Assembly (NCBI GenBank): GCA_003695905.1
Contig: RFGS01000095.1
Location: 1 to 46,395, forward strand
Length of the DNA stretch: 46,395 bases
Direction of reading: 5' to 3'
Source of the DNA: Zetaproteobacteria bacterium
GTDB lineage: Bacteria > Pseudomonadota > Zetaproteobacteria > Mariprofundales > Mariprofundaceae
Shown here: in pieces, positions 1-46,395 of the stretch
Layout of the letters: each line of letters starts with the position of its first letter
Position numbering within the stretch: position 1 is the first letter of the stretch
Notes under the pieces: model-generated
What the model saw: only the letters and a program-made list of their open reading frames with translations
The model's database searches: none
Told to the model about the DNA's origin: nothing
Translations under genes and position numbers: made by a program

Positions 1-1095
1 ATTGTGCATGATTTTCGCAACATCCTCACCTCCATCATCGGACAGGCGGAGATCCTTCAGATGGAAACCGAGAATGAACGTATACGCTCGGAGCTACAGG
101 CCATCATCGAATCCGGGGAACGCGGGGCAACCATCGTCTCACACCTTCTCGCGCTGGCCAAAAAGGTCGAACAGACAAAAAGCCAGCGACTAGCACCCCA
201 GCATCAGGCTGTTCTCGAACGCCTGATCGGGCTTGTCCGATTTCAATTGCCACCCCAGATCAGGCTGCGCCATGTCATTGAGGAACATCTCCCTGCGGTT
301 GAGCTGAATGTCGTTGAAATGGAACAGATCCTGCTAAACTTAGTTTCTAATGCTGCTCATGCCATTGAAGGAGATGGCGAGATCGATCTCTACATCCGAA
401 CAGAGCAGGGAGCGGATGGACAATCATACCTGACCATCCGGGTCAGGGACACCGGCAAGGGCATTCCCGAAGATCAACTGAACCAGGTCACTCGGCCTTT
501 CTGGACTTCTCGGGAGAAAGAGGGGGGAACAGGACTGGGCCTCACTATGGTGCAACGCATCGTCAAGCGACACCATGGACAATTGGATATCGCATCAAGC
601 TTGGGGAAGGGGACGACAGTCACCATCAAGATCCCGGCGACAGTCCAAGCCGACGACAACTGGCCGACATTCGGCGCGCCGGCCTTGCACGCTGAAACAC
701 ACACCATGAAGCCAGCCAGGATTCTTCTGGTGGACGATGCGGAGGAGGTACTTCGCATTCATCAGGCACTGATCTCACGCATGGGACATGCGGTGACACC
801 GGCCACAGATGGAAAGAAGGCACTCGATCTGTTGAGAAGCAGCAAAGCCCCATTCAACTTGGTGGTGACGGACTATCGCATGCCTGAACTGGACGGCCTT
901 GGCCTGCTGGAGGAAATCCGCCGCAGCATGCCAAACCTTCCCGTCATCATGATCACGGCCTATGGAGAGGATGAACGCCTGAAGAAAGCACGGGAGCTGG
1001 ACGCAATGCTGCTGAACAAGCCGGTCAACTTTCACAATCTGGAACAGGCCATCCAGCAGGCGCTCACTCCTATCCGATCAGCTCAGAAGCCCTGA
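1..1095 (+). CDS. Hybrid sensor histidine kinase with C-terminal receiver domain (5' truncated by window edge)
   Basis: Reading frame open from base 1 (IVHDFRNILTSIIGQAE = H-box), N box LNLVSNAAHAI, G boxes DTGKGIP and GGTGLGL, then receiver domain ILLVDDAEE...VVTDYRMPELDG...NKP. ORF track starts at GTG 4 but the gene clearly begins upstream. Confidence 0.9.
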   Translation: MVHDFRNILTSIIGQAEILQMETENERIRSELQAIIESGERGATIVSHLLALAKKVEQTKSQRLAPQHQAVLERLIGLVRFQLPPQIRLRHVIEEHLPAVELNVVEMEQILLNLVSNAAHAIEGDGEIDLYIRTEQGADGQSYLTIRVRDTGKGIPEDQLNQVTRPFWTSREKEGGTGLGLTMVQRIVKRHHGQLDIASSLGKGTTVTIKIPATVQADDNWPTFGAPALHAETHTMKPARILLVDDAEEVLRIHQALISRMGHAVTPATDGKKALDLLRSSKAPFNLVVTDYRMPELDGLGLLEEIRRSMPNLPVIMITAYGEDERLKKARELDAMLLNKPVNFHNLEQAIQQALTPIRSAQKP

Positions 1096-1849
1096 AATCG
1101 GCATACACGGCATCGGTAAAATACAATCCCTGCGCCGGGGCCGTCGCCGCCCCACGAGTCCGGTCCCTACTTGCCAGCAACTCGGCAAAATTCCCGGGCG
1201 AGCGCTTTCCAAGACCCACCTCGACCAGATTGCCCACGAGATTGCGCACCATACGATACAGAAAGGCATCGGCCCGAACCTCGATACGAATGCAATAACC
1301 TTCCCGGTCAATCCGAATATCCCTGATTTCACGCACAGGACTGTGGGCCTGGCATCCGCTGGCACGCAATGCACTGAAATCATGACGCCCAAGGGCATAC
1401 CGGGAAGCCTCATACATGGCATCAATGTCCAATGCTCGCGGCATCCACCAATGGCGCCAGCGATCAAGAGCCGAAAGGGTTGTGCGATTCCAGATCTGAT
1501 AGCAGTAGGCCCGTTCCAGACAATCGAAACGGGCATGAAAATCCGCTGCCACCTTCTTCAGACCAATCACTCGAACCGTGGGGGGGAGATGTGCATTGAG
1601 GCCATGAAGATAGGCGCGAGGCGCACGATGCCATCGTTCAGCGCTGACATCCGCATGGACCAGCATGGCCCTTGCATGAACACCTGCATCTGTACGCCCC
1701 GCTGTCATCAGTTCGCGCCGACAACCATCAATGGCAGCCAAAGCGCTCTCAAGCGTCTGTTGTACCGAAGGTGCATTCGGCTGACGCTGCCAGCCGCTGA
1801 AGGCATGACCATCAAACTCGATCACCAGCGCAATCCTTTGGAGATTCAT
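1070..1849 (-). CDS. truA: tRNA pseudouridine synthase A
   Basis: MNLQRIALVIEFDGHAFSGWQRQ...GRTDAGVHA...FRASGCQA...FLYRMVRNLVGNLVEVG motifs; start trimmed from the 309-aa ORF to ATG at 1849. Confidence 0.95.
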   Translation of the reverse strand: MNLQRIALVIEFDGHAFSGWQRQPNAPSVQQTLESALAAIDGCRRELMTAGRTDAGVHARAMLVHADVSAERWHRAPRAYLHGLNAHLPPTVRVIGLKKVAADFHARFDCLERAYCYQIWNRTTLSALDRWRHWWMPRALDIDAMYEASRYALGRHDFSALRASGCQAHSPVREIRDIRIDREGYCIRIEVRADAFLYRMVRNLVGNLVEVGLGKRSPGNFAELLASRDRTRGAATAPAQGLYFTDAVYADFRASELIG

Positions 1850-2538
1850 GTATACCATCCCACAGCGAGAAATGAAATGACAAACAGCCACCACCATGCA
1901 GCGGGCAGGGCCGGCACCGTTTCTCGGGAGCCGGACCAGACTTCCGCCTGTCTGCCCCAGCGCAGCCATAACGCTTCCGCATGCCGCCGGCCCAGCCACA
2001 GGGAACGACTGATTCCCGACTCAAGAAGATACGGCCAGACTTGCCAGCCCTTTCTGCCACAACGGCTTTCCTGCAGACCGCGCAGAACCTGAAGGATGCT
2101 TGCTCGCAACGGAAACAACAGCACCAGATAGGGATAGACCCTGGATCCCACGCCCGGCAAGCGGGCTATGGCGTGCAACCATTGTGATGCCGGCCAGAAA
2201 CGTCCAACGCAAAGTCCTGCAAAATAAAATTGCACCAGATGCAGAGCAAGGTAACAACCTTGCAGCAGACCTTCGCGGGTCAGATGAACATGTGCTCCGC
2301 CAAGTAGGATCTCTCCAGGGGTGGCCAAGCCGTGAACGGCGATGATCGGCAGCACAAGCCAACGGAGCACTTTTACAGCCCGCATCAACGTGCGCACATG
2401 ACGCTCGATCAGTGCAATCAACACCCCCGAAAGCATGATGACCAACAGCATGCCCCAGATGCTCAACGGATACATGATCAGGACAAGGATCTGAGTGGCC
2501 ACGATGAGCCGTCCCGTTTTGTGCAAAAGAAGATTCAT
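1846..2538 (-). CDS. Integral membrane protein, EcfT/CbiQ-like (energy-coupling factor transporter T component-like)
   Basis: Hydrophobic multi-span protein; HLTREGLLQGCYLALHLVQFYFAGL and LGRRHAEALWLRW resemble EcfT/CbiQ segments; ATGA overlap with truA. Confidence 0.55.
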   Translation of the reverse strand: MNLLLHKTGRLIVATQILVLIMYPLSIWGMLLVIMLSGVLIALIERHVRTLMRAVKVLRWLVLPIIAVHGLATPGEILLGGAHVHLTREGLLQGCYLALHLVQFYFAGLCVGRFWPASQWLHAIARLPGVGSRVYPYLVLLFPLRASILQVLRGLQESRCGRKGWQVWPYLLESGISRSLWLGRRHAEALWLRWGRQAEVWSGSRETVPALPAAWWWLFVISFLAVGWYT

Positions 2539-2548
2539 GCGGATGAGG

Positions 2549-4948
2549 TTACTTTTCCTCCCTCCCATTCCCTTCTTCCTCATCCAGTTGCCGAAGCAGA
2601 TCATCCAGCCTCTTCGCATCATCCCCGTTTCCATCTGCAGCATGCTCATCGGCATCCGCAGACGATGTCTGCGGACCGGAATCCGCCGGCTTGCCGTCCT
2701 CATCTGCCGCTGAAAAATCGAAAACGAGCGATTCCTCTCCTGCCAGTTCGCTCAGCCGGGAAGGTGTGAGAGCAGCAGGTCGAACATCTTCTGCCTCGGG
2801 ATCGAAACCGGAAAGGTCGAAATCAAGCGCCTGCTCCTCCTCCTTGGATTCTCCTTCTTCATCGGCTGAAAACACTTCTTCCGGGGATGCCTTGGATTCG
2901 TCCGTCGGGATAGCATCCGGCGACAACTCAGTCTCACTATCCCTGACATCACCAGCAGACACCAACGCGTCCCCGGCATCCTCCCGGGCTTCCATATTGG
3001 CTTCTGGCGCAGACCTGCCCCCCTTGCCATGTGCTGCGGAATCCTCTGGAACCTTCAGATCAAGCTCGCGCAAGGCTTCAAGAAAACGGCCATGTTCTTC
3101 CGGCGGCAACACGGCAAGCCCCTCCCTGATGCTTGCCTGCATGGCTTTTTCATCGCCCAGAAAACTGAGCACCAGCGCCTTCTTGACATGAGCCTCCAGT
3201 CGCTGTGGATCAAGTTTCAGGGCCTGTTCAACCATTTTCAGGGCCTCGTTCTCCATGCCGTAGCGAAGATAGACATCGGCCTCTGCCAGATGATCCACTT
3301 CGCTCTCCTGGGCCTCTTCATGCTTGGCCAGTTCCTGGGCTTGTTTTTCGGACGCTGCTGGGTGTTCGACGTCCGCCGTGGCATCGGCTGCATCATCGGA
3401 ATCAGGTGAGCGGTCATCCACCGATGCCACGGTCTTCCTCTCGGATTCGCTTCCAAACGCCGTTGGTTCGACAGCAGGGTATGAAGCTGTTGGCGGTGGC
3501 ACAACGGTTTGATGAATAGAAGAAGAACGCAACGAATCGACGGGTTCATTCCCGGTAGAGAACACCTGAGGCTGCTGTAGCGCGGCTGCTCGACCTCGGC
3601 GTAACAACACAAGCAAGCCCACCAGCATGACAAGAATCACGGCTGCAATACCCGTCAAAATCCATTGCAGCATCATCTCATCCCGTTCTCTCTGTTGCTG
3701 CATGATTGTCAATTGCACCTGCAACTGTTGTAACTGCAATTGCACCGATTTGAGGGCCTGATTGTCGATGACTGGCGCCTGTTGGAGTGCTATTTCCTCA
3801 TCAGGAGAACCTTGACCCGCACCCTGCGCCACTGGCTCTGCTGCAGGTGCCACCTGCAGCTCGTCCTGGTGTGGCGTTTCACTTGTCGGCCCACCTGCTC
3901 TTGTCGATGCCTCCGAACTCTCGGGCAGCGAAGACCCCATGACGGAAGACTCGGACACTTTTTCTTCGGCCGGCATGCTCTTAGAACTCGCTTCTACCGG
4001 CAGGGTCTTCCGCGACGTGGGCATCTGCCCGGCCTTAGAGACCGGCTCGGCCACAGCCGCTCCCATACGAATGCGTGGCTTATAGCGCTCTTCCTGGGCA
4101 CGCTTCTCCTCCGCAGCCTTGCGGGAATGCTTGACCATCTCCTTCCAGCGTCGCAGATGCTCATCAAAGATCCGGCTGGCTTCCCTAGGTGAATGGCGCT
4201 CAACCTCTGCAGCCGTGGGAACCTTCAGCATGCTGCCGGCCCTCAGCAGATTAAAATTGTCAGCAGCAAACTTGTCCCGGTTCTTCTCGAAAAGCGCAAC
4301 GACGACCTGGGCCAGGGTGTATCGGTCATCGATGCGCAGCCGCTGCGCAATCGTGGACAACATATCCCCCCTGACAATGGGGCCGTAAACCGCGGCGCGA
4401 GCCCAACCATCATAAGGCTTGAATGTGCCATCCTTCTTCATCACCGGTGCCTCGGACTTACCCACTGGAGAGGACGATACAGCAGGCTGCACAGCGACCT
4501 TGCCCTGCTCTGCCTGCTGGCTGGCAGCCGGTGCAGGATGAAGGGTATCAGCCAGCTCCAGAAACACCGGAAACTTCTTGAACTGGGTCAAATGATCGTG
4601 CGTGATGCGTATGATCAGATTGAAAAAACCCGTCCGGATGGGCGTGCTCGATGTGACCTCCAGATAAGGCCCTTGATCGGTTTTCAACCTCAGCTGAAGT
4701 TGCTTGACAACAGGATCCCGGTAGACCTCGAGGATCCGGTAATCGGATGCATCGGCTATACCAGCCTCCAGCGAGGAGCTACGTTCTCCAGCCGAAAGCA
4801 ACACCGGAATGCGTGCAAAGAAAGGCTCTCCCAGATGACTGGCCACCTCGATCTTTCCCAGCGAAGCCGCATGGGCAGAAGAGTGCATGAGTAGAAACAG
4901 CACTGCTCCTGCTATAAGGATCCGAAACCGGGGCCTCAGAAACGTAAT
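2549..4948 (-). CDS. fimV: FimV-family pilus assembly / polar LysM-TPR protein; start codon uncertain (ATT 4948, CTG 4939 or GTG 4903)
   Basis: N-terminus SLGKIEVASHLGEPFFARIPV typical of FimV; LysM-like segment YGPIVRGDMLSTIAQRL; TM segment; acidic TPR-like C-terminus ending LDDLLRQLDEEEGN. Signal peptide is only complete when translated from upstream of the GTG at 4903. Confidence 0.9.
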   Translation of the reverse strand: MTFLRPRFRILIAGAVLFLLMHSSAHAASLGKIEVASHLGEPFFARIPVLLSAGERSSSLEAGIADASDYRILEVYRDPVVKQLQLRLKTDQGPYLEVTSSTPIRTGFFNLIIRITHDHLTQFKKFPVFLELADTLHPAPAASQQAEQGKVAVQPAVSSSPVGKSEAPVMKKDGTFKPYDGWARAAVYGPIVRGDMLSTIAQRLRIDDRYTLAQVVVALFEKNRDKFAADNFNLLRAGSMLKVPTAAEVERHSPREASRIFDEHLRRWKEMVKHSRKAAEEKRAQEERYKPRIRMGAAVAEPVSKAGQMPTSRKTLPVEASSKSMPAEEKVSESSVMGSSLPESSEASTRAGGPTSETPHQDELQVAPAAEPVAQGAGQGSPDEEIALQQAPVIDNQALKSVQLQLQQLQVQLTIMQQQRERDEMMLQWILTGIAAVILVMLVGLLVLLRRGRAAALQQPQVFSTGNEPVDSLRSSSIHQTVVPPPTASYPAVEPTAFGSESERKTVASVDDRSPDSDDAADATADVEHPAASEKQAQELAKHEEAQESEVDHLAEADVYLRYGMENEALKMVEQALKLDPQRLEAHVKKALVLSFLGDEKAMQASIREGLAVLPPEEHGRFLEALRELDLKVPEDSAAHGKGGRSAPEANMEAREDAGDALVSAGDVRDSETELSPDAIPTDESKASPEEVFSADEEGESKEEEQALDFDLSGFDPEAEDVRPAALTPSRLSELAGEESLVFDFSAADEDGKPADSGPQTSSADADEHAADGNGDDAKRLDDLLRQLDEEEGNGREEK

Positions 4949-4961
4949 CGTTACCTCCCTC

Positions 4962-5990
4962 TCATCGAATCAGCATCTCGGCAATCTGTACCGCATTCAA
5001 CGCCGCACCCTTACGCACGTTATCAGCCACGACCCACATCTGCAACGAATTGGGATGCGATGGATCATCGCGCAGACGTCCAACCCAGACATAATCCGTT
5101 CCCGCGGCTTCACTGGGCATGGGGTAATCCTCGCCCTGCGGATCATCCACGACGCAAATACCCTCGGCCTCGGCCAAGATCTCTCTGGCCTTCGCTGCCG
5201 GCAGCGGCGCCTCGAAGGTCACATTGATAGACTCGGAATGACCATAGAACACTGGCACACGAACGGTCGTCGCGGTGACGGCAATGTTCGGATCAAGAAT
5301 CTTGCGTGTCTCATCCATCATCTTTCGCTCTTCTTTCGTGTAGCCATCATCCATGAACACATCGATGTGAGGAATCACGTTGAACGCAATGCGAGCCGGA
5401 AATACATCCGATTCGGCCTGACGTGCATTGAGCAGATCGGCCGTCTGACGCGCCAACTCATCCATGCCCTTGCCCCCGGCGCCCGAAACGGCCTGATAGG
5501 TAGATACGACAACCCGCCGGATGGGAACGACATCATGCAGGGGCTTGAGCGCAACAACCATCTGGATCGTTGAGCAGTTCGGGTTGGCAATGATCCTGTT
5601 ATGCCGGGCCATCTCCAGGGCATCGGGGTTCACTTCGGGCACGATGAGAGCAACATCAGGGTCCATGCGCCAGGCACTTGAATTGTCGATGACATAGCAG
5701 CCCGCATCGGCAAAGCGGGGTGCATGCGCCAACGAGGTTCCCCCACCCGCAGAAAACAGCGCAATGTCCCACCCCTCGGGATTGAAGTGCTCAAGATCCT
5801 GGACGACATATTCCTTATTGTTGAACTCAATCCTGGAACCCGCACTGCGACTGGAGGCGACAGGAGCTAGATCAGCAACGGGGAAACTCCGTTCCTCGAG
5901 GATTTCCAGCATTGTACGCCCGACTGCGCCTGTGGCCCCCACCACGACAACATTGTAAGCATCCTTTTCCGGCAGAAAGCGTTCGCCCAT
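4962..5990 (-). CDS. asd: Aspartate-semialdehyde dehydrogenase
   Basis: YNVVVVGATGAVGRTMLEILEERSFP, FSAGGGTSLAHAP, IANPNCSTIQMVVALKPLHD; start trimmed to MGERFLPEKDAYNVV. Confidence 0.96.
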   Translation of the reverse strand: MGERFLPEKDAYNVVVVGATGAVGRTMLEILEERSFPVADLAPVASSRSAGSRIEFNNKEYVVQDLEHFNPEGWDIALFSAGGGTSLAHAPRFADAGCYVIDNSSAWRMDPDVALIVPEVNPDALEMARHNRIIANPNCSTIQMVVALKPLHDVVPIRRVVVSTYQAVSGAGGKGMDELARQTADLLNARQAESDVFPARIAFNVIPHIDVFMDDGYTKEERKMMDETRKILDPNIAVTATTVRVPVFYGHSESINVTFEAPLPAAKAREILAEAEGICVVDDPQGEDYPMPSEAAGTDYVWVGRLRDDPSHPNSLQMWVVADNVRKGAALNAVQIAEMLIR

Positions 5991-5994
5991 GGTA

Positions 5995-7080
5995 TCACTC
6001 CCCCAACATCCTGAGTCGTTGCACAACCGCATCTCCCATCGCCGAGCAGCTCACAGCTTGCTCCCCATGAAAGGCGAGATCGGCCGTGCGCAAGCCATCA
6101 TCCAGAACCAGCTCGACTGCCCGTTCCACCTTATCGGCCAGATCGGCCCGAGCAAGCGAATAGCGCAGCATCATCGCCACTGAGAGAATGGTCGCCAAAG
6201 GATTCGCGCGATTCTGTCCGGCGATATCCGGAGCCGAGCCATGAATGGGCTCGTACATGGCATGACGCTCACCGATCGAGGCCGAGGGAAGCATGCCAAT
6301 CGATCCCGTCAGCATGGAGGCCTCATCAGACAGAATATCCCCAAACAGGTTCCCTGTCACAATGACATCAAACTGCCTGGGATGACGAATCAATTGCATG
6401 GCTGCGTTGTCCACGTACATGTGTTCGAGCACGACATCGGAAAACTCCCGCTCATGCACCTCCGTAACAACCTCACGCCATAGCTCGGAGACCTCAAGCA
6501 CATTGGCCTTCTCCACGCTACAGACCCTTCCCTTGCGCAAGCGGGCCGCCTCGAAAGCCTTTCGCGCAATGCGTTGCACCTCGCTTTCCCCATAAACCAT
6601 GGTATTGAACGCACGCCGTTCTTGGCCATCGTGTTCCCAGCCGCGCGGCTGGCCAAAATAGATGCCACCGACAAGCTCTCGCACGACCAGAATGTCAACG
6701 CCCTCGATAACCTCCGGCTTCAGCGTCGATGCATCAAGAAGTTGCTGGTGCACCTTTGCAGGACGATAATTGGCAAAAAGTCCAAGATCCTCGCGAATGC
6801 GGAGCAGCCCTGCCTCCGGTCTCAGCGGCTTATCCAGAGGCTCCCATTTGGGGCCACCGACAGCCCCCAGCAGAACAGCATCAGCCGCCTTGGCAAGTCG
6901 TTGCGTTTGTTCGGGATAGGGATCCTGCGCCCCATCGAAGCCAGCGCCACCGATCAATCCTTCCTCACATTCTGCGCCGAGACCAAAGGATTCGTTCAAC
7001 TCATCAATAACCTTGACGGCCTCGCGCACGATTTCAGGGCCTATGCCATCTCCTGGCAACACTGCTATCTTTACCGTCAT
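5995..7080 (-). CDS. leuB: 3-isopropylmalate dehydrogenase
   Basis: [60 protein letters not shown]. Confidence 0.97.
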
Positions 7081-7541
7081 GATTGCTCCTTCTTTCCCAC
7101 TGCGGTCTTCACCGCAGCCAAAAATTCATCCACATCCTTGAATTCGCGATAAACGGAGGCAAAGCGCACATAGGCGACACCATCCAGACGGCGTAGCTGC
7201 TCCATCACGAAATCACCGATGATAGAGGCCGGCACCTCACTCTCGCCAAGTTCCTGAACAGCCCGCAACACTGCATTGACGCCGGCCTCAAGCTGCTCAG
7301 CGGAAACAGGGCGTTTTTCGAGCGCCTTTTGCATGCCCCGATGAATTTTCGACACATCGAACGCCTGTCGGGTTCCATCCTTCTTGACCACGAGCGGCAA
7401 TCGCAGCGCTGCTCTTTCCAGCGTCGTGAAGCGCTTGCCGCAGGATGCGCACGCTCTCCTTCTGCGCACCACCGCTCCGTCATCAACAACCCTGGAGTCG
7501 ATGACGCGGGTGTCCTCGTGGGCGCAGAATGGACAATGCAT
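7077..7541 (-). CDS. nrdR: Transcriptional repressor NrdR (Zn-ribbon/ATP-cone)
   Basis: [45 protein letters not shown]-cone; ATGA overlap with leuB. Confidence 0.97.
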
Positions 7542-7558
7542 CGCCGTCGTTCCACCGA

Positions 7559-8824
7559 TTAAGAAAGATACTCGTAGACAGGGAAGCGGTTGGTAAGCTT
7601 GTGCACCTCCTGTCGGACCTGTTCCAGCACCGTAGCATCCTCGGGCGCATGTAGAACGCGCAGGATCAACTCACCGATCAGGCGGGATTCAGCTTCCTTC
7701 ATGCCCCGTGAAGTGATCACGGAAGTGCCGATGCGAATGCCGCTGGTAATGAACGGTGAGGCCGGATCAAACGGAATCGTGTTCTTGTTCACTGTGATGC
7801 CGGCCTGCTCCAATGCCTCCTCGGCCTGCTTGCCGGTCAGTCCCTGCGGCCTGAGGTCGACACGGAACATATGACAATCGGTACCGCCGGAAACGATGCG
7901 CAGGCCGTTTTCGGCGAGCGTTGCAGCCAGCGTCCTCGCATTACGCACGACCTGATGCTGATCTTCGCGGAAATCATCCCTGAGCGCCTCGCCAAAAGCC
8001 ACGGCCTTCGCCGCAATCACATGCATCAGCGGTCCACCCTGGATGCCCGGGAAAATCCGCGAGTTGATCTTCTTGGCCAGCTCTTCGTCATCGGTCATGA
8101 TCATACCGCCGCGGGGGCCACGCAGGGTCTTGTGCGTCGTCGTGGTAATCACATGAGCATGGCCCACGGGACTTGGATAAACCCCGGCCGCAATCAGACC
8201 CGCATAATGCGCCATGTCCACCATCAGAATGGCACCAATGGAATCGGCGATCTTGCGCATGCGTGCAAAGTCGATATGCCGCTCATAGGCCGATGCACCA
8301 CCGATGATGAGCTTGGGACGATGGATCTCGGCCATTTTCTGCATCACATCGTAATCGATGAGCTCGTTGTCCTCGCGTACGCCGTAAGCGACGACGTTAT
8401 ACAGCCGCCCCGAAAAATTCACAGGGCTCCCATGTGTAAGATGCCCACCATGGGAAAGATCCATGCCCATAATCGTGTCTCCTGGCTTGAGCAGCGCCAT
8501 GTACACAGCCATATTGGCCTGCGAACCGGAATGAGGCTGCACATTGACGTGCGTAACGCCAAAAAGTTCCCGCGCGCGCTCCTGGGCCAAGCGCTCGACC
8601 TTGTCCACATGTTCGCAACCGCCGTAATAGCGCCTTCCCGGATATCCTTCCGCATACTTGTTGGTCATCACCGACCCCTGGGCTTCCATGACAGCCCGTG
8701 AAACGATGTTTTCACTGGCAATCAGCTCCAGGGTATGACGCTGGCGCCCAAGCTCCGCAGCTATGGCATCTGCCACGGCCGCATCGGCCAAAGGCGCATT
8801 AAAAAAGCGATCACGATCCGACAT
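7559..8824 (-). CDS. glyA: Serine hydroxymethyltransferase
   Basis: [57 protein letters not shown]; start trimmed to MSDRDRFF with SD CAGGAG. Confidence 0.97.
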
Positions 8825-8980
8825 GAAAAACTCCTGAACATTGTAGAAACCCGCGGCGCCGGACATGCGGCGTCGTCGGCCTTATCTTTTTTTGCGACGC
8901 GCATTATGGCCAAACCAGGCACGAACGTCATCCGCTTTCGCCGACACCCCGTTCGTGAAATGGGAAACACTCAGCAGGAA

Positions 8981-9526
8981 TCAGTGTCTGTCGCGGCTCA
9001 GTTCATTGCGGTCCGTATGCACAAACCTGCGGCCATAAACCTCGATGATCGTGGTTTCCGCATAGGAGAGGCGGTCACCACCCACCTCGATCCAGTGCTC
9101 GAAACGGCATGTCCGGGCATGTTCATGCATGAATGGAGACTGGACGATACCCCATTCACCATTGCCTGCCGCCACCTGCAGGCGAACCCCATCTTCCGTA
9201 TTCTCGACATGTCCGCCGGCCAGCAGGCATACGCCGCGCGGAATCACCAGCGATTGCATGATCCTTTGGCGTTCGGCATCCCACATCCAGTAGCCGGATT
9301 CATCATGAAAAACCTTTCCATCGGACAACCTGCTGACCCGCTGACGGTATTGCACGGCAGCCAATGTTTGATGCCCCGCATTGGTCACATCCCCAATGGC
9401 GCAAAACTCGATCGTCTCCCTGTAGGGGTTATGCACTTCCCCAGCCGGTTCGGGAGCCACATCCAAGCCCGCGTCGCCTTCCCAGCGACCGATCAACAGC
9501 TCCAGTGGGCCATAATCCGTTGTCAT
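8981..9526 (-). CDS. Nitrobindin/THAP4-like heme-binding beta-barrel (FABP-like) domain protein
   Basis: LLIGRWEGDAGLD (GxWxG-type motif) near N-terminus, beta-rich, C-terminal LSYAETTIIEVYGRRFVHTDRNELSRD. Confidence 0.65.
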   Translation of the reverse strand: MTTDYGPLELLIGRWEGDAGLDVAPEPAGEVHNPYRETIEFCAIGDVTNAGHQTLAAVQYRQRVSRLSDGKVFHDESGYWMWDAERQRIMQSLVIPRGVCLLAGGHVENTEDGVRLQVAAGNGEWGIVQSPFMHEHARTCRFEHWIEVGGDRLSYAETTIIEVYGRRFVHTDRNELSRDRH

Positions 9527-9624
9527 GTCAGCCCCCTCTGCAAGATGATGATCAGACTATGACTACCGATATTCAGTCGTCAACAAAGGAAGACTTGATG
9601 ACCCATCGCTTTTCCCACGCCAAC

Positions 9625-9648
9625 AAAAAAGGCCCCTGTCGGGGCCTT
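9625..9648 (-). terminator. Rho-independent terminator downstream of rplS
   Basis: On minus strand GGCCCC-GACA-GGGGCC followed by TTTTTTG, 22 nt past the rplS stop. Confidence 0.85.
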
Positions 9649-9669
9649 CCTGCAAACGGATCAATCCGA

Positions 9670-10038
9670 TCAGAAGCGGCGTTCCCGGATACGGGCTGCC
9701 TTGCCGCGCAGCTGCCGGAGATAGTAGAGCTTGGCTCTACGCACCCGACCACGGCGGACGAGCTTGATGCTTTCCAGCATCGGCGAATGCAGCGGAAAAA
9801 TGCGCTCCACGCCCACACCATTAGAGATCTTGCGCACGGTGAACGTGCTTGAGATTCCATTGTTATGGCGGGCAATGACCACACCTTCGAAAGCCTGCAG
9901 ACGCTCTCTCTTTTCGAGCCCCTTCTTCGTCTCCTTGTAATCCACGACGCGAACGTTCACGCGAACGGTATCGCCTTCGCGAAATGCCGGAATGTCCTCG
10001 CGCAGCTGATCCCTCGTGATATCATCCAATGCACGCAT
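9670..10038 (-). CDS. rplS: 50S ribosomal protein L19
   Basis: [74 protein letters not shown]; start trimmed to [11 protein letters not shown]. Confidence 0.98.
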
Positions 10039-10042
10039 TGCC

Positions 10043-10600
10043 TTATGCCTCCAAACTCGATGCATCCCTGCTTGCCAGGCGGTCCAAATAAATCGCCAAG
10101 GCCGCCCGGACGGAAAGGTGGCGAACCATACCCTCACCTTCGATGGGTGACAACCATCCATTTGGTTCTGGAAGGGATTCGGCATCCAGGCCATGACCAG
10201 TGCCAAACACGATCAGATGCCGTCCAGTCATTCCAGCCAGTGCCGATGGCTGAACCGTGCTATCCACAGGAGGGCGCGCCGAAGTGTACCAGAGCCGATA
10301 GCCGCACTCTTGGCGCAACACATCCAGATCGCGAACCAGATGCACCTGCTCAAGAGCTTTGCCTCGAGAAGGATTCCGCTTGGCGCCCTCGCCGCGCGTC
10401 CAATAAGCCAGCATCTCGCGCACCATGGCGTGCATGCCCTCGGACGGATGTACGATGTAGACGGGACGAATACCGAAGAACGCACAGCTTCTTGCAAAAT
10501 CATGTACATCGATGGGCGTAATGGCCGTGGCTGTGGTCTTGCCGAAACGATCCAGCACAGGCCAGTGCACAAGGGCGGCCGCAATGCTATCAGTCTTCAT
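10043..10600 (-). CDS. Predicted SAM-dependent RNA methyltransferase, PF09936-like (SPOUT-type)
   Basis: [73 protein letters not shown]...[26 protein letters not shown] match the family pattern recalled from memory. Confidence 0.87.
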
Positions 10601-11258
10601 GACGCTGCCTTGTTCGCGAGTGGGCCTGTTCTCTTCGCCATGCCTCAATGGCCTTGTGATTACCGCTGAGCAGCACGTCGGGAACCCGGTGTCCCTCAAA
10701 TTCAGCAGGCCTCGTATAATGCGGCCAGTCCAGCAATCCCTCATGCCCGAAAGAATCCTGCTCGGCTGATTCATGGCTGCCAAGCGCCCCGGGCAAGAGA
10801 CGGATCACGGCATCGATGATGCACAATGCAGCAGGCTCACCACCGGAGAGCACGAAATCCCCAACGGAGATCTGATCATCGACATAATGGCAGATGCGCT
10901 CGTCAAAACCTTCATAGCGGCCACACAGCAATGTAATGCCCGGCCAACCGCTCATTTCGCGCGCCTCATTCTGGGTGAAGCGTCTGCCCGCAGGCGTGAG
11001 CATGATGACACGCGTATCCGGCTGCTGTTTCCTTGCATGGCGAATGGCGGCCACAACAGGCTCCGGCTTCATGACCATGCCAGGACCTCCACCATACGGT
11101 GCATCATCCACCTTGCGATGCCTGTCACGCGCGAAGTCCCGGATCTGAATGGCCTCAAAAATCGCAAGCCCCGCGTCAAGGGCCCGCTTCGGAATCGAGC
11201 AGTTCAAGGGAGAGGCAAAGAACTCCGGAAACAGCGTCAATACCTGGATGTGAAACAT
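10590..11258 (-). CDS. trmD: tRNA (guanine(37)-N1)-methyltransferase
   Basis: [55 protein letters not shown]; start trimmed to MFHIQ. Confidence 0.97.
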
Positions 11259-11767
11259 GCTTCCATTCCAGGCGGCAGGCAGACCTCGATGCGCTTTGCC
11301 GACAGATCCACTTTCCCGATAATCTGCTGAGTAAACGGGATCATCCATTCACCCTGCTCGCCAGCATCCGGCGGTGTGCGCACAATCAGAATGTCCTGAG
11401 CGCCATATTCCTCCAGACGTACGACCTTACCCAGAAGGCCTCGCTTGGCATCGGCAACGCTGCAGCCAATAAGGTCGCACCACAGATATTCATCATTATC
11501 GACCGGAACATCCTCACGGGAAACCCAGATCTTCCAGCCGCGCAAAGCTTCGGCATCCTCGACGGTATCAATGCCCGATAGGCAGGCCAGAATCCTTTTT
11601 CCATGCTGCCAGCAGCGAACAACATGGAAGCGCCGACACGCATGGGTGTTCTTGCCAATCCACCAATAAGAATACCCGGCGATGCCGATGGCAGGCCGGG
11701 TATGGGAATAGACTTGAATGACTCCATTCAGCCCGTGTGTGCCGGTCACCTGACCGACCTCGAGCAT
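11237..11767 (-). CDS. rimM: 16S rRNA processing protein RimM
   Basis: [64 protein letters not shown]. Confidence 0.95.
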
Positions 11768-11771
11768 GACG

Positions 11772-12017
11772 TCAGGCTGTTTCAGAGGCCTTCTTGATCA
11801 GGCTGGCCACACGGTCACTTGCCTGAGCACCCAGATCAAGCCAGTGCTTCGTCCTCTCAAGATCGATCTTGATGACCTCGGGATCCCTACACGGATCGAA
11901 ATAGCCAAGCTTTTCAATGAACGCGCCATCCCGACGCTTGCGCGAATCCATGACCACAATGGAATAGAAAGGACGCTTCTTGCGGCCGCCTCGCTGAAGG
12001 CGAATCACGGTTGCCAT
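11772..12017 (-). CDS. rpsP: 30S ribosomal protein S16
   Basis: [42 protein letters not shown]. Confidence 0.98.
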
Positions 12018-12096
12018 ATGTTCAGTACCTCCGGAAATTCAGGCGGCGCACTATAAAGACGATGAGGGCATCGGGCAAGTCGCGGATGGACATTCA

Positions 12097-13440
12097 TCAT
12101 GATTTGCCCATGGCACCAAATCGTCCAGCCATCTGGGCCAACATGCGCCGCCCTTTGGCGCCCTTCATCTTTTTCATCATCTTCTGCATCTGGGCAAACT
12201 GCTTGAGCATCCTGTTCAGCTCCTGCACGCTGGTCCCGGAACCTGCGGCTATGCGCCGCTTGCGGCTGCCATTGATGATCTTCGGATGGCGCCGTTCCTG
12301 CGGCGTCATCGAATAGATCATGGCCTGCATGCGCTTGATCGGACGATCATCCATCTGCGCCAGCGCCTCCTGAGGCAATTTCACACCCGGCAGCATCTTC
12401 AGCATGCTGCTCATACCACCCAGCTTCTGCATCTGCTCAAGCTGCTCTGCAAAGTCCATGAGATCGAACTCGCCCTTGCGTACCTTGCGGGCGACTTTTT
12501 CGGCCTTTTGCTGATCGACGCTGGCCTGGATCTTTTCCACCAGGCCAACGACATCGCCCTGACCGAGGATACGACCCGCAAAACGTGCAGGATCAAAGGG
12601 CTCGAATGCCTCAATCTTTTCTCCTGTACCGACAAAGCGGATCGGCACACCGGTGCTTTTGGCCACCGAGAGGGCCGCACCACCACGCACATCGGCATCG
12701 GCCTTGGTCAGAATGCAACCCGTCAGCTCCACGCTCTGATGAAACTGCTCGGCAACGGTCAAAGCCGTCTGGCCAGTCATGGCGTCCAGAACAAGCAGGC
12801 GTTCGGATGCCTGCATCGCCAGGGCCACATCCTGAATTTCCTGCATCAGGGCATCATCGACCACTTGGCGCCCCGCCGTATCCAGAATCAATACATGATG
12901 GCCGCCAGTACGCGCCTGTGCCAAGGCCGAACGCGCCATGGACACTGCATCCTTCCCTTCACCGGGCAGGTAGGGCACATCCACCTGTGAGGCCAGCACC
13001 TGCAATTGCTCGCGCGCCGCCGGACGCGTGGCATCCACACTGGTCAGCGCCACCTTCCGTCCCTGGGCAGCCAGCAGCCTGGCAAGCTTGCCCGCCGTGG
13101 TCGTCTTGCCCGCACCCTGCAAGCCACAGAGAAGAATCACCGACGGAATACCCGCGATGTCCAGCTCTCGCCGCTCGCCGCCCAGCGTCTCGGTCAAGAC
13201 ATCATGAAGAATCTTGATGACGACCTGGCCGGGTTGCAGGCTCTTGGCCACCTCGGCGCCAAGAGCCCGACGACGCGTCTCATCCACCAGATGACGGACA
13301 ACCGGCAAAGCGACATCCGCCTCCAGCAAAGCAAGCCGCATCTCACGCAGGGTTGCGTCGAGATCCTTTTCGGAGACCCGAGCGGCGCCGCGCAGCCGCT
13401 CGGCAATGGAACCGAGTTTTGCGCTCAGCGATTCAAACAT
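12097..13440 (-). CDS. ffh: Signal recognition particle protein Ffh
   Basis: MFESLSAKLGSIAERLRG; GLQGAGKTTTAGKLA; DTAGRQ; LTKADADVRGGAALSV; C-terminal Met-rich M domain. Start trimmed from ORF. Confidence 0.97.
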   Translation of the reverse strand: MFESLSAKLGSIAERLRGAARVSEKDLDATLREMRLALLEADVALPVVRHLVDETRRRALGAEVAKSLQPGQVVIKILHDVLTETLGGERRELDIAGIPSVILLCGLQGAGKTTTAGKLARLLAAQGRKVALTSVDATRPAAREQLQVLASQVDVPYLPGEGKDAVSMARSALAQARTGGHHVLILDTAGRQVVDDALMQEIQDVALAMQASERLLVLDAMTGQTALTVAEQFHQSVELTGCILTKADADVRGGAALSVAKSTGVPIRFVGTGEKIEAFEPFDPARFAGRILGQGDVVGLVEKIQASVDQQKAEKVARKVRKGEFDLMDFAEQLEQMQKLGGMSSMLKMLPGVKLPQEALAQMDDRPIKRMQAMIYSMTPQERRHPKIINGSRKRRIAAGSGTSVQELNRMLKQFAQMQKMMKKMKGAKGRRMLAQMAGRFGAMGKS

Positions 13441-14192
13441 CAGCCCCCCTGCTGATCGCCCTTCTCGATGCCAAGCAGCTCGACCTCGAAGATCAGGGTG
13501 GCATTCGGTCCAATGCGCTGTCCAGCGCCCCGCTCGCCATAGGCCAGCGCCGGGGGAAGATAAAACCTGTACTTGGAACCGACATTCATCAGTTGCACAC
13601 CCTCGGTCCATCCCTTGATGACACCGTTTAGTGGCAGCACGGCCGGCTCGCCGCGTTTGTAGGATGAATCAAACTCCGTACCGTCAATCAGTGTGCCGCG
13701 GTAGTGAACCTTGACTCGGTCCGTGGCCTTGGGCCGATCCCCATCCCCCTGTTTAAGCACCTCATACTGCAGCCCGCTCTCCGTCACATGGACGCCCTCG
13801 CGCTTGGCATTCTCGGCCAGGAACTTCTCGCCCTCGGCCTTGTTCTTTTCCGCCAACTGCTTACGCTCAGCCGCTTGTTTCTCGGCGCGCTTGGTGAAAA
13901 ACGCCTGCTGGACCTTGACAGCTTCTTCGTCTGAAAGCTTCAGCTTGCGCCCATTGAGCCGGTCGGAAATGCCCTCGGTCAGGGCAGCCTCGTCCAGCTC
14001 CACTCCCAGGTTCTGCAGGGACTGGCCGATATCCATGCCGATGGCATAGCTGAGCCTGGCCTTCTCGTCCTGCAACGAATCCGATGCAACTGAAGCGCTC
14101 GTTTGCCCGCTGCCTGCCTCCTGCTTTTCGCCCTGGTTGCAGCCAGCCATCAGCAAGGCTGCCGCAACCGTGATTCCCAACATCTTCTTCAT
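13440..14192 (-). CDS. FKBP-type peptidyl-prolyl cis-trans isomerase, Mip/FkpA-like lipoprotein
   Basis: Lipobox ALLMAGC; Mip-like dimerisation region YAIGMDIGQSL; FKBP core VKVHYRGTLIDGTEFDSSYKRGEP...GPNATLIFEVELLGI. Confidence 0.93.
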   Translation of the reverse strand: MKKMLGITVAAALLMAGCNQGEKQEAGSGQTSASVASDSLQDEKARLSYAIGMDIGQSLQNLGVELDEAALTEGISDRLNGRKLKLSDEEAVKVQQAFFTKRAEKQAAERKQLAEKNKAEGEKFLAENAKREGVHVTESGLQYEVLKQGDGDRPKATDRVKVHYRGTLIDGTEFDSSYKRGEPAVLPLNGVIKGWTEGVQLMNVGSKYRFYLPPALAYGERGAGQRIGPNATLIFEVELLGIEKGDQQGG

Positions 14193-14208
14193 TGATTGCT
14201 CCTTTTGT

Positions 14209-15750
14209 TCATTCCCATTCGATCGTTCCCGGAGGCTTGGAGGTCACATCATAGACCACACGGTTGACGCCCTTGACCTCATTGATGATCCGATTGGCCA
14301 GACGAGCCAGAAGATCGTGGGGAAGATGCGCAAAATCGCAGGTCATGCCGTCCACGGACTCAACCGCCCGAATCGCAATGCAGGACTCATAGGTCCGTTC
14401 ATCACCCATCACGCCAACCGACCTGACGGGAAGCAATACGGCAAAACTTTGCCAGATCTGATGATATAAGCCAGCCTTCTTGATCTCCTCAAGAACAATG
14501 GCATCCGCCCGCCGCAGAATCTCCAGCCGCTCACGCGTGACCTCGCCCAGGCAGCGAATGGCCAGACCAGGCCCCGGGAACGGCTGCCGCTGGATGATTT
14601 CCTCGGGCATGCCCAATTCTCGACCAAGTTCTCGCACCTCGTCCTTGAACAGCTCGCGCAGAGGTTCGACCAGCTTCAGCTTCATGCGTTCGGGAAGCCC
14701 TCCAACATTGTGGTGCGACTTGATCACAGCAGACTTGCCCTTGACCGAAACCGATTCGATGACATCGGGATACAGCGTCCCCTGAGCCAGAAAGTCAACC
14801 TGGCCCATCTTCTTGGCCTGCTCTTCAAAAATGGCAATAAATTCACGCCCGATACGCTTGCGTTTTTCCTCGGGATCCGTCACGCCGGCCAGTAGGGCCA
14901 GAAAGCGATCTTCCGCATCAATATAGTCGAGATGAATCCTGAACTCGTCACGAAACACCTGCTGAACCCGCTGGGCCTCACCGAGACGGAGCACGCCATT
15001 GTTCACGAATACGCAGCGCAACTGATCGCCGATGGCCTCATGAATCAGTACGGCGGCCACGGATGAATCGACACCTCCGGACAACGCACAGATGACCTTA
15101 CCGTCACCGACCTGCTCGCGAATGAACTTCTTGGCATGCTCGATGTACGAACCCATGGTCCACTTCCCGGAACATCCGCACAGCCCACGTGCGAAATGGG
15201 TCAGGATCTCCTGCCCCTGAAGCGAATGCGCAACCTCGGGATGGAACTGGATACCGTAAAAGTGTCTCTTCGGATCAGCCATGGCCGCGTGCGGCGCATT
15301 CCGCGTATGTCCAATGGTCACGAAACCCTCAGGCGGCTGCTCGATGCGATCCCCATGGGACATCCACACCTCGGTCTCGGACTGGCCGGCGAGCGGCGCG
15401 AACAGATTCTCATGGCTGTCGATGACCACATGCGCACGACCATATTCGCGATGCTCCGCACGACCGACCCGTCCACCAAGCATGTGCGTCATGAGCTGCA
15501 TGCCGTAGCAGATGCCCAACACAGGCACGCCAAGCTCAAACACCACGGGATCGACGCGCAGCGATCCCTCATCGAGCACCGAGTCCGGCCCGCCTGAAAG
15601 AATGATGCCCGCCGCGCCGAACTCGCGAATTTCGCACGCCGAAATCGTGCCTGGATGAATCTCGCAGTAGACATGCGCCTCACGAATGCGCCGCGCAATC
15701 AACTGCGTGTACTGCGAACCGAAATCCAGAATCAGAATACGCTCGTTCAT
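14209..15750 (-). CDS. guaA: GMP synthase (glutamine-hydrolysing)
   Basis: [54 protein letters not shown]-terminal [18 protein letters not shown]. Confidence 0.98.
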
Positions 15751-15759
15751 GCTTGGTCC

Positions 15760-17376
<1,617 letters not shown>

Positions 17377-17385
17377 CTATGGCCC

Positions 17386-18159
17386 ATGAAGCCGCATATG
17401 CTGATCGTCCTCTCTCCTGCAAAAAAACTGGCCGACCATCCAGCCCGACCACCGCTTGGCGGCACGCAGCCCGTGTTTCTTGATCAGGCGGAAAAACTCG
17501 TCGAGCGCCTGCGCAACCTGGACAGCTTCGAAATCGCCAATCTGATGAACATCAGCATAAAGCTGGCCGACCTGAATGTATCCCGGTATCAGGCATGGTC
17601 TCGTCCGTTCACCCCAGAAAATGCAGCCCCTGCACTGTTCATGTTCCGCGGGGATGTTTATCAGGAACTGGATGCAGACACGCTGACACCTGAAGCGCTG
17701 CATTTCGCGCAGCAGCACCTGCGCATCCTGTCAGGACTCTATGGTCTACTGCGTCCACTGGACCTGATCCAGCCCTATCGGCTGGAAATGGGCACGCGTC
17801 TATCCACGGAGCTCGGGCGCACGCTCTACGATTTCTGGGGAACGCGCATCACCGATGAGCTGAACCGGTCAAGCGAGGAGCCAAGGACGCTGATCAACCT
17901 TGCCTCGAACGAATACTTCAAGGCCATCCGACCGAAATACTTTGACGGCCGCATCATCACGGTCCATTTCAAAGAAGCCGGCCCAAAAGGCTACAGGACC
18001 GTCGGCTTGTTCGCCAAGCGCGCCCGTGGGGCGATGGCACGTTTTGCACTCGAGCATGCCATCACCGAACCCGAGGTATTGCTGGATTTCAACCGCAACG
18101 GCTACGTCTTTCGCGAGGACTTATCCTCGGATAGCGACTGGATCTTCACCCGTGGCTGA
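17386..18159 (+). CDS. yaaA: Peroxide stress protein YaaA (DUF328/UPF0246)
   Basis: MLIVLSPAKKLAD; LSGLYGLLRPLDLIQPYRLEMGTRL; NLASNEYFKAI; KEAGPKGYRTVGLFAKRARGAMARF. Confidence 0.93.
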   Translation: MKPHMLIVLSPAKKLADHPARPPLGGTQPVFLDQAEKLVERLRNLDSFEIANLMNISIKLADLNVSRYQAWSRPFTPENAAPALFMFRGDVYQELDADTLTPEALHFAQQHLRILSGLYGLLRPLDLIQPYRLEMGTRLSTELGRTLYDFWGTRITDELNRSSEEPRTLINLASNEYFKAIRPKYFDGRIITVHFKEAGPKGYRTVGLFAKRARGAMARFALEHAITEPEVLLDFNRNGYVFREDLSSDSDWIFTRG

Positions 18160-18444
18160 ACTCTACACCGGATTCAAAAGCCTGGACCTGCGCGTCCTGC
18201 CGATTGTCATCTGCACCACGTGCCTGCGACGCAAATGACACCGCACCCTCCGGCACCCTAGCTGACGCGTAATCTCCGCACGGCTTCACTCCAGCATAAG
18301 AAGCGCTTCGCTTCCAATAACCGAAAGAAAAGATCCCGCTCTCCCACGACACGGAAAATCATGAAATGGAGGAGGTCCTGCTACCCAAATGGGATTTCGG
18401 TGCCTTGTTCAGATGGAACATGAACCAGGCGAGCTGGCAGCCCC

Positions 18445-21093
18445 TTACATGGCCCGCAGGCGCTCCATAGCCGCCGCCAGTTCCCCACGTCGCTTTCTCA
18501 GTTCGGCAAGCTCACTGCGCACACCGCTGACAACCTCCTCAGGCGCCCTGGAGCAGAACTTCGGATTGGCCAGCTTACCCTCCAGCTTGCTAATCTCGCG
18601 GTCGAGCCTGGATGCATTTTTTTCCAGGCGCGCAAGCTCTTCCTCGATATCCACCAGTCCGGCCAGCGGCACATAAACCGTGCAATCGGACAAAGGCGCC
18701 ACAGCCGCACCCGGCATATCTTGGCCGCTATCGATCCAATCGATCGAAGAAAGCCTGGCCAGCGCATGCAGCAGCGGCTGCTGATCACTCAACATGGCAT
18801 GCACATCCTCATCACAGGCCACCTTGACCTCGATGCGTCTGCCCGGGGCGATGTTCATCTCCCCCCGAATCGAACGAATGGCCGAGACCAACTCGATGAT
18901 GCGCTCCATCTCTAAGCGAGCCTCTGTATCCTGCTGCCGACCGCTGGGCTCATACCAGGCGCTTGTCACCAAGCGGGCATGCGGACCGTACAGCTCCTGC
19001 CAAAGCGTCTCACTGATGAACGGGCAGATTGGATGCAGCAGACGCAACCAACCATCCATGGCCGTCAGCATGGTCACCCGCGTCTCCTCCCTGGATGCCT
19101 CGTCATCGCCATAGAGCGCCACCTTGGCCGCCTCGACATACCAATCGCAATATGCGCCCCAGATGAACGCATACAGGGTCGCCGCTGCCTCATTGAAGCG
19201 GTATTCGGTCAGCGCCTGTTCCACCTCGCCCGCCACGCGATCGAGCTCGGCAAGGATCCAGCGATTGGCCAGCCCCTCCGGCTCAATACTGTGATCGGGC
19301 GCAGCATCACCGCGATTCATGAAGACAAAACGCGCTGCATTCCAGATCTTGTTCATGAAGTTACGGTTAGACTCGATGCGCTTGACGTCCAGCTTCACGT
19401 CTCTGCCCGGCGTGGCCATGTGCGTCAGCGTGAACCTGAGTGCATCAGCGCCATAGACCTCGATCATCTCTAGCGGATCGATGACATTGCCCTTGGACTT
19501 ACTCATCTTCTGGCCCTGAGCATCCCGGATCAATGCATGGATGTACACATCGCGGAACGGTACATCGCCAGCAAACTTGAGTCCCATCATGATCATGCGG
19601 GCAACCCAGAAAAAGATGATGTCGAAGCCGGTAACCAGTACGTCGGTGGGATAAAAGCGTTTGAGTTCCTCGGTGTCATCCGGCCAGCCAAGCGTGGAGA
19701 AGGGCCAGAGGCCGGAAGAAAACCATGTGTCGAGCACATCCTCGTCCTGGTGAATCGAGGTGGACCCGCATCCCTGGCAACGTTCCGGCGTCTGGCGGGC
19801 GACCGTGACATGGTCGCAATCGCCACAATACCATGCCGGGATGCGATGCCCCCACCACAGTTGCCTGGAAATGCACCAATCCTGGATGTTGCGCATCCAT
19901 TCGAAGTAGGTCTTCTCCCAGAACTGCGGAATGAAGCGGATCGCGCCCGATTCAACGGCCTCGATGGCCGGCTTGGCAAGCGGCTCTATCCTGACAAACC
20001 ATTGATCGGTCAGATAGGGCTCGATGACTGCATGCGAGCGGTCGCCGCGTCCAACCTTGTGCACATACTCCTCGACCTTCTCCAGCAGGCCCTCGGCATC
20101 CAGATCGGCCACCATGACTTCACGAGCCTCATAGCGGTCCAGACCACGATACTTGGCCGGAATGATCTCATCATCGGTGATGTGGGCCCGCGTCGTGAAG
20201 ATGTTGATCATGGGCAAACCATGACGCTGACCGACTTCATAATCGTTGAAATCGTGGGCCGGCGTGATCTTGACGCAACCCGTCCCGAAGGCCGGATCGA
20301 CGTATTCATCGGCAATGACCGGAATGCGCCGGCCGGTCAGCGGCAGCAACAACTCGCGGCCAACTAACTCGCTATAGCGCTCATCCTCGGGATGAACGGC
20401 TACAGCCACATCGCCGAGAAGGGTTTCCGGGCGCGTCGTGGCCACAATGACGGAATGCGAGGGATCATCGGCCAGCGGATAACGAATATGCCAGAAATGT
20501 CCGCTTTCTTCCTCGTACTGCACCTCAAGATCCGATACGGCCGTCTCCAGCACCGGATCCCAGTTCACCAGCCGCTTACCCCGATAGATCAGTCCCTCTT
20601 CATACAGCCGCACGAACACCTCACGCACGGCGCGGGACAGGCCCTCGTCGAGCGTGAAGCGCTCTCTGCTCCAGTCGCACGACGCCCCCAGACGCTTGAG
20701 CTGGCGCACGATCGTACCACCGGATTCCTCCTTCCATTGCCATACGCGGTCGAGAAAGCGCTCCCTGCCCAACTCGCGACGAGAAACACCCTCCTTGTCG
20801 AGCAGTCGTTCGACGACCATCTGTGTCGCAATTCCCGCATGATCGGTCCCGGGCTGCCAGAGTACGGCCTTGCCCTTCATGCGCTGCCAGCGGATCAGAA
20901 TGTCCTGGAGCGTGAACGTGAAGGCATGTCCCATGTGAAGGCTGCCGGTGACATTGGGCGGCGGGATGACAATGCAATAGGTCTCCTCGGCCTTGTCATC
21001 GGGCTGGAAGGCATCGGAATTCAGCCACAACTCACTGATGGCCGGCTCGACGGCCTTTGGCTCATATACCTTGGCAAGCGTTTGCTCACTCAT
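18445..21093 (-). CDS. valS: Valyl-tRNA synthetase
   Basis: PPPNVTGSLHMGHAFTFTLQDILIRW (HIGH-type); KMSKSKGN; C-terminal coiled coil LARLEKNASRLDREISKLEGKLAN. Confidence 0.98.
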   Translation of the reverse strand: MSEQTLAKVYEPKAVEPAISELWLNSDAFQPDDKAEETYCIVIPPPNVTGSLHMGHAFTFTLQDILIRWQRMKGKAVLWQPGTDHAGIATQMVVERLLDKEGVSRRELGRERFLDRVWQWKEESGGTIVRQLKRLGASCDWSRERFTLDEGLSRAVREVFVRLYEEGLIYRGKRLVNWDPVLETAVSDLEVQYEEESGHFWHIRYPLADDPSHSVIVATTRPETLLGDVAVAVHPEDERYSELVGRELLLPLTGRRIPVIADEYVDPAFGTGCVKITPAHDFNDYEVGQRHGLPMINIFTTRAHITDDEIIPAKYRGLDRYEAREVMVADLDAEGLLEKVEEYVHKVGRGDRSHAVIEPYLTDQWFVRIEPLAKPAIEAVESGAIRFIPQFWEKTYFEWMRNIQDWCISRQLWWGHRIPAWYCGDCDHVTVARQTPERCQGCGSTSIHQDEDVLDTWFSSGLWPFSTLGWPDDTEELKRFYPTDVLVTGFDIIFFWVARMIMMGLKFAGDVPFRDVYIHALIRDAQGQKMSKSKGNVIDPLEMIEVYGADALRFTLTHMATPGRDVKLDVKRIESNRNFMNKIWNAARFVFMNRGDAAPDHSIEPEGLANRWILAELDRVAGEVEQALTEYRFNEAAATLYAFIWGAYCDWYVEAAKVALYGDDEASREETRVTMLTAMDGWLRLLHPICPFISETLWQELYGPHARLVTSAWYEPSGRQQDTEARLEMERIIELVSAIRSIRGEMNIAPGRRIEVKVACDEDVHAMLSDQQPLLHALARLSSIDWIDSGQDMPGAAVAPLSDCTVYVPLAGLVDIEEELARLEKNASRLDREISKLEGKLANPKFCSRAPEEVVSGVRSELAELRKRRGELAAAMERLRAM

Positions 21094-21173
21094 CGCAGTT
21101 TCCTTTTCTCCAGATCCTTTGGGCTTGGCGGGCCGGCCATGCTACGTCTCCCCCTTCACGGGGCAACCACCGC

Positions 21174-21632
21174 TCAGGCGGAGGTCCGCTCTCGACGTCC
21201 CAGGTACTCGGGTTCGAACCCCATCTGACGATAGGTACGAAAACGCTCCCTGGCCGCCTGCTTGAGCCGCTCATCCCAGCCATCGACAAAATCGACGATG
21301 TGCGCAAAGCCGCTCACATCCGGCGGCACCTCCAGGCAACCATTGACCAACACGCTCGGCCGGTTGTCGCGCACGATATTCAGGGCCAGCAGGATCGGCT
21401 GCATGGCATTATCTTCCGCATCGGGACCGGCCGGACCATGGGCCAGAAACGATTCAGGATGGATGGTCCACAGCCTTTCATCGAGCGCGGCCATGAATCC
21501 CTCATCGGGACACAAAACCAGCACATGCGGCTCCAGCCGTCCGCGGCGCAGTAGCAAGCGGGCAATGCCCTCCACGCGGTCAGGCCGCTCGAGCAGCTCG
21601 AAATGCACCCTGGTCTCAGCCTTTCCGCTCAT
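21174..21632 (-). CDS. holC: DNA polymerase III chi subunit
   Basis: VHFELLERPDRVEGIARLLLRRG...ERLWTIHPESFLAHG...RPSVLVNG...IVDFVDGWDERLKQAARERFRTYRQMGFEPEYL; adjacent to valS. Confidence 0.88.
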   Translation of the reverse strand: MSGKAETRVHFELLERPDRVEGIARLLLRRGRLEPHVLVLCPDEGFMAALDERLWTIHPESFLAHGPAGPDAEDNAMQPILLALNIVRDNRPSVLVNGCLEVPPDVSGFAHIVDFVDGWDERLKQAARERFRTYRQMGFEPEYLGRRERTSA

Positions 21633-22308
21633 GTTTGACCTTCCAAGTCCGGGCCACAAAGGCCAATGCAAGAACGGGCAGTACAAGGCCCAATGCCCCG
21701 GCCGTCGCCGGCTGGATGCGATAACCCAAACCGAGCACAGCAGCCAGCAGCGCAACAAGCATGGTCGAAGCCTTCCAGGCCCATTCGTGATGCTCCCAGC
21801 GCACAGGAACCCAACAGAAGACCGCCCGCCAGCATACGATCATGACGATACAACCTAGGACAAAACCAACCCCGACATCCAGCGGGAAATGCACGCCCCC
21901 GTAAACCCTACCCAGCGCGGCAAGCATGAACAGCAGGCCGCCCAACCAGGCCCGCCAGCTTTTCAGGCCCCAAAGCAGAAACATACTCGCCGCCATGACC
22001 CCATCGGATGTCGCATGCCCGGATGGAAACGAATGACCATACAACACATCCCCGAGCACATGCACATCCTGAAGCACGGCCGGCGGTCTGGGCGCCGCGA
22101 TCAAGTGCTTGAGCGCCTGCGTGATCAATCCCGACGCGATAAACGCAGCCATGGCCGCCATGCCTAAACGAAGGCGGACCATCATCAGCAGGGCGCAGAG
22201 AAGCGCAACGACCAAGCCGTCTCCAAGTCCGCTGATCAGCCCGAAGCATGCATCCGCCCATGGCGAATGAGCATCGTTGATCAGACGAAACAGCGCATGT
22301 GTCTCCAT
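21616..22308 (-). CDS. PAP2-superfamily membrane phosphatase
   Basis: KHLIAAPRP, GHSFPSGHATSD, GRVYGGVHFPLDVGVG phosphatase motifs; multiple TM segments. Confidence 0.9.
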   Translation of the reverse strand: METHALFRLINDAHSPWADACFGLISGLGDGLVVALLCALLMMVRLRLGMAAMAAFIASGLITQALKHLIAAPRPPAVLQDVHVLGDVLYGHSFPSGHATSDGVMAASMFLLWGLKSWRAWLGGLLFMLAALGRVYGGVHFPLDVGVGFVLGCIVMIVCWRAVFCWVPVRWEHHEWAWKASTMLVALLAAVLGLGYRIQPATAGALGLVLPVLALAFVARTWKVKHERKG

Positions 22309-22353
22309 CGGCGGCAGGCTAGCGGCCGGTGGGCTGCAGTGTCATCTGCGCCC

Positions 22354-24003
22354 TCATTCCGGCCGCAGGCGCTTGTAATAATTGATCAGGCCATTGGTGG
22401 AGGCATCATGTGCATGCACATCATCATCGCCCTCCAGCTCATGCAGGATACGGCGGGCAAGTTGCTTACCCAGCTCCACACCCCACTGGTCAAAGGCATT
22501 GATGTCCCAGATCACGCTCTGTACAAAGATCTTGTGCTCATACATAGCGATCAACATGCCGAGCATGAAGGGTGTCAGCTTCGGGAACAGAATCGAATTG
22601 CTGGGCCTGTTGCCCGGAAACACGCGGTGCGGCAGCAGACGTTCGATCTCATCGTTTTGCAAGCCTGCCCGCTGCATCTCGGCACGTGCCTCAGCTTCCG
22701 TCCTGCCCAGCATCAAGGCCTCGGTTTGAGCAAAGAAATTGGATAGCAGCAGCCGATGATGATCCCCGACGGGATTCTGACTCTCCACGGGTGCGAGAAA
22801 GTCGCATGGCACCAGCCTCGTGCCCTGATGGATGAGCTGATAGAAGGCATGCTGGCCGTTCGTGCCCGGCTCGCCCCAGATGATCGGCCCGGTGTCGTAA
22901 TCCACAGGTTTGCCTTGCCGCGTCACGCGCTTGCCATTGCTCTCCATATCGCCCTGCTGGAAATAGGCTGGGAAACGATGAAGGTACTGATCATAGGGAA
23001 GGATGGCATGGCTGGCCGCGCCCATGAAATTGTTGTACCAGATGCCCAGCATGCCGAGCACCACGGGGATGTTCCATTCGAACTCAGTGGTTCTGAAATG
23101 CTCGTCCATGGCATGCGCACCGGCCAGCAATTCCTCGAAGCGATCCATGCCGATAGACAGTGCAATGCTCAGCCCCACGGCGCTCCACAACGAATAGCGA
23201 CCGCCAACCCAGTCCCAAAACTCGAACATGTTGGCCGGATCGATACCGAAGGCCGAGACTGCCTCCGCATTCGTGGACACGGCCACGAAATGCCGCGCCA
23301 CGGCCTCCTTGGTGCCGCCTCGGGTCAGGAACCAATCCCGGGCCGTGTGTGCATTGGCCAGGGTTTCCTGCGTCGTGAACGTCTTGGAAACCACGACAAA
23401 CAGCGTGGTTTCCCTGTGCAGACCTTTCAGGGTTTCCACAATGTGCGTGCCATCGACATTGGAAACGAAGTGAACATTCAAGCCTGGCTGGGCATAGGGC
23501 CTGAGCGCCTCGGTGACCATGAGCGGCCCTAGATCGGATCCGCCGATACCGATATTGACGATGTCGGTGATACGCTTGCCCGTGGAGCCCAGCCAGTGCC
23601 CGTTGCGGACGGCCTCCGTGAAGACCCGCATGCGTTCAAGAACGCGGTTGACCTTCGGCATCACATCCTGCCCATCAACGAGAATCGGGCGGTTGGACCG
23701 GTTGCGCAGGGCGACATGCAAAACGGCCCGGTTTTCCGTCAGGTTGATCTTCTCGCCCTCAAACATGCGCACGATCCACTGGCCAAGCTCGCGTTCACGT
23801 GCAAGCTGCATGAGCAAGGCCATCGTTTCATCGGTGATGATATTCTTCGAATAGTCCACGAGCATGTGTTCCAACTGCAGTGAGAATCGCTCGAAGCGGT
23901 GCGGGTCCTGCTGAAAAAGCTCGCGCATGTGCACGGACTTCATCGCTTGCGCATGTTGTTCAAGGGCTTGCCATGCCCGGGTCTGCCTCAGTTTGCCGCT
24001 CAT
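22354..24003 (-). CDS. pgi: Glucose-6-phosphate isomerase
   Basis: [65 protein letters not shown]. Confidence 0.98.
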
Positions 24004-24132
24004 GTCCTCCCCTTTGCTCGCCTGCTGGCCCGTGATGACAATGCATCCATTATCAACAAAACGCTGCCCTTGTCGACGGCCTGTTCAAGGCCAGGAAAAG
24101 ACCTGTTAGGCTTCGCTCAAGGAGGGGGCGTC

Positions 24133-25584
24133 ATGCTCAACATCGTGTTTATTGCATCCGAAGCCGCACCGCTGGCCAAAACCGGCGGACTCGCCGATGT
24201 GGTGGGGGCCCTGCCCCAGGCGCTCAGGAAGCTCGGCGTGAATATCCATGTCATCCTCCCGTATTACAAAAAGGACATCGAGCGTGCAGGCTTTGCGCCC
24301 AGGTTCACGGGCATGTCCATCGACATGTGGGCAGATGGCCTGCAGCGCAGTTTCCCGATCCATGAGGTGAAGCATCAGGGGCTTTCCTACCTGCTCGTCG
24401 AGCAGGACGACCTCTACGACCGCGAGGGGCTTTACGGTCCGCCCGGAGGCGCCTACGCAGACAACCTGCTCCGTTTCATCCTCTTCGACCGCGTGGCGCT
24501 GGAGGTGACGGCAAGGCTCGGCGATCGCATCGACATCATCCATTGCCATGACTGGCAGACAGGCATGGTCCCCACCCTGTTGCGCACGCAGTATCTGCAT
24601 CTGCGTTCAATCGCCAGTGCAAAAACGGTGTTCACGATCCACAACCTTGCCTATCAGGGTATCTTCGCTGCCGACTGGCTGCACCGGCTTGGCCTGCCAA
24701 CCCATCACTTCCATCCGGAAGGCTTCGAGTTTCATGGCCAGATCAACTGTATGAAGGCTGGCATCATGGAAGCCGATGCGATTACAACCGTCAGTCCGAG
24801 CTATGCCCGGGAGATCATGACCCCCGAATATGGATGCCAGCTTGAAGGCTTCATCGCCAACCATGCAGACCGGCTGACTGGCATTGTCAACGGCATCGAT
24901 GTGGAAGCCTGGAATCCAGCCACCGATCCATGCATCGCAGCCCACTTCAATGCCGGAAGCCCCCGGGGCAAGCGGGCCTGCAAGCAAGCCCTGCAACGCG
25001 AATGTGGACTGGATGTCGATCCCGACCGGCCTCTGCTGACGCTGATCTCCCGGCTGGCCGAGCAAAAGGGCATCGATCTCCTGCTGGCCAATGCCCCACG
25101 GTGGATTGAGCGTGGCTACCAGCTTGTCGTGCTCGGTTCGGGCGATCCACATGTCGAACATGCACTCAGCGCGCTGGCCCATAGCCACCCATCGAGCGCG
25201 TATTTCTGGCGCGGTTTCAACGAACCCCTGGCCAGAAGGATTTACGCCGGCGGCGACATTTTCCTGATGCCTTCGAGATTCGAACCCTGCGGACTGGGCC
25301 AGTTGATGGCCATGCGCTACGGCACCGTTCCCGTTGTCAGGGCCACCGGCGGGCTGAAGGACACAGTCATTGACTACGACCATGACAAGCGTCATGCCAC
25401 GGGCTTCCACTTTTGCGCGGCCGAGGCTGCGGCGTTCGATGAAGCCGTCGAGCAGGCCGTTTCGCTGTACCGCAAGCCGCGCATCTGGGCAAGGCTGCGC
25501 AACAATGCGCTGCGCCGGGATTCGTCTTGGCGAGCATCTGCCGAAGCTTATCTGGCCGTTTACAGGAGGCTGACCGGAGCATGA
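24133..25584 (+). CDS. glgA: Glycogen (starch) synthase
   Basis: MLNIVFIASEAAPLAKTGGLADVVGALPQAL; HCHDWQTG; FLMPSRFEPCGLGQLMAMRYGTVPVVRATGGLKDTV; start trimmed to ATG 24133. Confidence 0.96.
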   Translation: MLNIVFIASEAAPLAKTGGLADVVGALPQALRKLGVNIHVILPYYKKDIERAGFAPRFTGMSIDMWADGLQRSFPIHEVKHQGLSYLLVEQDDLYDREGLYGPPGGAYADNLLRFILFDRVALEVTARLGDRIDIIHCHDWQTGMVPTLLRTQYLHLRSIASAKTVFTIHNLAYQGIFAADWLHRLGLPTHHFHPEGFEFHGQINCMKAGIMEADAITTVSPSYAREIMTPEYGCQLEGFIANHADRLTGIVNGIDVEAWNPATDPCIAAHFNAGSPRGKRACKQALQRECGLDVDPDRPLLTLISRLAEQKGIDLLLANAPRWIERGYQLVVLGSGDPHVEHALSALAHSHPSSAYFWRGFNEPLARRIYAGGDIFLMPSRFEPCGLGQLMAMRYGTVPVVRATGGLKDTVIDYDHDKRHATGFHFCAAEAAAFDEAVEQAVSLYRKPRIWARLRNNALRRDSSWRASAEAYLAVYRRLTGA

Positions 25585-26519
25585 ACGTGGTGCTGGCCGT
25601 CGACATCGGTGGCACGAATCTGAGACAGGCCATCGTAGAACCTTCCGGCGCAATCATTGATGAGGCGCGCTGCACACTGGATCTGGCGCACAAAACCCAG
25701 GCTCATGGCAGCAGTGCCGTCGATCTGATGCTCGATGCCATCGAGCAAAGCCTCACGCCTGCCATCACCCGCCATCATCCCCAAGCCGTGGGTATGGGCT
25801 TCCCCGGATTCTTTGACGATCGCACGCGACGTCTCGTGGCCTCTCCCAACCTGCCTTATGTGCATGACCTGCCGCTGGCCGACATGCTTGCGGAAAGGCT
25901 GGGCCTGCCCGTCTTCATGCAGAACGATGCATTGTGTGCCGCCCTTGGAGAACACCGCTTTGGTGCCGGGCAGGACGTAACCAACCTGCTTCACCTCACG
26001 CTGGGAACGGGCATCGGCGGCGGGCTCATCCTCCATGGGCGCCCTTGGAGCGGCGAATTTGGCATGGCTGCCGAATTCGGACACCTGCGCATCCGACATG
26101 GGCACGAGGCAAGACCCTGCGGCTGCGGCAAGCGCGGCTGTGTGGAGGCTTATGCATCGGCCACAGCCATCCAGGCCATCTATCAGGAGCGGACAGGAAG
26201 AAACCTGGATGCCCAGGCCGTGCATGCCCGGGCCCTTACCGGCGATGAAGACGCGCTTAATGTCTGGCGTGAGGCTGGCTTCAGCCTTGGCATGGCCATC
26301 GCCCAGTGCATCATCCTGCTGGACATTCACTGCGCCACGCTCAGCGGGGGGCTGACCGGCGCCTGGTACATGCTGGAGCCCGCCATGCGCGAGGCGCTGG
26401 AAAGCGAGCTAATTCCGCCCCAACGCAATCACGTGTCCATCATGCTCTCAAGACTCGGTGAACGGGCCGGCATCCTCGGCGCGGCCGTGCTGGCCACCAA
26501 AGGCCTGACCGACAGCTAA
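25581..26519 (+). CDS. ROK-family sugar kinase (probable glucokinase)
   Basis: AVDIGGTNLRQAIV; TLGTGIGGGLI; CGCGKRGCVEAYASATAI ROK Zn motif; ATGA overlap with glgA. Confidence 0.88.
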   Translation: MNVVLAVDIGGTNLRQAIVEPSGAIIDEARCTLDLAHKTQAHGSSAVDLMLDAIEQSLTPAITRHHPQAVGMGFPGFFDDRTRRLVASPNLPYVHDLPLADMLAERLGLPVFMQNDALCAALGEHRFGAGQDVTNLLHLTLGTGIGGGLILHGRPWSGEFGMAAEFGHLRIRHGHEARPCGCGKRGCVEAYASATAIQAIYQERTGRNLDAQAVHARALTGDEDALNVWREAGFSLGMAIAQCIILLDIHCATLSGGLTGAWYMLEPAMREALESELIPPQRNHVSIMLSRLGERAGILGAAVLATKGLTDS

Positions 26520-26525
26520 AGACGC

Positions 26526-27890
26526 TCAGAGTAGAAACACGCTGGCCAGCCCCAGAAAGCTCAAAAAACCGACCACGTCCGTCACCGTGGTCAGCACAGT
26601 TCCCGAAGCCAGCGCCGGATCGATATTCAGCCGCTGCAGGGTCAGTGGTATCACGGCGCCAGCCAGCCCTGCAGCAAAAAGATTGATCATCATGGCCGCC
26701 CCGATCACAAAACCGAGCCTGATCCCGACCTCGGGGAACCATATCGTGGCCACAAAACCCATAATGCATGCAAACAGCAAGCCGGAGACCAAACCGACCA
26801 TGACCTCCTTGACCAGTGCCCTGCGGGCATTGGCCAAGGTCACGCGTCCCAGCGCGATGCCGCGCACGATGACCGTCAGCGTCTGGGTCCCCGCAATGCC
26901 TCCCATGCTCGCCACGATCGGCATCAGCACAGCAAGCGCCACGATGCGCGCTATCGTCTGCTCGAACTGGGCGATCACGATTGAGGCCAGAATGGCCGTA
27001 CCCAGGTTCACGAGCAACCAGACACCACGGCGCCTGGCTGTGGTGAGCACCGGCTCCGAGAGGTCGTCCTCGTCGGAGAGCGCCGCCAGCCGATACATGT
27101 CCTCGGTTGCTTCCTCATGGATGACATCAATGACGTCGTCGGCCGTGATTCGGCCAACCAGCACGCCCTGCTCATCCACGACAGGCAGGGCAAGCACGTC
27201 ATAGCGGTCGAAGATCTTGGCCACTTCCTCCTGATCCTGACCGGCGAGTACGCGGGGAAAGTCAGCCTCCTGAATCTCGCTCATGCGCTGATCCGGTTCG
27301 CTGAGCAGCAGCTTGTGCAGGGGCAACACGCCGGTCAACCGATCATCGTCATCCACGACATAGATGTAGTTGAGGTTTTCGATTTCCCTTCCCCATCGAC
27401 GGAGCACCTTCAGCACGGTATCGACCGTCCAGTCGTCACGAACCTTGAACAGCTCGGCCTGCATGAGGCCACCGGCCGATTCCTCGTCATGCGCAAGCAG
27501 CTGGGACAGATCCCGCCGCTCTTCTGGCTCCAACCGGTCGATGATCACATCGGCCACTGGCTTTTCAACCGCCTGCAACAGATCGGCCGCATCATCCGAA
27601 TCCATGTGTTCGACGATCTCCTCGATCGCCTTCGGATTCAGACGGGCTAGCAATTCCTCCTGACGGCCTTCGGGCAGCTCGAGCAGAACATCGCCCAGCC
27701 GCTTTTCATCGATGTAGGGAACAAGCTGAGAACGCTGCTCATCATCGCGACAGTCGAGCAACAGATCGGCCAGTTCGGACTCGTGCATGACCGCAAACCG
27801 CTGGCGCAAGGTCTCGGGCTGTTCTGCAGCCAGCTTCAATGCTTCGGCAACAGTCAAGGCTTTTGTGGCTTCATCTGATAACTGCGTCAC
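26526..27890 (-). CDS. mgtE: Magnesium transporter MgtE (CBS-domain); probable GTG start
   Basis: N-domain LLARLNPKAIEEIVEHMDSDDAADLL, CBS pair, TM domain VLMPIVASMGGIAGTQTLTVIVRGIALG; GGAGG SD 6 nt before GTG 27890. Confidence 0.95.
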   Translation of the reverse strand: MTQLSDEATKALTVAEALKLAAEQPETLRQRFAVMHESELADLLLDCRDDEQRSQLVPYIDEKRLGDVLLELPEGRQEELLARLNPKAIEEIVEHMDSDDAADLLQAVEKPVADVIIDRLEPEERRDLSQLLAHDEESAGGLMQAELFKVRDDWTVDTVLKVLRRWGREIENLNYIYVVDDDDRLTGVLPLHKLLLSEPDQRMSEIQEADFPRVLAGQDQEEVAKIFDRYDVLALPVVDEQGVLVGRITADDVIDVIHEEATEDMYRLAALSDEDDLSEPVLTTARRRGVWLLVNLGTAILASIVIAQFEQTIARIVALAVLMPIVASMGGIAGTQTLTVIVRGIALGRVTLANARRALVKEVMVGLVSGLLFACIMGFVATIWFPEVGIRLGFVIGAAMMINLFAAGLAGAVIPLTLQRLNIDPALASGTVLTTVTDVVGFLSFLGLASVFLL

Positions 27891-28044
27891 CACGCACCTC
27901 CCTGTCTGCGAATTCAAGCTGCACACACCCATGGCATAGCCGACGGCACCCAAAAGGCTCAAAGCCGGCGCGCCCTTACAGGACGCGCCATCCTACACAA
28001 GACTCACAGGCAGAAAAGAACGCCCTTAGATAATTTGGTCTTGA

Positions 28045-31000
28045 ATGACACCAGAAACAGAGGAAATGTTGCATCAAGCGTGTACGCATGGCGAAGCCCA
28101 TGAAATTTGTGCAGTATGCCGCGCGATGAAACCCGATGTTTCCGCTTTCGAAAGGGGGCTTGCCTGGCGTCTTCATGCGCTGGCCGAACAGGACAGACTG
28201 CATGTCTGGATTGCCCCAGATGTTCGAAGCTACCGCCAATGCAGTGCCGAGCTATCCTTTCTTCTGCGTGACAAACCCGAACGCCTATGGATGTTCCCTC
28301 CCTGGGAAATCCTTCCCTATGACCGGGTATCCCCGCATCATGGCATCGTTGGCGAACGCTTTCATACCCTTCATCGTCTGCTGAACGATCCCCAGCCTTG
28401 CGGCGTGCTGCTGACCGCGCTGCCCGCATGGTTGCAGCGCATCGCGCCCAGAGCCACTGTGCAGGCCCATGTCTGGCAATTGCAATGCGGAGAGCATCTG
28501 GAGCCGGAGAAGATGAAAAGCAAGCTCGTGCAGGCTGGTATGCTTCCCACCGACCGGGTGCTGACACCCGGAGAGTTCGCGCTGCGTGGTGGCCTGCTGG
28601 ATATCTGGCCGGCCTCGGAACCCTCCCCGTTGCGCATCGATTTTTTCGGCGATGAAATCGAATCCATTCGGCGCTTCGATCCCGAAACGCAGCGCTCCAG
28701 CGAATATCTCGATGACTTCCATACCATGCCTGCACGGGAAGTCATCCTCGATGACGAAGGGCGCAAGAGGTTCGTGGCTGCTTTCCGCAAGCGCTTCCCA
28801 CACTTGCGTAAGCATCCGATGCTTACCTCCGTTCAGGCCGGCAGGCCCCACCCCGGCATCGAATCCCTGCTCCCTCTGGCCTATGCCGGCACCGAACGCC
28901 TCGTGGACTATCTGCCGACGACTTGCCGAGTTCTTGCCTCCCCGAACATTGCTGATGCACAGCTACAGTTCGCTGAACAGATCCGAGCGCAGTTCGAGAT
29001 GGTGCGTTCCGCAGCCGAGCCCACTCTCAGCCCCCAGGAACTGTATGCCATTGATACCCCCATCCATGCTGAGGCTCTGCCTGCATGCCGGATTGATGCC
29101 CCGCCTGCGCTTGATCCTGAGGCATCCAGACCCGTCGCCGAGTTGCTGCGCACGATCAAGGAACACATCGACCAAGGATGGCGCATTCGGCTGATCGCGC
29201 ATGGACCGGGGCAGCAGGAGCGCATGTTGGAGATGCTCGCCCCGCTGGGCGTAGAAGTGGCAAGGCTCGACAGCCTCAACCAGGACATGGATACAGCGCT
29301 GGCAAGCGTGCTGGGTGAAATGGATCAGGGCCTGTCGCTACCCGATCAGCGACTGATGCTGCTAACAGGCAGGGAACTGCTGGGGCAGAAGCTACCTCGC
29401 AGACGTCGGGGATCGCGACTGCTCAGAACCGACGCTTTCTCTAGCCTAACGGAGCTTTCCAGCGGCGACTTCGTGGTCCACGAGGACCATGGCGTCGGTC
29501 GTTACCGTGGCCTGGAAACCATGGCCGACGGCGAGGAACTGGCGGATTTCCTGAAGATCGAATACGAAGGCGGCGCCTGCATTTATGTTCCTGTCGAGGA
29601 CATTCACCGCATCCATCGCTATGCCGGGGAAGACGAGCCAAGCCTGAACAGGTTGGGCTCGGACAAATGGAAGCGCACGCGGGAACGGGCCAAAAGGGAC
29701 GTGCTGGCCATGGCGCACGAACTCATCGAGACCGAGGCCAGGCGCAAGCAATCCCACCGCCCTCCCTACCTTCCGGATACAAAACTGCTGGCACAATACG
29801 AGGAATTCGCCGCGCGCTTCCCCTTTGAGGAAACCGACGATCAGGTCGCGGCCATCGATGCTATCATGGACGACCTCTCGCGCCCTGCTCCGATGGACCG
29901 TGTGATTTGCGGCGACGTCGGCTTCGGCAAGACGGAAGTAGCCATGCGGGCCGCATTCATCGTTGCAGCCAGTGGGCGACAGGTGGCCGTACTTGCACCC
30001 ACAACGGTGTTGGCCAATCAGCATTACACCAGCTTTTGCGACAGGTTCGCCTCAACCGGCATGCGCATTGAAATCATTTCGCGTCTGCAGGGAAAAAGAC
30101 AGGCCGAGAACATAGCCAAGGATCTGGCTGACGAAAGGATCCACATCCTGATTGGAACCCACCGTCTGCTGTCCGATACGTTCGCCTTCGCGGATCTCGG
30201 GCTGGTCATCGTGGATGAGGAACAGCGCTTCGGCGTCAAACACAAGCAAAAGCTGAAGAGCCTGCATGCCCATGTGGACATGCTCACGCTGACTGCCACA
30301 CCCATTCCCCGCACGCTGCATCAGACGCTTTCCGGCCTGCGTTCGGTCTCCATCATCAGCACACCGCCAGCTGAGCGCGAGGCCATCAGAACCATGGTCT
30401 CCACTTTCGATCCGAAGCTGGCCAACGAAGCCATCAGACGTGAACTCTACAGGGGAGGCCAGGTGTACTATGTGCACAACCATGTCAAGAGCATCGGCCG
30501 CATTGCGGCCAGGCTACGCGAGGACATCCCCGAGGCTGAAATCGGCATCGCTCACGGCCAGATGAGTCCGACCGAACTCGACAGGCAGATGATGGCCTTC
30601 TATGAAGGGCGCCTACATATCCTGGTATGTACAACCATCATTGAATCCGGTCTGGACGTGCCCAATGCCAACACCCTGATCGTTGAACGCGCGGATCTGT
30701 TGGGATTGGCCCAATTGCACCAGATCCGAGGACGTGTCGGGCGCAGCCACCGGCAGGCCTTCGCCTACCTGTTCACGCCGGATCCACGCGTGATGACACC
30801 CGATGCACGCGAACGCTTGCAGGCCATCGCCGAACATACCGAGCTGGGCGCCGGTTTTCTGTTGGCCCGCCAAGACATGGAAATTCGTGGCGCAGGCAAC
30901 CTTCTGGGCAAGGAGCAAAGTGGCAAGATCGAGGACATTGGTCTCGATCTGTACATGGAGATGTTGACCGAAGCGATTGCAGAGGCGCGGGGCGAACCCC

Positions 31001-31461
31001 TGCCCAGACGATGGGACGTCGATCTCAGGCCGGGCCTCAATGCCATCCTGCCTCCGGACTACATCCCCCAAGCGGGCGAGCGCCTGGCTCTTTATCGCCG
31101 GCTTGCCAGGGTGGCCGACGATGAACAGGCTGATGCCCTGCTCGACGAAATGCATGATCGCTTTGGCCGTCCGCCCGAGGAAGCCCGCGGCTGCATCGAT
31201 CTTGCCCGCCTGCGGTGGCGGGCGCAACGCTTGTGCATCCGAGCAATTCATGCCCACGGCACAGAATTGCGCATCCATTTCACCGAGGATTCACCGATCG
31301 AGCCGGCCGCCCTTCTGCAACGCGTTCAAAGGGAGCCGCATCGCTTCCGCCTCACCCCTGCGGGGCAGCTCTCGTTGCTGTCGCCTGCGGATCATGCGCG
31401 AGATAGGCTTAAGGCCTGCATTGCGTTTCTGGATGAACTGCTCAAGGATGACCGGTCATGA
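28045..31461 (+). CDS. mfd: Transcription-repair coupling factor
   Basis: UvrB-like N domain WEILPYDRVSPHHGIVGER; RNAP-interacting domain DFVVHEDHGVGRYRGL; helicase motifs GDVGFGKTEVAMRAAF, DEEQRFG, TATPIPRTL; TRCF C-domain. Confidence 0.97.
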   Translation: MTPETEEMLHQACTHGEAHEICAVCRAMKPDVSAFERGLAWRLHALAEQDRLHVWIAPDVRSYRQCSAELSFLLRDKPERLWMFPPWEILPYDRVSPHHGIVGERFHTLHRLLNDPQPCGVLLTALPAWLQRIAPRATVQAHVWQLQCGEHLEPEKMKSKLVQAGMLPTDRVLTPGEFALRGGLLDIWPASEPSPLRIDFFGDEIESIRRFDPETQRSSEYLDDFHTMPAREVILDDEGRKRFVAAFRKRFPHLRKHPMLTSVQAGRPHPGIESLLPLAYAGTERLVDYLPTTCRVLASPNIADAQLQFAEQIRAQFEMVRSAAEPTLSPQELYAIDTPIHAEALPACRIDAPPALDPEASRPVAELLRTIKEHIDQGWRIRLIAHGPGQQERMLEMLAPLGVEVARLDSLNQDMDTALASVLGEMDQGLSLPDQRLMLLTGRELLGQKLPRRRRGSRLLRTDAFSSLTELSSGDFVVHEDHGVGRYRGLETMADGEELADFLKIEYEGGACIYVPVEDIHRIHRYAGEDEPSLNRLGSDKWKRTRERAKRDVLAMAHELIETEARRKQSHRPPYLPDTKLLAQYEEFAARFPFEETDDQVAAIDAIMDDLSRPAPMDRVICGDVGFGKTEVAMRAAFIVAASGRQVAVLAPTTVLANQHYTSFCDRFASTGMRIEIISRLQGKRQAENIAKDLADERIHILIGTHRLLSDTFAFADLGLVIVDEEQRFGVKHKQKLKSLHAHVDMLTLTATPIPRTLHQTLSGLRSVSIISTPPAEREAIRTMVSTFDPKLANEAIRRELYRGGQVYYVHNHVKSIGRIAARLREDIPEAEIGIAHGQMSPTELDRQMMAFYEGRLHILVCTTIIESGLDVPNANTLIVERADLLGLAQLHQIRGRVGRSHRQAFAYLFTPDPRVMTPDARERLQAIAEHTELGAGFLLARQDMEIRGAGNLLGKEQSGKIEDIGLDLYMEMLTEAIAEARGEPLPRRWDVDLRPGLNAILPPDYIPQAGERLALYRRLARVADDEQADALLDEMHDRFGRPPEEARGCIDLARLRWRAQRLCIRAIHAHGTELRIHFTEDSPIEPAALLQRVQREPHRFRLTPAGQLSLLSPADHARDRLKACIAFLDELLKDDRS

Positions 31462-32144
31462 ATGTTCCACACCAACCCAGCCTGAATGAACCCGGCCTGC
31501 TGTTCATGGACATGGACTCCACGCTGATCCAGTGCGAGTGCATCGACGAAATCGCCGACTTTCTCGGCATCAAACCACAAATTGCTGCCATCACCGAGCG
31601 CGCCATGCGTGGCGACCTGGACTTCGCTGCCTCACTGACCGAACGTGTCCAGCTTCTGGCCGGCCTGGATGCCAAGGTACTGGACCGTGTTTACGAGGAA
31701 CGCATCCGGCTGACAGACGGAGCTGAAACCCTGATCCGCACACTCAAGCAATGCGGATGGAAGGTCGGCCTTGTCTCCGGGGGATTCACGTGGTTCACAG
31801 ACCGGCTTGCCGACCGGCTGGGCCTGGACTATGCACGAGCCAATGTGCTGGAGATTCGCGACGGCAGGCTGACCGGCAACGTGCTCGGCGACATTGTCGA
31901 TGCGGAAACAAAGCGCAGGTGTCTGCTTGAGCAAGCCGATCTGTTCGGCATCCCGATCAGGCAAACCGTGGCTATTGGTGACGGTGCCAATGATCTACCT
32001 ATGATCCTCAGCGCGGGGCTTGGCATCGCCTATCGCGCAAAACCAAGAGTGGCCGAGGCGGCTCCTGTGGCCATCATGGAAGGAGGACTTGACCAGGTGC
32101 TGAATCTGCTTAACCGCGGCCACTCGGACACTTCACCCACTTGA
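31458..32144 (+). CDS. serB: Phosphoserine phosphatase (short form)
   Basis: LFMDMDSTLIQCECIDEIADFLG; LVSGGFTWFTDRLADRLGLDYARAN; VAIGDGANDLPMILSAGLGIAYRAKP; ATGA overlap with mfd. Confidence 0.94.
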   Translation: MNVPHQPSLNEPGLLFMDMDSTLIQCECIDEIADFLGIKPQIAAITERAMRGDLDFAASLTERVQLLAGLDAKVLDRVYEERIRLTDGAETLIRTLKQCGWKVGLVSGGFTWFTDRLADRLGLDYARANVLEIRDGRLTGNVLGDIVDAETKRRCLLEQADLFGIPIRQTVAIGDGANDLPMILSAGLGIAYRAKPRVAEAAPVAIMEGGLDQVLNLLNRGHSDTSPT

Positions 32145-32175
32145 GCGTTGCCGGCAAACGCCCACAATCCCGAGC

Positions 32176-32820
32176 ATGAACGTGCCCATGGATGCGCTGC
32201 ACCGGAGAACCATCGCCCTGGCCGCCATGCTCCAGGCCAGCAGGATCGTGGACAACATCGCCCGTCACGGCAGGTGCGATCTCGAAGATCTCACCCCCCT
32301 GGTTGACAGCATTTTCGCCCGAGAAAGCGACAACATACTGCAGATCTACGGCGCCTTGGACCGGCTGGCCGTAGGACTGCATCTGGTGCAGAAACTGCTC
32401 TCCGGTCAAGAGGCCCAGCTGGCCAAGCGTCTGATGCGTTACACCGCGGGCATGATCACGCTGGAGAAGAAGCTGGCCAAGGACCGGCCCATGCTGGAGC
32501 ATCTGGCCGAGCAGATGCAACGCATCCGCAGACAGGCCGACTATTTCGGGCAAACCACGCATGAAAACGTGCTGGCCAGCCTAGCCGCTCTGTACGGGGA
32601 AACCCTGAGCACGCTTCGGCCGCGCATTATTGTTCACGGCAAGGCCGAGCATCTGCATCAAAAATCAAACACGAACAAAATCAGAGTCGCTCTTCTGGCC
32701 GGGATCCGTGCTGCGCATCTGTGGCGTCATGCCGGCGGGCACTCGCTGTTCCTGATCTTCAGACGTCGTGCCTTGCTGCGTGCATGCAACGAACTGCTCG
32801 AGCGAAGGGAACGTGCCTGA
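32176..32820 (+). CDS. hflD: High frequency lysogenization protein HflD homologue
   Basis: TIALAAMLQASRIVDNIARHGRCD; LLSGQEAQLAKRLMRYTAGMITLEKKL; NKIRVALLAGIRAAHLWRHAGGHSLFLIFRRR. Confidence 0.85.
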   Translation: MNVPMDALHRRTIALAAMLQASRIVDNIARHGRCDLEDLTPLVDSIFARESDNILQIYGALDRLAVGLHLVQKLLSGQEAQLAKRLMRYTAGMITLEKKLAKDRPMLEHLAEQMQRIRRQADYFGQTTHENVLASLAALYGETLSTLRPRIIVHGKAEHLHQKSNTNKIRVALLAGIRAAHLWRHAGGHSLFLIFRRRALLRACNELLERRERA

Positions 32821-32847
32821 ACCCTGAAAAAAGCCCCAGCATCCCCA

Positions 32848-33594
32848 TCAGGGAAGGGTCAGGATTTCATATCCGTCTTCAGTGACAGCCAGCGTGTGCT
32901 CAAACTGGGCCGACAGCGATTTGTCGCGTGTAACCACGGTCCAGCCATCCTTGAGCAATTTCACGCCGGGCTTTCCCAGATTCACCATGGGTTCGATCGT
33001 GAACACCATGCCCGGCTTCAATTCGATGCCCGTGCCCGGCCGACCATAATGGAGCACCTGGGGCTCCTCATGAAACTGACGTCCGATGCCATGACCGCAA
33101 TACTCCCGCACGATGGAGCACTTCTCGGATTCGACATACTGCTGGATCGCATGCCCGATATCGCCAAGGCGTGCGCCCGGCCTGACGGCCGCGATTCCGA
33201 CGTCCAGGGCCCGGCGCGCCACCTCGACCACCTTGCGGGCCTTCACACGTGGAGTGCCGACATAAAAGGTCTTGCTGGTATCGCCATGCCAGCCATCAAT
33301 AATGCTGGTCACGTCGACATTGACGATGTCCCCGTCCTTCAATCGTTTCGGACCCGGGATGCCATGACAGACGACATGATTCACCGATGTACACACCGAC
33401 TTGGGAAAACCATGGTAGTTCAACGGTGCCGGTATGGCACCGTGCTCAATGGTAAAGGCATGAATGAGGTCGTTGATCTCATCGGTCGTTATGCCCGGCT
33501 GAATATGGGGCTCGATCATGACCAGCGCTTGAGCTGCATGCCGGCAGGCTGGTTTCATGGCCTCGATTTCCTCGGGTGTTTTGATATGAATCAT
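32848..33594 (-). CDS. map: Methionine aminopeptidase type I
   Basis: MIHIKTPEEIEAMKPACRHAAQAL; HGFPKSVCTSVNHVVCHGIPG; YCGHGIGRQFHEEPQVLHYG; start trimmed to ATG 33594. Confidence 0.96.
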   Translation of the reverse strand: MIHIKTPEEIEAMKPACRHAAQALVMIEPHIQPGITTDEINDLIHAFTIEHGAIPAPLNYHGFPKSVCTSVNHVVCHGIPGPKRLKDGDIVNVDVTSIIDGWHGDTSKTFYVGTPRVKARKVVEVARRALDVGIAAVRPGARLGDIGHAIQQYVESEKCSIVREYCGHGIGRQFHEEPQVLHYGRPGTGIELKPGMVFTIEPMVNLGKPGVKLLKDGWTVVTRDKSLSAQFEHTLAVTEDGYEILTLP

Positions 33595-33711
33595 GGCATC
33601 CACCTTGCCGCTTGGCGTTTTTTCGGGAAAGCTGTCGTGCAGCGTGCGCATTCTGGACCAATCGTGCGAAAACTGCACGTCTGCCCATGCCATTGAGTGA
33701 AGGAGGTACCC

Positions 33712-34185
33712 ATGCTCGTCTATCTCGCCCAACACGGTCTTGCCCAGCCCAAGGAAACGCATCCGGAACGACCGCTTTCCGACCAGGGACGCGAGGACAT
33801 TGCGCGCTGCGCCGGTTTTCTCAGTCTCTTCGTTCGGCCAAAACCGGCTGAGATCCTGCACAGCGGCAAGCTACGCGCTGCTCAGTCAGCAGACATGTTC
33901 GCCGAGGCCTGGCAGGTCGACCGGGTCAGGGAAAGCGACGGACTTGGCCCCAATGACAATCCCGCCATCTGGCACGAGAGGCTGCTGCGGGAAGGGCGCG
34001 ACCTGATGCTTGTGGGCCACCTACCACATCTTGAGCGCCTGATCGGAATGCTGCTGTGCGGTCGTGCGGATGCCCGTCCCGTGCGCATGCGCAATGGCGG
34101 CGTCACATGCCTGGAGCAGGAGCAAGGGCACTGGCAACTGCTATGGTCAATTCACCCGACGATGTTTTACAGTCAGGACGACTGA
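33712..34185 (+). CDS. SixA-like phosphohistidine phosphatase (histidine phosphatase superfamily, QHG variant)
   Basis: MLVYLAQHGLAQPKETHPERPLSDQGREDIARCAGFL; LVGHLPHLERLIGMLL; SD AAGGAGG upstream of ATG 33712. Confidence 0.85.
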   Translation: MLVYLAQHGLAQPKETHPERPLSDQGREDIARCAGFLSLFVRPKPAEILHSGKLRAAQSADMFAEAWQVDRVRESDGLGPNDNPAIWHERLLREGRDLMLVGHLPHLERLIGMLLCGRADARPVRMRNGGVTCLEQEQGHWQLLWSIHPTMFYSQDD

Positions 34186-34198
34186 AGGCAATCCCCTC

Positions 34199-34507
34199 TC
34201 AATCATCGGCACGCTGGCGTTCGGCCTTTCTGGCGCGAATGCGCGCTTTCTTGGCGTCGACGGCATGCGGATCGCGCGGCTTTCTCGGCAGGGGCCTGTA
34301 GATCTCGACACGATCCCCTTCCTGCAAGGGCTGGGAGAGCTTGACCAGCTTGGCATAGATACCCACCTTGTTCCTGCTCAGGTCAATCTCCGGGAACCGT
34401 TCCAGAAGACCACTCATGCGAATGAGTTCTTCCACGGTCGTCCCCTCTGGCACATCGAACTCCTCGACATACTGCTTGTGGGGCAGCGCATAGACAATGG
34501 ACACCAT
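34199..34507 (-). CDS. rnfH: RnfH-family (UPF0125/RatB) protein
   Basis: MVSIVYALPHKQYVEEFDVPEGTTVEELIRMSGLLERFPEIDLSRNKVGIYAKLVKLSQPLQEGDRVEIYRPL. Confidence 0.92.
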   Translation of the reverse strand: MVSIVYALPHKQYVEEFDVPEGTTVEELIRMSGLLERFPEIDLSRNKVGIYAKLVKLSQPLQEGDRVEIYRPLPRKPRDPHAVDAKKARIRARKAERQRADD

Positions 34508-34950
34508 CACCGCTTCGACTCCCCGGACAGCAACACGGCCCTGTTCTCGAAGGCATGCACCATACTCCTGCACGCCGTCGCAAACAGCGGGCTGGCCACA
34601 AGATCCAGCATCATGCTCTTGAACTCGAATTCGATCGAGAAATGCACACGACAACGCTCAGCGGTCAGATCCTCGAAGGTCCAGACACTTTCAAGGAAGC
34701 GGAAAGGCCCCTTTAGCAGCCGAATCTCGATGATCTTGCCCGGAATGAAACGATCGACGGTCTGGAAAGGGTAGTGCCTTCCCCCCAGCTCGGCCGTCAA
34801 TTCCGCCGTGAGCTCGTCCCCAGTCCGGCTCAGAATTTTCGCCTGCGCCACCCAGGGCAAGAATTCAGGATAACGATCGATATCCATGACCACATCAAAC
34901 ATGGTCTTCGCACTGACGGCCAATTCCCGGGTTTCCTCAAAACAGCGCAT
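34507..34950 (-). CDS. ratA: RatA-like SRPBCC (COQ10-binding START-like) protein
   Basis: AKTMFDVVMDIDRYPEFLPWV; LLKGPFRFLESVWTFEDL; CRVHFSIEFEFKSMMLDLVASPLFATACRSMVHAFENRA. Confidence 0.92.
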   Translation of the reverse strand: MRCFEETRELAVSAKTMFDVVMDIDRYPEFLPWVAQAKILSRTGDELTAELTAELGGRHYPFQTVDRFIPGKIIEIRLLKGPFRFLESVWTFEDLTAERCRVHFSIEFEFKSMMLDLVASPLFATACRSMVHAFENRAVLLSGESKR

Positions 34951-34953
34951 GAG

Positions 34954-36312
34954 CTATCTCCTGCGCTCCTTGTCCACATATGGGTTCCTGCTTGCCGAAA
35001 AAATCAAACGCACGGGCACGCCCGGCAGGTCAAACGCCCGGCGGAAAGAGTGTTCAAGATAGCGCCTGTAGCTTTCGCGAATGGCCTTGGGCCGGTTGCA
35101 GAACATCTTCAGGGTCGGCGGAGCCGTGGCGACTTGAGAGGCATACTTGATCTTCACCGGCAACCCATCAACAGTTGGGGGGTGCTGGGCCTGCTGAGCC
35201 GACTGCAACCAACGGTTAAGTTCGCCCGTTCCAACCTCGAAATGGTTGCGCCGAGCTGCACGCACGGCCTCGCGGAGCAGGCGTTTGATGCCCTTGTGCC
35301 TAGCAGCCGAGATCCGGAAAACGGCGATATCGGACATGCCCCGCATGCGGAAATCCAGGCGATCCGCAAAATGGCGCCACTGATCCTCATCAAGCAGATC
35401 AAGCTTGTTCACCGCCACTATCAAGGCACAGCCCTCTTCCAGAGCCAGATGCATCAATCGCAAATCCTGCTCGGCGATGCCTTCGGAGCCATCCAGAACC
35501 ATGACCGCCGCATCCGCCCGCCGAAAGGCCTGCACGGCCTTGACCCTGGCGACAAACTCGATGACATCCTTGATGCGGGCATGCCTGCGCTGCCCGGCCG
35601 TGTCCACGAGACGCACCATGCCCTCACCATAGGGCAACAGCGTGTCAATGGCGTCCCGGGTCGTCCCTGCAATCGGGCTGACGACCATGCGCTCCTGTCC
35701 CAGCCAGGCATTGATCAACGTTGACTTGCCGACATTCGGGCGGCCGACAACAGCGATGCTTGCCAGCGGCTCCTCCATAGACTCCTGGTCATCTCGAGAC
35801 TCAGGCAGCAGCTTGGCCACATGCTCTCTGAGCCCGCGAACCCCCTGACCATGGATGGCCGAAACGGGCATTGGCTCCCCCAGCCCCAGGGGATAGAAAT
35901 CGTAGGCCAGCTCCTCACGCTCCGCCTTGTTCGCGACCAGCACGACAGGAAGATTCTGGCGCCTGAGCCTGTCGGCCAGATCCCGATCGATTGGCGTCAG
36001 GCCCGCCTGAGCATCCACGACAAAAAGCACCAAATCAGCGACCTCGAGCGCGGCCTCTACCTGGGCATCGATAGCCGGCTGCATGGCATCATGGGCCGGC
36101 TCACCGATGCCGCCCGTGTCGACAAGCATGCAACGTTTCTGACCGAGACTGCAGGCGGACTCGAGCCTGTCCACGGTTACGCCGGGACGGTCTCCAACGA
36201 TGGCCTTCCGGCTGCCCGTAAGCCGATTGAACAGCGTGGACTTGCCAACATTCGGGCGACCCACAATGGCCACGACTGGCAAGCGACCGGCAGCTAACGC
36301 CCCATTTCTCAT
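34954..36312 (-). CDS. der: Ribosome biogenesis GTPase Der (EngA)
   Basis: Two G1 motifs (GRPNVGKSTLFNRL, GRPNVGKSTLINAWL), KH-like C-domain; start trimmed to MRNGALAAGRLPVVAIVG. Confidence 0.97.
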   Translation of the reverse strand: MRNGALAAGRLPVVAIVGRPNVGKSTLFNRLTGSRKAIVGDRPGVTVDRLESACSLGQKRCMLVDTGGIGEPAHDAMQPAIDAQVEAALEVADLVLFVVDAQAGLTPIDRDLADRLRRQNLPVVLVANKAEREELAYDFYPLGLGEPMPVSAIHGQGVRGLREHVAKLLPESRDDQESMEEPLASIAVVGRPNVGKSTLINAWLGQERMVVSPIAGTTRDAIDTLLPYGEGMVRLVDTAGQRRHARIKDVIEFVARVKAVQAFRRADAAVMVLDGSEGIAEQDLRLMHLALEEGCALIVAVNKLDLLDEDQWRHFADRLDFRMRGMSDIAVFRISAARHKGIKRLLREAVRAARRNHFEVGTGELNRWLQSAQQAQHPPTVDGLPVKIKYASQVATAPPTLKMFCNRPKAIRESYRRYLEHSFRRAFDLPGVPVRLIFSASRNPYVDKERRR

Positions 36313-36322
36313 ACTGTCTTGC

Positions 36323-37516
36323 TCAACGCAGGAAATAGAGTACGCCTCGCGAGGTGCGCACCAACACGCCATCGGCGAACGGTACAGGAGCCCTGTCGAT
36401 CCTGCCCGGCAGATCGACCTTACCCTTGAGCTCTCCAAACGCATCGAGACGGAAGACATGCCCATGCTCGTCCGCAACCCATAGAAAATCTCCGGAAGGC
36501 ACAGGACCGACCAGTTCCCCGTCCGTGATCGTGCGTTTCCAGATACTCTGAGCCGTTGCAGGATCAAGCGCATAGACCGCGCCGCGAGTATCGCAGACAT
36601 ACAGGGTACGGTCCTTGACCAAAGGACGGTACTTCAGAGAAAGATTGCGCGCGCGGATCTCGCTGCCATCAGCGGGTGAGAGAAAAAGCAGGCGCCCCTG
36701 ATAAATGGGCACGACCAGCAGAAATTCGTCCTGAAAACTTCCCGGGGCGGAAATCAACAAGGGGTCGGCCAAGGGCACCCGGATCTCGCTGAGTACGGCC
36801 GCGTTGGTGTCCAGCACCAGTTGTCGCTTCCACAACAAATCCCCGGTCTGCAATCGCAGGGCAACGGCATCCCCGCTGTTCATTACCGCAAAGACACGAT
36901 CCCCGGCAACGACAGGGGAACTGCCGGCACGCATTGCCAATCCACCCGGCACCCCTGAAAAACTCCACAGCTTCTTGCCCTGGCTGTCAAAATGATAGAT
37001 GCGGTTGTCCACAGTCTGCACGAGAAAACCCTGCGAGGTTGGAACCGGTTTGCCCTGAACAAGTGAGGACAACTGTTGGCGCCATATGACTCGCTGTTGG
37101 TGAACATCGATGCCATAGAGCCATCCCTCCATGTCCCCCACAACAACCGGACCTTGATCAAGCTGCAAAGCACCCGTTTCGACGCCGCCTTCAAGCGCCA
37201 GCCAACCAAGCTCACTGCCATCGGCATCCAGAAACCGTAGCCGGCCGTCCATACCACCGATGATGATGATTTGCCGACCCTGGTCATCAGCCACACAAGG
37301 CAGACTGAATCCAGCCGGAGCCTTGGGGCGGCGCTGGTCGACATCCACGCGCCAGCGGACAGAAATCCCGGAGGCTACGGGGTTGGAAACAACAGCCTCT
37401 TCCCCGGACTTTGCGTCTTCTGCTTGCTGAGCGAGCGGCCACCATCCCTTCATGCTCGTACAGCCGCCCAATAGCAGGGAAAAGGCCAGCAGAACAGGCG
37501 GCCACCAGCGCATCAA
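36323..37516 (-). CDS. bamB: Outer membrane protein assembly factor BamB (PQQ beta-propeller lipoprotein)
   Basis: Lipobox LLLGGC; repeats of beta-propeller WR..L.....G; MRAGSSPVVAGDRVFAVMNSGDAVALRLQTGDLLWKRQ; neighbour of der. Confidence 0.92.
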   Translation of the reverse strand: MMRWWPPVLLAFSLLLGGCTSMKGWWPLAQQAEDAKSGEEAVVSNPVASGISVRWRVDVDQRRPKAPAGFSLPCVADDQGRQIIIIGGMDGRLRFLDADGSELGWLALEGGVETGALQLDQGPVVVGDMEGWLYGIDVHQQRVIWRQQLSSLVQGKPVPTSQGFLVQTVDNRIYHFDSQGKKLWSFSGVPGGLAMRAGSSPVVAGDRVFAVMNSGDAVALRLQTGDLLWKRQLVLDTNAAVLSEIRVPLADPLLISAPGSFQDEFLLVVPIYQGRLLFLSPADGSEIRARNLSLKYRPLVKDRTLYVCDTRGAVYALDPATAQSIWKRTITDGELVGPVPSGDFLWVADEHGHVFRLDAFGELKGKVDLPGRIDRAPVPFADGVLVRTSRGVLYFLR

Positions 37517-38175
37517 GATGCCCGCTCCACACCGGAAAGCAGACGCTGGATACGATGCTTCAATTCCTCGTCGTGGGATTCGGCATCCAGTGCCTTGCGA
37601 AGATGGCGTGCTCTGTCCTTGGCATCTTCAGCTGCCAGGGCGAGCAGATAATGACGAACCTGCTCGTAGGCCTTGCCCATACGCTGCTCAAGCAGCTCGC
37701 GGGCCGCAGCGGCATCCTTGTGTTGCAAATGCCACTCCGCCAAATCGAGTCTAGCTTGCCATCGCCAAGCATCCATGCTCTTGCCATGATCGATGACCGC
37801 CTGCAGATGCTCGGATGCATGAGCCTCATCCAGCGCAGCCAGTTGCAACTGGGCCATGGGTGCATAGGCAGTCGAGGAGAAATCTTCAACGATACTGTCC
37901 AGCAAGGCCCGTTTCTTATCCACCGATTCCTCGGCCAGGGCCTGACTGTAAGCCATTGCAGCCGCCTCATGCTGCGATTTCACATTCTGGCGCCAGAGCC
38001 CGAACAGGATCAGTGCCACCACCAGCACCAAGCCTGCGATGGCCAGGGGCTTTCGGTTGGCCTCAATCCAACTGACCAATTGCGCTGAGCGCATATCCCG
38101 CTTGAGCTCGTCAAGCTCTGTTGCAGTGATGTCCACTGTTGCCTGTGCTTTGTTCCTGTTTTCCTTATCCGTCAT
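37513..38175 (-). CDS. yfgM: YfgM-like TPR protein (SecYEG ancillary/periplasmic TPR)
   Basis: N-terminal single TM (KPLAIAGLVLVVALILFGLWRQ) then TPR-like repeats; position upstream of bamB-der. Confidence 0.85.
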   Translation of the reverse strand: MTDKENRNKAQATVDITATELDELKRDMRSAQLVSWIEANRKPLAIAGLVLVVALILFGLWRQNVKSQHEAAAMAYSQALAEESVDKKRALLDSIVEDFSSTAYAPMAQLQLAALDEAHASEHLQAVIDHGKSMDAWRWQARLDLAEWHLQHKDAAAARELLEQRMGKAYEQVRHYLLALAAEDAKDRARHLRKALDAESHDEELKHRIQRLLSGVERAS

Positions 38176-38227
38176 GATCCACCTTTCCCATCAGGGTGCA
38201 CGCAGACTAGAATGCGCCCCACCGCTG

Positions 38228-39301
38228 TCAATCCTGGGCAGGCTCGGGCTGCTGGCGTCGTTCCAGAATGATCGACAGCACGCTCTTGACCAGCGCGGCC
38301 AGCGGAATGGCCACGATGACACCCAGAATGCCCATCCAGTTACCGAATACCAGCACGGCCACAATAATCGCAATCGGGTGCAGGTTCACCATTTCTGAAA
38401 ACAGCCAGGGAACCACCAGGTTTGCATCGATCGTCTGAACAACGGCATAGGCCAGTATGCTATACAGCAGGGTATCACCCCATCCCCATTGAAAGAAGGA
38501 CAACAGCACGACCGGGATCGTAACCACGGCCGCACCGACGAAGGGAATCCAGACCGAAAGGCCCGTTAGAACACCGAGCAGAAGCGCATATTCATGCCCC
38601 ATGAAAGCGTACACGGCCCACATGGCCACGCCAACAAGCAAAGCCTCCCAGAACTTGCCGCGAATGTAATTACCGATCTGAGCATCCAGCTCATGCCAGA
38701 CGCGATGCAGCAGGGAACGCTCGCGAGGAAGAAACTGTTGGCCCCATGCCATGAGTTGATGCTTGTCCTTGAGCAGGAAGAACACGAGTACCGGCACGAG
38801 AACCGCATAGACGAGCAGCGTGATCATGCCTGGGATGGAAGAGATGGAAAAGGAAAGCAGCGCTCCTCCCCATTCCTGGAGCTTGGTCACCATGGCCGCA
38901 ATGGTATCCTGGAGGTACTGGGAATTGATCCACTCGGCATGATTGGCCTGGAGATGATGAATCTGTTCGCTGATGGCCTTGATGTAGGCCGGAGTATTGG
39001 AAACGAGCGAACCGATCTGCTGCACGAGCAATGGGATGACCGCCAACATGGCGAAAATGGCGATCAGCAGCGCCCCGGCAATGGTCAGCGAAATAGCCAA
39101 CAAATGTGGCATACGGCAACGTTCGAACAGAACTACGACGCCATCGAGCACATAGGCCAGCGCAATGGCAACCAGCAGGGGAGCAAGCATCTGGCCAAAC
39201 ATGAGCAACACGAAAAAAATTGCCAGGAGGGAAAACAGCAGCATGGCCAGCTGCGCATCCTTCTCGATGCGCTCCCTGAGCCAGTTTATGATATACTGCA
39301 A
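38228..39301 (-). CDS. AI-2E (PerM/UPF0118) family transporter; probable TTG start
   Basis: LLAIFFVLLMFGQMLAPLLVAIALAYVLDG; GKFWEALLVGVAMWAVYAFMGHEYALLLGVLTGLSVWIPFVGA; SD AGGAGAGG before TTG 39301. Confidence 0.9.
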   Translation of the reverse strand: MQYIINWLRERIEKDAQLAMLLFSLLAIFFVLLMFGQMLAPLLVAIALAYVLDGVVVLFERCRMPHLLAISLTIAGALLIAIFAMLAVIPLLVQQIGSLVSNTPAYIKAISEQIHHLQANHAEWINSQYLQDTIAAMVTKLQEWGGALLSFSISSIPGMITLLVYAVLVPVLVFFLLKDKHQLMAWGQQFLPRERSLLHRVWHELDAQIGNYIRGKFWEALLVGVAMWAVYAFMGHEYALLLGVLTGLSVWIPFVGAAVVTIPVVLLSFFQWGWGDTLLYSILAYAVVQTIDANLVVPWLFSEMVNLHPIAIIVAVLVFGNWMGILGVIVAIPLAALVKSVLSIILERRQQPEPAQD

Positions 39302-39780
39302 GCGTTCCTCTCCTGAGGCGCACTGGCCACCAGCCAGGCCGCTAGCAACGTAGCAAGCAGATGAATGACCGAACTGAGACCATGCCACATGGCAAAGGAA
39401 TGCGGAAGCGCGGCCTCGCCAGTGGCCGGAGCCACAAGCGCACGTTGCGCCTTCAAGCCGGCTATCACCGGAGCCACGGCGAATTCATTGATTGCAAGAC
39501 ACATAAACAGAAGCAGGAGCACCAGCCACGCGCTACGCCGGCTCTTCAGGCCCATGCGCCACCAGAAACCGGCTACCGAGGCAAGCAGCATCAGGGCGCC
39601 TATGTTGGCCAGATGAAAGACATGTCCTGCCAGATCTCCCGCCAGGTGCCGGTTTCCCGCATGTGCAAAAAGCTGAGGAGCAACCACATAGCCCGACACG
39701 ACAAGCAGTCCGAACACCAGTGCCAGCGCCAGCCGAGCGGCGCCCACCTGGATACATGCGGGCTGGATGCTCACCGGCAC
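39286..39780 (-). CDS. DUF4149-family membrane protein
   Basis: YVVAPQLFAHAGNRHLAGDLAGHVFHLANIGA...FAMWHGLSSVIHLLATLLAAWLV; adjacent to greA. Confidence 0.8.
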   Translation of the reverse strand: MPVSIQPACIQVGAARLALALVFGLLVVSGYVVAPQLFAHAGNRHLAGDLAGHVFHLANIGALMLLASVAGFWWRMGLKSRRSAWLVLLLLFMCLAINEFAVAPVIAGLKAQRALVAPATGEAALPHSFAMWHGLSSVIHLLATLLAAWLVASAPQERNACSIS

Positions 39781-39789
39781 ACAATCCCC

Positions 39790-40263
39790 TCAACGGTACT
39801 CAATGGCCTGCACCTCGTATTCGCGCTCTCCATTGGGTGCGCGTACCGTGGCGATGTCCCCGATTTCCTTGCCGATTAGGGCCCTGGCAATTGGTGAGGT
39901 TATCGACACCTTTCCAGCCTCGATATCGGCCTCGTCAACGCCGACGATCTGGTAAACGACCTCGGTCCCGCTGTCCAGATCGATCAGGGTGACCGTAGCA
40001 CCAAACACGACCCGGTCACTGTCGATTTGCGAGGGATCGATGATGTGTGCCCGGGCCAACTTGTCCTCCAGCTCCTTGATGCGCCCTTCGTTATGGCTCT
40101 GTTCTTCCTTGGCGGCATGATATTCAGCATTCTCCGAAAGATCGCCGTGCGCCCTGGCCTCTTCAATGGCGGCGATGATCTGCCGGCGTTTCTCGCCCTT
40201 GCGATATTCCAGTTCCTTGCGCAACTGCTCAGCGCCGTTCTTGGTCATCGGTACTCTTTCCAT
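39790..40263 (-). CDS. greA: Transcription elongation factor GreA
   Basis: [76 protein letters not shown]. Confidence 0.97.
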
Positions 40264-40267
40264 AGCT

Positions 40268-43200
40268 TCAATGCACTCCGTGATAGGATTGGATGCTGGC
40301 GACCTTCAAGCCCGTCTCGGCCTGCACAATGGCCTCGGCGGCAGCCAGCCCTCCGGCGATGGTCGTGAAATAGGCAATTTCCTTTTCCAACGCAGCCTGC
40401 CGGATCGATTTCGAGTCGGCAATGGCCCTTGCGCCCTCGGTCGTGTTGATGATGAGATCCACATCGCCGGACAGCAGCCGGTCGACAACATGCGGGCGCA
40501 CCCCCTCATTCACCTTGGGAACCCGCTCGGAAGCAATGCCAGCCTCGTCTAGCGCCTGATGTGTCCCATCCGTGGCAAGGATGCGGAAACCGGCCTCGAT
40601 CAGCTTTCTGGCCAACCTGACCGCAGCTGGCTTGTCCGCATCGCGCACGGAGATGAATACCGTACCCTTGCGCGGCAGGTGAACTCCCGCCGCAAGCTGA
40701 GCCTTGAAAAAGGCCGAGGGAAAATCCTCCGCAATGCCCATGACCTCGCCCGTGGACTTCATTTCAGGGCTGAGCAGGGGATCAACACCGCGGAACTTGA
40801 CGAACGGGAACACGGCCTCCTTCACGGCACGGTAGCCGGACGGTTGCGGAACTTCGAGAACACCTTGCTCAGCGAGTGAGCGGCCAGCCATGATGCGGGC
40901 GGCCACCTTGGCCAGAGGAACCCCCGTGGCCTTGGATACGAAGGGCACCGTTCGGCTTGCCCGAGGGTTGACCTCAAGGACGTACACCGTGTCACCCTGA
41001 ACCGCAAACTGGATATTGAGCAGGCCGCGCACGTTCAAGGCCAGCCCAAGGGCCTTGGTCTGCCGGATCACCTCATCGGCGATATCGCCAGAAATCGAAT
41101 GCGGTGGTAAACAGCAAGAGGAATCACCCGAATGCACACCTGCCTCCTCAATATGTTCCATGATGCCGCCAATCACGACACGTTCGCCATCAGCTAGTGC
41201 ATCGACATCTAGCTCGATAGCACTGTTCAGGAAGCGATCGAGCAACACCGGATGATCTGGAGAGACAGAGACAGCCTCCCGCATGTAGGTCAGCAAGCCG
41301 GATCGGTCATGGACAATCTGCATCGCGCGCCCGCCAAGCACATAAGATGGACGAACAACGACCGGATAACCGATCTCCTCAGCCACCTTGAGCGCCTCAT
41401 CAACGGAGCGTGCCGTTCCGTTCTCGGGCTGGCGAAGCCCAAGGGTCTGCAGCAACTGCTGGAAACGCTCACGGTCCTCGGCGAGATCAATCATGTCCGG
41501 ACTCGTTCCGATGATCGGCACGCCCATGGCTTCCAGCTTGGCGGCCAGTTTCAACGGCGTCTGCCCGCCGAACTGAACAATAACGCCGTCCGGCTGCTCC
41601 GTCTCCACGATGGCCATGACATCCTCAAAGGTCAGCGGCTCGAAATACAGTCGGTCAGAGGTATCATAATCCGTCGATACGGTTTCCGGATTGCAGTTGA
41701 CCATGATGGTCTCATATCCATCCTCGGACAGGGCAAATGCGGCATGCACGCAACAGTAATCGAACTCGATCCCCTGCCCTATCCTGTTCGGACCGCCTCC
41801 AAGCACGACGATCTTCTTCCTGTTGCTGGGCCTGGCCTCGCATTCATGCTCATAGCTTGAATAGAGATAGGGCGTGTGGGCCTCGAACTCGGCAGCGCAC
41901 GTATCGACCCGCTTGAATACCGGCCGCACATCAAGCCTGGTACGGCACTCGCGGACCACATCCTCGGATGTCTGCATCAACTGCGCAAGTCGCGCATCGG
42001 AAAGCCCCTCGCGCTTGGCCCTAAGCCACTGCTCCGTATCCAGGGTATTCGGATGCCTGCCACGAAGCGACTCCTCCAGCTCAATAACCGATCCTATTTC
42101 ACGCACGAACCATGGATCAATGCCCGTGACCTGGCATACACGCTGCTCGCTCCAGCCATAACGCAAGGCCTCACCGATCCACCACAAGCGTTCGGCACCC
42201 GGCACGGCCAGCTTTGTCTGAAGAAAGTCATCGGCATGCACGTCACCGGGCAACACCTTGTCGAATCCCGTGGTGCCCGTTTCCAGGCCACGCATGGCCT
42301 TGCCCAGGCTCTCGGTGAAGGTGCGGCCAATGGCCATCACCTCTCCGACGGACTTCATCTGTGTGGTCAGGCGATCATCCGCGCCCGGAAACTTCTCGAA
42401 TGCAAACCGGGGTAGCTTGGTCACCACATAGTCGATGGTCGGCTCAAAGGCGGCATACGTTTCGCCAGTGATATCATTGCGGATTTCGTCGAGCGTATAA
42501 CCAACGGCCAATTTGGCCGCGATCTTTGCAATCGGGAAGCCCGTGGCCTTCGAAGCCAGCGCGGATGAACGCGACACGCGTGGATTCATCTCGATGATGA
42601 TCAGGCGACCATCCTTCGGATTGACTGCAAACTGGACGTTCGAACCGCCGGTCTCGACACCGATCTCGCGCAAACAGGCAATGGAGGCGTCACGCATGCG
42701 CTGGTATTCCTTGTCTGTCAGCGTCTGGGCCGGTGCGACAGTGATCGAATCGCCAGTGTGCACACCCATAGGATCAAGATTCTCGATGGAGCAGATGATC
42801 ACGCAGTTGTCATTGCGGTCACGCATGACCTCCATCTCATATTCTTTCCAACCGATAATCGATTCTTCAATCAGGATTTCACTGGTCGGGCTGGCTTCAA
42901 GACCGGCCTTGGCGATCTGTTCGAATTCCTCCGGATTATAGGCAATCCCACCCCCGGTTCCTCCAAGCGTGAAGCTGGGGCGAATGATGAGCGGATAGCC
43001 GATCTCGGCAGCCAGATGCCTGGCCTCCTGCATGGAATGCGCAAACCCTCCTCTTGCCATGTCTAGACCGATACGGTTCATGGCTTCCTTGAACAGCTCC
43101 CGATCCTCGGCCTTGTCGATGGCCTCCGGCTGCGCACCGATGAGCTTCACACCATATCGATCGAGAATACCATGCTTATTCAGGCTCAGCGCCGTGTTCA

Positions 43201-43486
43201 ACGCCGTCTGTCCACCCATGGTCGGCAACAAAGCATCAGGACGCTCTTTCTCGATGATCTTGCCCACCGCCTGCCAGGTGATGGGCTCGATATAGGTTGC
43301 ATCGGCAAACTCGGGGTCGGTCATGATCGTCGCCGGATTCGAGTTGACCAGGATGACCCGGTAGCCCTCCTCCTTCAAAGCCTTGCAGGCCTGGACACCC
43401 GAATAATCGAATTCGCAGGCCTGACCGATCACAATCGGACCGGCGCCCAGGATCAGGATGGACTCGATATCCGTACGTCGCGGCAT
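40268..43486 (-). CDS. carB: Carbamoyl-phosphate synthase large subunit
   Basis: [62 protein letters not shown]; duplicated ATP-grasp; C-terminal MGS domain. Confidence 0.98.
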
Positions 43487-43565
43487 GGCGTGTTACTCCC
43501 GGCATTCATCGATCACACGGATGCATACCAACCCTCTTCGACCTGGTGCATCCGGAGCTTGAGGC

Positions 43566-43599
43566 ACAGAAAACGGGCCCGGCGTCACCAGCCTGCCCG
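43566..43599 (-). terminator. Possible intrinsic terminator/attenuator between thiO and carB
   Basis: On minus strand CGGGC-A-GGC-TGGTGAC-GCC-GG-GCCCG then TTTTCTG; imperfect stem with short T tract. Confidence 0.45.
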
Positions 43600-43641
43600 T
43601 GAGCGCGAAGCATAACGCCACGAACGGTGTCGCGAAAGCGA

Positions 43642-44784
43642 CTATGAGGCCAACTGCGGATAGCCGAGCACAGCATGCTCCACGGCTTCACGATCAACTC
43701 GGAAGGCATCCATGGGCAATCCCGGATTGCCCTCCACTATCCAGCGGCTGATGACATCCGCCGTGATCGGCGCCAGCACTACACCGTTGCGGTAGTGCCC
43801 AGAAGCCACCCATACGCCGGGCATTGTCCCGACAGGGCCAAGAAAGGGCAGACCATCCGGGCTTCCCGGCCTGAACCCCATCCATGCCTTCTCGATCGGG
43901 ATACCTTCAAGACCTGGGGCAATCTGCCGAATAGCATCCACAAGCTCGCCAATGACATCGCGGGTCGTTCCTCGTTCGAAGCCCACGCGTTCCATGCTCG
44001 CGCCGACAAGAATCCGCCCATCGGCTCGTGGTACAAAATAGGCTCGGTCATGCTTGACGATATGCTGCATGTTCCCGGGCCGACCATGCAGCAGAACGAT
44101 CTGCCCCTTGACCGGCTCCACAGGAAGTGAAAAACCTAGTTGCTCGGCCAGTTCTCCACTCCAGCTCCCGGCCGCAAGCAGCACGACATCGGCCTCAAAA
44201 CGCCGGCCATCCGCAGTTCGCACCCTGCGGGTGCCATCCCCATCGGCTTCGACGGCCATGACATCGGCATGCTCGATCAGGGACACTCCGCATTTGACCA
44301 GGGCCTTGCGCACAGCTCGCAGCAAGCGCGGATTCCGCACCTGGGCCACCTGAGGCCAGAGCAGGCCTCCCTGGACATCGCAGGCCAACGCCGGTTCATG
44401 GCTTCGCACCTGCTTCTCATCAAGTTCCTCGACATCCCAACCAAAGCGTTCGGACCAAGCCATCGCGGCGGCATGATGATGCTGTTCATCCCAGGGAAAC
44501 TCCGGAATTAGCAGACCGCACTTTCTCCATTGAACATCCACACCCGTTTCGCGCTGCAATTCGGCCACAAAATCGGGATAGACCCGCAGGCTTGCATTCA
44601 CCAGATGGGTAAATGCATCAGGATAAAGCCACGGATGGATCGGACACAGAATACCGGCTCCAGCCCATGAAGCCTCATGCCCCATGGTCCCACGCTCAAG
44701 CACGCTGACGCGAGCGCCACGCTGGTGGAGACGCCATGCGCAAAGCGCCCCAATGATGCCTCCGCCAATGACAACAACACGCAT
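43642..44784 (-). CDS. thiO: Glycine oxidase ThiO-like FAD-dependent oxidoreductase
   Basis: MRVVVIGGGIIGALCAWRLHQRGARVSVLERG; EASWAGAGILCP; GHYRNGVVLAPITADVI; start trimmed to ATG 44784. Confidence 0.9.
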   Translation of the reverse strand: MRVVVIGGGIIGALCAWRLHQRGARVSVLERGTMGHEASWAGAGILCPIHPWLYPDAFTHLVNASLRVYPDFVAELQRETGVDVQWRKCGLLIPEFPWDEQHHHAAAMAWSERFGWDVEELDEKQVRSHEPALACDVQGGLLWPQVAQVRNPRLLRAVRKALVKCGVSLIEHADVMAVEADGDGTRRVRTADGRRFEADVVLLAAGSWSGELAEQLGFSLPVEPVKGQIVLLHGRPGNMQHIVKHDRAYFVPRADGRILVGASMERVGFERGTTRDVIGELVDAIRQIAPGLEGIPIEKAWMGFRPGSPDGLPFLGPVGTMPGVWVASGHYRNGVVLAPITADVISRWIVEGNPGLPMDAFRVDREAVEHAVLGYPQLAS

Positions 44785-44849
44785 TCCCCTGTCAGGCAAT
44801 GAACCATCCCCCTCTTGCCGGAACCCCTGCTTCAAGCCACCATGCCGGC

Positions 44850-45728
44850 ATGAAAAGCGACCTCACTATCGCGCAAGCATATCAACACTGTTTGCAACTG
44901 GCACGCAACCATTACGAAAACTTTCCCGTCGCTTCGTATCTGTTGCGCCCTGACCTGCGGCCTGCCGTTGCGGCCATCTACGCATTTGCCCGTCAAGCGG
45001 ATGATCTGGCCGACGAGGGCGATGCACCCGCGGAAATTCGACTCAAGAAACTGGATGCCTGGGAGACCCTGCTGAGTCGATGCATCAAGGAAGAGATCGA
45101 GCATCCGGTGTTTTTGGCTCTGGGCGATGCCATACGGCGCCATGGCCTGCCAATCGATCCACTATATGATCTGCTGGTTGCCTTTCGCATGGACGTGACC
45201 ATTCATCGCTATGAAACGGTTAAGGAGCTTGCCTTCTACTGTCGTCATTCGGCCAATCCGATCGGCCGCCTGATGCTTGCACTGCATGGCATTCATGATC
45301 CACGCGCCATCTCATGCGCGGACGCGCTCTGCACGGGCCTCCAGCTGGCCAATTTCTGGCAAGACCTCGCCATCGATCTTGCCCGGGGGCGTTGCTACCT
45401 GCCGACGATCTGGCTGAAAGAAGAACATCGGCATATGAAACCCCAAGAGCTGACCGAAGATGTCCTTCATCCTGCCCTTGAACGCGCCTGTTGTTGGACC
45501 CGTGAATATTTCGATAAGGCTCGTGATCTACTCCCCAGAGTGCCATGGCGTCTGCGCCTGCAGGTAGCGGCCACACTCCATGGGGGACTGCGCATCCTGG
45601 ACCGGACAGCAAGGGGTAATCCGTTCCGCCAGCGCCCACGGTTATCACGCGGGGACTGGATATGCATGATTCCTCCGGTCCTGCGCGATGCCTGCTGGCC
45701 TGGTTCCGTCTCAGGAAGCCCGGCATGA
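44850..45728 (+). CDS. hpnC: Squalene synthase HpnC (hydroxysqualene-forming step of hopanoid pathway)
   Basis: NHYENFPVASYLLRPDLRPAVAAIYAFARQADDLADEG; GLQLANFWQDLAIDLARGRCYLP; start trimmed to MKSDLTIAQAYQHC. Confidence 0.92.
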   Translation: MKSDLTIAQAYQHCLQLARNHYENFPVASYLLRPDLRPAVAAIYAFARQADDLADEGDAPAEIRLKKLDAWETLLSRCIKEEIEHPVFLALGDAIRRHGLPIDPLYDLLVAFRMDVTIHRYETVKELAFYCRHSANPIGRLMLALHGIHDPRAISCADALCTGLQLANFWQDLAIDLARGRCYLPTIWLKEEHRHMKPQELTEDVLHPALERACCWTREYFDKARDLLPRVPWRLRLQVAATLHGGLRILDRTARGNPFRQRPRLSRGDWICMIPPVLRDACWPGSVSGSPA

Positions 45729-46395
45729 CGCCCCAGGAGTATTGCCTTCAGAAAACGCGCGGATCAGGCTCCTCTTTCTATTATGCCTTTATCTTTCTGC
45801 CCGAAGACAAGCGACGCGCCATCATGGCCTTGTATGCCTTTTGTCGGGAGGTTGACGACATCGCCGATTCGATCCAGGACCGACAGGTGGCCATGGCCAA
45901 GCTCGGGTTCTGGCAGGACGAGGTCCAGCGCAGCTTCGCGGGCCATCCCCAGCATCCCGTTGGCAAGGAGCTGTCTTGGGCCGCAAGTCGGTATGCCCTC
46001 GATGAAGAGCTGTTTCACGAGATCCTGGATGGCATGCTGATGGACATCAATCGGCAGCCCGTACTCAAGCAAGCCGATCTTTCCCTATACTGTTATCGCG
46101 TTGCCGGAACTGTAGGTCTACTGTCCATCGAGATCTTCGGTTATAGCAATCGGCGTGCACGCGCTTACGCGACCCAGTTGGGGGAGGCCCTGCAACTGAC
46201 CAACATCCTGCGCGACCTAGGGGAAGATGCCCGTCTTGGACGAATCTATTTGCCCCAGGAAGATCGCCTCAGATTCGATGTGCGCGACCAAGATTTCAAG
46301 GCCACGCAAGCCAACGACGCCCTCAAACAGTTGGTTCGGCATTATGTCGATCGCGCCGAGAAGCAATATGCCACTGCCATCGAGATGCTTCCACC
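45725..46395 (+). CDS. hpnD: Presqualene diphosphate synthase HpnD (3' truncated by window edge; not in the ORF track)
   Basis: My translation from ATG 45725: MTPQEYCLQKTRGSGSSFYYAFIFLPEDKRRAIMALYAFCREVDDIADSI...AGTVGLLSIEIFGY...LGEALQLTNILRDLGEDARLGRIYLPQED; ATGA overlap with hpnC; no stop before window end. Confidence 0.93.
   Translation, partial: MTPQEYCLQKTRGSGSSFYYAFIFLPEDKRRAIMALYAFCREVDDIADSIQDRQVAMAKLGFWQDEVQRSFAGHPQHPVGKELSWAASRYALDEELFHEILDGMLMDINRQPVLKQADLSLYCYRVAGTVGLLSIEIFGYSNRRARAYATQLGEALQLTNILRDLGEDARLGRIYLPQEDRLRFDVRDQDFKATQANDALKQLVRHYVDRAEKQYATAIEMLP

Follow-up and report, generated by a model that had tools for sequence, protein, structure and literature searches.

Promoters inside operon genes are known from E. 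coli, e.g. trp P2 in trpD and the rpoD promoter inside dnaG. The Tm1570 proteins (PF09936 Methyltrn_RNA_4, COG4752, 'SpoU family 5') are SPOUT RNA methyltransferases whose genes occur separate from, adjacent to or overlapping with trmD, or are fused to it (PMC11187310). They are predicted tRNA 2'-O-methyltransferases, and none has proven activity; their substrate is not established, in agreement with the initial annotation of the DNA studied here (PMC11187310). With tRNA-Leu(CAG), the Tm1570 domain isolated from the C. nitroreducens fusion showed activity close to background (PMC11187310). For ribose 2'-O-methyltransferases a conserved arginine and a conserved serine are expected (PMC1829167).

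Gene X and its neighbourhood

The stretch of DNA analysed as a whole (46,395 nucleotides, hereafter the window) carries one gene of this family, called X, in the gene order ffh - rpsP - rimM - trmD - X - rplS (ffh named by eye). The features of this cluster are:

11772..12017, minus strand: rpsP, ribosomal protein S16 (Pfam)
11237..11767, minus strand: rimM (Pfam/NCBIfam)
10590..11258, minus strand: trmD, tRNA m1G37 methyltransferase (TIGR00088, 282 bits; start placed from the family match)
10043..10600, minus strand: X, PF09936/Tm1570-type SPOUT RNA methyltransferase gene, ATG start, 185 aa (ORF and profile match)
10048..10052, minus strand: GGAGG, probable rplS ribosome-binding site, within the final codons of X (by eye)
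9670..10038, minus strand: rplS, ribosomal protein L19 (Pfam/NCBIfam)
about 9627..9650, minus strand: terminator-like GC-rich hairpin with T-run 3' of rplS (sequence)

The true start of trmD is probably at 11258, because the family match starts only at residue 33. X had been described, without its strand, as a predicted SPOUT gene between trmD and rplS coding for 185 aa with PF09936-like motifs, and the HMM search bears this out over the full length (E 9.3e-44, 149.9 bits with a cut-off of 22.6; residues 6-176 correspond to profile positions 2-181 of 182). The sequence also shows the 11-nt overlap with trmD, the 4-nt gap between the stop of X and rplS and, 3' of the latter, the terminator; the overlap resembles that of T. 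maritima (PMC11187310). X is the only PF09936 match in the 1.46-Mb assembly, and it matches no other profile, neither PF00588 nor any NCBIfam model, the TrmJ family TIGR00050 included (Pfam/NCBIfam).

Among proteins of solved structure, sequence comparison relates X only to Tm1570 of T. maritima (3dcm) and to the corresponding domain in the TrmD-Tm1570 fusion of C. nitroreducens (8ri0, 8b1n). The AlphaFold2 model of X (pLDDT 90) was compared by Foldseek. Tm1570 structures are its best folds (TMq 0.85-0.87, E 8e-17 and 2e-17), followed by TrmH, TrmJ and RlmB, and the modelled SPOUT fold is closest to 3dcm/8b1n. X equals the described family (structures 3dcm and 8ri0 and, in 8b1n, the C-terminal half) in full-length match and fold, and it shares the Tm1570 motifs DVHDxAR, GTGxG[LF] and HLSVR. 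It is an ordinary member of PF09936 (Tm1570/COG4752). The initial annotation had named it the best candidate in the window for an undescribed function; family, structures, trmD adjacency, overlap and fusion are, however, already published. Across 43 homologues, most of which share 49-63% identity with X, 33 columns are invariant, including R37 and S163, which by alignment with Tm1570 would be the published Arg and Ser residues.

The host had been taken for a gammaproteobacterium but is a member of the Mariprofundaceae (Zetaproteobacteria), and in this class of iron-oxidising bacteria X is routine. The closest relative found (80% identity) is in a Mariprofundaceae MAG, and X was present in 54 of 78 Zetaproteobacteria genomes, a lower bound, since at least one genome scored as lacking the gene (G083) has its contig broken off within X. 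All 54 positives among the 399 genomes sampled are Zetaproteobacteria; with 0 of about 321 other Pseudomonadota carrying X, a gammaproteobacterial insertion is ruled out. X is therefore a normal gene of the class, with several probable losses. Plasmid carriage was rejected as well: the sole match is a Fusobacterium record filed as plasmid (NZ_CP084075.1, L154, Fusobacterium vincentii), which has the size of a chromosome (2.1 Mb), bears rsmA, rimM, trmD and polC (by eye) and looks chromosomal.

Within the class, rplS directly follows X in 51 of 51 genomes with sufficient sequence. trmD was found at most 1.5 kb upstream of X in only 8 of 47. The gene immediately upstream of X varies. It encodes a small ASCH-domain-like protein (by eye) in part of genus g4 (L007, L025, L026, L030), while other g4 members (L024, L029, L031, L141) have the order trmL - pgsA-like - X - rplS, so that two ribose methyltransferase genes lie close together. 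In several g10 genomes (L021, L022, L023, L027, L038) this position is taken by a gene for a membrane protein of rhomboid-like appearance (by eye), and in G068 a rhomboid-like gene is placed between trmD and X. Downstream, the window contains a THAP4-like (nitrobindin-type) heme-binding gene (8981-9526) between rplS and glyA, which recurs in G003 but was not noticed in the remaining relatives used for comparison.

A putative rplS promoter within X

The region adjoining and overlapping the third catalytic motif of X contains a sequence resembling a sigma70-type promoter, which would serve rplS. A second candidate of the same type precedes rpsP:

10153-10117, minus strand: putative rplS promoter TTGTCA-17-TATGGT-TCGCCACC, inside X, codons 150-162
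10148..10153, minus strand: -35 hexamer TTGTCA, X codons Leu150-Ser151
10131..10147, minus strand: 17-nt spacer, third codon positions vary freely (53-gene codon comparison)
10125..10130, minus strand: -10 hexamer TATGGT, X codons Gly157-Met158-Val159
10117..10124, minus strand: GC-rich discriminator TCGCCACC, X codons Val159-Arg160-His161-Leu162
12042..12078, minus strand: putative rpsP promoter TTGCCC-17-TATAGT-GCGCCGCC (pattern match)

RNA polymerase would initiate at the embedded site, with the transcription start expected at about 10118. The two hexamers show 9 of 12 matches to the E. coli consensus, which is moderate. The -35 is weaker in genus g5 (TTGCGG/TTGCGA), and G025 and G010 have a deviant -10 (TAGCGT, TAGTAT).

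The codons forming these boxes are the least variable in X. In a comparison of 53 X genes Leu150 was TTG in 53/53, Gly157 GGT in 52/53, Arg160 CGC in 51/53, His161 CAC in 52/52, Leu162 CTT in 53/53 and, slightly upstream, Asn147 AAT in 50/50. Mean third-position entropy was 0.33 bits in the -35 block and 0.40 in the -10/discriminator block, whereas the spacer averaged 1.41 and the codons directly downstream 1.38. Genomes without X retain a similar element before rplS, in which a -35 of TTG type is followed at 16-17 nt by TAnnnT and then by a discriminator of the form [GT]CGCC. This includes the groups in which X was apparently lost (part of g9, g14, g2 and f3), and in G055, G078 and G080 the retained promoter sits in a recognisable decayed 3' end of X. 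Such fragments represent a natural experiment parting selection at the DNA level from selection at the protein level.

A weight matrix was trained on five non-coding rplS promoters from X-less genomes, and candidates were scored within 800 bp on both strands. The embedded site came first in 53 of 53 X genes, with a mean of 24.4 bits vs 8.4 for the best other site; these values include related genomes that are not independent, and some of the X-less promoters probably derive from X itself. When synonymous codons were redrawn, the observed score was reached at P <0.01 in 49 of the 53 genes (median P 0.002). The high synonymous variation elsewhere in X argues that kinship alone would not account for the matrix result. 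These data show a constraint on the element at the DNA level, beyond that on the protein.

Promoters of this type are not confined to rplS. In 12 Zetaproteobacteria genomes the pattern TTGH-N18/19-TANNNTKCGCCRCC gave 92 occurrences, vs 2 for the reversed control. Among 30 loci inspected, the identifiable downstream genes include those for 16S rRNA, rpsL (S12), rpsO (S15), rpmB (L28), rplS, dksA, ndk and metK, with no gene assigned or a non-ribosomal gene at roughly one third. The pattern also precedes rpsP (S16) in the window, and rpsT (S20) was found with a related stricter pattern. The rplS promoter would thus belong to a class that Zetaproteobacteria use for dksA and for genes of rRNA and ribosomal proteins. 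It shares sigma70 hexamers and a GC-rich discriminator with the ppGpp/DksA-regulated rRNA and ribosomal-protein promoters of the E. coli type, a likeness drawn here from sequence, and it may be under stringent (ppGpp/DksA) control.

Some loci carry three to four tandem copies with about 100-bp spacing (L169; L181 in G005:C4; G066:C1:352232-352493; G009:C89:771-1097). The copies in G005 precede 16S rRNA, which suggests multiple tandem rrn promoters in Zetaproteobacteria. In G009 a SAM_alpha riboswitch match (L171, 1435-1510) coincides with one occurrence of the pattern, upstream of a putative transporter. The rpsT promoter at L151 (G000:C10:7855) touches the end of an upstream acyl-CoA-dehydrogenase-like gene and is a second case of a ribosomal promoter meeting a coding end.

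Taken together, we assign a probability of roughly 0.85 to the reading that the 3' end of X does double duty, encoding part of a Tm1570-type SPOUT enzyme and carrying a sigma70-type promoter for rplS in codons 150-162. As in the internal promoters of E. coli, the promoter of a downstream gene would lie within an upstream coding sequence. The element in X differs from these in being of ribosomal type, in lying over a catalytic motif, in its class-wide occurrence and in outliving its host gene. What is new here is the putative rplS promoter inside X, kept across the class even where X has decayed; none of the papers searched mentions an internal promoter in connection with rplS and trmD.

The embedded promoter may bind X to rplS and persist as a fragment once the methyltransferase gene decays. 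The initial annotation had regarded the cluster as one shared unit ending after rplS. Adjacency and terminator stand, but as X seemingly contains a separate promoter for rplS, it is too simple to regard the cluster as a single transcription unit. Gene neighbourhood is widely used for guesses on function, and the most conserved pair in this case, X-rplS (51/51), need not mean a shared function, since the buried promoter would be a sufficient cause. The linkage alone thus says little on the role of X and is not usable for a ribosomal one, which weakens the earlier argument from the ribosomal-protein neighbours.

Substrate of X

Judged from family, fold and the Arg/Ser motifs, the X protein would act as a dimer, with SAM bound by the knotted C-terminal half, and its target would be a ribose 2'-OH, most likely of a tRNA. 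A function as tRNA ribose 2'-O-methyltransferase is the one we favour. The SPOUT fold is shared with TrmJ (tRNA Nm32), TrmH, TrmL and RlmB, the SpoU-type 2'-O-methyltransferases of PF00588 (Foldseek E about 1e-5 to 1e-7). Unlike these enzymes, X has no PF00588 match and its motif 3 reads HLSVR, not SLNxS; furthermore it lacks the N-terminal domain of RlmB and the C-terminal extension of TrmJ.

X may, as a tentative possibility, replace TrmJ and form Cm32/Um32 in the anticodon loop of tRNAs, close to where the neighbouring TrmD acts. TrmJ was found above the family cut-off in 0 of the 78 Zetaproteobacteria but at E <1e-20 in about 307 of the 321 other Pseudomonadota (hand count), the reverse of the distribution of X. 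The weak TrmJ matches in the class look like cross-hits. Most class genomes have two SpoU-type proteins, and those examined are RlmB and TrmL. TrmJ is also missing above the cut-off from the Fusobacterium vincentii chromosome that carries trmD-X, and outside the Tm1570 structures those of TrmJ rank among the folds closest to X. However, TrmH and RlmB are about as close in fold, the extension missing from X is required by TrmJ (PMC9508554), and the complementarity inside the phylum amounts to no more than a single evolutionary contrast. Zetaproteobacteria that lost X have not regained TrmJ, and a swap of X for TrmJ inside the class is ruled out by their lack of both. The complementary distribution offers a concrete test for the substrate of the whole SPOUT family.

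Alternatively X might methylate the ribose of 16S or 23S rRNA, matching its ribosomal-protein neighbours. The invariable linkage to rplS and the similarity of the fold to RlmB would fit, but the linkage has another sufficient cause in the embedded promoter, and the fusion partner of the domain in other phyla, TrmD, acts on tRNA (PMC11187310, PMC1829167). We regard an rRNA substrate as unlikely. Fusion or adjacency to trmD in several phyla remains a better clue than the rplS linkage and points to tRNA.

The promoter may also have left traces in the enzyme. Zetaproteobacterial X proteins read VRHLSVR (with IR in one of them) and in most cases LSPI at the positions where the three outgroup sequences, from T. 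maritima, C. nitroreducens and F. vincentii, show [FY]NHLSVR and L[EK]PI, and this difference coincides with the promoter. A combined reading would be that the promoter, written into the catalytic motif region, reshaped the motif, with Arg in place of Asn before HLSVR and Ser in place of Glu/Lys in LSPI, and itself preserves the gene order, and that X is the missing Nm32 enzyme both in Zetaproteobacteria and in other bearers of Tm1570. We consider this conjunction as a whole doubtful.

Other readings of the conserved codons

The frozen codons might reflect a constraint on the protein or on codon usage, or an RNA regulatory element, rather than a promoter. The element does overlap in part with the conserved HLSVR motif, and the promoter reading is derived from sequence. 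But S163, V164 and R165, equally conserved residues of the same motif, are encoded by synonymously varying codons in the 53 X genes, and no Rfam family scored above threshold in the promoter region. Moreover, the element outlasts dead X genes and recurs before 16S rRNA and other ribosomal genes. This explanation is very improbable compared to a promoter embedded in X.

Finally, that X is a dying gene kept chiefly for the promoter within it, as its repeated apparent loss with retention of the promoter might suggest, is hardly credible given the 33 invariant columns and the varied synonymous sites elsewhere in the gene, which indicate that the protein is conserved wherever it is present.
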